The notes beneath the pieces were generated by a model, which was not told the DNA's origin, did no database searches, and worked only from the letters and a program-made list of their open reading frames with translations. A stretch of 64,000 bases of DNA from Tannerellaceae bacterium. Lineage in GTDB: Bacteria > Bacteroidota > Bacteroidia > Bacteroidales > Tannerellaceae. The stretch lies in NCBI GenBank assembly GCA_031280435.1, contig JAITGS010000046.1, positions 16,469-80,468 of the forward strand, read 5' to 3'. How positions within the stretch are numbered: the first letter of the stretch is position 1; every line of letters begins with the position of its first letter. Below, in pieces: positions 1 through 64,000 of the stretch. Made by a program: the position numbers and the translations under genes.

Positions 1-492
1 TAACTGCCCTTATTTTGAAGGGTAAAAACAACTTTGCCACCACCGGATAAACCCTTTCGTCGGTTGTAACTGCCCTTATTTTGAAGGGTAAAAACAACTC
101 GCCTAAGAATGGAAGCCACTAAATTCATGTTGTAACTGCCCTTATTTTGCAGGGTAAAAACAACTAATATAAGCTTGGGACACACCCGTAGCTTGTTGTA
201 ACTGCCCTTATTTTGAAGGGTAAAAACAACGCTGTCCTACCGTTACGTCAATTAATCTTGGTTGTAACTGCCCTTATTTTGAAAGGTAAAAACAACCCAT
301 ACGCTTTTACGGTTGCGTTGCCCCAGTTGTAACTGCCCTTATTTTGAAGGGTAAAAACAACTTGCAGTAGGAATACTGGGTCGAGAGAGTGTTGTAACTG
401 CCCTTCTGTTGAAGGGTAAAAACAACTAATGCAGGCTCAAACCCGTCAGACGCGCCGTTGTAACTGCCCTTATTTTGAAGGGTAAAAACAAC
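1..492 (+). CRISPR. CRISPR array, right-hand end, probable type VI-B (Cas13b) class
   Basis: Repeat GTTGTAACTGCCCTTATTTTGAAGGGTAAAAACAAC (36 nt) at 1-32 (truncated by window), 63-98, 129-164, 195-230, 261-296, 326-361, 391-426, 457-492. Unique spacers of 29-30 nt, e.g. 99-128 TCGCCTAAGAATGGAAGCCACTAAATTCAT. The repeat has GTTGT/ACAAC ends and a CCCTT/AAGGG stem. Repeat layout and 30-nt spacers match remembered Cas13b direct repeats (GTTG...AAAGGTAAAAACAAC type). The cas genes are not in the window. Confidence 0.95.
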
Positions 493-668
493 TTTTATAA
501 CAACAGCGGCGTCTTTTTTTGAGCCATGCCTTCAGGGGTGCCTTAAATTTCAGGCTGCGGCCGAATTTGCTGCGTGATCGGGTAAATGTATGCTTGGGGC
601 GTCTTGTCTCATTTTGTTATTGCTTGACAATATGGCTATTGCGGCTTTGCGGATGAGGAAAATGACAT

Positions 669-992
669 CCCCGCGAACATTTCGGGAGCCCCCGCGATGA
701 TTTCGGGAGCCCCCGCGATGATTTCGGGAGCCCCCGCGATGATTTTGGGAGCCCCCGCGAACATTTCGGGAGCCCCCGCGATGATTTTGGGAGCCCCCGC
801 GAACATTTCGGGAGCCCCCGCGAACATTTTGGGAGCCCCCGCGAACATTTCGGGAGCCCCCGCGAACATTTTGGGAGCCCCCGCGAACATTTTGGGAGCC
901 CCCGCGAACATTTTGGGAGCCCCCGCGAACATTTCGGGAACCCCCGCGATGATTTTGGGAGCCCCCGCGAACATTTCGGGAACCCCCGCGGC
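669..992. repeat. Tandem array, 21-bp unit (GGGAGCCCCCGCGAACATTTC), about 15-16 copies
   Basis: Read directly; variants AAC/ATG and TTTC/TTTT at two fixed positions. Both strands stay open because 21 is a multiple of 3. Confidence 0.97.
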
Positions 993-1132
993 AGGTTTTG
1001 ATGCTCCCTGAAAACCTTCAGGTGATGCGGATTACTTGATGGGGAAGTTGTTTGGCCGCGCGGATGGGGGGCGCTGCAATGCAGGCGTCGTGCATGCAGT
1101 ATTGTTGCAAGGCGGCTTTGCGTTTGGGGAGG

Positions 1133-2098
1133 CTAATGGCTGAAGCGGGAATTGAAAAAGGCCGTTACCCGCTCGAAAAGGTTCTGCGAGCTGCTCTGCC
1201 CGGCAATATTATCGGGAGCAAAGACTTTGAGGGCTTTGGGCACAACAGAGATGTTGATTTCGGCGTCGGCCATGACAGGATCGCCGTCGAGGTGCATCAC
1301 TCCCCGGCTCTGGCGGACAATGGAGAGCTGCGTGGTTTGAAACGTCCGTATTTTACTGTTTTTCTCTATGTTCTTCGTGAAAAGCTGGAAGGCAAGGGAG
1401 GGAACTTCGAGCGGGGTGAAGGGAGCGAGTATGGTGACGTCGATTTTGCCGTCGGCAACGTCGGCATTAGGAGCTATGTATGCATTATTGCCGTATTGTG
1501 AGGCATTGGCGCAGGCAACCAAGAAGGCGGTTTCCTTCACAGCCCGGCGCCCGATGCGGAGCTCGTATACTTCGGGCTTATAGTAAAGATATTCGGTGAT
1601 GGTTCGGCGAACGTAGGTGAGTGAGCCCCTGTGCTTCTCGGCAGCGAATTTCTGGCTGACGGTAGCGTCGAAGCCTAAGCCGCAAGTGGTGAAGAATATG
1701 TGTTCGTTGGCGCGGCATCCGTCTATTGTGGACACATGGCCTTTCATTATCAGCTCTAAAGCCCTGTGCGTGTCCATGGGGATGTGCAACTCGCGAGCCA
1801 GGCCGTTGCCGGAGCCTCTGGGAATGATGCCCAAAACAACATCGGAATGTACCATGGATGTGGCCACCTCGTTCACCGTTCCGTCTCCTCCCACGGCAAT
1901 GATAATGCCTGCTCCGCTCTCGATAGCCCTACGGGTTATCTGTCGGGCATGGCCTGCATACTCGCTAAAGGCTATACTGCATTCGCAACCTGCCGATGCG
2001 CACATCTTTTCGATCATTCCCGGGATTTTGCGCTTCGAGCCTATGCCGGAGATAGGATTTATGATGGCCCAAACGTTATTTAAAGGATGCTGTGTCAT
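1133..2098 (-). CDS. Diacylglycerol/lipid kinase family protein (YegS/BmrU-like)
   Basis: ORF with NPISGIGSKRK, GGDGTVNEVA and PRGSGNGLARELHIP motifs. Confidence 0.9.
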   Translation of the reverse strand: MTQHPLNNVWAIINPISGIGSKRKIPGMIEKMCASAGCECSIAFSEYAGHARQITRRAIESGAGIIIAVGGDGTVNEVATSMVHSDVVLGIIPRGSGNGLARELHIPMDTHRALELIMKGHVSTIDGCRANEHIFFTTCGLGFDATVSQKFAAEKHRGSLTYVRRTITEYLYYKPEVYELRIGRRAVKETAFLVACANASQYGNNAYIAPNADVADGKIDVTILAPFTPLEVPSLAFQLFTKNIEKNSKIRTFQTTQLSIVRQSRGVMHLDGDPVMADAEINISVVPKALKVFAPDNIAGQSSSQNLFERVTAFFNSRFSH

Positions 2099-2387
2099 AT
2101 CTCAATCTATTTATCTTGTTCAACATAGGGGGCAAAGGTATGCGATTCCTCAGAGCTTTATGCAGGCCGCCCCCCCGAAAGAGAGAAAGGGGATGCTTCA
2201 CAGCAGCCCCTTTCGAAATACAAACTAACACTTATGAAAACCTAACTTTTACTTTGCAGTGCAAAAGTAGATCATTTTTTGAATCATCGTGTTGTCAATT
2301 TTCATGAATCAATTGTCGATTCTAATAATTTTAAGGATGACACATGATTTTTTTTGTTTGGCCAAGATTGTCCTACTGTAATCTCCC

Positions 2388-2417
2388 TTGTTTGCTTTGA
2401 ATCTTTTTGTAACTTTG
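2388..2417 (+). promoter_or_regulatory. Putative Bacteroidetes-type promoter upstream of asnB
   Basis: TAACTTTG (2410-2417) fits TAnnTTTG; TTG/TTTG upstream, though the spacing is not ideal. Confidence 0.4.
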
Positions 2418-2465
2418 CGGCCCGATAAACAATCATTTAAACACTAAATTCTTAATTTTTCGTAC

Positions 2466-4130
2466 ATGTGTGGTATAACAGCAATCTTTAATATACGCGA
2501 GGATAGCAGCGAGCTCCGCAGGCAAGCCTGGGAAATGAGCAAGCGTATTCGTCACCGGGGGCCCGACTGGAGCGGAATATACACGGGCACACGAGCTATA
2601 CTCGTGCACGAACGTCTTTCCATAGTCGATCCGGCTTCGGGCAAACAGCCTCTGACAACTCGCGACGGCAAGTTGATACTGACCGTTAACGGCGAAATCT
2701 ACAATCACCGTGAGATTCGCGAGGAACTCAAAAACGAATACGATTTCATGACCGGCTCCGATTGCGAAGTAATCCTGGCCCTCTATCGCAAGAAAGGAGC
2801 CAAGTGCATAGAGGAGCTTAGCGGCATCTTTGCCTTCGCGCTGTACGATGAAGAGCAGGACCGCTTCCTGATAGCTCGCGACCCTATCGGGGTTATACCT
2901 TTATATATAGGAAAGGACAGCGCCGGGCACACGCTCGTATCATCCGAGCTAAAGGGCCTGGAAGGCTTCGCCTCCGAATACGAACCATTCCCGCCCGGAC
3001 ACTACTATGACAGCAAGGAAGGAAAGCTGATGCGATGGTACTCGCGCGACTGGATGGAATACGAAGCCGTGAAGGAGAACCCTACCGACATAGGCGAGCT
3101 GCGCAAATCCCTTGAAGAAGCCGTAAGGCGGCAGCTGATGAGCGACGTGCCCTACGGCGTGCTGCTCTCCGGCGGGCTCGACTCGTCTATCACCTCGGCC
3201 GTAGCCAAGCAATTTGCCGGCAAGCGAATAGAAAGCGACGGCAAGGCCGATGCATGGTGGCCACAGCTCCACTCCTTCGCCGTAGGCCTCAAAGAATCGC
3301 CCGACCTGAAAGCCGCCCGGCGTGCGGCGGAATACATAGGCACCGTGCACCACGAAATCCACTACACCATACAGGAAGGCATAGACGCCATTCGCGACGT
3401 TATCTACTTCATAGAAACCTACGATGTGACCACCGTGAGAGCCTCAACCCCAATGTACCTCATGGCCCGCGTCATCCGCAGCATGGGCATCAAGATGGTG
3501 CTTAGCGGCGAAGGAGCCGACGAGGTTTTCGGCGGCTATCTCTATTTCCACAAGGCTCCCGACGCCCAGGCCTTCCACGAAGAGACGGTACGCAAAATCA
3601 GCAAGCTGCACCTGTACGACTGCCTGAGGGCCAACAAGAGCCTGGCGGCATGGGGCATAGAAGGGCGCGTTCCCTTCCTCGACAAAGAGTTCCTCGACGC
3701 AGCCATGCGCCTTAATCCGCAAGACAAAATGGCTCCGGGCAAGGTGATAGAGAAGAAAGTGCTGCGCGAAGCTTTTGCCCACATGCTCCCCGACGATATT
3801 GCCTGGCGGCAGAAGGAACAGTTCTCCGACGGCGTAGGATACAGCTGGATAGATACGCTGAAGGAAGTGGCATCCCGACAGGTGAGCGACGCCCAGATGG
3901 CCGCCGCCTCCGAGCGCTTCCCCATCCATACGCCGCAAAACAAGGAGGAGTATTATTACAGAAGCATCTTTGAAGAACATTTTCCGAGCGAGAGCGCTGC
4001 GCGATGCGTCCCCTCCGTTCCGAGCGTGGCATGCTCCACGGCCGAAGCTCTGGCATGGGATAAATCCTTTGCCAAGATGAACGATCCGAGCGGCCGGGCG
4101 ATCAGGGATGTTCACAACGACAGTTATTAA
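2466..4130 (+). CDS. asnB: Asparagine synthase B (glutamine-hydrolysing)
   Basis: MCGITAIFN N-terminus, RHRGPDWSG, LSGGLDSS PP-loop, GEGADEVFGGY. Confidence 0.97.
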   Translation: MCGITAIFNIREDSSELRRQAWEMSKRIRHRGPDWSGIYTGTRAILVHERLSIVDPASGKQPLTTRDGKLILTVNGEIYNHREIREELKNEYDFMTGSDCEVILALYRKKGAKCIEELSGIFAFALYDEEQDRFLIARDPIGVIPLYIGKDSAGHTLVSSELKGLEGFASEYEPFPPGHYYDSKEGKLMRWYSRDWMEYEAVKENPTDIGELRKSLEEAVRRQLMSDVPYGVLLSGGLDSSITSAVAKQFAGKRIESDGKADAWWPQLHSFAVGLKESPDLKAARRAAEYIGTVHHEIHYTIQEGIDAIRDVIYFIETYDVTTVRASTPMYLMARVIRSMGIKMVLSGEGADEVFGGYLYFHKAPDAQAFHEETVRKISKLHLYDCLRANKSLAAWGIEGRVPFLDKEFLDAAMRLNPQDKMAPGKVIEKKVLREAFAHMLPDDIAWRQKEQFSDGVGYSWIDTLKEVASRQVSDAQMAAASERFPIHTPQNKEEYYYRSIFEEHFPSESAARCVPSVPSVACSTAEALAWDKSFAKMNDPSGRAIRDVHNDSY

Positions 4131-4149
4131 TGAGGGTGTTCAAAAAGAA

Positions 4150-4260
4150 ATTCAGCCCGCAAAACAGGTCATGAGGCTGATGTGCGGGGCGAGGCGTTGT
4201 GCGTAGAGACGCGATGCATCGCGTCTCTACATTTTGGACACGACCTGTTTGGGGCGGGAG
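4150..4260. repeat. Nested palindromic intergenic element
   Basis: Perfect 28-bp palindrome GTAGAGACGCGATGCATCGCGTCTCTAC (4203-4230) flanked by inverted arms CCCGCAAAACAGGTCATG (about 4156-4173) and CACGACCTGTTTGGGGCGGG (about 4239-4259). Confidence 0.85.
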
Positions 4261-4316
4261 AACGCCTGCGGCAAGGCCCTCCGTGATGAGTTCATAACAG
4301 ACGGAAAATCGTTTTT

Positions 4317-4590
4317 GGAGCCCCTCCTTTTCCGTCGAGGAGCCTCCAAAAAAAAAATTTGGGGCCTCCTCGACGGAAAAGGAGCCTCCGAAAAAAAATT
4401 TGGAGCCTCCTCGACGGAAAAGGAGCCTCCAAAAAAAAATTTTGGAGCCTCCTCGAAGGAAAAGGAGCCTCCAAAAAAAAAATTGGAGCCTCCTCGAAGG
4501 AAAAGGAGCCTCCAAAAAAAAAATTTGGAGCCTCCTCGACGAAAAAAAACCGCCAAAAAAAATTTTTGGAGCCTCCTCGACGGAAAAGAA
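4317..4590. repeat. Tandem array, 41/42-bp unit (GGAGCCTCCTCGACGGAAAAGGAGCCTCCAAAAAAAAATTT)
   Basis: GCCTCCTCGA at 4364, 4405, 4447, 4488, 4530, 4571 (spacing 41, 42, 41, 42, 41). Confidence 0.96.
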
Positions 4591-4632
4591 ACAAAGGGAT
4601 TTTAACAATATAATATATAAGAAGGCTATTAT

Positions 4633-7600
4633 ATGACTACGCAATCACTATACAGAGCTGAGCACGAACACGACTCCTGCGGCGTTGGGCTCCTCGTAAA
4701 CATTTACGGCAACAAGTCGCACGACATCGTAGAGAAGGGACTGCAAGTGCTGGAGAACATGCTGCATCGCGGAGCCGAGAGCGCCGACAATCAAACGGGC
4801 GACGGCGCCGGCATCATGACGCAGATTCCCCACGAGTTTATACTCCTGCAAGGCATACCCGTACCCGAAAAAGGCCGGTACGGCACCGGGCTGATGTTCC
4901 TCCCCAAGGATGAAGCCGAGGCGGCCGTCTGCATGGGATACCTCGAAGAAGCCCTGAGCCGCGAAGGCCTCAAGCTTCTTGCCCTGCGGGATATTCCGGT
5001 CAACAGCAATATACTCGGAGAAATATCCCGCGAAAACGAACCCGCCATACGGCAACTCTTCGTCACCAGCGACGATACCGACCAGGAAATCCTGGAGCGC
5101 AAGCTCTACATGCTGCGCAAGAAGCTCGAAAAGCGTACGCAGGCATCGGAGCTCAGGTTCAAGAAAGATTTCTACATAGTGAGCCTATCCACACGCCGGA
5201 TAATCTACAAGGGCATGCTGAGCTCGGTGCAACTGCGCAACTACTTCCCCGACCTCACCAACCCGTATTATACCAGCGGCATGGCATTGGTTCACTCGCG
5301 CTTCAGCACCAACACCTTCCCCACCTGGTCGCTCGCCCAGCCCTTTCGCCTGCTTGGGCATAACGGCGAGATCAACACCATACGCGGCAATCGCTTTTGG
5401 ATGGAGGCGCGGGAGAGCGTGCTGCGCTCGCCGCTCCTGGACGATTCGGCCGACCTCTTTCCCATAATACAGCCGGGAATGAGCGACAGCGCCTCGCTCG
5501 ACAATGTTCTGGAGTATATGCTGATGGCCGGGATGAGCCTTCCGCATGCCATGTCCATGCTTATTCCCGAAAGCTGGAACGCGAAGAACCCCATATCGCC
5601 GGAGCTTAAAGCTTTCTACGAATATCACAGCATACTGATGGAGGCATGGGACGGGCCCGCCACCCTGCTCTTCTCCGACGGAAGATATGCAGGCGGAATG
5701 TTGGACCGCAACGGCCTCCGGCCCGCCCGATGGCTCATCACGCACAACGATACGGTAGTGATTGCATCCGAAGCCGGCGTACTGCCTTTCGACGCTTCGG
5801 AGATAAAGGAGAAAGGACGCTTGCAGCCCGGCAAGCTTTTGATGGTCGACACGCTCAAAGGCAAAATATATAGAGACAACGAGCTGAAGGAAAACCTGGC
5901 CTCCGATTATCCTTACAGGGAATGGCTGGCCAAGAACCGAGTTATACTCTCCGACATATTTTCGGGCCGAACCGTGAGGCACGATATAGACCGTCTGGCC
6001 GAGCTTCGCAAAACATTCGGATACTCGGCCGAAGACATCAGCAGGATCATCATGCCTATGGCCGTGGAAGGCAAAGAGCCCACCGGATCGATGGGCAACG
6101 ATGCTCCGCTTGCCGTTTTGTCGCCAAGGCCCCAGCAACTGTTCAGCTATTTCAGGCAGCTGTTTGCACAGGTCACGAACCCGCCTATCGATCCCATACG
6201 CGAGGAGCTTGTGATGTCGCTATACCTATATATAGGTTGCCAGGAAGCCAACATGTTTGAGCCTGCGCCCGAACAGTGCAAGATGGTCAGGCTGCAGAAT
6301 CCGGTTCTGACCAATGAGGAGCTCGACATCCTGACGCACCTCGACTACAAGGGCTTCCGCACCCTGACCTTGCCCATGCTCTTCCCCGTAGCTGAGGGCC
6401 GGGACGGACTTGAGCAGGCTTTGGAGAATCTGTGCAGCGAAGCCGAAAAGGCTGTCGACAAAGGATACAACTACATCATCCTAAGCGATCGAGGCGTAAA
6501 CGCCAAGATGGCGCCCGTGCCTTCGCTGCTCGCACTATCGGCCATTCATCATCATCTGATAGAGAAGCGCAAGAGGATGCAAACGGCCATAGTGGTAGAA
6601 ACCGCAGGGCCATGCGAGGTGATGCACTTCGCTCTGCTCTTCGGATTCGGAGCCAGCGCCGTCAACCCGTATATGGCCTACGCCATACTCGACGACTTAG
6701 TGAAACGCCGCGAGATGCAGCTCGACTATCATACGGCGGAGAAGAACTACATCAAGGCCGTAAGCAAAGGGATGCTGAAAATACTGTCCAAGATGGGCAT
6801 CTCCACGCTCGGAAGTTATCGCGGCGCACAGATATTCGAGGCAGTCGGTATAGGCGACGAGGTTCTCGGCCGCTATTTCCGCGGCATGTCGTCGACGATA
6901 GGAGGCATAGGCATAGACGACATTGCATCCGACGCCATATCCCTGCACGGCGAAGGTTTCGGCAGCGAGCCTCCCAGGCTTGAGCATAACGGCATCTACA
7001 CCTACCGTCGCGACGGCGAGCATCATGCCTGGAATCCGGAAACCATAGCCAAGCTGCAAATAGCAACGCGGCTGGGCGACTATGCCCGCTTCAAGGAATT
7101 TTCCTCCATAGCCGACAACAAAGACTATCCCATCTTCCTCCGCGACTTCCTAACATGGAAGCGCAACCCCATAGACATATCCGAGGTGGAGCCCGTCGAG
7201 AGCATCACCCGCAGGTTCGTAACCGGAGCCATGTCGTTCGGCTCCATCAGCCGCGAGGCGCACGAGGCCATGGCGATAGCCCTCAATACTCTCAACGGCA
7301 AAAGCAACACGGGCGAGGGCGGCGAAGATCCGGCTCGCTTCAAGATAGGCGACGACGGCCTCAACCGCCGCAGCGCCATCAAGCAGATAGCCTCCGGACG
7401 CTTCGGCGTAACCACCGAATACTTAGTCAATGCCGACGAGATACAGATCAAAATAGCCCAGGGCGCAAAGCCCGGCGAGGGCGGACAGCTTCCGGGTTTC
7501 AAAGTCGACAAAATCATAGCCGCCACGCGGCACTCCATCCCCGGCATCACGCTCATCTCTCCTCCTCCGCATCACGACATTTATTCCATAGAAGATTTGG

Positions 7601-9120
7601 CTCAGTTGATATTCGACCTAAAGAACGTTAACCCTGCGGCGCGCATAAGCGTGAAGCTCGTGTCGGAGAGCGGCGTCGGAACAATTGCAGCCGGAGTGGC
7701 CAAGGCCAAGGCCGACACCATAGTCATCAGCGGAGCCGACGGCGGCACAGGCGCCAGCCCGGTGAGCTCCATCAAGCATGCGGGCCTCGTTTGGGAACTC
7801 GGACTGGCCGAAACGCAGCAGGTTCTGGTGATGAACAACCTGCGCGGATTCGTCAAGCTGCAAACCGACGGACAGCTCAAAACCGGCAAGGATATTATCA
7901 TCGCCGCCCTGCTTGGAGCCGAGGAATACGGCTTCGCCACCGGCGCCCTCATCGTCTTGGGATGCGTAATGATGCGCAAATGCCACCTGAACACATGCCC
8001 CGTTGGGATTGCAACGCAAAATCCGGAGCTGAGGCAGCGCTTCACAGGCAAGCACGACTACCTGATAAACTTCTTCCGCTTCCTTGCCGAAGAAGTACGC
8101 GAGCATTTGGCCGACATGGGATTCCGCAGCATGGACGAGATAGTGGGGCGCACCGATTTGCTTGCCGTTCGCACGGACGTGGCCATGCATCCCAAAGCTT
8201 CTAAAGTGGACTTCTCCCGCCTGCTCTATTTTGCGCAAACCGATAATGCTTTGCTTTGCGTGCGTGATCAGGAGCACAGGATAGCCCAGGTGCCCGACCG
8301 ACAGCTCATCCTCAAGTGTAGCCAGGCCATAGAGCGCGGCTTGCCGGTTGAGGTCAGCATAGCCATCTCCAATACCGATCGCACCGTGGGCGCAATGCTC
8401 TCGGGCGAAGTGGCCAGGCGGTACGGCAACAGCGGACTGCCCGCCGATACCATTCGCATACGGGCCAAAGGATCGGCCGGCCAAAGCTTCGGAGCCTTCC
8501 TTGCCGCAGGTATATCGCTAAGCCTTGAAGGCGAAGCTAACGACTATCTGGGCAAAGGACTGTCCGGAGGCCGCATAACAGTATCGCCGCCGGCCGGCAG
8601 CGGATTCGCCCCGGAAGACAACATCATTGTAGGGAACACGCTGCTCTACGGAGCCACTTCGGGCGAAGTGTATATCAACGGACGTGCAGGCGAGCGCTTC
8701 TGCGTGCGTAACAGCGGAGCCATTGCCGTGGTCGAAGGCGTTGGCGATCACTGCTGCGAGTACATGACCGGAGGCCGAACCGTGGTGCTGGGCACAACGG
8801 GCAAGAACTTTGCCGCCGGCATGAGCGGAGGAATTGCATACGTCCTGAACGTAGACGAGAAGTTCGACTACTTCTGCAACATGGAGATGGTGGAGCTGTC
8901 GCTCGTTGAAGATCATGCAGACCGCGCCGAGCTGCATCAGCTGATCTCTGCACATGCACGGTATACCGGCAGCCCGCTGGCCGAACGAATCCTCCAGGAC
9001 TGGGACGGCTACGTTGAAAGGTTCATCAAGGTCACTCCTTTCGAATACAAGAAAATCCTCCAGGAACAGAAGATGGATGCCATCAACAAGAAGATAGCTC
9101 AAATTGAGCACGACTATTAA
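4633..9120 (+). CDS. gltB: Glutamate synthase large subunit
   Basis: 1495 aa; N-terminal EHDSCGVGLLVNI amidotransferase; GxxNTGEGGEDPARF; FMN/Fe-S region CHLNTCPVGIATQ; C-terminal GXGXG repeats. Confidence 0.97.
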   Translation: MTTQSLYRAEHEHDSCGVGLLVNIYGNKSHDIVEKGLQVLENMLHRGAESADNQTGDGAGIMTQIPHEFILLQGIPVPEKGRYGTGLMFLPKDEAEAAVCMGYLEEALSREGLKLLALRDIPVNSNILGEISRENEPAIRQLFVTSDDTDQEILERKLYMLRKKLEKRTQASELRFKKDFYIVSLSTRRIIYKGMLSSVQLRNYFPDLTNPYYTSGMALVHSRFSTNTFPTWSLAQPFRLLGHNGEINTIRGNRFWMEARESVLRSPLLDDSADLFPIIQPGMSDSASLDNVLEYMLMAGMSLPHAMSMLIPESWNAKNPISPELKAFYEYHSILMEAWDGPATLLFSDGRYAGGMLDRNGLRPARWLITHNDTVVIASEAGVLPFDASEIKEKGRLQPGKLLMVDTLKGKIYRDNELKENLASDYPYREWLAKNRVILSDIFSGRTVRHDIDRLAELRKTFGYSAEDISRIIMPMAVEGKEPTGSMGNDAPLAVLSPRPQQLFSYFRQLFAQVTNPPIDPIREELVMSLYLYIGCQEANMFEPAPEQCKMVRLQNPVLTNEELDILTHLDYKGFRTLTLPMLFPVAEGRDGLEQALENLCSEAEKAVDKGYNYIILSDRGVNAKMAPVPSLLALSAIHHHLIEKRKRMQTAIVVETAGPCEVMHFALLFGFGASAVNPYMAYAILDDLVKRREMQLDYHTAEKNYIKAVSKGMLKILSKMGISTLGSYRGAQIFEAVGIGDEVLGRYFRGMSSTIGGIGIDDIASDAISLHGEGFGSEPPRLEHNGIYTYRRDGEHHAWNPETIAKLQIATRLGDYARFKEFSSIADNKDYPIFLRDFLTWKRNPIDISEVEPVESITRRFVTGAMSFGSISREAHEAMAIALNTLNGKSNTGEGGEDPARFKIGDDGLNRRSAIKQIASGRFGVTTEYLVNADEIQIKIAQGAKPGEGGQLPGFKVDKIIAATRHSIPGITLISPPPHHDIYSIEDLAQLIFDLKNVNPAARISVKLVSESGVGTIAAGVAKAKADTIVISGADGGTGASPVSSIKHAGLVWELGLAETQQVLVMNNLRGFVKLQTDGQLKTGKDIIIAALLGAEEYGFATGALIVLGCVMMRKCHLNTCPVGIATQNPELRQRFTGKHDYLINFFRFLAEEVREHLADMGFRSMDEIVGRTDLLAVRTDVAMHPKASKVDFSRLLYFAQTDNALLCVRDQEHRIAQVPDRQLILKCSQAIERGLPVEVSIAISNTDRTVGAMLSGEVARRYGNSGLPADTIRIRAKGSAGQSFGAFLAAGISLSLEGEANDYLGKGLSGGRITVSPPAGSGFAPEDNIIVGNTLLYGATSGEVYINGRAGERFCVRNSGAIAVVEGVGDHCCEYMTGGRTVVLGTTGKNFAAGMSGGIAYVLNVDEKFDYFCNMEMVELSLVEDHADRAELHQLISAHARYTGSPLAERILQDWDGYVERFIKVTPFEYKKILQEQKMDAINKKIAQIEHDY

Positions 9121-9147
9121 TTCGCTTTCTTATTAGATAAAACATAT

Positions 9148-10536
9148 ATGGGAAACCCAAAAGCATTCCTCACGATCAACAGAAAAGAAGCCGGCTATCG
9201 CCCCGTCATGGAGCGCATTGAAGATTTCGGCGAAGTGGAACAGACCCTCAATCGCGAAGACCGTATGTTGCAGGCCTCGCGCTGCATGGACTGCGGCGTG
9301 CCTTTCTGCCATTGGGCATGCACCATCGCAAACCGTATGCCCGAATGGCAGGATGCGCTCTACAAAGGGAAGTGGCAAGAGGCCTACGAAATACTGTCGC
9401 AAACGAACAACTTCCCCGAGTTCACAGGCCGGGTGTGCCCCGCGCTATGCGAAAAAAGCTGCGTGCTCAACCTTCATAATACGGCCGTAACTATTCGCGA
9501 GAATGAAGCTGCCGTTGTTGAACAAGCTTTTCTCGAAGGATACATAAAGCCCAATCCGCCCAAGCGACGCACAGGCAAGCATGTGGCCGTCGTCGGTTCG
9601 GGGCCGGCCGGACTTGCGGCTGCCGATATGCTCAACCGCCGCGGACACTCGGTGACGGTGCTTGAGAGAGACGAGCTTCCGGGTGGACTGCTTCGCCTCG
9701 GCATACCGGACTTTAAGCTGAACAAAAAGATAATCGACCGACGCATCTCCTTGCTCAGCGCCGAAGGAATAGTTTTCAGGAATAACACCGAAGCCGGCCG
9801 CGACATGTCGACAGACGAGCTCCTCGAAGCCTTCGACGCCGTTTGCATCTGCACCGGGTCGGGACAGCCGCGCGACCTCAATGTTGAGGGTCGCAAGCTG
9901 AAGGGCGTACATTTCGCCCTCGAACTCCTCAGGCAGCAAAACCGCATAGTGCGCGGAGAAACAATACCCGACGACGAGAAAATCCGGCTGGCCGACAAGA
10001 ACGTTGTCGTCATAGGCGGAGGAGATACGGGTTCGGACTGCGTCGGCACATCGGCTCGCCGTAAGGCTGCCTCCGTCACGCAGATCGAAATCCTGCAAAA
10101 GCCGCCGGCCGAATATAATCCCGACACCCCCTGGCCGCTCTATCCTAACGTGCTCAAGACGTCGAGCTCGCACAAGGAGGGATGCACCCGCCGCTGGTCT
10201 ATCGCCACTCAGCGTTTCGTAGGAGAAGGCGGACAGCTCACGGGCGTGGAGGTCAAAGACCTGCTGACGGGCGAAACGGAAACGATCAAGGCCGACCTGG
10301 TGTTCCTTTCCATGGGCTTTGTGCATCCTGTTCACGAAGGCCTGCTGGACGACCTGGGCCTGGCATACGACGGCCGGGGCAACGTGGCGACAGGCTCATC
10401 GCCTTCGGTAACGTCGGTCGACAAAGTGTTCGTTGCAGGCGACGCCACGCTCGGAGCAAGCCTTGTGGTCAGGGCCATAGAGTCGGGCCGCCGGGCTGCG
10501 GAAGCTATCCACAGCTATCTTGCGGGAACAGTATAA
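9148..10536 (+). CDS. gltD: Glutamate synthase small subunit
   Basis: CMDCGVPFCHWACTIANRMPEW, CPALCEKSCVLNL, two dinucleotide-binding motifs; directly downstream of gltB. Confidence 0.96.
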   Translation: MGNPKAFLTINRKEAGYRPVMERIEDFGEVEQTLNREDRMLQASRCMDCGVPFCHWACTIANRMPEWQDALYKGKWQEAYEILSQTNNFPEFTGRVCPALCEKSCVLNLHNTAVTIRENEAAVVEQAFLEGYIKPNPPKRRTGKHVAVVGSGPAGLAAADMLNRRGHSVTVLERDELPGGLLRLGIPDFKLNKKIIDRRISLLSAEGIVFRNNTEAGRDMSTDELLEAFDAVCICTGSGQPRDLNVEGRKLKGVHFALELLRQQNRIVRGETIPDDEKIRLADKNVVVIGGGDTGSDCVGTSARRKAASVTQIEILQKPPAEYNPDTPWPLYPNVLKTSSSHKEGCTRRWSIATQRFVGEGGQLTGVEVKDLLTGETETIKADLVFLSMGFVHPVHEGLLDDLGLAYDGRGNVATGSSPSVTSVDKVFVAGDATLGASLVVRAIESGRRAAEAIHSYLAGTV

Positions 10537-10554
10537 TCGAATAACTTTCGGCAA

Positions 10555-11676
10555 ATGTATTTCCGCGACGTTGTAGGCCAGGACGAATTGAAGCGTCAGC
10601 TCATCGAAGCTGCCAATCGAGGCTTTGTGCCGCATGCACAGATGTTCGTCGAAAGCGGAGGAGCCGGAGCTTTCCCCATCGCTCTGGCCTACGCACGATA
10701 CCTTAATTGCACGGACCGCAGGCCAACCGACTCCTGCGGCCGCTGCCCCTCCTGCCATAAATACGACGAACTGGCTCATCCCGACCTGTTCTTCGTATTC
10801 CCGATGGCCAAGCGGGAAAGGAAAAAGATGATATGTGATGATTATATGCCGGAATGGCGAGCCTTCCTCAGCATCTCTCCCTATTTCAGTTTCGACGGAT
10901 GGACAAACCACATCGAAGTCGGCAACACCCAGCCAATCATCTATTCGCAGGAAAGCGAAGAGATAACACGCAAACTCAGCTACCGCATTTATGAATCCGA
11001 ATACAGGATACTGCTGATATGGATGCCTGAGAAAATGCACCTCACCTGCGCTAACAAGCTGCTCAAGCTCGTTGAAGAACCTTCGGAGAATACGCTGATT
11101 TTTATGGTGACGGACGAGCCCGACACGATTCTGGGAACTATACTTTCGCGGGTGCAGCGCATCAACGTGCGAGCCATTGCAGCCCCGGAACTTGCCGAGG
11201 CCCTTGTCCGCATCGAGCGCCTCGACCCCGAATCGGCTCGCGACGTCGCCCGAATGGCCGAAGGCAATTATCTGAAGGCAAAAGAGCTGATCAGCGTGAG
11301 CGATGAGCATGCATTCTTTCTCGAACAGTTCCGGGAAATCATGCGCAATGCATGGGCTCGCAACATCAAGGGCATGAAAACGCAGTCGGAAAAGCTTGCG
11401 CAAATCGGCAGGGAGAGGCAAAAAAACTTCCTCGCCTACTGCCAGCGATTGATGCGCGAGAACTTCATTTACCGCTTCAATGCTCCGGAACTTAACTATA
11501 TGAACCGGCAGGAAGCCGACTTTGCCGCCAAATTCTCGCCACACATCTACGAGCATAACGTTCTTGCAATATCCGAGGAATTAACCAAAGCCGAGGTGCA
11601 TATAGCCCAAAACGTGAACGCCAAGATGGTTTTTTTCGACATGGCCCTGCGGATAACAATGCTGATTCGGAAATAG
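10555..11676 (+). CDS. DNA polymerase III subunit delta'-like protein
   Basis: FRDVVGQDELKRQLI, CGRCPSCHKYDELAHPD, LLKLVEEPSENTLIFMVTDEPDTIL. Confidence 0.85.
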   Translation: MYFRDVVGQDELKRQLIEAANRGFVPHAQMFVESGGAGAFPIALAYARYLNCTDRRPTDSCGRCPSCHKYDELAHPDLFFVFPMAKRERKKMICDDYMPEWRAFLSISPYFSFDGWTNHIEVGNTQPIIYSQESEEITRKLSYRIYESEYRILLIWMPEKMHLTCANKLLKLVEEPSENTLIFMVTDEPDTILGTILSRVQRINVRAIAAPELAEALVRIERLDPESARDVARMAEGNYLKAKELISVSDEHAFFLEQFREIMRNAWARNIKGMKTQSEKLAQIGRERQKNFLAYCQRLMRENFIYRFNAPELNYMNRQEADFAAKFSPHIYEHNVLAISEELTKAEVHIAQNVNAKMVFFDMALRITMLIRK

Positions 11677-11788
11677 GCAGCATCATCTCTTCAACCGGCT
11701 TGTACGGAACAATCATTGTGCTGTTGCGGAAAATCGGGTATTTTAGCGGATTAAAATAAGTGAATTTCATATTAAACTAATTGAGATT

Positions 11789-14700
11789 ATGTCGCTCCAC
11801 TCCATCCACAAATACCACGTCGAAGTTGAAAACTTAAAAGACTACGGCGGTACGAGAAAGGAAACTGCCATCCGCAATGCCTTCTACAATCTGCTGAGCG
11901 GCTATGCTCGTAAACGCGGACTGACTATTGTTGCCGAACTCAGCATCAAAACTGCAAGCGGCAAGACTGTGACGCCCGACGGCACCCTGAAAGACAGCCT
12001 GCGGCAGGATTGGGGTTATTGGGAAAGCAAAGATGAAGCCGACAATCTCGACGAAGAAATCCGGAGGAAATTCGCCAAGGGCTACCCGAAAGACAATATC
12101 CTCTTTGAAGACAGCCGCATTGCCGTGTTGATTCAGAACGGCGAAGAAGTGCTGCGCTGCTCTATGAGCGATGTTAACGCTCTCGATCGCCTGCTGACGG
12201 AATTTCTCTCCTTTGAACGTCCCGAAGTTTCTAATTTTCGTCAAGCTATCGAACTGTTTAAGCAGGACATTCCCAAAGTGACAGACTCTCTCCGGAGCAT
12301 GATTATAGAAGCTGAAAGCTCGAATCCCGCTTTTATAACAACTTCTTCCGATTTCCTGACGCTCTGCCGTGAAAGCATCAATCCTAATATCATACGGGAA
12401 GATGTGCATGAAATGATAATACAGCACATCCTGACAGAAGATATTTTCAATACGATCTTCGACGAAACGCAGTTTCACCGCGAGAACAATATCGCCCGCG
12501 AACTCGAATCAGTGATTGCCACATTCTTTACCGGATATTTGCGTCGCGAAACCATGCAGGGAATCAAGCATTACTACGAGGCAATCAAAGCCGCAGCCGC
12601 CACCATTGCCGATCACCACGAGAAACAGAAGTTCCTCAAAGTTGTTTACGAAACCTTTTACAAAAGCTATAACCCCAAGGCCGCCGACCGCTTAGGCGTA
12701 GTTTATACGCCCAACGAAATTGTACGCTTCATGATCGAAAGCACCGATTATCTGCTGCACAAACATTTCAATAAATACCTCGAAGATCCGAACGTTGAAA
12801 TCCTTGACCCGGCTACGGGAACCGGAACTTTTGTTTGCGATATGATTGATTATATCCGCAAGGAGAAGCTCGAATATAAGTATCGCAACGAAATCCACGC
12901 CAACGAAGTCGCCATCCTGCCATACTACATCAGCAACTTAAATATTGAGTACACTTACGCTCAGAAAATGAATCGCTATGCCGAGTTCAACAATCTTTGT
13001 TTTGTGGATACGCTCGACAATATGGGCTTCAATTATAAGGGCAAACAGGGAGCTCTCAATCTTTTCTCCGAAGAAAACAGCCTGCGTATTCAAAAACAGA
13101 ACGAGAAGAAAATTGCTGTTATCATCGGTAATCCGCCTTACAATGCGAACCAGGCTAATGAAAACGACAACAATAAAAATCGCGAATATCCCGAAATCGA
13201 CCGCCGCATAAAAGACACGTTTATCAAATACAGTACGGCGCAGAAAACCAAAGTGTATGACATGTACGCACGCTTTTATCGCTGGGCCTTCGACAGGTTA
13301 GACAGCAATGGTATTGTGGCCTTCGTCACAAACCGCAGCTTTATAGACAGCCGAACATTCGACGGATTCCGCAAAACCGTTCAACAGGAATTTGATGCGA
13401 TATATATTATTGATACTCGAAGCGATGTTCGCGCCAACCCTAAAATCGCCGGCACAACGCACAATGTTTTCGGCATACAAACCGGCGTTGCAATCATGTT
13501 CTTGATAAAAAAGCAAGATAGAGAAAACGTGACCTGTAAAATGCATTATATCGCCCTTGACGATTTCCAGCGCAAAGAGCAAAAGCTGCAATGGCTTGCC
13601 GAAAACCAGATCAGAAAGCTTCCGTTTGAAATCATTCGCCCTGATAAATACAATAACTGGATAAATATTCCGGCCAATGATTTTGATAGCCTGTTGCTAT
13701 TGAACAGTAAAAATGCGAAACTGGGACGTGGAAATGAGACGTTGTTTGAGTTGTTTTCGACCGGGATTGTCTCGGCAAGAGATGCATGGGTATTTGATTT
13801 GTCGGAAGACAACCTCACACGAAAAATCAAGTATTTCATTGAACGCTATCAAGAGCAACTAAAATCGGGAGAAACAGCCGATGCATTATTGGACTACACC
13901 ATAAAATGGAGCGCCACATTAAAGTCAAATCTCAAAAGGAAAAGCAATTTGAGATTTGACAGGAAAGTCATTGTTGCTTGTTTGTATCGTCCTTATCATA
14001 TGATGCGTTATTATTCGGAAAAGAAATTATCCGACAGGCTTACGTCAAATCATACAACCATATTCGGGAAGAATTTTAATAAAGAAAACAGGGTTATCGC
14101 TTATTCGGGAATAAGCTGTTCAAAACCCTTTCAAGCATTAGCGATAAATACAATTTCAAGTTTGGATTTCCTTGAGAAAACCCAATGCCTACCCCTCTAC
14201 CGCTACGACAACAACGGCAACCGTATCGACAACATCACCGACTGGGGATTGCATCAATTTGCGGCGCATTACGAAACCGAAACTATCACCAAACACGACA
14301 TCTTTCACTACGTCTATGCCGTTCTTCACAATCCTGCCTACCGCAAAAAATACGAGCTGAATCTGAAACGCGAATTTCCGCGCATCCCTTTCTACGACGA
14401 TTTTTATAAATGGGCAAAATGGGGCGAACGGTTGATGGACTTGCATATCAATTACGAAAACGTAACGCCATATCCATTACAAGCAATAGAAGCCGCCGGC
14501 AAAACGATTAATCCGCAAGCCGTATTAAAAGCCGACAAGGGAGCCGGCGTCATAATGGTAGATGAAAATACCGAACTGCGCGGCATACCCGCCGAAGCAT
14601 GGAACTACCGGCTCGGCAACCGCAGCGCTTTGGAGTGGATTCTCGACCAGTATCAGGAGAGAAGTCCCAAAGACCCTATCATTGCCGAACAGTTCAACAC

Positions 14701-14806
14701 CTATCGTTTTGCCGATTACAAAGAACAAGTCATTGATTTATTGCAGCGGGTTTGCACCGTCAGCGTAGAAACCATAAGGATTGTCGGAGAAATGGAGGAT
14801 TGCTGA
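11789..14806 (+). CDS. Type ISP/IIG-like single-chain restriction-modification enzyme (N6-adenine methylase core)
   Basis: LDPATGTGTFVCDMI (motif I), VIIGNPPYNANQ (motif IV), N-terminal PDG...YWESKD (PD-(D/E)xK-like), long C-terminal region as in target recognition domains. Confidence 0.85.
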   Translation: MSLHSIHKYHVEVENLKDYGGTRKETAIRNAFYNLLSGYARKRGLTIVAELSIKTASGKTVTPDGTLKDSLRQDWGYWESKDEADNLDEEIRRKFAKGYPKDNILFEDSRIAVLIQNGEEVLRCSMSDVNALDRLLTEFLSFERPEVSNFRQAIELFKQDIPKVTDSLRSMIIEAESSNPAFITTSSDFLTLCRESINPNIIREDVHEMIIQHILTEDIFNTIFDETQFHRENNIARELESVIATFFTGYLRRETMQGIKHYYEAIKAAAATIADHHEKQKFLKVVYETFYKSYNPKAADRLGVVYTPNEIVRFMIESTDYLLHKHFNKYLEDPNVEILDPATGTGTFVCDMIDYIRKEKLEYKYRNEIHANEVAILPYYISNLNIEYTYAQKMNRYAEFNNLCFVDTLDNMGFNYKGKQGALNLFSEENSLRIQKQNEKKIAVIIGNPPYNANQANENDNNKNREYPEIDRRIKDTFIKYSTAQKTKVYDMYARFYRWAFDRLDSNGIVAFVTNRSFIDSRTFDGFRKTVQQEFDAIYIIDTRSDVRANPKIAGTTHNVFGIQTGVAIMFLIKKQDRENVTCKMHYIALDDFQRKEQKLQWLAENQIRKLPFEIIRPDKYNNWINIPANDFDSLLLLNSKNAKLGRGNETLFELFSTGIVSARDAWVFDLSEDNLTRKIKYFIERYQEQLKSGETADALLDYTIKWSATLKSNLKRKSNLRFDRKVIVACLYRPYHMMRYYSEKKLSDRLTSNHTTIFGKNFNKENRVIAYSGISCSKPFQALAINTISSLDFLEKTQCLPLYRYDNNGNRIDNITDWGLHQFAAHYETETITKHDIFHYVYAVLHNPAYRKKYELNLKREFPRIPFYDDFYKWAKWGERLMDLHINYENVTPYPLQAIEAAGKTINPQAVLKADKGAGVIMVDENTELRGIPAEAWNYRLGNRSALEWILDQYQERSPKDPIIAEQFNTYRFADYKEQVIDLLQRVCTVSVETIRIVGEMEDC

Positions 14807-14848
14807 AGCGAGAAATCCCTTCGTGACTTAAAGCTACCATTTCAGCTT

Positions 14849-14920
14849 CGTGCGAACGTATTCGCAAGCGACCTCCATCGTAGAGGTTTCGTGCGAACGT
14901 ATTCGCGAGAAACTGAAATC
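14849..14920. repeat. Two-unit, 41-bp-spaced dyad element
   Basis: CGTGCGAACGTATTCGC at about 14850 and 14891, spaced exactly 41 bp; each holds GCGAA-CGTA-TTCGC; outer TTTCAG/CTGAAA inverted. Confidence 0.8.
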
Positions 14921-15139
14921 ATTTTGGTCGGCCGGAGAAAATCGCAAGGGGATGCAAAAAGTGTATAGCCTTGGCCGGCGAGGCCTTTTGTGCCGGGAAG
15001 GGGGATTGGGGGCATTACAGGGACTTCTCGTAACTTTGTCGCATCGGTTTGATTAGCCCGGCATTGCAGATGATACATCTTCACAGGCAATGGCCGGGGA
15101 AACTGAAGATAATTATTAAAGCAAAATACAGTAGGCGAA

Positions 15140-15973
15140 ATGAAAACAATTGAGACTTTATACAGGGAGTGGCAAGAGCTGCAACCGCTGCCTGCCGATA
15201 GCCGGCAACGTTTGGAACAGAAGTTCATGCTGGACTTTAACTATAATTCCAATCATCTGGAGGGAAACGTGCTGACCTACGGGCAGACAATGTTGTTACT
15301 GATCTTCGGAAAAACTTCCGGCGATGCCAACATGCGTGATTACGAAGAGATGAAGGCGCACAACGCAGGTCTGGAATTGGTGAAGCGTGAGGCCGTGGAC
15401 AGGGAGCGTCCGCTTTCGGAAGCTTTTATCCGCAATCTCAATCGAGTGATTCTTGTTGAAGATTTTTATAAGACGCAACAGCTTGGCGATGTCGTAAGCC
15501 GTTACGAAGTAAAAGTTGGAGTGTATAAAACCCGCCCCAACTCTGTCGTTACAGTAACCGGTGAAATTTTCAACTATGCATCTCCGGAGGAAACGCCGGC
15601 ATTAATGGCCGACCTGCTGCGATGGTATAATGAGGAGGAGGCAAAGGGCGAGCTCACTCCAATCCGGCTTGCCGGCCTGTTGCATTATCGCTACATCCGT
15701 ATTCACCCCTTTGAGGACGGCAACGGCCGTATTGCGCGATTGTTAGTGAATTATGTGTTGCTGCGCCATGGCTATCCGATGCTTATAGTGCCGACTGAAG
15801 AGAAGAGTCTGTACCTTGACGCTCTCAACAAATGTGACGCTGAGGTGGGTTTGATTCCTTCGGATGGCGCTAATGCCACGCTTGAGCAGGTCGAGCCTTT
15901 TCTGGGTTACATCGAGGAACTTGCCGGGCGCGCATTGGAACTTGGACTTAAGGCCGGACGGGGAGATATATAG
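15140..15973 (+). CDS. Fic family protein
   Basis: HPFEDGNGRIARLLVNYVLL Fic motif; N-terminal SNHLEGN fits the (S/T)xxxE(G/N) inhibitory helix. Confidence 0.92.
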   Translation: MKTIETLYREWQELQPLPADSRQRLEQKFMLDFNYNSNHLEGNVLTYGQTMLLLIFGKTSGDANMRDYEEMKAHNAGLELVKREAVDRERPLSEAFIRNLNRVILVEDFYKTQQLGDVVSRYEVKVGVYKTRPNSVVTVTGEIFNYASPEETPALMADLLRWYNEEEAKGELTPIRLAGLLHYRYIRIHPFEDGNGRIARLLVNYVLLRHGYPMLIVPTEEKSLYLDALNKCDAEVGLIPSDGANATLEQVEPFLGYIEELAGRALELGLKAGRGDI

Positions 15974-16229
15974 GGCCTGCTGTTAAATTCACAATTCATT
16001 ATTAACCAGCACATCACATGGGCGTTTTTTATAATAAGTGCAAGGAAATATGATAAAGACACTCAAAAACCATGCACTTGAAAATTGAGCAATTCCATTG
16101 CCACGAATTTTTCTTTCAAAAATCTATTTTTAAGGACTGTTTTCTCGAAAAAAGACACAGAATGATCCGTTTGGCAACCAAATCTCACAACAAATAAATG
16201 CTGTTGAATTTAACAGCAAGCCCTATATA
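15967..16229. mobile_element. MITE-like element with about 26-bp terminal inverted repeats
   Basis: Left TATATAGGGCCTGCTGTTAAATTCACA (15967-15993), right TGTTGAATTTAACAGCAAGCCCTATATA (16202-16229): near-perfect inverted pair around about 208 bp of non-coding, AT-rich DNA. Confidence 0.75.
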
Positions 16230-16274
16230 AATGAAGGCAGGCGATAATATCTCCGAAAGGAATAAAGCTGCAAA

Positions 16275-17132
16275 CTAAGCCTTCCCCTTCAACTGAAATA
16301 CGGTTTGCAGACCTACGGATGCTGCAATCAGCGCCAAGCCTGCGTATGCCGCGGGGCCGAGCTCACGGCTTTCGCCGAATATCAGCATGGCGAGGATGAT
16401 GCTGTACACTGGCTCAAGATTGTAGCTGAGGTTGAGGGTGAAGGCCGAAATCTTTTTCAACACATCTATCTGGAGAAGATACAATCCCACCGTACACACG
16501 AGCGAGAAGACGAGCAGGTAGGCCCAGTCCGCCCCGACGGGGAGCAGGGAGGGCGAGGGGAAAAAGTACAGGTAGCCGGGCAGCATGAGGCTTATGCAAA
16601 GGAAGCCGCCTATCATCTCGTACATCACTATGGTGCGCACCGGATGCTCGCCGCCCACGGCCTTGTTGGCTATCGAAAAGAGGGCCGCCGGCAGTGCGGA
16701 TAAAATGCCGAGGAGGATGCCGAGGCGATACCTGAGGTCGAAATGGAAGATGAGGCAGATGCCGGCCACGGCTATCAGCCCGAACATAACTTCGCGAAGG
16801 GCTATGCGCCGACGGTTGAGCAGAGGCTCAAGGATGGCGGTGAAAAATCCTGTCATCGAGAAGGCTGCCACGCTTATGGATACATTGGCGGCTTTGATGC
16901 TTCCGAAGAAAAACACCCAATGCATGGCGAGCAGGGCTCCGACGCCCATTATCCGAATTGCCTGCCGCATAGGAATGTGCTTGGTTTGGGCAAGCAGCAG
17001 CAGGGCGGGCAGGGCAAACATGATGCGATACCAAACGAGCAGGCCTTCGTTGAGCGTGATGAGCTTGCCGAGTATGCCTGTGAATCCGGCCAGGAGTATG
17101 GAAAGATGCAGCTTCAGGAAGGTGTTGCGCAT
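16275..17132 (-). CDS. DMT/EamA family transporter
   Basis: Ten-TM-like protein starting MRNTFLKLHLSILLAGFTGILGKLI; start moved to 17132 from the longer ORF. Confidence 0.88.
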   Translation of the reverse strand: MRNTFLKLHLSILLAGFTGILGKLITLNEGLLVWYRIMFALPALLLLAQTKHIPMRQAIRIMGVGALLAMHWVFFFGSIKAANVSISVAAFSMTGFFTAILEPLLNRRRIALREVMFGLIAVAGICLIFHFDLRYRLGILLGILSALPAALFSIANKAVGGEHPVRTIVMYEMIGGFLCISLMLPGYLYFFPSPSLLPVGADWAYLLVFSLVCTVGLYLLQIDVLKKISAFTLNLSYNLEPVYSIILAMLIFGESRELGPAAYAGLALIAASVGLQTVFQLKGKA

Positions 17133-17152
17133 GGGCTCGGAGGCAGCGGGGC

Positions 17153-18817
17153 TCAATGCGTGAATGATCCGCCGCCCAGAAACTCGCGCAAGAGGGATGT
17201 GCCGGGCAGCTCGAAGTCGGAAATATGGTTGAAGTATCTGAGGAACCTGATCAGCCGGCGGGCCTCGACGTTCTCCTTTTCGTCTTCCCGCACTTCGGCC
17301 AGGATGGGGTCGGCATAGCGCCGAAGGGCGGCGAGTTCGTATAGCATGGCGCTGTTGAACATGGCGTCGGCGGTTTCCTGGTAGGGATAAATCCATTTGT
17401 CTTCGCCCTTGCGAACGCTTGGCCAGCGGGCAATGGTTTGTACGGGCGAATAGTTGCGGCAGCGATAGTCGCGAACGATGCGGCGCAGCAATCGGTTGTC
17501 GGCCGTTGGAATCCAGTTGTGATTGTCGAGCGAGATGCTTGTGAGGGCTGAAACGTAAACGCGGAACTTATGCCGGTCGGCTATATGGCCGGTGAGTTCG
17601 GGGTTGAGGGCGTGTATGCCTTCGATGATGAGCAGGGAGCCTGCGCTGAGGCGTAGCCTGCGGTTTTTATATACCCTCCGTCCGGTTGTGAAGTCGTAGC
17701 TTGGGAGGGAGATTTCCTCGCCGGCCAGGAGTTTGTTGAGATCGCTGTTGAAATAGTCGAGGTCGAGGGCATAGAGCGATTCGTAGTCATAGTCGCCTGA
17801 TTCGTCGCGCGGGGTATCGGTTCGTTCCACGAAGTAATCGTCGAGCGAGATGGCGAAGGGCTGATGGAAGTTGGTCATGAGTTGGATGCCGAGCCTCTGG
17901 GCGAAGGTGGTTTTGCCCGATGATGATGGGCCGGAGATGAGGACTATGCGAAGACCATCGGCATATCGCCCGGCGATTTGGTCGGCAATGCGTGCTATTT
18001 GTTTTTCTTGCATGGCTTCCGCCACGAGTATCATCTCGCGGCTTCGTCCTTCGGATATGGCTTTGTTGAGGTCGCCTGTGTTTTCAAGTCCGAGAGCTCG
18101 CAGCAGTAGCAGGCTTTCCTTATATATCTCATACATCTTGTCTTGCCTGACGACGGGCTCGAGCTCGCTTGGGCAATCGCGCCTCGGTATGCGCAGGAGC
18201 AGTCCGTCGAAATAGGGAATGAGGTCGAAGGTTGTGATATATCCGGTGGAAGGCGTGAGGCATCCGTAAAAGAAGTTGATGTAGCCGTCGAGCTCGTAGT
18301 AGGAGGTGTAGATTCGTCCGGCAGTTTCGGCCAGCCTCACCTTGTCGTACATGCCGAGGCTGCGAAACTTCTCGACGGCCTCCTCTGTGCGAACGGTGTG
18401 GAGCACGAAAGGCATGTCGGCCGCTACGATTTCCCGCATCCTGTTGCGTATGCGCTCGATAACGGCCGCATCGACGGGCCCCTTGCCTATAACGCAATAG
18501 TATCCCTTTGAAATGGGATGCTCAATGTACAGAGTAGCTTCGGGAAGCAGGTCGTGCACGGCCTTCGAGAGGATATGGCAAAGCGAGCGTACGTAAACCC
18601 TCTGCCCGGCCGTATCGCAATAGTCAACAAATTCTACGTCTTTGGGCTGATAGCAGCGGTAGGTTAAACTCCGGGCATTGTTATTGACGAGGCCGAGCAA
18701 GGGCCTGTTTGCAAGCGGCTCTCCCACCGCCGCATAGATCTCCGGCAGCGAGGCTCCGGCTTCTACCTCTATGAAGGATGATGTGTTGCGACAATAAATC
18801 CGGATTGTTTCTTTCAT
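17153..18817 (-). CDS. Nucleoside (uridine) kinase with N-terminal TGS/ThrRS-like region
   Basis: P-loop ISGPSSSGKTTFAQRL, SLDDYFVERTDTPRDESGDYDYESLYALD. Confidence 0.9.
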   Translation of the reverse strand: MKETIRIYCRNTSSFIEVEAGASLPEIYAAVGEPLANRPLLGLVNNNARSLTYRCYQPKDVEFVDYCDTAGQRVYVRSLCHILSKAVHDLLPEATLYIEHPISKGYYCVIGKGPVDAAVIERIRNRMREIVAADMPFVLHTVRTEEAVEKFRSLGMYDKVRLAETAGRIYTSYYELDGYINFFYGCLTPSTGYITTFDLIPYFDGLLLRIPRRDCPSELEPVVRQDKMYEIYKESLLLLRALGLENTGDLNKAISEGRSREMILVAEAMQEKQIARIADQIAGRYADGLRIVLISGPSSSGKTTFAQRLGIQLMTNFHQPFAISLDDYFVERTDTPRDESGDYDYESLYALDLDYFNSDLNKLLAGEEISLPSYDFTTGRRVYKNRRLRLSAGSLLIIEGIHALNPELTGHIADRHKFRVYVSALTSISLDNHNWIPTADNRLLRRIVRDYRCRNYSPVQTIARWPSVRKGEDKWIYPYQETADAMFNSAMLYELAALRRYADPILAEVREDEKENVEARRLIRFLRYFNHISDFELPGTSLLREFLGGGSFTH

Positions 18818-19665
18818 AAGGTCTTGAGATACTCGGCCGACCGTCTTACGCAGTCCTCCGGATCGGCCGGCCTGTCGTGCTCAACTATGAAGTGCTTCAC
18901 GCCGGCAACAGAGTTGAGCTTGAATATGGAGGGGAAATTGATGATGCCGTCGCCAACGCAGGCAAAGCTGCGCTCGGCGGTTTTGTCCATATCCTTAACG
19001 TGGAAAACCGGATAGCGGCCGGGATATTTGCGGATGTAATCTTCGGCCGAGCTGTTGCCTTTCGCAATCCAGTAGAGGTCGAGCTCTATGTTTACATATT
19101 CGGGGTCGAGAGCCGGCAGCAGAACGTCGAAGGGCAGCTGTCCCTCGGTCAATTTAAATTCGATGTCGTGATTGTGGTAGATGAGGCTGAGGCCCTCGCG
19201 CTTGCAAATCTCGCCTCCGCGATTAAGATTGTCGGCCACGCGCTTCCAGTCGTCGAGCGATTTGTTTTTGCCGTCGTCCGTCCAAGGCCAGTAGCATGCG
19301 ATGTACTTCTTGCCCAAGGCCTGGCAGAGCGCAATGTCCTTTCCGAGCTGATCGCCTCCAATCAAAGCCGCCATGCCTGTCGACCCGATCAGCGGGTTGA
19401 GTCCGAGCTCAGCGAGGAAGGCTCGCAGCTCGGCCGGCTCCATGTCGAACGAGCCTCCGAATTCCAGTTCCCTGTATCCCCATTCGGCAATTTTGCGCAA
19501 AGCCGCACGCGGATTAGCCTTCAACCATTCCCCGCCCGTATTCCCTGTGATTATCCCAAAGGAAGGCAAAGAGTCTGTTGTCATTGTAAATGCATTTAAT
19601 GAGTTTGTTGCAATAGCGGCACATGAAATCATGCCCGCCGATTTAATAAAAGTCCTTCTTTTCAT
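18814..19665 (-). CDS. Sugar phosphate isomerase/epimerase (xylose isomerase-like TIM barrel), exported
   Basis: MKRRTFIKSAGMI Tat-like signal; FHVKDMDKT, IVEHDRPADPEDCVRRSAEYLK. Confidence 0.88.
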   Translation of the reverse strand: MKRRTFIKSAGMISCAAIATNSLNAFTMTTDSLPSFGIITGNTGGEWLKANPRAALRKIAEWGYRELEFGGSFDMEPAELRAFLAELGLNPLIGSTGMAALIGGDQLGKDIALCQALGKKYIACYWPWTDDGKNKSLDDWKRVADNLNRGGEICKREGLSLIYHNHDIEFKLTEGQLPFDVLLPALDPEYVNIELDLYWIAKGNSSAEDYIRKYPGRYPVFHVKDMDKTAERSFACVGDGIINFPSIFKLNSVAGVKHFIVEHDRPADPEDCVRRSAEYLKTL

Positions 19666-20237
19666 GATATTGAGGTTGTTTGTGAGTTGTTAGACGAGGA
19701 TTCCGGTTTACATCCGGATTGCTTTTTAGCCATTTCTTCAATCGTATACATAAGCGTTGCGTATTTCTTGCCGGAGATTTCTCCATATTGAATATCAAGC
19801 AATAAATGTTTGTAAAAAGGAAAATCAATAGCTTCAAAAACATTTAATTCCAAGAATGAAACTCCTACAATAATGGCAAATGAGGCATTAATAAACAGGA
19901 ATTCTTTTGTGGCTTTCGTACCCGGTAAAAGCTGAATCGGACGTATTCTCGAAAGCCATTTTATTGAATATGCAGCTTGTTTATGTCTGTCCGCTCTTTC
20001 TGAATGGGAATAGAGTTTGAACCTGTATATATCATCAAAGTAGCGAGCCATGACAAGGCATAGTAAGTCTTCATTCAGATAAACAAATGATTTTATATCG
20101 GGATATCCTTCTATAAAATCATTATATAATTTCCTGATTGTTTCGAACCTCTCACGTTCCTGTTCAACTCGTTCTTCCTGAACTAACTTCTCAAGCTCAC
20201 GTCCTAACTTGTGGATTTCTGTATTTCTTTCGTCCAT
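19662..20237 (-). CDS. Hypothetical protein, N-terminal coiled-coil-like
   Basis: 191-aa ORF; its TGA overlaps the ATG of the next gene (ATGA at 19662-19665). Confidence 0.7.
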   Translation of the reverse strand: MDERNTEIHKLGRELEKLVQEERVEQERERFETIRKLYNDFIEGYPDIKSFVYLNEDLLCLVMARYFDDIYRFKLYSHSERADRHKQAAYSIKWLSRIRPIQLLPGTKATKEFLFINASFAIIVGVSFLELNVFEAIDFPFYKHLLLDIQYGEISGKKYATLMYTIEEMAKKQSGCKPESSSNNSQTTSIS

Positions 20238-20255
20238 AAAAAGGAGAAAAATAAA

Positions 20256-20573
20256 TTAAATATTATAGTCCTCTTCCTTCATTTTGTTCTTGAGTTCATT
20301 ATATATCTCCGAGGCCAAAATGTTTTTTCCGAATTCATAATATTGGCGGTCTTCCCGCTTTTGGCCATGGTTCTCAATATCCCATTTCCGTGCATCCCGC
20401 ACCTCTTTATTTTGCATTGCGATGTCATATCCGCTTAGGCTGTCAGCTGTGGCTGCGGCCTTTCTTTCATCGAAAGATTTTCTTATATTCTTCCGATAAG
20501 TCCAAAGCAATGTAAATGCGGCGAATACCATTATAGCATAAGTCACATATACGAAAGTCTTTTCTTCTAACAT
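20256..20573 (-). CDS. Hypothetical single-TM protein
   Basis: 105-aa ORF with N-terminal TM (VYVTYAIMVFAAFTLLWTY). Confidence 0.65.
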   Translation of the reverse strand: MLEEKTFVYVTYAIMVFAAFTLLWTYRKNIRKSFDERKAAATADSLSGYDIAMQNKEVRDARKWDIENHGQKREDRQYYEFGKNILASEIYNELKNKMKEEDYNI

Positions 20574-20591
20574 AGGGGCAATTTGTCTTAA

Positions 20592-21035
20592 CTATTGATT
20601 GTTATTGTTTAATATTTTAATTTTTATTACTGCTGCAAAGACACTTGCAAAAGCAGTAAATGAATAAAATGCAGTCCTGTAATGTATGCCGATTTGTGAT
20701 ACGTCAGTAAATTCTAAGGAATTAATAAAAATAATCCCTAAATAAATCACGTATATAGTCCAAGATACAGCAATCCATCCTTTTATTACTTCTTCAGCAT
20801 TACGATCATGGAATAGACTCAGCAGTACGGTTATGCCCAGGAATGAATAGACACCTTTATCTACTAAAATCAGAAATAAAGATATAGGATTAAATGGGTT
20901 GATGTCTCCAACCGGAGCGCCAAGCCCAAGCCCTATCGGCATAATAATAAAGACAATCAATGGAGGCGCACAAACAGGTAAAATCACGTTTGCCAGTAAC
21001 CATAATTTAAATGCGTCCCATATTGATCTGTTCAT
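20592..21035 (-). CDS. Hypothetical multi-TM protein
   Basis: 147-aa ORF with several hydrophobic helices, same orientation and spacing as its neighbours. Confidence 0.7.
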   Translation of the reverse strand: MNRSIWDAFKLWLLANVILPVCAPPLIVFIIMPIGLGLGAPVGDINPFNPISLFLILVDKGVYSFLGITVLLSLFHDRNAEEVIKGWIAVSWTIYVIYLGIIFINSLEFTDVSQIGIHYRTAFYSFTAFASVFAAVIKIKILNNNNQ

Positions 21036-21211
21036 GTTTTGTAGATTAAAGAATGTTCAATAAAATAAAAATGCAAAGATAAAGATTCTCTTCACATACA
21101 CAATGCTTTGTGAGAAATGGCGGGGCAATTGTTGAAAACTTTAAGCTGACACGCTGCCATAGATGAAAATTGTAAGCTCCTGCGCAACTTTTTCTCCCGA
21201 ATTTTTCGGCA

Positions 21212-22534
21212 TCACACCCCTGGGAACTGCCGGGGCGACCGATATTCGGGTTTCAGCAGCGCATCTGCTTGCGGATTGTTTACAAATCTATGGGCATTTT
21301 CATCGTACACGAGCATGGATTGCGTCCGTGCCGCTATGTTGCCGAGGTGAGCATAGCAGGCGCTCAGGCTGCCGTGCTCTATTGTGCAAGCTGTGAGTGG
21401 ATTGCGGGTCTTAATGCATGCGACGAAGTCGGCAAGATGGCGGTGACGCTCTTTGTGATCGGAAAGCACTTTCAAAGGTTCGACTTTTCCCGCGCCGTCG
21501 GCCCCGCTTCGTTCCGGGATTATTTCCCAATTCTCGCGGTCGGCCACGAGAGTGCCGTTTGTTCCTTTGAAAGCCATGCCGTAATTGCGACCGTAGGGGC
21601 CGGTTTCGGTGCCTCCGGTGTGGCTCCAGGTCATTATGAAATCGTCGAGCTCGTATACTACTTGCTGAGTATCAAATGTTTCCGGAGCGTTTTCGGGATA
21701 GGCAAATTTACCGCCTATGGCCGTTACTCGCCGCGGCATGCGCGAAATGTTCATGGCCCACAGCACCATGTCGAGCAGATGCACGCCCCAATCGGTCATC
21801 AACCCGCCGCCATAGCTCCAAAACATGCGCCACGAGCCATGGAAGCGCTGTTTGTTAAAAGGACGCAGAGGAGCGGGGCCCAGCCACATATCGTAGTCAA
21901 CGCCTTGAGGCTCAAGTTCATCAGGAAACGGCTTGTCGAGGGCTCCATACCTGAAATTTCCCCAAACATCGGCCCGCGCGATTCGTCCCAGCATGCCGCG
22001 GTTAATATATTCAACCATTTCATGCCAATGATTGCCGCTACGCTGCTGTTGTCCAACGCTTACTATGCGGTTGTATCGCTTGGCGGCGCGGGTCATCACC
22101 TCACATTCGGCTATGGAATTGGCAATTGGTTTTTCAACATAAACGTCTTTGCCGGCAGAACATGCATCCGTAAACTGCAAGCAATGCCAATGATCGGGAG
22201 TGCCTATTATCACAACATCTATATCTTTTATTTCAAGCAGACGCCTGTAATCATGAAAGATTTGTGGAGGACGGCCGTGCGATTTTTCAAGTTCGGCAGC
22301 CCGGCCGGCCAGAATGTTACTGTCGACGTCGCAGAGGGCAACACATTCAACTTCGGGATTGAGAAGCATGTCGGCCAAATCACCCCAACCCATATTTCGG
22401 CATCCGATGAGGCCCACGCGAATACGGTCATTCGCAGAAACTTGAGGCTGCGATGCAAAAGAAAAGGCCGGCATTGCCATAGAAGCTGCCACAATGCCGG
22501 CGGATGTTTTGATGAAATTTCTTCGGTTTGTCAT
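21212..22534 (-). CDS. Gfo/Idh/MocA family oxidoreductase, exported
   Basis: MTNRRNFIKTSAGIVAA signal, RVGLIGCRNMG, YVEKPIANSIAECE; start placed at 22534. Confidence 0.92.
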   Translation of the reverse strand: MTNRRNFIKTSAGIVAASMAMPAFSFASQPQVSANDRIRVGLIGCRNMGWGDLADMLLNPEVECVALCDVDSNILAGRAAELEKSHGRPPQIFHDYRRLLEIKDIDVVIIGTPDHWHCLQFTDACSAGKDVYVEKPIANSIAECEVMTRAAKRYNRIVSVGQQQRSGNHWHEMVEYINRGMLGRIARADVWGNFRYGALDKPFPDELEPQGVDYDMWLGPAPLRPFNKQRFHGSWRMFWSYGGGLMTDWGVHLLDMVLWAMNISRMPRRVTAIGGKFAYPENAPETFDTQQVVYELDDFIMTWSHTGGTETGPYGRNYGMAFKGTNGTLVADRENWEIIPERSGADGAGKVEPLKVLSDHKERHRHLADFVACIKTRNPLTACTIEHGSLSACYAHLGNIAARTQSMLVYDENAHRFVNNPQADALLKPEYRSPRQFPGV

Positions 22535-22675
22535 GGTATGATAATTTTTAAATTTGACAAACATAAATAAAAGAATTGAGAAAAGCGCATCTAAGTGCAT
22601 TATAGCAGGCGTTAGAGCATTTACGGACAAAAAGTTTCCTCAAACACAAAAAAGCATATAAAAAGTGTACTTGAA

Positions 22676-22707
22676 ATTTGTTCTATAAAAAATGTTTTCT
22701 ACTTTTG
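22676..22707 (+). promoter_or_regulatory. Putative Bacteroidetes promoter reading into the 22.8-kb repeat array
   Basis: TTTG followed after about 19 nt by TACTTTTG (22700-22707), matching TTTG-N19-TAnnTTTG. The left end coordinate is approximate. Confidence 0.55.
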
Positions 22708-22847
22708 CACTTAATCAAATAAATAATTTACACACTTTACAAATGTATGACATATATAAAAACTGTAACTGCCGAAAGGCAAAACAATTTCCTCAATAGA
22801 AAAACGGCAGCGCCAAATGCTTTAGCAGGCATTCAGCCGGCCATTTC

Positions 22848-23084
22848 AGGTGCTCCCAAAATCATCGCGGGTGCCCCCAAAAGCATTGCGGGTGTCCCCG
22901 GAATCATTGCGGGTGTTCCCAAAATCATTTTGAGTGTTCCCAAAATCATTTTGAGTGTTCCCAAAAGTATTTTGAGTGTTCCCAAAAGTATTTTGAGTGT
23001 TCCCAAAAGCATTTTGAGTGTTCCCAAAAGCATTTCGGGGCACTCAAAAACATTTCGGGGACACTCAAAAGTATTTCGGGGATG
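22848..23084. repeat. Tandem array, 21-bp unit (GTGTTCCCAAAATCATTTTGA)
   Basis: About 11 units; the left units GCGGGTGCCCCCAAAATCATC match the reverse complement of the 669-992 array. Confidence 0.95.
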
Positions 23085-23152
23085 TCAAATTTCTTATTCG
23101 ATTAGATTTAAATCACATATTATTAATCACTTACTAATAAATTAAAATTTCA

Positions 23153-23860
23153 ATGAATCATCATCCAGACGTATTTCCTGCCATAGAGGCAGACTTGATC
23201 CTTTGGTTAGACAATTTTGTGAGCAGAGTTGATGCAAAATCTGTAAATTGGAACCTTCCCGTCGACCATCCGTCGACAGGCGAACTTCGCGAAAGTAGCA
23301 CGTTATTTTTGACGGTCGACGCACTCAAGGGGGCGTACACCGATTATAAAGCTAAGTATGCCATTGTCAATGATCCAACGACCCATACTCCTGTGGCGGT
23401 TGCCAACAAGAACGCGGCAAAGAAAAGCCTCATCGAGGGCCTTCGCCGGTTTATAAAAGAGCACATCGTCTACAATTCTCTTATCACCGATGCGGATCTT
23501 ATCAGCCTTGGCCTTAAACCGCATAAAACTACCCACACGCCGGCTGCTGTTGCAACAACTTATCCGGTTGCTATAAAAATTGAATCGTCGGCTCCCGGTG
23601 TGCTTCTTATTCATGTTGAAGATTCGGAAAAGAACAAACCCAACAAGACAAAGGGCTTTGTATGTCGATATGCCATTCTGGATGAGCATCCTACATACTG
23701 GGATAAACTTCCGCAAAAGGCATACAGCCAAAGCTCAACCCTTACCCTCACATTTGATATAAACCAGTGCGGTAAAACGGTTTATCTCTCTATGTGCTGG
23801 GAAAATACCCGCGGGGAACATGGTAATTGGGGGCCGATTGTATCGGCAATTATCGGGTAA
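23153..23860 (+). CDS. Hypothetical protein, possible fibronectin-III-like C-terminus
   Basis: 235-aa ORF; C-terminal WENTRGEHGNWGPIVSAIIG resembles a recurrent uncharacterised family. Confidence 0.75.
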   Translation: MNHHPDVFPAIEADLILWLDNFVSRVDAKSVNWNLPVDHPSTGELRESSTLFLTVDALKGAYTDYKAKYAIVNDPTTHTPVAVANKNAAKKSLIEGLRRFIKEHIVYNSLITDADLISLGLKPHKTTHTPAAVATTYPVAIKIESSAPGVLLIHVEDSEKNKPNKTKGFVCRYAILDEHPTYWDKLPQKAYSQSSTLTLTFDINQCGKTVYLSMCWENTRGEHGNWGPIVSAIIG

Positions 23861-23894
23861 AATGAAAGGTGCTTAATTAAAAAGTTGAAAGCAA

Positions 23895-23930
23895 AAGGGC
23901 GTTGGACTTGTTTTAACGCTCTTTTTTTTT
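23895..23930 (+). terminator. Rho-independent terminator
   Basis: AAGGGCGTT...AACGCTC followed by TTTTTTTTT. Confidence 0.75.
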
Positions 23931-23984
23931 GAATATTGTCATAAAAATATTTACATGTATAACTTATAAATTGTAAAAAACAAA

Positions 23985-25724
23985 ATGAGAAATTTACTTA
24001 TCATGATTGCCCTTACAGTTCTCCCATCAGGCCTGGCGGCGCAAAGCGTATCATTTCCCGACGATGTTATGAAAAGAGGCTATTTCGATCGGCCGTATAA
24101 GCGTTATGAAGCTGAACCTCAAAAGTGTAGCTCGAATGGATTATTTTTATCGCCAACGTACACGCAAACCGAAATACAGTCGGAAGCCTCGAATAATGTA
24201 GCGGTACAGTTGAGGCAAAAAGGCGAATATGTGGAATGGAAAAATGATGAAGCTGCCGATGGATTAACGTTGCGCTTTTCTATTCCCGACGATGCTGAAG
24301 GACGCGGACGGCGCGGAACAATATCCTTGCTTGTTAACGGAAAAGCGGTACGCAGCATCGACCTTGATTCTCGATGGGCATGGCAGTACGCCTTGATGAG
24401 CGGACAAACTTATCCGGATAACATCCCTGGTTCCAATAAGTTTGCCCGCATGCGCTTTGACGAAACAAGAGTAAAACTCGCCGAAAAAATCCCGCGGGGC
24501 GCAAGCTTTCGCTTAGTCAAAACAGACGATAATGACCTCACATACACAATCGACTTCGTTGAGCTCGAACCCGTGCCCGCAGCAATAACCTTTGAATCTA
24601 TTGCCGGAATTAATAAAATTGCTTACAACGGAGCCGAACCGCTGGAAAAATTTGTTGCCGCAAATGGAGGTAAAGTGATATATATTCCTGCCGGACGATA
24701 TGAAGTTGCTGACCGTATTGTGATAAACGAGCCGAACACCTCCCTGATAGGGGCAGGCATGTGGCACGTTGAGCTCTACTTTTCCGCTCCGCCGGATAAT
24801 GAAAAGACCTATGCCCGCCGCGGAATAGAATCGCGCGCCGACAATACTCACCTCCAAGGCCTTTACATCACTACCGCCAACGAGAGGCGTTATTTTGTCC
24901 ATAACGGTCGTAATGGACAGGTAGGCAAAGGATTAATGGGTTCGTTCGGCAAGGATTCAAGGATAAGCAATTTGTGGATTGAGCACTTTGAGTGCGGCGG
25001 ATGGATTGACGGAGCCGAGAATCTGACCGTAGAACATTGCCGTTTCCGCAACCATTATGCCGACGGGATCAACCTTTCTTTCGGTAGCCGCAATTCAATA
25101 GTTTCCCACAGTAGTTTTCGCAATAATGGTGACGATGATATGGCTTCGTGGTCGAGAGGGCAAGAGATGTGCGAGAATATTACATACCGCTATTGCACGG
25201 CCGAAAATAATTGGAGGGCGTCGAGCCTTGGCTTTTTCGGTGGCCGCAATCACAAAGCTCTCGATATTCTCGTTATCGACCCCATGGAAGCCGCCTTGCG
25301 TGTAACGACAGATTTCCCCGGCAGAGAATTTGCTGCGGAAGGCGAGATCCTTTTCAGCCGGATTTCGGTTTACAAAGGAGGCTGTATCCCTGGCCCTCTG
25401 GGCTTTAACGGCGACATAATCGACGGCAGCACAGCCGGAGCCATACATATCACATCTTACTTGCGATACGACCTTCGCAATATTCGCTTTTGCGATATAG
25501 ATTTATATGATTCAAAATACGACGCGATTTTTATTGGCTGCGATAATGAAAAGATGATTGAGAATTTGAGCCTGGAAAATATTCGTATACGAGGTGCAGG
25601 TCGTTACGGTATATATTTTCATAAAGCAGTAGGCAATACCATTTTGCGGGATATAATTTATGAGCGCACGAAGATGGGAGATATGGGAACTGTACCGAGA
25701 TGGCTAAAGACTGTAATTGAATAA
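23985..25724 (+). CDS. Secreted right-handed parallel beta-helix (pectate lyase-like) protein
   Basis: Signal peptide MRNLLIMIALTVLPSGLAAQ; beta-helix repeats around ENLTVEHCRFRNHYADGINLSFGSRNSIVSHSSFRNNGDDDMAS. Confidence 0.82.
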   Translation: MRNLLIMIALTVLPSGLAAQSVSFPDDVMKRGYFDRPYKRYEAEPQKCSSNGLFLSPTYTQTEIQSEASNNVAVQLRQKGEYVEWKNDEAADGLTLRFSIPDDAEGRGRRGTISLLVNGKAVRSIDLDSRWAWQYALMSGQTYPDNIPGSNKFARMRFDETRVKLAEKIPRGASFRLVKTDDNDLTYTIDFVELEPVPAAITFESIAGINKIAYNGAEPLEKFVAANGGKVIYIPAGRYEVADRIVINEPNTSLIGAGMWHVELYFSAPPDNEKTYARRGIESRADNTHLQGLYITTANERRYFVHNGRNGQVGKGLMGSFGKDSRISNLWIEHFECGGWIDGAENLTVEHCRFRNHYADGINLSFGSRNSIVSHSSFRNNGDDDMASWSRGQEMCENITYRYCTAENNWRASSLGFFGGRNHKALDILVIDPMEAALRVTTDFPGREFAAEGEILFSRISVYKGGCIPGPLGFNGDIIDGSTAGAIHITSYLRYDLRNIRFCDIDLYDSKYDAIFIGCDNEKMIENLSLENIRIRGAGRYGIYFHKAVGNTILRDIIYERTKMGDMGTVPRWLKTVIE

Positions 25725-25829
25725 AAGGGCCACTTATTTACCGGGAGTGGCCGGTTCGCAGCGTCGCCTTCGTATTTTGTTGAGGATTCGTTTGCTCAGT
25801 CAATCAATTATTAAATTATTTTTGCGTTT

Positions 25830-28043
25830 ATGAAAACAGAAGATTTTTTTACAGCTGAAGAATACCTGCGCTTCAATGCCGCAGTTCGTTCGCTTTCACG
25901 CTCTCTTTTGGCATTTTTGAATAAGAAGGAGCTTAAAAAGTTGCAGCATTTGATTGCCGATGCTGCTGCTCGCGAGTGTTATAACCGCGATCGCAACGGC
26001 ATCAACGGCTTGTTGCGCAACTTGGAAACGGCTCGGATTGCAGCCGACGAAATGGGCCTCAAACGCGGCCCTCTGATTGCCCAAATGCTTTATCGCCCGG
26101 TGTTTAAGAAGATTCATACGACGGGCGATGTTGAAAAACTCTTTGATACCGATGCAGCTCAGCTTGTTGAGCGCCTGCTGCGCACATCTGAGCTTTATGC
26201 TCGCAATACTGCCGTCGATTCTGAAAATTTTCATCGTCTTTTATTCAGTTTTGCCGAAGATGTGCGCGTCATACTGCTAATGTTGGCCGATCGTCTCTAC
26301 ATGATGCGCGTGGGCAAGCAAATTGCTGATGACGAACAGCGCCTGCGTCTGGCTCGTGAAGCGTCCTACCTTTACGCGCCCCTTGCTCATCGCCTTGGCC
26401 TCTATGCCATCAAGGGAGAGCTCGAAGATCTTTCGCTCAAATATACCGATCCTCAGCAGTTTGCTTTCATAAAGGAGAAACTCAGCGAAACCAAGCAGTC
26501 GCGCGATGCATATATTGCTCGTTTTATCGCTCCGGTGAAGGAAAAACTCACGGAAGAAGGCTTTCTGTTCGACATAAAGGGCCGCACCAAGTCGATTCAT
26601 TCCATCAACAATAAACTAAGGAAGCAACAAACTGAATTTGAGAAGATATACGATCTTTTTGCCATTCGCGTAATCCTCGACATGCCCTTCGATTCTATCA
26701 ATAAAGAGCGCTCGGAATGCTGGCGGGCCTTTTCAATAATCACAAATATGTATCAACCTAATCCGAAACGTATGAAAGATTGGATCTCAATTCCGAAAAG
26801 CAACGGATACGAGAGCCTGCACACCACCGTGATGGGCCCTCGTGAGCAGTGGGTTGAGGTACAAATTCGCACGCGGCGAATGGACGAAATTGCTGAAAAA
26901 GGCTTAGCTGCACACTGGAAATATAAAGGCGTCAAAGAAGATTCCGGTCTCGACCAACTTCTTGCCAATGTTCGCCTGTCACTCGAAAACAAGGATACGG
27001 ATCCTTATGATCTTATGCAAAATTTCCGCATGGATTTGTATAGCGACGAGATTTATGTTTTCACTCCCAAAGGCGCCCTGCTCAAGCTCCCCAAAGGTGC
27101 AACCGTGCTCGATTTTGCCTTTGCCGTACATACCGAAGTTGGCTCGCGATGCGTATCGGCGAGGGTAAACGACCGCAATGTCCCCATTCGTCACGTATTG
27201 AACAATGGCGATACCGTGGCCGTCCAAACGCAACCCACTCAGTCGCCCAAACCCGGTTGGCTCTCGTTCGTTTCAACTTCAAAAGCACGGATAAAAATCA
27301 AACAAGCTCTGCGCGAAGACGCCGCCAAGAATGCCGAATATGGCAAAGAACTCCTCCAACGGCGATTCAAAAATCGCAAAATAGAGCTCAGCGAACCCAC
27401 TCTCATGCGCCTGATCAAAAAGAAAGGATACAAAACCGTGACGGATTTTTACCTCGATATTGCCGAAAGCAAACTGGATTCGGGACAGTTTATCGACGAA
27501 TATCTTGACTTCGATCGCAAAGAAAAGGAGTTCGACCAGGAAGTCATAAGCGCCGGAACCTTCACTCCCAGCATCGAAATGGAGGAAATGACCACGCGCC
27601 CCGACATACTCGTTATCGACAAAAATCTTACCGGCATTGAATATAAGCTCTCAAAATGCTGCAATCCCATATTTGGTGACGAGATTTTTGCTTTCGTATC
27701 TACGCAAGGCATCAAAATTCACCGTGTCAACTGTCCGAATGAGCACGAGATGCGTGAACGCTTCGGATACCGTATAGTCGAAGCCCGCTGGAGCGGTAAA
27801 GGCGCGAACGACTATGTTGTAGATCTACTCGTTCTGGGGCGTGACGATATTGGTATCGTTACGAACATAACCTCTGTGATTAGCAAGGAAAATGGGATTG
27901 CTTTGCGCACTATCCGGATAGACTCCGGCGACGGTTTTTTTCAGGGACATTTTGGCGTTATAGTAAAAGATTCACGCTCGCTGGCCACTTTGATAGGAAA
28001 AATTAAAGCCGTGAAAGGAGTTAGTGCGGTAACAAGACAGTGA
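25830..28043 (+). CDS. RelA/SpoT family (p)ppGpp synthetase/hydrolase
   Basis: HD-like N-terminus, synthetase KDWISIPKSNGYESLHTTV, TGS domain, C-terminal ACT-like domain. Confidence 0.93.
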   Translation: MKTEDFFTAEEYLRFNAAVRSLSRSLLAFLNKKELKKLQHLIADAAARECYNRDRNGINGLLRNLETARIAADEMGLKRGPLIAQMLYRPVFKKIHTTGDVEKLFDTDAAQLVERLLRTSELYARNTAVDSENFHRLLFSFAEDVRVILLMLADRLYMMRVGKQIADDEQRLRLAREASYLYAPLAHRLGLYAIKGELEDLSLKYTDPQQFAFIKEKLSETKQSRDAYIARFIAPVKEKLTEEGFLFDIKGRTKSIHSINNKLRKQQTEFEKIYDLFAIRVILDMPFDSINKERSECWRAFSIITNMYQPNPKRMKDWISIPKSNGYESLHTTVMGPREQWVEVQIRTRRMDEIAEKGLAAHWKYKGVKEDSGLDQLLANVRLSLENKDTDPYDLMQNFRMDLYSDEIYVFTPKGALLKLPKGATVLDFAFAVHTEVGSRCVSARVNDRNVPIRHVLNNGDTVAVQTQPTQSPKPGWLSFVSTSKARIKIKQALREDAAKNAEYGKELLQRRFKNRKIELSEPTLMRLIKKKGYKTVTDFYLDIAESKLDSGQFIDEYLDFDRKEKEFDQEVISAGTFTPSIEMEEMTTRPDILVIDKNLTGIEYKLSKCCNPIFGDEIFAFVSTQGIKIHRVNCPNEHEMRERFGYRIVEARWSGKGANDYVVDLLVLGRDDIGIVTNITSVISKENGIALRTIRIDSGDGFFQGHFGVIVKDSRSLATLIGKIKAVKGVSAVTRQ

Positions 28044-28181
28044 TATGTGAAAGATTTTCCCGGATAAAAGTAGAAACTAATAAAAAAACAAAAGGGGAAC
28101 CGACATCACGTCGCCACCCCTCCCTTAACTTAAACGCCAAAACTAAATCTAAACAAAAAACACAAATAATGATAATATCTA

Positions 28182-28667
28182 TTATTCTTCTCTTTTATCA
28201 CCCCGTCTTCGTTCAGCTTGGTTACGCATATTCGAGTCTTCGTTTAGGAACTCACGTACAAATTTGAATTCGACTTCTTTATATCTATAAAGTTTTTCGG
28301 GCGACAAGACTTTCTTAAACTTATCATAATACTCTCTTTCCAATTCTGCCTCTTTAAGGCCCATCTTCAAACATTCGTCTATTACGAATATGTATTCATC
28401 ATCACTTGGATTGCTCTTTCTTCTAATATCTCTTGTTAATTTCCTACATCGTTGTCCGGCTTCAAATTTCTTTTCCTGCAACTCCTCAACCAGTGGTATA
28501 AACTGCTCAACTTCTCGTGGTGTAAGGCCCAACTCCGATGTGAAAAATGCTTTCCTTTTAATCAGAAAGGCTTCTTTATCAAATGCCTTTGAGCGGTCTT
28601 GAGCATTAAGCCCTAAAAGCGACACGACCATCAGCATTACAAAGGTAAGTATAAATTTATTATGCAT
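28182..28667 (-). CDS. Hypothetical periplasmic protein (Spy/LTXXQ-like helical)
   Basis: Signal peptide; helical, charged; downstream of a sigma/anti-sigma-like pair. Confidence 0.65.
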   Translation of the reverse strand: MHNKFILTFVMLMVVSLLGLNAQDRSKAFDKEAFLIKRKAFFTSELGLTPREVEQFIPLVEELQEKKFEAGQRCRKLTRDIRRKSNPSDDEYIFVIDECLKMGLKEAELEREYYDKFKKVLSPEKLYRYKEVEFKFVREFLNEDSNMRNQAERRRGDKREE

Positions 28668-28706
28668 ATTAATTCCAATTGCAAAAATATTCTAAAAATA
28701 AATCTG

Positions 28707-29096
28707 TCATTCAAGCTTTCCTAATTCCTCGGCCAGCAAATAGTTTGTGTATTGCGTCTCCAGATAGTCTAAATAATCGTCTCCATCCTCAGCGTCGTAC
28801 GTAGATGCCGATTTTTCAGGTGCTTCCGTGCTTACAATGTAATTGTCTTTGGCAACGCCATCGCCCGCTTCATTGCGATTGAGTACATCAAAAAATAATC
28901 CCAGCCCGGCAATAGCCGCAGCCAGATAGACCCAGGGCAAAATTCGATCTCTCCACGAAATCTTTGGAGGTTCTTCAAATGTCCTCTCCGGAAGCTGCTC
29001 AATCATATGCCGCGTGAAGTCTTCCATGTAGCCTTCAGGCATCCTGAACGGATTTTTGCCCTTTAATTGTTCCAAGGTTTTCATTCCCTTTTTCAT
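28707..29096 (-). CDS. Putative anti-sigma-like single-TM protein
   Basis: Short N-terminal cytoplasmic part, single TM (RILPWVYLAAAIAGLGLFFDV), adjacent to an ECF sigma gene. Confidence 0.6.
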   Translation of the reverse strand: MKKGMKTLEQLKGKNPFRMPEGYMEDFTRHMIEQLPERTFEEPPKISWRDRILPWVYLAAAIAGLGLFFDVLNRNEAGDGVAKDNYIVSTEAPEKSASTYDAEDGDDYLDYLETQYTNYLLAEELGKLE

Positions 29097-29139
29097 ATCT
29101 TAATTTATATTTGATTTGACACTATACATGTAGGAAGGT

Positions 29140-29691
29140 TTAAACTTCTTTTGCTAAAAACTCTTCCACTTTCTTTACCGCATGATGATAAGATGCCTTC
29201 AATGCTCCGACTGATGTGCCGAGTATCTCTGACATTTCGTCATACTTCATTTCGTCGTAATATTTCATGTTGAAAACAAGCCGCTGTTTATCAGGTAATC
29301 GGAGTATAGCTTTTTGCAGTTTGAGCTGCAACTCGTCGCCGTCAAAATACTCGTCGCTCTTTAGTTTCTCAAGTAAAAACACATCCGCATCATTCATCGA
29401 AACCTGGTGGGAGGCACGCTGGCGGTTTAAAAAGGTAATACATTCATTAATCGCAATCTTGTAAAGCCATGTCGACAACTTGGCGTCGCCCCGGAAATAT
29501 TCAATGTTCATCCACGCTTTCATAAAGGTATTTTGCAACAAGTCGTTTGCATCGTCATGGCTCAATACCATTTTCCGTATCTGCCAATACAATCTCTCGC
29601 TATACATGTTCACTACCTGGGCAAAAGCATTCCGAACAGTGGATGGCTCTCTCAATCGCTCTACAAGTTCATCTTCCGTGTATTGTTGCAT
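29140..29691 (-). CDS. RNA polymerase sigma factor, ECF subfamily
   Basis: Sigma2 (DDANDLLQNTFMKAWMN) and sigma4 (KYDEMSEILGTSVGALKASYHHAVKKV). Confidence 0.93.
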   Translation of the reverse strand: MQQYTEDELVERLREPSTVRNAFAQVVNMYSERLYWQIRKMVLSHDDANDLLQNTFMKAWMNIEYFRGDAKLSTWLYKIAINECITFLNRQRASHQVSMNDADVFLLEKLKSDEYFDGDELQLKLQKAILRLPDKQRLVFNMKYYDEMKYDEMSEILGTSVGALKASYHHAVKKVEEFLAKEV

Positions 29692-29790
29692 CTTTCATAT
29701 TTTGGCGTAAATATAGATATAAAATTCTGTTTGCGGCACATATTGCTGCTTGCCTCCCGGGGCAAACCTTAAGTTCGTAACGCATATCCC

Positions 29791-30216
29791 CGATTTCCGC
29801 AAGCCAAATCGATTTCATTTTTTAACGAATCAAATTTTCGCAAGCCAAATCGATTTCACTTTTGGGCAAATCAAATTTTCGCAAGCTAAATCGATTTCAT
29901 TTTTTAACGAATCAAATTTCCGCAAGCCAAATCGATTTCACTTTTGGGCAAATCGAATTTTCGCAAGCCAAATCGATTTCACTTTTGGGCAAATCAAATT
30001 TCCGCAAGCCAAATCGATTTCACTTTTGGGCAAATCGAATTTCCGCAAGCCAAATCGATTTCACTTTTGGGCAAATCAAATTTTCGCAAGCTAAATCGAT
30101 TTCACTTTTGGGCAAATCAAATTTCCGCAAGCCAAATCGATTTCACTTTGGGGCAAATCAAATTTCCGCAAGCTAAATCGATTTCACTTTTTAACGAATC
30201 AAATTTTCGCAGGCCA
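29791..30216. repeat. Tandem array, exact 41-bp unit (CGCAAGCCAAATCGATTTCACTTTTGGGCAAATCAAATTTC)
   Basis: GCAAG at 29799, 29840, 29881, 29922, 29963, 30004, 30045, 30086, 30127, 30168 and GCAGG at 30209: eleven units, every spacing 41. Confidence 0.98.
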
Positions 30217-30436
30217 ATATGCTATCCGTTATTCTTGGACAGACCTGGCGGCAAAGGCCCGGTTACATCTTTTGTATCAGCACAAATACGCTAAATTTGT
30301 AATGCATCCACAGACGCGAGACTTGTTTGAACGGCCGACTTCGGCAAATGATTATTGAGACCGGTGCAGCGTTTTGGTTGGGACAAGCATCAATTATGCG
30401 AGAAGCTTCAGATTGTGCAAGCAATTAATCCGCCGA

Positions 30437-30964
30437 ATGAACGAGCAACAACTGATAGACGGTTGCAAAAGAAATGACCGTCTGGCTCAAAAAGAGCTCT
30501 ACGATAAATACTCACGCAAAATGATGGGGGTTTGTCTGCGTTACGTTAGCGACAGAGAAACCGCTCGGGATATATTGCAGGAGGGATTCGTCAAATTGTT
30601 TACAAATGTAGATTCGTATCTGCAGGAAGGCCCGTTTGAAGCATGGATGCGAAAGGTGTTTGTTAACTCGGCCCTGGAATATTTGCGCAAGATGGACATA
30701 CTGAAAGAAGCTATATCTTTGGATCAAGCGCCTGAGGCCTCGAGCTCCTTCCATTCGGTCTTGACCGAACTAAGCGCTCAGGAACTATTAGCTATGGTGC
30801 AAGAACTGCCGGCCGGATTTCGTACGGTTTTTAACCTTTTTGCGATTGAGGGCTATTCTCACAAAGAGATAGGAGAAATGCTGGGAATTACGGAAAGCAC
30901 GTCACGTTCGCAGTACACTCGAGCAAGGCAATTATTGCAAAAGAAAATTGGGAAACTCTTATAA
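30437..30964 (+). CDS. RNA polymerase sigma factor, ECF subfamily
   Basis: DRETARDILQEGFVKLFTNVDSY, EGYSHKEIGEMLGITESTSRSQYTRARQLL; start placed at MNEQQLIDGCK. Confidence 0.93.
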   Translation: MNEQQLIDGCKRNDRLAQKELYDKYSRKMMGVCLRYVSDRETARDILQEGFVKLFTNVDSYLQEGPFEAWMRKVFVNSALEYLRKMDILKEAISLDQAPEASSSFHSVLTELSAQELLAMVQELPAGFRTVFNLFAIEGYSHKEIGEMLGITESTSRSQYTRARQLLQKKIGKLL

Positions 30965-30974
30965 GAACTACATA

Positions 30975-32201
30975 ATGAATAAAGACATAGACTCGTTTGA
31001 ACATTTGTTCAGAACTAAACTTAAAAACCTGGAAGCCGACACCTCGACGGAGGATTGGGAGCTTATTGCTGCAAAACTGACCAAAAACAAACGTCTTAAA
31101 ACATGGCAAAGATGGCGCTATGCCGCCGCTGTCATACTTATATTATTGACTGTCGGAGGAGGATGGTACTGGTCGAACCGTGTGGTCGAGCAAGATTTCA
31201 GCGTTGACAAATCCAATGGGGAATACACTCCCTACGCTCAGCCGGATATAGACAAACACGAGGATGTCTCAACTGATGACACGGACGGACAGAGCACAAC
31301 CTACGGTAATTTAGCGAAGCACATAAAATCCGCCCCTTCAATTAAAGTTGCTTTGAAGCAAATTGAGGAGGCAAATTTATCCGCAGATATAAACAGCCGC
31401 GAGCTCGCAATGAAAATAGAGCCTATGCCTGTTCCGCCTGCATATTCGCCTGTGGGTTTGCTCATTGCCGACGCCGCTGTGGCAGCCGTTGGAGTTGCGA
31501 ATATCAAAGGCAAGAAAGCGGCGCGGACGGCTCAGAAAAAATGGACGTTCGGAACAGGCTTCGGAGGAATTAACGGCGGGACTACCAACTTGGCCCCCAC
31601 CTATCTGTTGCGAAGCAGCTCCATCGAAGACCGCGACTTGATGAAGCTGAATGCGCCCGTCAATTTCAATGCGGGAACCCCTCCCCAAACTAAAATAGAC
31701 CACAAGATTCCTCTCTCTTTCGGATTTTCGATCAACAGAAACCTCAACGACAGATGGGCGCTTTCAACCGGACTGGTGTACACATTGCTCAGATCGGAAT
31801 GGGAAACCGAGGGCGAATACAGCACCCAAACCAAACAACATCTGCATTTCGCCGGAATACCGCTGGCTGTAACATATAAAATCGCCGAATGGAACAAGCT
31901 CACCTGGTACGCATCTGCGGGGGGTATGGGAGAGCTCAACTTTGCCGGGCAGGAAAAAGCAAGCCTCTACGCCGGCGACGACAAACCCTTGCAAACCAAT
32001 AACACATCCGTGCGCATGAAAGAACTGCAATGGTCGCTTAATGCGCGAACCGGACTGAACTATCCGTTGATGAAATATATAGGAGTGTTTGCAGAAGCGG
32101 GAGTTTCGTATCATTTCGACAACGGGAGCAGCATAGAGACCGTTTACAGCCAAAAGCCCTGGAACCTCAGTCCGCTGCTCGGAATACGAATAGGATTTTA
32201 A
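30975..32201 (+). CDS. Membrane protein with N-terminal TM and C-terminal outer-membrane beta-barrel-like domain
   Basis: N-terminal ...WQRWRYAAAVILILLTVGGGWYW; C-terminal barrel strands ending PLLGIRIGF. Confidence 0.75.
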   Translation: MNKDIDSFEHLFRTKLKNLEADTSTEDWELIAAKLTKNKRLKTWQRWRYAAAVILILLTVGGGWYWSNRVVEQDFSVDKSNGEYTPYAQPDIDKHEDVSTDDTDGQSTTYGNLAKHIKSAPSIKVALKQIEEANLSADINSRELAMKIEPMPVPPAYSPVGLLIADAAVAAVGVANIKGKKAARTAQKKWTFGTGFGGINGGTTNLAPTYLLRSSSIEDRDLMKLNAPVNFNAGTPPQTKIDHKIPLSFGFSINRNLNDRWALSTGLVYTLLRSEWETEGEYSTQTKQHLHFAGIPLAVTYKIAEWNKLTWYASAGGMGELNFAGQEKASLYAGDDKPLQTNNTSVRMKELQWSLNARTGLNYPLMKYIGVFAEAGVSYHFDNGSSIETVYSQKPWNLSPLLGIRIGF

Positions 32202-32240
32202 TATTATTATGTAATTATATAAATAAACTTTTTTGACTAT

Positions 32241-33041
32241 ATGAAAAATCTTCTTTTGAGCGGATGTATTGCCGCAAGTTTACTTTTACTGACTTCGTGT
32301 TTGGGCGGAGGATCGGAAATTCATACTGCTTCCGGAATGCCGGGCGTAATCAAATTAGATGCAAAGAGCGGGAAAATGCTGATCGACGCGCCCTATTTTG
32401 CTCCTTATGGCTTCTATGCTGCCGGATTAAGCGGCTCAGGCTTTTTCCCGGACGACTGTGTCCTTTTTTCCTTCTCGGTTGACTTGGGAGATCCCGAAAA
32501 TGCTGATGTCGCAACCAAGGAATATTATACCGGAACCATTGCCGAAGTGGCATCGGTAGACAAGTACAATTGCCTCGGATATAAGCTGGATACAACCGTA
32601 CTGCTCGACAATGAGCAAAAAATCGCTTATGCCGTCGACGCCAACTATGGCAGCAATGGAGGTTATGCTATTCTCATTTCCAATAAGCTATTCCTCTTTT
32701 CGGATATTACGATGATGAGCGACCAGCAAAATCAGTGGATACTTTACTGCGATGCTTCGAACTTGGAGCCCGTAAAGGATTCGTCGACCGGGCTTAATGC
32801 ATACATGTTCTACCTGCGTTCCACTTTGTCCAGAGAAGGAAAGGCTCCGGAGAAAAACAATATTGTTGTGAATGCTTTCGAGATGGGCAATATCCTGGAT
32901 CTAATTCAGAATCGTGAGAAGCAAGGCTCGCAAAGCGAGGCCATACTGCGCATTAACTTTGTAAAAGATATAAAAGACGAAGGAGAAACGCTGGTGTGGG
33001 ACAAATCCGACTTGAGAATAGTTATAGCTCGCGAGTCATAG
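32241..33041 (+). CDS. Lipoprotein, NigD-like
   Basis: Lipobox LLLLTSCLGGGSE; overall layout like Bacteroidetes NigD proteins. Confidence 0.65.
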   Translation: MKNLLLSGCIAASLLLLTSCLGGGSEIHTASGMPGVIKLDAKSGKMLIDAPYFAPYGFYAAGLSGSGFFPDDCVLFSFSVDLGDPENADVATKEYYTGTIAEVASVDKYNCLGYKLDTTVLLDNEQKIAYAVDANYGSNGGYAILISNKLFLFSDITMMSDQQNQWILYCDASNLEPVKDSSTGLNAYMFYLRSTLSREGKAPEKNNIVVNAFEMGNILDLIQNREKQGSQSEAILRINFVKDIKDEGETLVWDKSDLRIVIARES

Positions 33042-33091
33042 CCGGCAGATTAGCAGTTACCGTTACAAAGTTTGTGATTTTGGTTCTTAGG

Positions 33092-33130
33092 ACTCCCGGA
33101 GGCTACGGTTTTCGGGAGTTTTCATTTTTA
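33092..33130 (+). terminator. Rho-independent terminator
   Basis: ACTCCCG...CGGGAGT followed by TTTCATTTTT. Confidence 0.7.
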
Positions 33131-33139
33131 CCGGCGGAA

Positions 33140-34120
33140 TCAGAATTGCTCCAGGATGGCTATTCGTTTTGCTATCGGAGGATGCGTTGAGAACAGCCCG
33201 AAGAGGTTGCCGCTTCGCAGTGAGGCATCTTTCGGATCCTCTATGAAAAGCTGGGCTACGTCTTTTCGCTCTATGGCTTCCACAAGCGGGTCGCTTGCTA
33301 TTTTGCGCAGCGCCGAGGCGAGGGCCCAGGGGCGGCGGGTCATTTGCGCGGCGCCGGCGTCGGCCAGGTATTCGCGCTGCTTGGATATGGCAAATCGCAT
33401 GAGGGAGGCAAACAAATATCCTATGGCTGCAACAATGGCTACGATGAGAATGATAAAAAAGATGCCTCCGCCGTTATTCTTCTTCCGCCCGCCGCCGCCC
33501 AGAGGCATGTGCCGCAATATCCTGAAGCCGCTTTGCGCCAAGACGCTCAGGATGCCGACGAACACTATGGAGATGATCAGCACCCGGACGTCGCGGTTGC
33601 GTATGTGAGTCAGTTCGTGGGCGATGACGGCTTCGAGCTCCTCGTCGTCGAGCTTGCTGATGATGCCCGTCGTGAGGGTAACGGAATAGGTTCGGTTATT
33701 GATTCCGCCGGCAAAGGCATTGAGCGAATCGTCGTTGATAACGTTAACGGCCGGCATGCTCATTCCCTGGCTCATGCATAAGTTTTCCACCAGATTATAC
33801 ACTCTTTTGTTCTCCCTCCTCTCAAGCGGTTGCGAGCCTGTGGCGTGACTGATGATGGCCGTGTGGGAAAACCAGGCGATGACGAACCAAAGCGCCACGC
33901 CGCCGAGGACGTATGGCAGGACGGTGACGAACAGCAGGTTGATCGTTTGACCGGAATACGCGCTCTGCTCCTCGTCGTTCGACATCCAGGCGGTGCTGTT
34001 AGCAAGCAGAAAGCAGGCCAGATAAACCAGCCCGGCCATGAGGCAGGGGAAGAGGACGAGCAAACAGAGGGAACGCATGTTATTGCGCTGCCTCTGCTTT
34101 TGTATTCCGACGTATTCCAT
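33140..34120 (-). CDS. M48 family metallopeptidase (HtpX-like)
   Basis: VIAHELTHIRNRDVR zinc motif, multiple TMs. Confidence 0.92.
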   Translation of the reverse strand: MEYVGIQKQRQRNNMRSLCLLVLFPCLMAGLVYLACFLLANSTAWMSNDEEQSAYSGQTINLLFVTVLPYVLGGVALWFVIAWFSHTAIISHATGSQPLERRENKRVYNLVENLCMSQGMSMPAVNVINDDSLNAFAGGINNRTYSVTLTTGIISKLDDEELEAVIAHELTHIRNRDVRVLIISIVFVGILSVLAQSGFRILRHMPLGGGGRKKNNGGGIFFIILIVAIVAAIGYLFASLMRFAISKQREYLADAGAAQMTRRPWALASALRKIASDPLVEAIERKDVAQLFIEDPKDASLRSGNLFGLFSTHPPIAKRIAILEQF

Positions 34121-34123
34121 GCT

Positions 34124-34684
34124 TCAGAAGCGGATTTGAGGAGCCTGGTCGAGCGTAGCGCGCTGCTGGTCGCCAAGGTCGAACATCATCTCGCGCCTGA
34201 AATTGAACATACCTGCGATGATATTCGATGGAAAGGTCTGCACGGCATTGTTATATTCCCGCGTTGCGGAATTGAAATATCGCCTGACGGCCGAGAGCTT
34301 GTTCTCAAGGTCGGCAATCTCTTCCTGGAGCTGCATGAAGTTCTGGTTGGCCTTCAAGTCCGGATAAGCCTCGACGGTGATTCTCATGCCGGCAAGGGCC
34401 GATGAGAGTGCGTTTTCGGCAACGATCTTGTCGTCTATTGTGCGTGCGTTGACAGCTCCGTTGCGGGCGCTGATCACTCTGTCCAGCGTTTCTTTCTCGT
34501 GGGCGGCATAGCCCTTGACGGTTTCAACAAGTTGCGGAACCAGGTCATGCCTTTGCTTTAGCTGAACGTCAATGTCGGCAAAGGCATTCTCACGGTTGTT
34601 TCTTAGTTTAACGAGCGAATTGTACATGGATGCGATAATCAATGCCAATACAATTACAATTCCGAGGATGATTAATAGTGTCAT
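34124..34684 (-). CDS. lemA: LemA family protein
   Basis: YNSLVKLRNNRENAFADIDVQLKQRHDLVPQLVETVKGYAAHEKETL. Confidence 0.95.
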   Translation of the reverse strand: MTLLIILGIVIVLALIIASMYNSLVKLRNNRENAFADIDVQLKQRHDLVPQLVETVKGYAAHEKETLDRVISARNGAVNARTIDDKIVAENALSSALAGMRITVEAYPDLKANQNFMQLQEEIADLENKLSAVRRYFNSATREYNNAVQTFPSNIIAGMFNFRREMMFDLGDQQRATLDQAPQIRF

Positions 34685-34827
34685 TTGATAATGTGTTTAA
34701 AAGTTATTTTGCGTGGCAAATATAATGAATTTATTATCCTGCAAAAGGCCGCACTGCGAGCTGATGCGGCTTAGGGCCGCCTTTTTCGTATTTTTGCTTT
34801 CGTCAAATTATAATATATATATAATGT

Positions 34828-35820
34828 ATGGAAAAGATTTCGCTGATTGTGCCGGTTTATAACAGGCCGGACGAGGTTCGGGAGCTGCTCGAAAGCCTCA
34901 CGGAGCAAACCGCCGGAGGTTTTGAGGTCATTATCGTTGAAGACGGTTCGCAAATCAAGTGCGACGATATTGTTGCGGAATATGCCCGCAAGCTCAACGT
35001 TTCCTATTTCCTGATCGAGAACGGAGGGCCGGGGCCGGCGCGCAATTTCGGAGCCTCCCTTGCCGGCGGCGACTTCCTCGTGGTGCTCGATTCCGACTGC
35101 ATCCTGCCGCCGGGATACGTGCAGGCCGTGCGGCTGGGAGTGGAGCAAACGAAGGCCGACGTCTTCGGAGGGCCCGACCGCGCAGCAGAGCATTTCAGCC
35201 CGGTGCAGAAAGCCATCAACTACTCTATGACCTCGTTCTGGACAACAGGAGGAATACGCGGCGGACGGAAAAAGCTCGACCGCTTTTATCCGCGAAGCTT
35301 CAACATGGGCATGAAGACGGAGGTCTACCGCAAGATTGGAGGATTTGCCCGCATGCGCTTCGGCGAGGATATTGACCTCAGCATACGCCTGCACGAGGCC
35401 GGCTATCGCGTCAGGCTGCTGCCCGAAGCCTGGGTTTATCACAAGCGTCGCACCGACTGGCGCAAGTTCTACCGCCAGGTTTATAACTCAGGTATCGCCC
35501 GCATTAACCTATACAAAAAGCATCCCCATTCGCTCAAGTTCGTGCATTTGTTGCCCGCGCTTTTCACGATAGGGATGGCAGCTTGCCCGGCAGCAGCCGT
35601 TTTTTATTGGTGGAGCCTGCTGCTGCCGCTTGTTTATGCCCTGCTTGTGATGGTCGATGCCGGACTGAAGAATCGCAGCCCCAAAATCGGCCGGCTCTCG
35701 GTCGTCGCCTCATTTATACAGCTAACGGGCTACGGATGCGGCTTCATCTCGGCCGTATGGAGCAGGCTTATCTGCGGCAAAGGCGAGTTTTCGGCCTTCG
35801 ATAAAACATTCTACAAGTAA
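34828..35820 (+). CDS. Glycosyltransferase family 2
   Basis: MEKISLIVPVYNRPDEV, GPGPARNFGASLAGGDFLVVLDSDC. Confidence 0.92.
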   Translation: MEKISLIVPVYNRPDEVRELLESLTEQTAGGFEVIIVEDGSQIKCDDIVAEYARKLNVSYFLIENGGPGPARNFGASLAGGDFLVVLDSDCILPPGYVQAVRLGVEQTKADVFGGPDRAAEHFSPVQKAINYSMTSFWTTGGIRGGRKKLDRFYPRSFNMGMKTEVYRKIGGFARMRFGEDIDLSIRLHEAGYRVRLLPEAWVYHKRRTDWRKFYRQVYNSGIARINLYKKHPHSLKFVHLLPALFTIGMAACPAAAVFYWWSLLLPLVYALLVMVDAGLKNRSPKIGRLSVVASFIQLTGYGCGFISAVWSRLICGKGEFSAFDKTFYK

Positions 35821-35892
35821 GAGACCGGCCCTTGCTGCCATATCCCGACAGATGCAGCAAGCCGGCAGCACAGCTCGGATTAATCCTGAAAG

Positions 35893-35930
35893 GAAAACGG
35901 TCGCCGCAACGGCCGTTTTCTCATTTTGTG
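35893..35930 (+). terminator. Probable terminator hairpin
   Basis: GAAAACGG...CCGTTTTC followed by TCATTTTG. Confidence 0.5.
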
Positions 35931-35981
35931 CAGCGTCGTAGACAAAACCACAGATTTATGCCGTCGCATGTCCTCTTTTTA

Positions 35982-36150
35982 CCCCGGAATCTCAAGATTC
36001 CGGCTTCCGGTCTGGAGAATTTGCCCCGGAATCTCAAGTTTCCGGCTTCCGGTCTGGAGAATTGGCCCCGGAATCTCAAGTTTCCGGCCTCCTGTCCGGA
36101 GAATTGGCCCCGGAATCTCAAGTTTCCGGCTTCCTGTCCGGAGGCCGGAA
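35982..36150. repeat. Tandem array, 42-bp unit (CCCCGGAATCTCAAGTTTCCGGCTTCCGGTCTGGAGAATTGG)
   Basis: CCCCGG at 35982, 36024, 36066, 36108: all spaced 42. Confidence 0.96.
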
Positions 36151-36275
36151 CTTCGCGGTTCCGGCCTCCGGCACCATAAACGAAACCGGCCCCTCTGCGC
36201 TTTTGCAAAGGGGCCGGCTAACGGGGGGAAGAGAGCCTGCGGGATCTTACACAGGCTCTATACGTTCAGGAAAGC

Positions 36276-38816
36276 TCATTTCTCAATCTCCGCATCCTGC
36301 CTCCTGTTCTTCATCTCGCTCCACAATGAATAGCCCGCGGCGCCAAGGAGGAGCAGCAGTATGAAGAAAGAGCTGAAGGAGGAAATATTGGCGGCGGCCA
36401 CGTAGCGGTCGGGGTGGAAATAGAATACGATTATATGATCGCCGGCGGGGATGCGCATGCCGCGCAGAATCCAGTCGGCGCGGAAGTGCTCGGCCGCCTG
36501 GCCGTCTATCGTGGCCTTCCAGCCGGGCTGATAGTATATCTCCGAGAAAATGGCGAGCTGCTCGGTGGACGAGCTGCTGCTATATGTAAGCCGGTTGGGG
36601 CGATAGCTTTCGAGCCTGATGGAGGCGGCCGAGTCGGGCTGAGCTGCGAATCCCTTCAGTGAGGCCTCGAAGCGGCGGTCTACAACGGCCGTCCGGCGCG
36701 GGGCTATGCGGCTGAGGGCGGCAATCTCGGCGTCGGCGTTCTCGGCTATCTCCACTTCCGGAGCGAACCAGCAGTTGCCCATAGCGTGAGGATTGACGAG
36801 CGGCGGCTGATTCGGGTTGTATATGATGTAGCGCATGTTCAGCATGTTCAGCGACGGGCAAAGGGCGAGCACCGAATCTATATCCGCAAGGCTGCGGGCG
36901 GCCTGAAGGCTCTCTACAATGGAGCGGTACTCGCCGTCGAGCCTGTGGTCTATCAGTTCCTGATAGCGGCGCAGCTTCACGGCATGATAGCCTCCGATGG
37001 AGTGGTGGAAGTAGGACACGTCGGTGTTTTGCCACGGATTGTTGAACCCCAGAACGCGGAAGGATTCGGCCGTGTCCTTGAGGATAAACTCGTCCGCAGG
37101 GCTCAGCTTGTAGGTTTGCTCCGGGCGTTCCTTGGTGAAATTCTTGTCGCTCAGGTAGCGCCTGTCTACGCTCCAGAGATCGAGCAGTATGATGAGGCTC
37201 ACGATTATGCTGACTATGGCCGCCCCGTTCTTTGTGTTCTTCATCTTTCGCCAGAACAGATAGAGCAGCTGCGCGCCTACGGCCAGGATCAGCAGCGAGC
37301 GCAGCGCATCTTTCGAAGCCAGGCTCTGCCGGTCGGATATGAGCGCCGAGACGTACCATTCGGGCATCTGTCCCAGATAGTAATCGTCCATAGACGAGCG
37401 GAAGCTTAGCAGAAGCGAAGGAACGAGCAGAACGATCAGGCACAGGCCCGCGGTTATGCCACCGGCCCACAGCATGCCGAGCTTGAACTCCCGGTCGCTA
37501 ATCTCCCGCTTCAGCACCACCGACAGCCCCCAGATTCCTATGGCCGGAACAACCAGGCCGGGAATCACCAGCGCCATCTCCACGGTGCGAAACTTGTTGT
37601 ACAGCGGCAGATAATGGAACATGAAGTCGTTGAAGGCGCCGAAGTTCCTCCCCAGAGCCAGGAAGGTGAGGAACACAGCCCCGCCGAGCATCCACCACTT
37701 GATGGGGTTGCGCACCACGAACATTCCCAGCACAAAGAGGAAGCAGACCAGCGCTCCGAAATACACCGGCCCCGACGTGAAAGCCTTGTCGCCCCAGTAC
37801 GTGTACGACTGCACCTCGCGTCCCACCTGGGCCCCGTTTTGCTTGAGCGCCTTCACCAGCGCCGACGACGGGCCGAGCATGCCGCCCGAACTGCCTCCGT
37901 AGGCATTCGGAATCAGCAGCGTCAGCAGCTCCGTCTTGCCGTAGCTCCACTGGAAGGCATAATCCTTGTCGAGGCCCGTCGAGGCTTTTTCGACAGAGCC
38001 GTCGGAGGAGGGAGCCGGCGTCAGCTCGGACTGCCCGCGGGTGGAGTGTTGGCCCAGATCCCAGTTCTGGTACATCTGCCGCACATTAGGCAGCACGGCC
38101 AGCACTACGCAAATCGCCATCACGAGCGACACCTTGCCCCATTCCACCAGCTGCTTCTCCATAAGCGTGCGGACGGTATAGCCTGCATATACAAACAGCG
38201 CGAGCAGAACCAGGTAGTAGGTAATCTGCACATGCCCGTTCATAAGCGAAAGGGCCACGCCGAGCAGGAAGACTATCCCTCCCCAGAACAGCTTCCTGCG
38301 GAACAGCAGCATCATCCCCGCCAGCGTCAGAGGCATGTAGCCAATCACGTAGGCCTTGACTATATGGCCCGCCTCTATCACAATAATGTTATACGAAGCG
38401 AAGGCAAAGGCAATGGCGCCGCCAACGGCCAGCCAGCGGTTCACGCCAAGCACGCAGAGGAAGACGTAGAAGCAGATTAATCCCGTGAAGACCATAGCCG
38501 CATGGGTATAGCCCGGCAGCTTCAGTAGCCAATCGAGGTATACGAATGAGGGCAGCGCCGGAGCCGGATCGCCGTAACCGGGGCCGTAGGGCATGCCGCC
38601 GAACATTGCGTCCGACCAGAGGCTGAACTCGCCCGGCTCGGCCGTATCGGCGAACTTCTGCACCTGGCTGTATCCCATGCCGGAGGCCTTGATGTTGTCA
38701 CCCTGCGCTATCACTTTCCCTTCGAACACCGCCGGGGCGAAATAAATTGCAACCAGCGCCAGGAAAAAAATGACGGCTATGCCGTGAGGCACGTACTTAC
38801 TTAAGTTTCTTTTCAT
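36276..38816 (-). CDS. YfhO-like polytopic membrane protein
   Basis: MKRNLSKYVPHGIAVIFFLALVAIYFAPAVFEGKVIAQGDN, C-terminal FSEIYYQPGWKATIDGQ; start moved from 39647 to 38816. Confidence 0.85.
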   Translation of the reverse strand: MKRNLSKYVPHGIAVIFFLALVAIYFAPAVFEGKVIAQGDNIKASGMGYSQVQKFADTAEPGEFSLWSDAMFGGMPYGPGYGDPAPALPSFVYLDWLLKLPGYTHAAMVFTGLICFYVFLCVLGVNRWLAVGGAIAFAFASYNIIVIEAGHIVKAYVIGYMPLTLAGMMLLFRRKLFWGGIVFLLGVALSLMNGHVQITYYLVLLALFVYAGYTVRTLMEKQLVEWGKVSLVMAICVVLAVLPNVRQMYQNWDLGQHSTRGQSELTPAPSSDGSVEKASTGLDKDYAFQWSYGKTELLTLLIPNAYGGSSGGMLGPSSALVKALKQNGAQVGREVQSYTYWGDKAFTSGPVYFGALVCFLFVLGMFVVRNPIKWWMLGGAVFLTFLALGRNFGAFNDFMFHYLPLYNKFRTVEMALVIPGLVVPAIGIWGLSVVLKREISDREFKLGMLWAGGITAGLCLIVLLVPSLLLSFRSSMDDYYLGQMPEWYVSALISDRQSLASKDALRSLLILAVGAQLLYLFWRKMKNTKNGAAIVSIIVSLIILLDLWSVDRRYLSDKNFTKERPEQTYKLSPADEFILKDTAESFRVLGFNNPWQNTDVSYFHHSIGGYHAVKLRRYQELIDHRLDGEYRSIVESLQAARSLADIDSVLALCPSLNMLNMRYIIYNPNQPPLVNPHAMGNCWFAPEVEIAENADAEIAALSRIAPRRTAVVDRRFEASLKGFAAQPDSAASIRLESYRPNRLTYSSSSSTEQLAIFSEIYYQPGWKATIDGQAAEHFRADWILRGMRIPAGDHIIVFYFHPDRYVAAANISSFSSFFILLLLLGAAGYSLWSEMKNRRQDAEIEK

Positions 38817-38845
38817 GAGGAAGCTTGTTTTTGTTGAATTATGAA

Positions 38846-39592
38846 TTATTGCTTTGCAGATGTGAGCCTCGCCCACGAGAACCGCAGGGCGAACCACAGG
38901 TGCCGGACTATGGTAGGCAGCCTGCCGTAGTGAAGGCACATGATGCGATAGCGCTCCCGTAGCGAAGCCTTTCGGTTGGCCGTCGTGAGGCCTTCGTAGA
39001 GGTAGTTCACCAAGCGCAGCTCGGTGTTGGCAATCGTATGGGCCGCCTGCATGCAGCGGATGCACCAGTCGAAGTCGCTCGAAAAGCGGTAGCGGAGGTC
39101 GAACTCCGGCGCTATGGCCCGCCGGGCGAGGAAGGCCTGGTGCGATACCAGCATGCCGTTTCGGAAGCTCTTGGGGCTGAGCCGCCGGGGAGCCTTGAGC
39201 CGTCGGGGAGCGAAAACCCGGCCGTCGGCGTCCATCCAGTCGGTCTCGCCGTAGAGTATGTCGGGCATGTTGCCGAGCCGGGCCGCTTGGGCAATCTCGG
39301 CCACAATGTTGCCGTGGCGAATCAGGTCGCCGGCATTGAGGAACCATACGTAGTCGCCCGTGGCCCGGCGCAGGCCCTTGTTCATGGCATCGTACAGGCC
39401 GGCGTCCTTCTCGGAGATTCGGCAGGCGAAGGCATCGGCGTACCTTTCGATTATCGCCTTGGTGCCGTCGGTGGAATCGCCGTCGATCGAGATGTATTCT
39501 ATGTGCGGATACGTTTGGTTCAGAACGCTGAGTATGGTGCTTTCCAGCACCTTCTCCGCGTTGAACGTAACGGTTATGATTGAAAATTTCAT
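38846..39592 (-). CDS. Glycosyltransferase family 2
   Basis: MKFSIITVTFNAEKVLESTILSVLNQTYPHIEYISIDGDSTDGT. Confidence 0.93.
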   Translation of the reverse strand: MKFSIITVTFNAEKVLESTILSVLNQTYPHIEYISIDGDSTDGTKAIIERYADAFACRISEKDAGLYDAMNKGLRRATGDYVWFLNAGDLIRHGNIVAEIAQAARLGNMPDILYGETDWMDADGRVFAPRRLKAPRRLSPKSFRNGMLVSHQAFLARRAIAPEFDLRYRFSSDFDWCIRCMQAAHTIANTELRLVNYLYEGLTTANRKASLRERYRIMCLHYGRLPTIVRHLWFALRFSWARLTSAKQ

Positions 39593-39669
39593 GCTGAGAT
39601 ACTGTTGAAACAGTCCGGGATTCTAAAAATGCAGCCTCATCTTCCAAGGCATTTGCCTGAGATTTTCAG

Positions 39670-40105
39670 GCGAGCCAACTGCGAACAACATTGGCCCCAT
39701 TTTTTTCCGCGAGCCAACTGCGAACAACATTGGCCCCATTTTTTTCCGCAAGCCAACTGCGAAGGACATTTGCTCCAATTTTTTTTCCGCGAGCAAACTG
39801 CGAACGACATTTGCTCCAAATTTTTTTCCGCGAGCAAACTGCGAACGACATTTGCTCCAATTTTTTTTCCGCGAGCAAACTGCGAACGACATTTGCTCCA
39901 ATTTTTTTTCCGCAAGGAAAAGTCGAACGACATTTGCTCCAATTTTTTTTCCGCAAGGAAAAGTCGAACGACATTTGCTCCAAATTTTTTTCCGCAGGCA
40001 AACTGCGAACGACATTTGCTCCAAATTTTTTTCCGCAGGCTAAATGCGAACGACATTGGCTCCATTTTTTTTCCGCAGGCTAAATGCGAACGACATTGGC
40101 TCCGG
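39670..40105. repeat. Tandem array, about 41-bp unit (CGAACGACATTTGCTCCAATTTTTTTTCCGCGAGCAAACTG)
   Basis: CGAA(C/G) at 39682, 39721, 39760, 39801, 39842, 39883, 39924, 39965, 40006, 40047, 40087 (spacing 39-41, mostly 41). Confidence 0.96.
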
Positions 40106-41789
40106 AATTTTCCCCGCAGTCTCTTTTTGAAGCATTATCGCCCGGGCGAAAGATTTTCACGGGCTTTCCGGGCTTCAGTCTGGAGCGGAGGCCTATTTCT
40201 ATGCGATAGCCTTCGGAGGGTAGCTCGGCGGAATCTATTACGGCCAGGAAGCCGCAGTCGGCCTTTGCGGTGTCGTCGATTACGTCGAAGCGTCGCTCGA
40301 ACCACGGGCGGCAAACCAGTCGGGGCTCATCGCCGCCTACACCTATTATATATATGTATATGTCTTCCTGCTCCATCAGTGCGGCGGGCTCGTTGAGATA
40401 AGCCCAGCCTTCTACTACGAGGTAGCGGTCTTCCCGGCGGGTTTCGAGCCTGGCGGTGATGCCATGGTTGAAGGGGATGAAATTGCGACCGGCATAGTCT
40501 CTGAGAGGAGTGTGCAGGAAGGAGAGCGGATAGTGCGGCATGCGGTAGAGGCCTCGGCGCTCGGCTTCGGAGAGGCCTGCGGCCAGATGTGCTTCGAGAT
40601 GGGGGTAGCGGAGGCCGAGCCCCTGTCCGGCGGTGCGCCAACGATAGCTCGACACTACCTTCTGCTCGTATCGGCGCTCGGCCTTGCGATAGCAGTACAG
40701 GGTGGAGAGTATGCAGAAGGCGAGGGCGAGGGCGGGGAAGATGCGCCGGAGCTTTGTCGTCCCGAAAGCCTTGGGATTGTTCGTCACGAGAATGGCGGTC
40801 AGGGCGAGGAACATGCTGCCGTAGATTCTGTATCGCCAGGGCGCCGCAGATTCGCCGCCGAATACGGGAGCATTGCCGGCTGCTGTGGCCGCGGCTGTGA
40901 GGAAGAGCGTAGTGAGGCAGGCATAAACGCAGAGGTTGGTTTTGTATACTCCCCGGTATATTCCCCAAAGGTAAATGGCGGCGCAGGCTGCTCCGGCGGC
41001 CACGGCTATGTATCCGGCGGAGGGTATCCAGAGGTTGCAGCCCGCGAAGGCGAATGTGTTGAGGAGCTTCACGCCCGGGTGATCCGTCAGGCTGCCGCCC
41101 ACGCGGGATGATTCGAGCTTGATGAAGTACAGCGCGGCGGCTGTGACAGATATGAGGCCGAAGGCGATTAGCTCCCGCCGCCTTTTCATCATCCACAGGC
41201 ATACCAGGAGTGGCGGTATCATCAGCATGCCGTTGCCGTTGGAGTATATGGTGAGGAGCGATACGGCAATGCCGGCTACAAAGGCTGCCCGGCGCTCCGA
41301 CAGTATCAGGGTTATAGACAGCAGCGTGAGCATTACGCTGCCTATATTGGCCACGCCGGACATGGCCCAGAGGTTGTTGCCGAGGTTCTGGCCGTTGAAC
41401 AGCAGCAGGAAGATTATGGCGGCAAGCAGGCTCTTCGATTCGCTTCGCCCGGCGCCTTCGCGATAGAGCAGCAGCGCTATGGCGAGCAGGAAAAGGCTTG
41501 TGAGCCAAATGTAGGCCGAGTAATTGAGCTGCCCGCTCACGGCATATACGCCCAGAACCACGAGCCGCATGAGCACGAGCCGGTGCATGTTGCCGGCTTC
41601 GAGCATCAGGCGGAGTTTCTCTGCGCCGTCGGCTTTGAGGAAGTTCAGGAGGAAGTTTTGCAAGGCGTGATAGTCGTCGTCCATGGGTATGTTGACGCCG
41701 AAGCGGGCTATGATCAGCAGGTAGGCTGCGGCGGCGAGTGCGGCCAAGGCCCAAAGCGAGAGCCGGGCTATGTTCGTGTGCGGTTTCAT
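40080..41789 (-). CDS. Polytopic membrane protein, surface polysaccharide-associated
   Basis: Many TM segments; in glycan cluster; C-terminus ...GENSGANVVRI is encoded by tandem-repeat units. Confidence 0.75.
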   Translation of the reverse strand: MKPHTNIARLSLWALAALAAAAYLLIIARFGVNIPMDDDYHALQNFLLNFLKADGAEKLRLMLEAGNMHRLVLMRLVVLGVYAVSGQLNYSAYIWLTSLFLLAIALLLYREGAGRSESKSLLAAIIFLLLFNGQNLGNNLWAMSGVANIGSVMLTLLSITLILSERRAAFVAGIAVSLLTIYSNGNGMLMIPPLLVCLWMMKRRRELIAFGLISVTAAALYFIKLESSRVGGSLTDHPGVKLLNTFAFAGCNLWIPSAGYIAVAAGAACAAIYLWGIYRGVYKTNLCVYACLTTLFLTAAATAAGNAPVFGGESAAPWRYRIYGSMFLALTAILVTNNPKAFGTTKLRRIFPALALAFCILSTLYCYRKAERRYEQKVVSSYRWRTAGQGLGLRYPHLEAHLAAGLSEAERRGLYRMPHYPLSFLHTPLRDYAGRNFIPFNHGITARLETRREDRYLVVEGWAYLNEPAALMEQEDIYIYIIGVGGDEPRLVCRPWFERRFDVIDDTAKADCGFLAVIDSAELPSEGYRIEIGLRSRLKPGKPVKIFRPGDNASKRDCGENSGANVVRI

Positions 41790-41802
41790 TAGGCTGCCTT
41801 GA

Positions 41803-42540
41803 TTACCATTTCTTTTTGAAGTCGCCCCGCGAAAAAAACTTTTCGATGAGGCAATAAAGCAGTATGAAGAAGTATCGCGTTCCCATCTCCCGTATCTTGA
41901 GCTTAGATTCGCCGGCCTTGCGGTTGGTCCAGCTGTTTGGCAGTATGCGGTAGGAATATCCGCGGATGATGGTTTTGAGGGGGAGCTCCACCGTGAGGTT
42001 GAAGTGTGGCGAGAGCAGCGGCTGCAGTCCGTCTATGGTGCTGCGCTTGTAGAGCTTGAAGGCGTTGGTGCTATCGTTGTATCGGGTGCGGAACATGATG
42101 CGGATGAGATGGTTTGCGAGGCGGTTGAGCCAGAGCTTGTGGCGCGGATAGTCGAACGTGCACCCGCCGGAGCTCCAGCGGGTACCGAAAACTGCGTCGC
42201 AGTTTTCGGTAATCATAAGCCTGTAAAAAGCAACAAGGTCGGCCGGATCGTCGGACATGTCGGCCATAAAAACCGCTACGCAATCGCCTCGGTAAGCCGA
42301 TAAACCTTTTCGCACGGCATAGCCGAATCCGTTTGGCCCGTGGTTGGTGATGTATCTCAGCGTGGGATATTGGCGGCAGGCCTCCTGCAGTATTGCCTCG
42401 GTTGCATCTTTGGAGTTATCGTTTACGACGAGGATTTCGTGCTCTATGCCGGCTTCCGTGAGGCTGCGGTACAGCTGTTGCAGTGTGGCGGCTATGCAGC
42501 CTTCTTCGTTATAGGCGGGGATGACAACGGAAAGAGTCAT
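41803..42540 (-). CDS. Glycosyltransferase family 2 (dolichol-phosphate mannosyltransferase-like)
   Basis: MTLSVVIPAYNEEGCIAATLQQLYRSL, FMADMSDDPADLVAFYRLM. Confidence 0.9.
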   Translation of the reverse strand: MTLSVVIPAYNEEGCIAATLQQLYRSLTEAGIEHEILVVNDNSKDATEAILQEACRQYPTLRYITNHGPNGFGYAVRKGLSAYRGDCVAVFMADMSDDPADLVAFYRLMITENCDAVFGTRWSSGGCTFDYPRHKLWLNRLANHLIRIMFRTRYNDSTNAFKLYKRSTIDGLQPLLSPHFNLTVELPLKTIIRGYSYRILPNSWTNRKAGESKLKIREMGTRYFFILLYCLIEKFFSRGDFKKKW

Positions 42541-42563
42541 TGATGTGGTGATGCTTTGATGCT

Positions 42564-43625
42564 TTATCGCCCGACGATAGCCGCGAAGATCTCCTCGCAG
42601 GTGCGGCGCAAATCATACTGCCAATGCCACTGCGGATAGTGGGCCTTGAACTTGGAAAGGTCGGAGATGTACCAGATGTGATCGCCGATGCGATTGGTAT
42701 CCGTATAGCAGACGTTCATCTTTTTGCCGGCTATCTCTTCGCAGAGGGCGATGGCTTCCTGCATGGAGCAGTTCGAGAATCGTCCTCCGCCGGCATTATA
42801 TACCTCGCCCGGCCTGGGATTTTTGCAGAAGTGCCGGAACATCTGTATGAGGTCGTGGGAGTGTATGTTGTCGCGTACCTGCTTGCCCTTGTAGCCGAAG
42901 ATGGTGTACTCGCGGCCGGTCACGGCGCATTTCATCAGGTAGGAAAGGAATCCGTGGAGCTGGGTGCCGGAGTGCGAGGGCCCCGTGAGGCATCCGCCTC
43001 GAAACACGCCTACGTTCATGCCGAAATAGCGGCCGTATTCCTGCGCAAGGATGTCGGCGGCCACCTTGGATGCTCCGAAGAGGGAATGTTTTGATTGGTC
43101 TATGCGCATGTTTTCGTCAATCCCGTGCTCAAAGTAGGGATGCTCGGCGGAGATTTCCCATCGCGTATCTGTCTCTACAAGGGGCAGCTCGTTCGGAGCG
43201 TCGCCGTAAACCTTGTTGGTCGACGTGAAGATGAAAACCGACTTCGGATGCGCATAAAGGCGGGTACATTCCAGCAGGTTGGAGGTTCCTACGGCATTCA
43301 CGCCGAAGTCCGTGACGGGTTCGCGCGCGGCCCAGTCGTGACTTGGCTGCGCGGCGGCGTGTACCACGAGCTCTATGTCGTGTCCGTAGGTTTTGAAGAT
43401 TCGCTCCATGGCATCGAGCTCGCGTATGTCTGCCGAATGATGCACATAGTTTGGCACCGTGGTTTCGAGCATCCGCTCGTTCCATAGCGTCGAAGCTTCC
43501 TCGCCGAAGAATCGGGCGCGCATGTTGTTGTCTATGCCTACAACGAGATCGGCTTCTGCGGAAAATGCACGCACGGCCTCGCTGCCTATCAGTCCGGCCG
43601 AGCCGGTTATGACTGCTGTTTTCAT
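42564..43625 (-). CDS. NAD-dependent epimerase (CDP-paratose 2-epimerase-like SDR)
   Basis: [45 protein letters not shown]. Confidence 0.87.
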
Positions 43626-44692
43626 TGTGATAATATGTTTTTTAGTGATGATTCGTTAGCTCTGATCCATTCGAAGACATCGGCCAGCAGCAGGCCGGTG
43701 CTGCGCGTGGGGCGCCATCCGGTGGCGGCCGTGATGCGGCTGTTGTCCGTGATGTAGATGGGAATGTCGCCCGGGCGCGGCTCGTGGCATGGCCTTACCT
43801 TGATGCTGTTTCCGGTGATGCCGGCACAGGCGTCGGTGAGTTCGCGAAGCGAGAAGCTGCGCTCTGCGCCTCCGCCTATGTTGAAAGTTTTGCCGCAAAG
43901 GGCGTCGAAGTTGTTCATCTCGTAATCTATGATGTCGAAGAGGTCGAGTATATGAAGGGCGTCTCGAACCTGCTTGCCGCTGCCGTTGTACCCTATGTAG
44001 GCGAGCTCCCTGCGCCAGAAGTGGGCAGCCATCCACAGCACCACCACTCCCTGATCGATTTTGCCCATCTGGCGCGGCCCTGCAATGACGCCGCAACGGT
44101 TTACGACGGCCTTCAGCCCGTAGAACTCCTCGTATTCCCGGAGTATAATCTCCGACGCCAGCTTGGTGGCTCCGTAAAGCGAGCGGGCGCCGCCGAGCGG
44201 AAAATCTTCGGCTATGCCGCGAACCGAAGCTCCCGCGTGCGGCTGCTCGGCATCGAGCGCAAATCGTGTATCCTCCTCATGATAGGCGAGCGTCTCCAGC
44301 ATGCGGACGGGATAAATGCGGCTGGTAGAGAGGAACAGGAACTTGGCCCGGTGCCGCAGGGCAAGGTTCAGCAGGCCTACGGTTCCGTTCAGGTTGGAGT
44401 GTATCAGATAGTCCGGCGCCCCGCCGATTCCGGCCATCACCGAAGGCTCGGCGGCTGCGTCTATGATAAAATGCAGGGGCTCGTCGAAGAGCAGATCCTC
44501 CGCGTTGCGAACGTCGCCGTGCACAAATCGTACGCCCCTCTCCCTGAGCCGGGGCAGATTGAGCTCCGAGCCGCGCCTCTTCAGATTGTCGAGCGCGATG
44601 ACGTTGCAGCTCGGATACTTCTCCTTCAGGCAGCAGGCAAGGTTTGAACCCACGAAGCCCGCCCCTCCGGCAATAAAAACAGTTTCAGACAT
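43622..44692 (-). CDS. NAD-dependent epimerase/dehydratase
   Basis: [35 protein letters not shown]. Confidence 0.9.
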
Positions 44693-44865
44693 AAGAATAT
44701 CGGTTTGAAATAATTTCGGATACTATATATATAATGTGTAGCGGTCTGCAAACAAAACCTCATTCCGCCGCACGCATGCGGCCGGGGCAAAAGAAAATAG
44801 GGGGGAATCAAAGCAATTAGAACCGCAGGTCGGTCGATGTTCATAAAATGATCCACGCTCGAACA

Positions 44866-45202
44866 ATGTGTCAAAAGGTCATTCAGCCCGCCCAAACAGG
44901 TCATTCCCGCGAAGGCGGGAATGACCGATCGATAGTTGGGACGATTGTATTTATATTATTTGAAGCAAAAACATCCATTCGTCCCGTTTTTCGATCGGAG
45001 ATTGACTGCGTCGAGAAATGCGTCAAAAGGTGATTCAGCCTGCCCAAATAGGTCATTCCCGCGAAGGCGGGAATCTCCGATCGAGAGCTGGGACGATTGT
45101 ATGTGTTTTTATATGATACAAATACATTCGTCCCGTTTTTCGATCGGAGATTCCCGCCTTCGCGGGAATGACCTGCTTTTCGAGCTTTACTTCCTTTGTG
45201 CA
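44866..45202. repeat. About 152-bp tandem duplication of palindrome-containing element
   Basis: TTCAGCC(C/T)GCCCAAA(C/T)AGGTCATTCCCGCGAAGGCGGGAAT at about 44882 and 45033; GTCATTCCCGCG at 44900 and 45052 (152 bp apart). Confidence 0.85.
45125..45202. repeat. 78-bp direct repeat, copy A, flanking the GIY-YIG gene
   Basis: CATTCGTCCCGTTTTTCGATCGGAGATTCCCGCCTTCGCGGGAATGACCTGCTTTTCGAGCTTTACTTCCTTTGTGCA. Confidence 0.92.
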
Positions 45203-45266
45203 TCGCCATGACCTGCTTTTCGAGCGGGAACTGTTTTTTGCGCAGCTCCATCCAAACCGCATAAGC

Positions 45267-45551
45267 CTACCAGCCTATGCTCAAGTCTTCCCATTCCGGA
45301 TTGATAGTGCAGACAAGTTTTTCTTTCCATGTTCTGTTCCATTTCTTCAACTGCTTTTCTCGCAATATTGCACTGTTCGGGTCGGGAAAGCAATCGTACC
45401 ATATAAGCTTTGTGACGTTGTATTTATGTGTGAAACTATTATTGCAACCCATTTTGTGCTCATAAACTCTGCGTGCCAAATTATTCGTGATGCCTATGTA
45501 TAAGGTGGTATTATTTGCGTTTGCCAATATATAAACATAGAATTTGTTCAT
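45267..45551 (-). CDS. GIY-YIG nuclease family protein
   Basis: FYVYILANANNTTLYIGITNNLARRVYEHK; 94 aa single-domain. Confidence 0.92.
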   Translation of the reverse strand: MNKFYVYILANANNTTLYIGITNNLARRVYEHKMGCNNSFTHKYNVTKLIWYDCFPDPNSAILREKQLKKWNRTWKEKLVCTINPEWEDLSIGW

Positions 45552-45616
45552 CGCGATTTGTAATTGATTACTTTGACTTTACTTGAGGAGAATTAAATAT
45601 TGCTGATAAAATATTT

Positions 45617-45694
45617 CATTCGTCCCGTCTTTCGATCGGAGATTCCCGCCTTCGCGGGAATGACCTATGCTTCGAGCTTTACTTCCTTTGTGCA
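45617..45694. repeat. 78-bp direct repeat, copy B, flanking the GIY-YIG gene
   Basis: CATTCGTCCCGTCTTTCGATCGGAGATTCCCGCCTTCGCGGGAATGACCTATGCTTCGAGCTTTACTTCCTTTGTGCA; same length as copy A with few substitutions. Confidence 0.92.
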
Positions 45695-45784
45695 GATTTT
45701 CTGACAAAAACGGCGATCGGCCCTCCGCCTTTGCCGGCTATAAAAACAGAACCTCATATATGGTATATGTGAAGAAAAAAATGA

Positions 45785-47044
45785 TTATGCCTTGAGGAGG
45801 CTCTCGTAAAGATTCAAATATTTTTCGGCAACTATGGCTTCGCCGAAATTTTGCGCCGCTTTGGCAATTGCATTACGCGAAAGTGTGTCGTAATCGGCTT
45901 CGTTGAGAACCCAATAAATGCCATTGGCGAAATCTTCCGGATCTTTATATTCGGCCAGATAGCCATTTGTTTTATGATCGATAATATCCTTTGCGCCGCT
46001 GTTATTAAAGGCCACAACCGGACATCCGCAAGCCATTGCCTCAATTATTGTTTGTCCGAAAGTTTCATAATGCGACGGAACAACAACAACATCGGCGGCA
46101 GCATACAATTCCGCAATCACGGACGTATCGGAAATTAATCCCAGATGCAAGTGATTAAACGGAAGGTCGGCGAGCATGGAATCCGCGTCGTTTTTTATGG
46201 TGCCGAACAGCAGGAGCATGCAGTTTTCCTGCTTTTTTTTGAGGCAATGCAGGGCGGCGCAGAGCATGTCGAAACCTTTTACGGGATCGTTGAGCTTTGC
46301 AGCTCCCATAAGGATAATTTTCTTTTGACAATCGAATGAATATTTTCTCCTTACGGCAACTTTATTTGAAGGAGAAAAAAGCTCAAGGTCTATCACATTA
46401 GGAATAACGGATATATTCATACCGGCAGTTAAGGAGCTTTCTTTGGCCCGGCTTTTTAACCATGTACTGACCGCAACAATATGAATATTGGAACCGAAAA
46501 AACATTTTTTCTTTTGAAAGATTTTGTAGGATAAATCCTTCTTCTTTGATAGCAGGAAAGGACAAAAGCCACACTCGTTTCTGAAGTTATTGCACTCCCA
46601 GGCATGATGACAGATGCCGGTACAAAGCCACATGTCGTGCATGGTCCACACAATGGGTTTGCCGAGTTTTGTCAGTTTTTTTATGCCGCGAATCGAGAGA
46701 AAACCCTGATTGATCCAATGCAAATGAATAAGGTCGGCTTCGCGTATTAAGGGGTGCCGGCTTATGTCCGTACCTGCGTTTGCAATTGATACCCGGAAAA
46801 GCAATTTGCGGCTGAATCCGTTATGCATAAATATAATCAAACGCTCCCAGGCGAAGCAGAAAAAAGCCTGAAGTTTGTGCAGCCGCGAATCATTAACGGC
46901 ACATACATCGGCACTGTCGGTCTGCTTTTTTAAAACAAGTAAAGCTGCTTTGTGAGCAGCTTTATTTTGAGCATTCATTAAGCGCTTTGCAGCTATTGCA
47001 GCGCCTCCCGACGATTCGTAAGTGGAAATATGAATAACGTTCAT
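45785..47044 (-). CDS. Glycosyltransferase family 4
   Basis: ISTYESSGGAAIAAKRL, VVVPSHYETFGQTIIEAMACGCPVVAFN. Confidence 0.92.
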   Translation of the reverse strand: MNVIHISTYESSGGAAIAAKRLMNAQNKAAHKAALLVLKKQTDSADVCAVNDSRLHKLQAFFCFAWERLIIFMHNGFSRKLLFRVSIANAGTDISRHPLIREADLIHLHWINQGFLSIRGIKKLTKLGKPIVWTMHDMWLCTGICHHAWECNNFRNECGFCPFLLSKKKDLSYKIFQKKKCFFGSNIHIVAVSTWLKSRAKESSLTAGMNISVIPNVIDLELFSPSNKVAVRRKYSFDCQKKIILMGAAKLNDPVKGFDMLCAALHCLKKKQENCMLLLFGTIKNDADSMLADLPFNHLHLGLISDTSVIAELYAAADVVVVPSHYETFGQTIIEAMACGCPVVAFNNSGAKDIIDHKTNGYLAEYKDPEDFANGIYWVLNEADYDTLSRNAIAKAAQNFGEAIVAEKYLNLYESLLKA

Positions 47045-47058
47045 AGCTGTCGGCCGAC

Positions 47059-47973
47059 TTAATAAAGCTTCAGGAAATAGCGCAACAAGCGCTTATACGA
47101 AAAGAAGTTCTTCCTGAAGGTGGTAGCGTTAATCTTTTTGTTCGACAACATATACTGCGGATGTTGCAGCGGAAAGGATATGGTTTGAGCCTCTACAAAT
47201 GCTCTCCTTGTTTTACGCGAAGGCTTATTGGTATGCGTAGCGCTTTCCGAGCTCAAACCGATGTTTGTTACCAAGTTGACGGAGGGATAAACGGACAAAC
47301 GATTCTGCGCCCTGAGCATATATAACAGTTGAACATCCCATGTATCTTTTCCGTTCTCTTTCCGCAAAGTATCCGAAATAAAAGAGGAGAAATAGATCTC
47401 CTCACGCATATTTATAAACAAGGATTTGCGCTTGTTTTTATCCTTTTTTGCTTCTTCCCAATACGAAAAGTTCACATCGTAATCGCGCCACACCCTTCGC
47501 CACGAGGCCCATCCCCAGATGTGCGAAAAGGAACAGAAGTCGTAACTCAAACGCCTGTCGACGATATTAGGAAAGAAACAGTTTGCGCCTATATGCCCAA
47601 CCCTGTCATCATCTTTATATCGTATGAGCAACTCCTCGCAATAGGGAAAAAAAGAAAGATCCGGCAGGCAATCATCCTCCAGAATTACCCCGTATTCTTC
47701 ATGGTCAAAAAACCAGGTTATAGCCTCCGATACGGCAATTTTGCATCCCAGATTTGTTTCCCGATACAGGTATTTTACGTCGCAATCCCAATCAGTTCCA
47801 TTGATCACCTCACGCGCCTCGCGGCAGCGTTCCGCCTCTCCGTCTTTATGTAAACGAGGCCCGTCGGCAGCAACATATAGCTTCGCGGGCCTTATTTGAC
47901 GTATACGCTCGAACACCCTGGCAGTTGTATCCGGCCGATTAAATATTAAGAATAGAATGGCAGGCTTATACAT
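47059..47973 (-). CDS. Glycosyltransferase (HlpA/GT2-like nucleotide-diphospho-sugar transferase)
   Basis: PAILFLIFNRPDTTARVFERIRQIRPAKLYVAADGPR, VILEDDCLPDLSFF; start placed at MYKPA. Confidence 0.85.
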   Translation of the reverse strand: MYKPAILFLIFNRPDTTARVFERIRQIRPAKLYVAADGPRLHKDGEAERCREAREVINGTDWDCDVKYLYRETNLGCKIAVSEAITWFFDHEEYGVILEDDCLPDLSFFPYCEELLIRYKDDDRVGHIGANCFFPNIVDRRLSYDFCSFSHIWGWASWRRVWRDYDVNFSYWEEAKKDKNKRKSLFINMREEIYFSSFISDTLRKENGKDTWDVQLLYMLRAQNRLSVYPSVNLVTNIGLSSESATHTNKPSRKTRRAFVEAQTISFPLQHPQYMLSNKKINATTFRKNFFSYKRLLRYFLKLY

Positions 47974-48005
47974 TAGTTTAAAGATTATTCGATCCCAAAA
48001 GAAGG

Positions 48006-48830
48006 TTATTTGTGTGACAGCAAATAAAGACAATGCTTTCGCCAATAATGAATCATAGCCCACAAACGATTGGAGCTGCATAATTGTCTGTAAAGCTTTC
48101 CGGCTCTGCTCTCGGTTGCTCTTTTCGCTACGGCTTCATCAATCCATGCCTGCTCACCCAAATGCATTGCATATGTGGATAAATTAGCTTCGCTCCATAA
48201 AGATGCAAATACGGAAGGAGGAAAGATCGCGATATTGCTTTTTAATAGCTGAGCTTTGGTAGAAAATATGTCGTACTTAAAGCCATAACCTATGTCTGCA
48301 TAATGAGCCAGGACAGCCGGTGAAACGTCGACGGGCTGAATCTTTCCGTTCGTTACTATAAAGTCTCTGGAAAGATAATATGCCATGCAATCTTTAATCC
48401 ACGGATTTCCTTTTTCGGCTCCTATTATTGCAGCCTGAATGCCGCAACCGGTATATTTATTCTGAGCATCTCGCCATTTTTCCGTGCCTGAGAAAGCGGA
48501 ATAACGGAGGAATTTATCAAACTTCCTGAAAACTCTAACGTCGGAATCCAGATATATTCCGCCTTCGGCATAAAGCGCAAACAAGCGAATATAATCGGCG
48601 GCGAATGCCCACTTTCGCGCATTGTATGCCTGCTCCACGAATTGTACGCTATGTATGTCGAAGCGCTTGGTATCCCAGCGTATTATCTCATAATCCGGCA
48701 TAATCCTTTGCCAAGATTTGATGCAATCCCGCACAAGCCGAGGAAGCGGATCGTCACTCAACCAGCACCAGTGAATCTTACGAGGAATGAGTTCTTTGTC
48801 CATGGGGTTATTAGTTTTTACGTCTGGCAT
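48006..48830 (-). CDS. Glycosyltransferase with DXD sugar-binding motif (OCH1/capsular type)
   Basis: IPRKIHWCWLSDDPLPRLV, FALYAEGGIYLDSDVRVFRKFD. Confidence 0.88.
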   Translation of the reverse strand: MPDVKTNNPMDKELIPRKIHWCWLSDDPLPRLVRDCIKSWQRIMPDYEIIRWDTKRFDIHSVQFVEQAYNARKWAFAADYIRLFALYAEGGIYLDSDVRVFRKFDKFLRYSAFSGTEKWRDAQNKYTGCGIQAAIIGAEKGNPWIKDCMAYYLSRDFIVTNGKIQPVDVSPAVLAHYADIGYGFKYDIFSTKAQLLKSNIAIFPPSVFASLWSEANLSTYAMHLGEQAWIDEAVAKRATESRAGKLYRQLCSSNRLWAMIHYWRKHCLYLLSHK

Positions 48831-49719
48831 GAATTAATCCTCTTCGGAAATCGTAAGGAGGCTCTATTTGATAATCACTTCTTTGCTCCCAAATGTACAG
48901 CATATAGCCGTTAGATACTTTAATGTCGTAATGTTCTTCACGCAATAATTTGGAGAAGTATTCCAGATCATCAGTGCGATGATAAGTGCATAACAGTATG
49001 TCGGCAAAACCTTCTCTAACAAGCTGCATTCCTCCCGATATGAGAGCTTTTTCAGCGCCATCGACATCAATTTTCAATATGGTAGCTTTTTCGTTATTTC
49101 TGAAAAAGTGATCCAGCGCGATATGTTCACCTTCATTACGATCGGATACATATTTATTGACGATGACGACTTTTTCTTTCCATGGATGAAATGTAGCTTC
49201 CAATGCTTCTATCCATTCGGGCTCCGTTTCAAATAGATATAACTTCTTTATTTTATTAACATATCCAAGGCTAAACAGGCCGTCAGCAGAACCAATATCC
49301 GCCAAAATAGAATCTTCTGTGACTCTTAAATTATCAAAGTTATAGTTATGGGGAGATGCATTATCTAATTCCGAGCATAAGCTGTTATATGACATTACAA
49401 TTTCCTGTTTAGTCATGTCTCTTTTGAAATATAAGCGATGTCCTTGCGGAGTGATAACAAATGATAGTCCTCTATCTTGATCCGAGAATACTCGCACTCT
49501 TCTAAATCTATATTTATGCAAGTAAGGATAGTTAAACGTATCAATCAAATTGAAACGCAGAAAATAAAGGATTCCCTTTCGGTCGTATTCATTTAATTTA
49601 AGTTCGGAAGATGACAAATATTCTCGTACTTTCTTTGTCAATAAATATCTTGGCGTTCTCGTTACTTTCTGCTTCAAATATTTCAGATATCCTAAGAACT
49701 TGCCGGTTGCTATACTCAT
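48811..49719 (-). CDS. FkbM family methyltransferase
   Basis: ILADIGSADGLFSLGYV, ATILKIDVDGAEKALISGG. Confidence 0.82.
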   Translation of the reverse strand: MSIATGKFLGYLKYLKQKVTRTPRYLLTKKVREYLSSSELKLNEYDRKGILYFLRFNLIDTFNYPYLHKYRFRRVRVFSDQDRGLSFVITPQGHRLYFKRDMTKQEIVMSYNSLCSELDNASPHNYNFDNLRVTEDSILADIGSADGLFSLGYVNKIKKLYLFETEPEWIEALEATFHPWKEKVVIVNKYVSDRNEGEHIALDHFFRNNEKATILKIDVDGAEKALISGGMQLVREGFADILLCTYHRTDDLEYFSKLLREEHYDIKVSNGYMLYIWEQRSDYQIEPPYDFRRGLIHARRKN

Positions 49720-49749
49720 GTTTTGTAATGTAAATGTATTGGTAATTGT

Positions 49750-50703
49750 TTATTTTTTGAATATCTTCCGAATAAATCGCTTAATACTGTATCGTTTCAA
49801 CCTTTTGTTAAGCGCTGCCGGTAGTTTCCTTAGATAGTACATGAACAAATCGCCTTCAATCAAATATCGGAACCAGATACCTTGCTTACCGCGGAAAAAA
49901 CTGTTCCAAGGTTTTAAGGGACCTATATAATGGAGCAATACGGGGCTTCTCAGTAAGTCTTCGAATTGAGCTTCCGGTTTTTCAATATCAATAGCCGTAT
50001 TGAAGCTTATGGCGTTCTTGTTTAATTTATAAAAGAACGGATATACGCCGTAAGTGAAAGGCATGTATTTGATATGAGGATATGCGGAGATATTAATAAG
50101 ATCTTGTTCGACCAATACAAGACGGTTTAAATTATTACTGTAAAAATCAATTAGCTCATCATCTTTGCTTCTTTCTCGAATACACTTTAGATTTACTAAC
50201 AGATAGCCACAACAAATACCTTTCTGCAATAAAGTCATTTCTTCTTTGCTGAAATTTACCTTATACTGATCTGACATTGCAACTTCCAATATGTTGCTTA
50301 CTCCTGCATAATAAAAGAACTCATCAGGAAATAAAAAGTAGGATGGAGAAATGTCTTTTAAAAAAAGGATGTCGACATCTGACACTAATATCCTATCATA
50401 TTGTGGGAATATTCTTGATAGTATTATCTTATTAAATGTTTCTTTGGAGAAATGCGCTTTGTTCTCCAAATTATCCCAGCTGTCAGCGAAATAATCTACT
50501 TCCTTAAACTCCAAGGAGGCATTGGGAAATTTATTTACAATAGCCATTAATCCGTTCTGACCTTTCTTTGAAATATCAGAATGGATAATATGTAAGTCGT
50601 AATAGTAAGAAGGATTCGCGTTTTTTAGTAGGGAAAAAATAGCTACGCTTCCTCCTACAAGATAGTTTGAATTAAAAGTGAAGCAAATTGGAATGTGTTG
50701 CAT
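49750..50703 (-). CDS. Glycosyltransferase family 8
   Basis: IPICFTFNSNYLVGGSVAIFSLLKNA, YDRILVSDVDILFLKDIS. Confidence 0.88.
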   Translation of the reverse strand: MQHIPICFTFNSNYLVGGSVAIFSLLKNANPSYYYDLHIIHSDISKKGQNGLMAIVNKFPNASLEFKEVDYFADSWDNLENKAHFSKETFNKIILSRIFPQYDRILVSDVDILFLKDISPSYFLFPDEFFYYAGVSNILEVAMSDQYKVNFSKEEMTLLQKGICCGYLLVNLKCIRERSKDDELIDFYSNNLNRLVLVEQDLINISAYPHIKYMPFTYGVYPFFYKLNKNAISFNTAIDIEKPEAQFEDLLRSPVLLHYIGPLKPWNSFFRGKQGIWFRYLIEGDLFMYYLRKLPAALNKRLKRYSIKRFIRKIFKK

Positions 50704-50763
50704 AGATCCGTGTGTGAAAGAGATGATGTTACGATATTATTGTTTTATTAATTCTTTATCCTA

Positions 50764-51675
50764 TCAGCTTCGAGATCCTCCAAAATATTTTGCTTTCCAC
50801 CATCTCCAAGGTCGAGTGATCAAGAATGCAATATTAACTGTTATAAAATGAGTAATACTTTTGCTTACTGATGGTAATGATAGTTGTTCATCCAACATTA
50901 CTATTGGGTATGTTTTAAACTTTAGTTTATGCTTATGTACATAAACCTGCAACAATCGCTCTCCCATAGCTCCCAAAACTCTCGCTTGATATGTGGAATA
51001 TTTACTGTAATCATTTAATTTCTCAACTTCAACCAATACTGCAAAGACCCATTTGCAATAATTATCAAGAATATCCCATTTCGCAATGAACATATTACAT
51101 CCGTAAAACTTGTTGTTTTCTTCCATAACATGAATAAAAGATGGGTAGTAATCCGGAAATAAACCAAGAACTACTTTTTTTAGTAAGCGATAATCATCGC
51201 TATAATGTTCTATTGAAAAATTAACATCAAGGCTATATGGATAGATGAAAGGTTTTGCTAAAATAATATCATATTTGCCCAAGTGTTTACTCAGATTAAA
51301 AGTCGTATTCTTCATCCGCTGAAATTGATCAACAGAGGCTATCATGATACTTCTAAAAGGTAAAGATGAGAATTTAAAATATCTTCTATAATGGCATAAA
51401 CCAATATAGTCGACATCTTTTAAATTTTTCCATGCCCAGTACAAGACAGTCATTTCACTGTAATACGGATTTTTTTCGCTAATATTCTCGCCCGTATTAT
51501 CTCCTTGGATGCCCAGATCTACTTTGGCAATTGCTTTTCCCCCCTGTACAGGCATATGCATATCATCACTTCTCACAAAGTCTTCTTTGTGCGAGCAAAC
51601 TAAAATTTTTACTTGTGGCATAACTAATATGTATTTATGATTTCTTGAGAGCGCATTTCTAAAATAAAAAATCAC
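50764..51675 (-). CDS. DUF4422 domain-containing protein (putative glycosyltransferase)
   Basis: PVQGGKAIAKVDLGIQGDNTGENISEKNPYYSEMTVLYWAWKNLKDVDYIGLCHYRRYF. Confidence 0.88.
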   Translation of the reverse strand: MIFYFRNALSRNHKYILVMPQVKILVCSHKEDFVRSDDMHMPVQGGKAIAKVDLGIQGDNTGENISEKNPYYSEMTVLYWAWKNLKDVDYIGLCHYRRYFKFSSLPFRSIMIASVDQFQRMKNTTFNLSKHLGKYDIILAKPFIYPYSLDVNFSIEHYSDDYRLLKKVVLGLFPDYYPSFIHVMEENNKFYGCNMFIAKWDILDNYCKWVFAVLVEVEKLNDYSKYSTYQARVLGAMGERLLQVYVHKHKLKFKTYPIVMLDEQLSLPSVSKSITHFITVNIAFLITRPWRWWKAKYFGGSRS

Positions 51676-52658
51676 ACAACCGCTGCAAACAACTTATGTT
51701 TTAGATGTACTACAGTGTATTTGGGGTTTGCCTCTAATATAATTTTTTCCAATACTTCAGGGTCATCGACCAAATGATATGTACATATCGCTAATTTTGG
51801 TGCAAAAGTCTTTAAAACATTGGAGGCCCCTTTTAACATATTGCGCTCATAACCTTCAATATCTGCTTTGATGAAATCTATTCGCGCTATATTGTTTTCC
51901 TCTACAAATTTATCCAAAGTCGTAATAAGTATTTTTTCTTTTTGAGATGATTCACAATCGTGAGACATTTGCATGTATGAACCATATAAGTCCTTATCCG
52001 TAATACAAGTATTACTATAGCCAAACCTATTTGTTAAAAGTTCATTTTCGTATTCTCCATCGCCTAACCCTTTTTTTATGCAAAAAAGCGAATTGGTGTT
52101 GTTTAAATCTTTAGTCTCACAAAGTAAATGAAATGTTTCTTCAGCAGGTTCAAAAGCATAAACTATTGCTTCTTTTGAATTTGCATAAGCACTAAAATCC
52201 CCAATCCAAGCCCCGGCATCTATGACAATGTCTCCTTTTTTAATCCTTACATCAATGCAATCATCAACATACCCATACGGACCTTCAGTCATTATGGCAT
52301 CCATAAAAAGTACAAATGATTTGTTGTAATTGTCATTATGATAACACGGAAATAAAAAAACATCTTCAAATACTCCCATTAGACCATGTGTTTTTTCTTT
52401 AGAATTTGAAACATCTGGAAGTTTACAGTCATTAAAATTAAAGTAAGACTTTTGTCTATCCTTCTTTAACCACTTTCTCTTAAATTCTCTAATTGCAATA
52501 TCATTATACCATTCAACAAAGAAATCAGGAGCTATATTTAATTCTCTGGCAACCCCTTTCATCAAGTAAGCAAAAGATTCCAAATATGTCCACCTCTTAT
52601 AGCGCCGTCCTAATAATAAATTCTGCCAGAACTTGTTCTGATAATTTTTTATATCCAT
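51672..52658 (-). CDS. FkbM family methyltransferase
   Basis: DIVIDAGAWIGDFSAYAN, IDFIKADIEGYERNMLKGA. Confidence 0.9.
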   Translation of the reverse strand: MDIKNYQNKFWQNLLLGRRYKRWTYLESFAYLMKGVARELNIAPDFFVEWYNDIAIREFKRKWLKKDRQKSYFNFNDCKLPDVSNSKEKTHGLMGVFEDVFLFPCYHNDNYNKSFVLFMDAIMTEGPYGYVDDCIDVRIKKGDIVIDAGAWIGDFSAYANSKEAIVYAFEPAEETFHLLCETKDLNNTNSLFCIKKGLGDGEYENELLTNRFGYSNTCITDKDLYGSYMQMSHDCESSQKEKILITTLDKFVEENNIARIDFIKADIEGYERNMLKGASNVLKTFAPKLAICTYHLVDDPEVLEKIILEANPKYTVVHLKHKLFAAVV

Positions 52659-52660
52659 AT

Positions 52661-54127
52661 CTATTTATATCGTTTACTGATTAATTCCATACTCTCTTTA
52701 AAGATAACAGAGGCGCTGAATTTCATTAATACTATATATAGCAAAGCCGTAATGCCTATTTTCATAAAGAAAATAACATAGATATTTTCTACTGGTATGG
52801 TAAATATCCATGCGATCAAAATACAGGCAAAAGTAATGATAAAATAAGGTATAACATCTTTTATTAGATGAATAAAATGCAAACCTATAATACGGGCGGC
52901 TCTCTCATGCCATGCTCCTATGCTTAATAAGTGTAGACCCATATATGCTATAACCATTGCTAAAATGCCGTACGTGTAGGAAAAAATAGCAGTTGCAAGT
53001 AATAACAGCGAATAAATAATGCAGTACCACATGACTACATTGGTTTTTTCATATATAATTAATAGTAAATAATACAGGTGTACAAGAAAACTAGTTGCTC
53101 CAAATATGCAGAATAATTGAAGAATGGGAATGCTATCACTCCATTTCTCTCCAAGAGTAATTAAAATAAATTCTCGGCTGACAAATGCTAAGCCTCCAAA
53201 TGCAGGAAAGGAAATAAACGCCCCAAAACGCATCATTTTCCTGAATATATTTAATTGACGAGGCATATCTCCTCTGGTTTCTACCAAAATAGGCTGTGCC
53301 ACGGATGCAATCATACCTAAAACTACCACATTGCCTAACAGCATCCACTTTTGCCCCTGCGAATAATAGCCCAACGGCCTTTCTCCATACACTTTTCCTA
53401 CAATGACAGAGAAAATATACATGCTGACCTGCACAACTATACTTGTCACCAGCAGCTTTATCCCGAACCCAAGCATCCCCTTCAGGGGCTCGAAGTCTAT
53501 GCGGCCGAAGCTCGGTCGCCAAGGGGCGAAGTACCATCTTAAGGCTACGGATATGGCAGCCATCAGTATGGCTTGAAGCGCCAGGCCCCAGTATGCAAAG
53601 CCCGAAAGGGCGAGGATTAATCCGACGGCTCCGGACAGGCTTACGGCCGTGATGTCTATCTTGGCCCGCTCCTTAACCATCAGTTTCTTAACCAGGAGGG
53701 CATTGTGAGCCAGAGCCATGCTGTTGATCAGGAAGCTGAGGAAAACCAGCCTCGACAGGTTCGTCAGCACAGGCAGCTCGTAGAAGGCTGCTATCAGCGG
53801 GGCGGCGAAGAACAGGGCCACATATAGCACCGCTCCGAGTATGACGCTGAACCAGAACACCGCGTTGTAATCCTCATGCCTTATGACCTTACGGTTTATC
53901 AGAGCTGTCGTGAATCCGCTATCCATGAGGGTATTCGCAATGGCTGTGAATATAGCCAGCATGCCGATTAAGCCGTAGTCGTTCGGCGAGAGTATGCGGG
54001 CTATGATAATGTTGAAGGCTGCCCCTATGATTTGCTGAACCAGATTGCTGACGCCTCCCCAGAAAAGTCCCTTGGCGGTCTTTTCCTTTAAGGTAGGTTC
54101 CTGAGTTTGAGGAGTGTCGGAGGTCAT
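52661..54127 (-). CDS. Polysaccharide flippase (MOP/Wzx family)
   Basis: KGLFWGGVSNLVQQIIGAAFNIIIARILSPNDYGLIGM; about 12-14 TMs. Confidence 0.92.
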   Translation of the reverse strand: MTSDTPQTQEPTLKEKTAKGLFWGGVSNLVQQIIGAAFNIIIARILSPNDYGLIGMLAIFTAIANTLMDSGFTTALINRKVIRHEDYNAVFWFSVILGAVLYVALFFAAPLIAAFYELPVLTNLSRLVFLSFLINSMALAHNALLVKKLMVKERAKIDITAVSLSGAVGLILALSGFAYWGLALQAILMAAISVALRWYFAPWRPSFGRIDFEPLKGMLGFGIKLLVTSIVVQVSMYIFSVIVGKVYGERPLGYYSQGQKWMLLGNVVVLGMIASVAQPILVETRGDMPRQLNIFRKMMRFGAFISFPAFGGLAFVSREFILITLGEKWSDSIPILQLFCIFGATSFLVHLYYLLLIIYEKTNVVMWYCIIYSLLLLATAIFSYTYGILAMVIAYMGLHLLSIGAWHERAARIIGLHFIHLIKDVIPYFIITFACILIAWIFTIPVENIYVIFFMKIGITALLYIVLMKFSASVIFKESMELISKRYK

Positions 54128-54142
54128 GATCGTATGGTTGTC

Positions 54143-55081
54143 TTATAGCGCTCCGAGGTATTGCCGGAAATATTCGACGGTGGGGAGCAGGCCTTCGTCG
54201 AGCGACACTTTGGGGGCCCAGTTCAGCCGCGCTTTGGCGAGGGAGATGTCCGGTTTGCGCTGTCGGGGATCATCGGAGGGGAGGGGCTGATAGCTTATCC
54301 GGGAGCGGGAGCCGGTGCAGGCGATGATCTTCTCGGCCAGCTCCAGCATCGAGAACTCTCCGGGATTGCCCAGGTTAACAGGGCCGATGAAGCTCTCGAC
54401 GCGCATCATGCGGATGATGCCGTCGACGAGGTCGTCAACGTACTGGAAGCTGCGGGTTTGGGTGCCGTCGCCGTATATGGTCAGATCCTCGCCGCGCAGA
54501 GCCTGAACGATGAAGTTCGACACTACGCGGCCGTCGTCGGGGCGCATCCGGGGGCCGTAGGTGTTGAAAATCCTGACGATGCGGACATCAACCCCGTTCT
54601 GCCTGTGGTAGTCCGTGAAGAGCGTTTCGGCGCAGCGCTTGCCCTCGTCGTAGCAGGAGCGGACGCCTATCGGATTCACATTGCCCCAGTAGCTCTCCTC
54701 CTGCGGGTGCACCGCCGGGTCGCCGTAAACCTCACTGGTTGAGGCTTGCAAGATGCGAGCCTTGGTGCGCTTGGCAAGCCCCAGCATGTTGATGGCGCCT
54801 ATCACCGAGGTTTTGACCGTGCTGACGGGGTCGAATTGATAATGTACCGGAGAGGCGGGACATGCAAGGTTGTATATTTCATCCACTTCAACGTAATACG
54901 GAAAGGTGACATCATGCCTGACAAGCTCAAAATTTGAATCCTGCAAAAGATGACTGACATTGTGCTTGCGGCCGGTGAAATAGTTATCCAAACATATAAC
55001 GACATTCCCTTCGTTCAGTAATCGTTCGCATAGATGAGAACCTATGAACCCGGCCCCTCCGGTGACTAATATTTGCTTCAT
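54143..55081 (-). CDS. UDP-glucuronate decarboxylase-like SDR
   Basis: [52 protein letters not shown]; start placed at 55081. Confidence 0.92.
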
Positions 55082-55337
55082 GAATTTGTTGTTTTTCTTA
55101 ATGAAAAAGCTCGTCACTCCCATGCGGAGCAACAGAATGGTCGCAAAAATACGAATCTTAAGGTGATTAAAAAATCTTGTTGAAAAAGATTTTTGCCTAC
55201 TGAAGCCATTGCCGCCATCCCTGCCATAGTTCGCCTCCCCTCCAATACCGAAAACAGGGCGCATACTTTCGGGCCGGGATAAGATATAAATCTTGCTTGG
55301 AAAATTTTGCCTTATTCCAGAGACTACTTGTTCCGCC

Positions 55338-55400
55338 CCGGACGTGAGTGATTTCTTCCCGGACGTGAGTGATTCCGCCCCGGACGTGAATGCTGCTGCC
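55338..55400. repeat. Tandem array, 21-bp unit (CCGGACGTGAGTGATTTCTTC), 3 copies
   Basis: CCGGACGTGA at 55338, 55359, 55380. Confidence 0.9.
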
Positions 55401-55489
55401 GTAGGGATTGAGATATTGGCTTTGGGTTTTATGGGGGTAGATAAAGCTCTTAATTTTCCTTACATTTGCCGAAACGTTATATTCAGGAG

Positions 55490-58093
55490 ATGCACAAATT
55501 TTCTTTTTATCTTTTACTGTTATGCCTCTGCGCGGCTGCAAATGCGCAGACGGAAACTATTCCGTTCGACAAAGCTTACAAGCGTGTTTATCAAATATCT
55601 CGCGCTACGGGGGCGAAACCTGCTATCGACGGGAGGCTCGATGAGCCTTTCTGGGAGGAACAGGGGCTGTGGTCGGAGCCCTTCGTGCAGGTTACGCCCT
55701 ACGAAAGGGCGCCCTCCGCATCTCCTACAAAAGCAAAACTGCTCTACGACGATACACATATATATATAGGTATATATTGCAAGGATGCGGAGCCGGAACG
55801 CATGAACCGCTTTGTGAACAACAGGGACGCCAACGGCATTGGCGACCTGGTTAGCGTTGCCTTCGACACTTATCACGATTTCCGGGCGGCGCCTGAGTTT
55901 AATGTCAACTCCGGCGGCAATAGAACCGACCTTATCGTTACCGACCGGCTGGATGTCAACCTTAGCTGGAACGCTGTCTGGGAATCGGCCACGCAGGTAG
56001 ACCTTGCGGATTCGAGCTGGACGGCCGAGATAAGGATCCCCTTCAGCCGGCTGAGATACAACTGGAAGTCGGGCGACGGCATCTGGGGATTGCATATACG
56101 CCGGATCATCAGGCGCAACAACGAGGTGCAGAACTGGAGCATGATTCCGCTTAAGAACAACGGCCACGTATTTTCCTTCGGCGAGATGCACGGCATGGAC
56201 AGCCTTCCCCGGCCGCGGAGCATGGATTTCAGGCCTTATCTGATGGGCCGCAACCATGCTGCTCCATCCATTGCCGGAAGCCCTTACGGCGGCAGCCCGG
56301 CGCGCAGCCTCAATGCCGGATTAGATGCACGCTTTGCGCTGTCGGACTTCACCCTCGACCTCACGGTCAACCCCGACTTCGGGCAGGTGGAGCTCGACCC
56401 TTCGGTGATGAACCTCACCGCCTACGAAACCTTCTACGACGAGAAGAGGCCCTTCTTCCTTGAGGGAAAGCACATACTCGACTTCGGCAACGGCAGCGAC
56501 ATGATGTTTTACTCCAGGCGCATAGGCTCCGCCCCTTCGAGCCCTGTCCGGGGGCTCAACGGCACCGACGTCTTTGCCGAGGAGAAGGGCAACGTGCCCA
56601 TCATAGGCGCCATGAAGCTCACCGGAACCAACCGCAACGGCATCACCATAGGCTTGCTCCAGAGCGTCACCGCCAGATTATCTACCCGCGTCAGCCGCGT
56701 CGGCACGGAATCCCTCGAAACGCTTGAGGCTCCCGCATCTTATACCGTGGCCCGTGTGCAGAAGAACAGGAACGGCAACACTCTGGTCGGAGGAATGATC
56801 ACCTCCGTCAACCGCTTCTTCTCAGGCGAGCCCGTACTTGAGACGCTGCTGCCGGCCAATGCATACACGGCCGGCATTGATTTCACCCAATACTTCAACA
56901 ACAGGCTTTACTACATAGACGCCAAGGCCATGCTGAGCTCCGTCAAGGGTTCGGCCGAGGCTATCGCCCGCCTGCAAAGCAATCCGGTGCACTACTTTCA
57001 GCGCGAATCGGCGGCGGGATACGTCGGCATCGATCCCGCGCGGACATCCCTAGTCGGAACGGGAGGATACCTGAAGGCAGGAAGGCGCGGCAACTCCCGC
57101 TTCACCTTCGCCGAGACTTTCGAATGGGCCTCGCCCGGATTCGACCTCAACGATGCCGGATACCTCAGGCAGGCCGACCTCAAGAGCAACCTCAGCGCCT
57201 TGGAGTTCCGCCAAACCGACGTGTGGCGCATCTTCCGCTCCAATCGCATCACCCTCACCCAGAAGAACCAGTGGGACTACGGCGGCAGCGCCATCAACAA
57301 CTACGCGGGGCTCGAATGGCAATCCATGCTGCTCAACCGATACGAGATAGTCCTGAACGAAACCTACGCCTGGCATCAGCTCGACAGCCGATTGCTCCGC
57401 GGAGGCCCCGACATGCGATACAACCCGGCCTTTATCACCGACCTCACCTTCAATACCGACAAGGCCCGCCGCTTGGTCTTCGCCTTCAACTGGACGGGGC
57501 GCAGGCACCTGGGGCAAGTACGCTCGTACAACACGCTGGCGCCGTCGCTCAACCTCAGGCTCGGCAACCATATCCTGCTGGCCGGCCAATTCAGCTACGC
57601 TTCCAACGACGACGAACTGCAATACGTCGGCGTCCTCGGCTCCGACTATCTGATGGGGCGCATGAAGCAGCGGACGTATGGCGCCACCCTCAGGCTCCAG
57701 GCCAATATCACCCCGGACATCTCCATACAGTGCTACGCCTCTCCCTTTACATCCACCGCCACCTTCAGCGATTTCAAGCTTGCCGCCGACACTCGCGCGG
57801 ATGCGTACTCCGATCGCTTCCGCTCCATAGCCGTCGACCACAACAGTGGAGAATATGCCTGGGATGGAGGCTCCTTTGCCGACCCCGACTTCCGCTTCAA
57901 CGAGTTCCGCTCCAACATAGTCGGCCGATGGGAATATCTGCCGGGCTCAACGCTCTACCTCGTGTGGGAACACCGGCGGTCGCAGCGTACGGGCGGATAT
58001 GCCGCGGATTGGGGCGATAACCTGGAGCGTATGTTCGGCCTTCCCTCCGTAAATACCCTTATGTTGAAAATAAATTACTGGTTTGACTTATGA
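55490..58093 (+). CDS. Carbohydrate-binding family 9 domain / DUF5916 outer-membrane protein
   Basis: Signal peptide; ATGAKPAIDGRLDEPFW; FNPDFGQVELDPSVMNLTAYETFYDEKRPFFLEG-type block; C-terminal barrel. Confidence 0.87.
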   Translation: MHKFSFYLLLLCLCAAANAQTETIPFDKAYKRVYQISRATGAKPAIDGRLDEPFWEEQGLWSEPFVQVTPYERAPSASPTKAKLLYDDTHIYIGIYCKDAEPERMNRFVNNRDANGIGDLVSVAFDTYHDFRAAPEFNVNSGGNRTDLIVTDRLDVNLSWNAVWESATQVDLADSSWTAEIRIPFSRLRYNWKSGDGIWGLHIRRIIRRNNEVQNWSMIPLKNNGHVFSFGEMHGMDSLPRPRSMDFRPYLMGRNHAAPSIAGSPYGGSPARSLNAGLDARFALSDFTLDLTVNPDFGQVELDPSVMNLTAYETFYDEKRPFFLEGKHILDFGNGSDMMFYSRRIGSAPSSPVRGLNGTDVFAEEKGNVPIIGAMKLTGTNRNGITIGLLQSVTARLSTRVSRVGTESLETLEAPASYTVARVQKNRNGNTLVGGMITSVNRFFSGEPVLETLLPANAYTAGIDFTQYFNNRLYYIDAKAMLSSVKGSAEAIARLQSNPVHYFQRESAAGYVGIDPARTSLVGTGGYLKAGRRGNSRFTFAETFEWASPGFDLNDAGYLRQADLKSNLSALEFRQTDVWRIFRSNRITLTQKNQWDYGGSAINNYAGLEWQSMLLNRYEIVLNETYAWHQLDSRLLRGGPDMRYNPAFITDLTFNTDKARRLVFAFNWTGRRHLGQVRSYNTLAPSLNLRLGNHILLAGQFSYASNDDELQYVGVLGSDYLMGRMKQRTYGATLRLQANITPDISIQCYASPFTSTATFSDFKLAADTRADAYSDRFRSIAVDHNSGEYAWDGGSFADPDFRFNEFRSNIVGRWEYLPGSTLYLVWEHRRSQRTGGYAADWGDNLERMFGLPSVNTLMLKINYWFDL

Positions 58094-59373
58094 ATGATGA
58101 TAATATGGCTGCGGATGTACGCATCGGCCTTATAGGCCTCGGATACGTTGGCCTGCATATAGCCCTGCTCTTCTCGAAAAGATACGCCGTGAGGGGCTTC
58201 GACCCGAATACGGACAGGGTTAAGGCCCTCAACTCCGGCTGCGATTCTACCTGCGAAGTAAGCTCCGAGCGTCTGCTGGAGGCCATAGCCGACGGCTTAG
58301 TATGCACCGATAATGCGGACGACATCCGCGGCTGCAACTTCTACGTCGTGGCCGTGCCCACTCCGGTCGACGCCAATAACACTCCCGACCTCGGCCCCCT
58401 GCTCAAGGCCAGCGAAACCGTAGGACGGGCGCTCGCCAAGGGCGATTACGTCGTCTACGAATCAACCGTATATCCCGGCGTGACCGAGGAGGAATGTATA
58501 CCCGTACTTGAGCGCGAGTCGGGCTTGCGGCTGAACGTCGACTTCTTCGCCGGCTACTCGCCCGAACGGGTCAACCCCGGCGACAAGGTTCACGTGCCCT
58601 CCAAGATTGTGAAGGTGACTTCGGGCTCCTCTCCGGAGGCTGCCGCAAGGATAGACCGGCTGTATGATTCGGTGCTCGAGGGCGGCACCTGGGCGGCGCC
58701 CTCCATCCGCGTTGCCGAGGCCTCCAAAATCCTGGAGAACGTGCAGCGCGACGTCAACATCGCCCTCATGAACGAGGCTGCCAAGATATTCAATGCGATG
58801 GGCATAGATACCCGCGATGTATTGCGGGCCGCCTCCACCAAGTGGAACTTCCTGCCCTTCGAGCCCGGCCTCGTCGGCGGGCACTGCATAAGCGTCGACC
58901 CATACTATCTGATTCGCAAGGCCGAAGTCTACGGCGTTTATCCCCGCATAATGTCCGAAGCCCGCCGGCTGAACGACGGCATGGGCAGCTACGTGGCCGC
59001 CCAAACCATTCGCTGCATGAACCGCAAAGGCATCACGCTTGCCGGGGCCCGCATCCTGATCCTCGGCTTCACCTTCAAGGAGAACTGCCCCGACATCCGC
59101 AACACTAAGGTGATAGACATAGTAACGAGCCTGGAGGAGTACGGCGCCGGCATAGTCGTTTGCGATCCATGGGCCGACGCCTCCCTCGTGAAGCGCAGCT
59201 ACGGCATAGATCTGCCGGACTACGTGCCCGACGGACCGTTCGAGGCCATCATCCTTGCCGTGGCCCACGACTGCTTCCGAGGCCTCAAGCTCGACCGGCT
59301 GCGCGCCCCCCTCTCCGTTGTGTTCGACGTGAAAGGCTTCTGGGAGGCAGAGGTTGCCGACGGCAGGCTCTGA
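58090..59373 (+). CDS. Nucleotide sugar dehydrogenase (UDP-HexNAc/UDP-Glc 6-dehydrogenase family)
   Basis: IGLIGLGYVGLHIALLFSKRY, AEASKILENVQRDVNIALMNE, GGHCISVDPYYL; ATGA overlap with upstream gene. Confidence 0.93.
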   Translation: MNDDNMAADVRIGLIGLGYVGLHIALLFSKRYAVRGFDPNTDRVKALNSGCDSTCEVSSERLLEAIADGLVCTDNADDIRGCNFYVVAVPTPVDANNTPDLGPLLKASETVGRALAKGDYVVYESTVYPGVTEEECIPVLERESGLRLNVDFFAGYSPERVNPGDKVHVPSKIVKVTSGSSPEAAARIDRLYDSVLEGGTWAAPSIRVAEASKILENVQRDVNIALMNEAAKIFNAMGIDTRDVLRAASTKWNFLPFEPGLVGGHCISVDPYYLIRKAEVYGVYPRIMSEARRLNDGMGSYVAAQTIRCMNRKGITLAGARILILGFTFKENCPDIRNTKVIDIVTSLEEYGAGIVVCDPWADASLVKRSYGIDLPDYVPDGPFEAIILAVAHDCFRGLKLDRLRAPLSVVFDVKGFWEAEVADGRL

Positions 59374-59456
59374 CTCATTATAATCCGCGCTTACTGCGTC
59401 GTTTTAAGCTGCAATCGCCTTAAATCTGTTGCCCTGATGCCCTCTCAAAATCGCAT

Positions 59457-59615
59457 TGGGCTGCGAAAAACAGATTTGACATAATGACAAGTTTCATTGG
59501 CTTGCGAAAAACAGATTCGGCATAATGCGATTTCACATTGGCTTGCGAAAAACGGATTCGGCATAATGCGATTTCGCATTGGCTTGCGAAAAACGAATTC
59601 GGCAGAATGCGATTT
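59457..59615. repeat. Tandem array, 41-bp unit (GCTTGCGAAAAACGGATTCGGCATAATGCGATTTCGCATTG), about 4 copies
   Basis: GCTTGCGAAAAAC at 59500, 59541, 59582, with a diverged unit at 59460. Confidence 0.93.
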
Positions 59616-59917
59616 TAGAGGGGCTCCAGCCGGGAAAAATGCGGCTGTTGCGATGCGGCATAGCCTTGCGGGAGGCCCTTTCAGCTCAACAAAGGCTTTC
59701 ATTTGCCTGCGGATATATTTCTCGTGCTGCCGAGAATGTTTGCTTGCCCGAATCGGGGATGCTTGCGATGAACGTAAATGGGTCGGCCTCCGGTTGGGTG
59801 AAGGGGATGGGATTATGGTTGAGAGGGCGCGGCCACGGCCGGGCTGGGGCATCAGTCGCCTAATCCGGATAAAAAATCGTTCCTTTGCGGGAAATACTAA
59901 ATTATTATCGTATATAT

Positions 59918-62764
59918 ATGGCAAGCAACAAGGATGCAGTTGAAAAGGGGCTTATCTCCGTTTGGGGAGCCAGAGTGCATAATCTTAAGAACATAGATGT
60001 AGATATTCCGCGCAACTCGCTTACGGTGATTACCGGCATGAGCGGCAGCGGCAAATCGTCGCTGGCCTTCGACACCATCTTTGCCGAAGGACAGCGCAGG
60101 TACATTGAAACCTTCTCGGCCTACGCTCGCAACTTCCTCGGCAACATGGAGCGGCCCGACGTCGACCGCATCACAGGCCTCAGCCCCGTCATCTCCATAG
60201 AGCAGAAAACGACGAACCGCAACCCGCGCTCTACGGTAGGCACCACCACCGAGGTGTACGACTTCTTCCGCCTGCTGTACGCACGTGCGGGCGAGGCCTT
60301 CTCCTATCTGAGCGGCGAGAAGATGGTGAAGTACAGCGACGAGCAGATACTCGATCTTATCACCAAAGATTATATGGGCAGGCGCATCTACATCCTGGCT
60401 CCCTTGGTGCGCAACCGCAAAGGGCACTACAAGGAACTCTTCGAGCAGGTGCGCAAGAAGGGCTACATGAGGGTGAGGGTAGACGGCGCCTTTGAGGATC
60501 TGCTGCCGGGGATGAAGCTCGACCGATACAAGATGCACAGCATAGAGCTGGTGATAGACAAGATGGTGGTGGGGCCCGACATTGAGCGCAGCCTGAGGCA
60601 GTCGGCTCTCACGGCCATGAAGCAGGGCGACGGGCTGATGCTCGTATTCGACGCCGAGAACGATACCGAACGCTACTTCAGCCGCCGGCTGATGGATCCG
60701 GCCACGGGCCTGTCGTACAAGGAGCCTGCTCCGCACAACTTCTCCTTCAACTCGCCGCAAGGCGCTTGCCCCGCCTGCAAAGGCCTCGGCGAGCGGAACA
60801 TTATCGACATGAGCAAGATTGTGCCCAACACTTCGCTCAACATCTACCAGGGAGGCATCACCGCCCTCGGCTCGTATCGCGGCACGCTCATCTTCCGCCA
60901 GATTGAGGCTATATGCGCAAAGCACGGCGTGACTATCAAAACTCCTATCGCGAATATACCCGAAGAGGCTATGGACGAGATAATGAACGGCAGCTCCGAA
61001 CGCCTCGACGTGAAGCTGGCTCCGGGCGAGCAGGCAGCTATGATAGGCAACTACGAGGGCGTCACCCGATACATCATGATGCAGCAAGACGACGAGGCTT
61101 CGGAGAACGCCCGCAGATGGGCCGGACAGTTCGTTGGCGTAGAGCGATGCCCTGCCTGCAACGGCACCAGGCTGAACAGAGAGGCTCTGCACTATCGCAT
61201 AGACGGCCTCGACATAGCATCGGTTGCCGAAATGGACATAGCCGCGCTGAGCCGATGGACGGAAGGGCTGGAGGAGCGCCTCGACAGCCGTCAGAGGCTG
61301 ATAGCCGTAGAGATACTGAAGGAGATACGCTCGCGCCTGCGCTTCCTGCTCGACGTTGGGCTGGACTATCTGTCGCTCAACCGTGCGGCCGCCACCCTTT
61401 CCGGAGGCGAGAGCCAGCGCATCAGGCTTGCCACTCAGATAGGCAGCAAATTAGTGAACGTGCTCTACATACTCGACGAGCCCAGCATAGGATTGCACCA
61501 GCGCGACAATCTGAGGCTGATAAATTCCCTGAAGCAACTGCGCGACGGAGGCAATTCGGTCATAGTCGTTGAGCACGACAGGGAGATGATGCTCAATGCC
61601 GACTATGTCATAGACCTCGGCCCCCGCGCCGGAAGGCAAGGCGGCAAGGTGGTCTTCGCCGGGCTGCCTGCCGCCATGCCCGAGGCCGATACGCTCACCG
61701 CAGCCTATCTCAACGGCAAGATGAAGATCGAAGTGCCGGCCGTACGCCGCGCGGGCAACGGCAAAAGCATCACCCTCAGAGGCGCTTCGGGCAATAACCT
61801 CAAGAGCGTCGACGCAAGCTTCCCGCTCGGAACGCTGATATGCGTCACCGGCGTATCGGGCAGCGGCAAGTCCACGCTCATCAATCATACTCTCCAGCCC
61901 ATACTCAGCCGCATGTTCTATCGCTCGCTGACCGAGCCCCTGCCCTACGTAGCCATAGAGGGAGCTCAGCACATAGACAAGGTCGTCAACGTGGACCAGT
62001 CGCCCATAGGACGCACTCCGCGCAGCAATCCGGCAACATATACGGGCGTGTTCGGCGACATTCGCAACCTCTTTGTAGGCATGCCCGAAGCCAAGATTCG
62101 CGGATACAAGCCGGGGCGCTTCTCCTTCAACGTGAAAGGCGGACGATGCGAAACCTGCGGAGGCAGCGGCTACAAAACCATAGAGATGAACTTCCTGCCC
62201 GACGTATTTGTGCCCTGCGAAGAATGTCACGGCAAGCGATACAACCGCGAGACGCTTGAGGTGCGCTTCCGCGGCAAGTCCATAGCCGACGTGCTCGACA
62301 TGACCATCAACATGGCCGTGGAGTGCTTCGAGAACGTTCCCAACATAATCGCCAAAATAAAGGCTATGCAGAGCGTTGGCCTGGGATACATCAAGCTCGG
62401 ACAGCCGTCGACCACCCTCTCCGGCGGCGAGAGCCAGCGCGTGAAGCTCGCCACCGAGCTCGCCAAGCGCGATACGGGCAAGACGCTCTACATACTCGAC
62501 GAGCCCACAACCGGCCTGCACTTCGAAGACGTCCGGGTTCTGCTCGGCGTTCTCCAGCGATTGGTAGATAAGGGGAATACAGTGATTATCATAGAGCACA
62601 ACCTCGACGTGATAAAGTGCGCCGACTACATCATCGACCTCGGCCCCGAAGGCGGACGCAAAGGCGGCAGCATCCTCTTTGCCGGCACTCCGGAAGAGAT
62701 GATATCCTCAGAAAACACAGAAAGCTTCACCGCCCCCTTCCTCAGGCAGGAACTTTCCTGCTGA
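59918..62764 (+). CDS. uvrA: Excinuclease ABC subunit A
   Basis: [76 protein letters not shown]. Confidence 0.97.
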
Positions 62765-62786
62765 TAAGAGGGGGGCCGCAGCTATT

Positions 62787-63134
62787 TCAATAGCCGCAAG
62801 CTCTTCCGCTGCCGTTGCAGTCACGGCACGATATTGAAGTATAATCATAGCCCATGTCATGAAAGCCATAGCCAGTGCAATGATGACACTTTTCAGCAAT
62901 CTTGCCGCATCGTGTGCACATGTCGACATCCCCCCAGCGATCCCAATCCTGTTTTTCCGAACCGCATCGTTTGCACTCGCATCCGTTCCAGTCGTGTCTA
63001 TCCTCGTTGCATCGTTTGCAGGTGCATCCGTCCCAGTCATGAGAAATCGAACATCTAATGATTTCGTACAAGTTAAAAAGTCCTATCATCACAACTGCAA
63101 TCAGCCAGTACCATTCCTCTAAAAATTTCTTCAT
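62787..63134 (-). CDS. Small membrane protein with tandem HDWxGCxCKRC zinc-ribbon motifs
   Basis: N-terminal TM; HDWDGCTCKRC, HDWNGCECKRC; C-terminal CHHCTGYGFHDMGYDYTSISCRDCNGSGRACGY. Confidence 0.8.
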   Translation of the reverse strand: MKKFLEEWYWLIAVVMIGLFNLYEIIRCSISHDWDGCTCKRCNEDRHDWNGCECKRCGSEKQDWDRWGDVDMCTRCGKIAEKCHHCTGYGFHDMGYDYTSISCRDCNGSGRACGY

Positions 63135-63176
63135 AAATCCTATCTCCTTTCTTTATAATAGTATTAATGTATGCGC

Positions 63177-63650
63177 TCAATAGTCGCGAGCTCTTCCGCT
63201 GCCGCCGCAGTCACTGCACCTCTGTGTATCATAATCGCGAATCACATAGCCACCACCACCGCAATTGGAGCAGCTTTCAGCCGTTTTGTCGCATCGTGTG
63301 CATCTACGTCCGTCCCAGTCATGTGTACCCTTGCCGCATAGTTTGCATCTACATCCGTCCCAGTCATGGCCCTCATCTCTTGTAGCTCCGCATCGTTTGC
63401 ACTTGCAACCGTTCCAGTCGTGGCCGAACTTGCACATAATAGCAATCACCAAGTTGTAGAGCTTACAGATGCCGTAGCATATAAGAGCAAGTACAAGCGA
63501 GCTTAAAATATTTCCTACAATAGTTCCATCGTCGAATCCCCCATAACTCGGTCTTATACATCTCATTAAGGAACCAATCATAAAGGCTGTCACAATGATA
63601 AGGCCAAATGTGGCGCAACCGACTGTTAAAGGGCTCTCTATTTTCTTCAT
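63177..63650 (-). CDS. Paralogous membrane protein with tandem HDWxGCxCKRC zinc-ribbon motifs
   Basis: Two TMs; HDWNGCKCKRC, HDWDGCRCKLC, HDWDGRRCTRC; CSNCGGGGYVIRDYDTQRCSDCGGSGRARDY. Confidence 0.82.
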   Translation of the reverse strand: MKKIESPLTVGCATFGLIIVTAFMIGSLMRCIRPSYGGFDDGTIVGNILSSLVLALICYGICKLYNLVIAIMCKFGHDWNGCKCKRCGATRDEGHDWDGCRCKLCGKGTHDWDGRRCTRCDKTAESCSNCGGGGYVIRDYDTQRCSDCGGSGRARDY

Positions 63651-63854
63651 AAATCCTATCTCCTTTCTTTATTAATTTGATTTTACTTCCTGTTACTGAT
63701 ATATGGCTTTCGCTAAGCCGAAGGACGGTCGAACGGTCGTTCTCCCTGCCGTCATTTTGCCCGTTGTATTGGCGGACATTGATAACGGGAAGTGCAAGGT
63801 AGTTATTTTTGCTTGAATCCGGTATGAGAAATGGCTCTGCCGCGGATGTGCGAA

Positions 63855-64000
63855 ATTTCACCGGCTCCATGGATGACGCCGGAGGGAGTAAAACGATTTC
63901 ACTGGCTCCATGGATGACGCCGGAGGCAGTAAAACGATTTCACTCGCTCCATGGATGACGCCGGAGGCAGTAAAACGATTTCACTGGCTCCATGGATGAC
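63855..64000. repeat. Tandem array, 41-bp unit (GGCTCCATGGATGACGCCGGAGGCAGTAAAACGATTTCACT), runs off window
   Basis: GGCTCCATGG-type starts at 63863, 63904, 63945, 63986: all spaced 41. Confidence 0.96.

Follow-up and report, generated by a model that had tools for sequence, protein, structure and literature searches.

The window analysed here is a 64,000-nt stretch of DNA (genome G000, contig C88, 16469-80468; window base 1 is C88:16469) that opens inside a CRISPR array, which raises the question of which CRISPR-Cas system this array belongs to and why its first repeat departs from the others. At the left end of the window, eight copies of GTTGTAACTGCCCTTATTTTGAAGGGTAAAAACAAC recur with a period of 65-66 nt and enclose seven spacers of 29-30 nt; the leftmost copy lacks its GTTG because the window edge cuts inside repeat 7. 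The complete array (C88:16073-16960) extends left beyond the window and comprises 14 repeats and 13 spacers, all spacers being 29-30 nt long, with 0-2 changes in 13 of the 14 repeats and one degenerate repeat. The repeats, their spacing, and the spacers bear out the original prediction of a CRISPR array with a 36-nt GTTG...CAAC repeat. Folding of the repeat RNA, which had been proposed as a check, predicted a stable hairpin (-12.2 kcal/mol, z -4.1; 0 of 200 shuffles were as stable) and a weaker fold for the complement strand (-9.0). Among the repeats other than the first, the weakest predicted fold was -5.6 kcal/mol. The coordinates of the features are given in Table 1.

Table 1. Features of the locus; positions are those of the window unless a contig is named
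Feature	Position	Strand	Basis or remark
Repeats 7-14 (distal half) of the VI-B2 CRISPR array	1..492	+	Repeat and contig analysis
Canonical 36-nt direct repeat, one copy	63..98	+	Basal GUUGU/ACAAC stem and apical stem hairpin (predicted)
Other full repeat copies in the window	starts 129, 195, 261, 326, 391, 457	+	Same consensus
Spacer 11	297..325	+	Reverse complement reads WGNATVKAY
Last (distal) repeat	457..492	+	Matches the consensus exactly
cas13b, 1159 aa	C88:11914-15393	+	PADLOC PDLC01469, HEPN motifs; left of the window
csx28, 221 aa	C88:15395-16060	+	NF040556, PDB 8gi1; left of the window

The genes beside the array were then considered. The order is cas13b, csx28, array, all on one strand; csx28 begins one base past the cas13b stop codon, and 12 nt separate its end from the first repeat. 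The Cas13b protein matched the PADLOC Cas13b model PDLC01469 (E 3e-68) and carries two R-x4-H HEPN motifs near its ends (RNLNSH, residues 96-101, and RNVAMH, residues 1064-1069). Both motifs (R96-H101 and R1064-H1069) are also present in a 54% identical relative, and across six aligned Cas13b proteins R96, H101, and N1065 were invariant. Csx28 matched NCBIfam NF040556 with 60.7 bits (cut-off 50) and PDB 8gi1 with an E value of 1.9e-9. No Cas9 or Class 1 effector was found in the locus, and no cas1 or cas2 was found in C88:1-17000. The cas13b gene that had been expected just left of the window was thus present there with both HEPN motifs, and the proposed type VI-B identity is supported by the upstream Cas13b and Csx28, the array, and the lack of a Cas9 or Class 1 effector in the locus. 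Either csx27 or csx28 had been thought possible; the accessory gene is csx28, which places the locus in subtype VI-B2.

If the array instead belonged to another system (type II-C or orphan) and only resembled VI-B in its repeat, this would agree with the GTTGT end shared by the II-C repeats of related species (PMC8092290) and with the type II adaptation genes of this genome. However, the array has cas13b and csx28 next to it on the same strand, an arrangement that recurs in a relative; such an identity is hardly credible and is refuted by the gene content of the locus. The whole is very probably explained by a type VI-B2 CRISPR-Cas locus reading cas13b, csx28, leader, and array on the plus strand, and these four elements probably form one transcript.

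The nearest relative found was the Cas13b of Tannerella sp. MAG Im510_bin93 (G105, JAISNP010000093.1), which is 54% identical and whose Csx28 is 55% identical; it was the only other genome among 125 of the family in which relatives of this Cas13b were detected. A whole-genome pattern scan with the Cas13b protein alone as the query gave no match, and the same scan with the two-member alignment returned the Tannerella MAG only. The profile of these two sequences gave no match in the PDB at E<=10, whereas a six-member Cas13b profile reached 6aay, 6dtd, and PspCas13b (8wf8). Identity to four other Bacteroidales Cas13b proteins was 16-19%, and the general Cas13b model PDLC02153 scored 46.6 bits here versus 571-850 bits for those four. 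A tblastn search of plasmids with a related Cas13b gave no match. Judged from these sequence comparisons, the protein belongs to a divergent branch of a known type, VI-B2. Since it is far from the characterised Cas13b proteins, we infer its putative RNA-cleaving activity from family membership.

Cas13b loci later revealed by array DNA had escaped searches of the order with P0001 and PDLC01469, and these protein searches therefore understate the frequency of VI-B systems. Array DNA led to the Bacteroidales Cas13b loci L042/L043 (G193), L041 (G177), L046 (G236), and L040 (G294), none of which had been picked up when these genomes were searched with proteins and profiles. G294 has csx27 upstream according to PADLOC, and the csx27-like gene of G236 is recognised from sequence resemblance alone. 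In G111 (L019:1-826), a csx28 fragment at the contig end accompanies a VI-B array of six repeats, the last of which carries paired changes (GTCGT/ACGGC) that preserve the basal stem. Other short repetitive DNA was also noted. Directly to the right of the array under study, a 21-bp unit (GAACATTTTGGGAGCCCCCGC type) is repeated about 16 times at window positions 636-1011, where both strands are open as 7-residue repeats and the DNA looks intergenic. More such stretches lie between genes of the same genome (window 4227-4605, and L026:2155-2646 with 41-bp units), and one lies at a contig end of the Tannerella MAG (L012:1-200).

The spacers were compared with 50,697 phage and 72,556 plasmid records, as originally suggested, and no target was found among them. 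Spacer 4, the only spacer with a target by alignment, matched 27 of 29 bases in a genome of the same genus (G004) with an E value of 1.5e-4, a per-genome value that amounts to an expectation of about 0.02 across all 125 genomes searched. The target falls within a VYGNA-repeat gene on the minus strand; this gene is described as a phage beta-solenoid gene and has relatives in 70 phage records, including a Bacteroides phage. Its neighbours encode ERF, a RecE-like exonuclease, NinB, and a helicase, which indicates a prophage replication block. RNA targeting needs a crRNA antisense to the target mRNA. Since spacer 4 reads on the plus strand, opposite to the gene, a crRNA transcribed from left to right would be antisense to the phage mRNA. 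The reverse complement of spacer 11 matches the motif of the same target gene in the same orientation, which is a motif resemblance and not an alignment. A crRNA with a 5′ spacer and a 3′ repeat, antisense to its target, fits spacer 4 at 27/29 bases and spacer 11 by motif only. Processing of crRNA, RNA cleavage, and the action of Csx28 are known for the family. Base-pairing of crRNAs with phage mRNA would here activate the HEPN RNase of Cas13b, which may then cut RNA indiscriminately, and Csx28, a putative membrane protein, would reinforce the response.

With regard to spacer acquisition, two type II adaptation genes lie at the start of contig C97 of the same genome (C97:1-768, L026): a cas1 truncated by the contig start, so that its 3′ end alone is present, and a cas2 that is complete. 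No complete cas1 was found in the assembly, which is 83% complete, and a search for cas9 gave no match, the control for the cas9 model being weak; cas9 may have fallen into an assembly gap. In Flavobacterium columnare, new spacers enter a VI-B array through II-C Cas1 acting in trans (PMC8092290). By analogy, type II Cas1-Cas2 encoded at another site of this genome probably provide the present array with its spacers in trans.

The degenerate repeat, an unexpected feature, is the leader-side one, AATATTTTCACCCTTATTTTGAAGGGTAAAAACAAC, in which changes affect 8 of the 10 5′ bases and no base of the remaining 26 (probability of such a placement, 1.5e-6). With its 5′ arm lost, the basal stem is predicted not to form. 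The first repeat of G105 shows 4/10 changed bases and none elsewhere, that of G294 (VI-B1, csx27; 29-repeat array) shows 8/10 and two elsewhere, and that of G111 is damaged throughout. When the consensus repeat was swapped into first place here, the predicted basal stem was 0.91-0.97 at leader lengths of 20-120. Behind the native leaders of all four damaged loci, the swapped-in consensus gave 0.78-0.97 at most leader lengths, with lower values in G105 and G294 when the leader was short in some cases, and the actual first repeats gave predicted values of <=0.13. G177 and G193 have an intact first repeat whose fold the leader is predicted to abolish, a hairpin of the P. gingivalis kind (PMC13187072), and G182 has neither a damaged first repeat nor a predicted leader hairpin. 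By predicted folds, the first repeat is thus disabled in six of seven VI-B loci through two means; these loci (the present one, G105, G294, G111, G177, G193, and G182) were selected by search returns, are in some cases cut by contig ends, and are too few for a rule. A special pairing between the leader and the mutated arm was considered and dropped, as a fraction of 0.07-0.16 of shuffled leaders pair as well.

According to PMC13187072, a leader hairpin over the foldable first repeat abolishes its fold in P. gingivalis VI-B, a spacerless guide is able to weaken Cas13b defence, and a mutational counterpart of the hairpin is recounted for type II-C; the portion of its main text at hand makes no mention of 5′-arm loss in VI-B first repeats. 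A leader-repeat hairpin of this kind is not predicted for the present locus, where the swapped-in consensus folds. Because crRNAs would here be of the spacer-repeat form, the first repeat could yield only a spacerless guide. Across the seven loci, we infer by analogy that the lost 5′ arm may be the mutational counterpart of the leader-repeat hairpin, and a first repeat without it would give no spacerless ('extraneous') crRNA from the leader. We tentatively suggest, short of favouring it, that VI-B systems silence the first-repeat crRNA by either the leader-repeat hairpin (known in P. gingivalis) or a first repeat whose own 5′ arm has been lost. Under the second of these, the array would grow elsewhere than at the first repeat, or its growth would have stopped.

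Two other readings of the degenerate repeat were considered. The cas-proximal end could be the old end, with spacers added at the right (window 492) and the first repeat a decayed terminal one. Of the two terminal repeats, the right one is perfect and the left one degenerate, and the adaptation genes found are type II only, II-C arrays growing at the last repeat according to PMC13187072. Degenerate repeats are distal in G193, G182, and, mildly, G177, an opposite pattern suggesting that polarity might differ between lineages. However, a 12-nt block of the left flank recurs in the G105 leader (10/11 with G294), whereas right flanks compared likewise had nothing in common, which argues for a left leader; the block overlaps the end of csx28 here and lies outside the gene in G105. 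F. columnare VI-B arrays also acquire spacers at the leader side and are transcribed from the leader (PMC8092290). This reversal of polarity is doubtful. It is unlikely that the array is instead frozen, with no further spacer acquisition and a first repeat lost by neutral drift. The present first repeat cannot be the template of repeat 2, whose 5′ arm is intact, and a complete cas1 is absent from the assembly, as a frozen array would allow; but cas13b and csx28 are intact, the HEPN residues are retained, every other repeat still folds, and the same kind of 5′-arm loss occurs in the long array of G294.

The locus adds a divergent Cas13b-Csx28 pair without a solved relative close in sequence, and two of its native spacers point to a single phage gene family. 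Should a larger set of loci show the same first-repeat pattern, 5′-arm loss would give Cas13 systems a second means of avoiding a self-inhibiting guide, and the site at which such arrays take up new spacers would come into question.

Compared with known systems, the locus shares the cas13b-csx28-array order with Tannerella MAG Im510_bin93 (L012/L020), whose repeats differ mainly in the apical stem and whose array is shorter (9 repeats), with a first repeat that also lacks the 5′ GTTG in a milder form. The VI-B2 locus of P. gingivalis AJW4, as described in PMC13187072, has the same genes in the same order, csx28, 36-nt repeats, 30-nt spacers, and a leader likewise placed between csx28 and the array; its leader-repeat hairpin silences a foldable first repeat, whereas here the first repeat itself lacks the 5′ arm. 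Cas13b shares two near-terminal HEPN motifs and a length of about 1100-1200 aa with Bergeyella zoohelcum 6aay, 6dtd, and PspCas13b 8wf8, although these structures were unmatched at E<=10 by this protein and its relative alone. Csx28 has an N-terminal hydrophobic segment (by eye) and a homologous C-terminal region in common with 8gi1; it is 221 aa long versus 183 aa and carries R-x5-H in place of the R-x4-H of 8gi1, with an R that is not conserved in the G105 relative.
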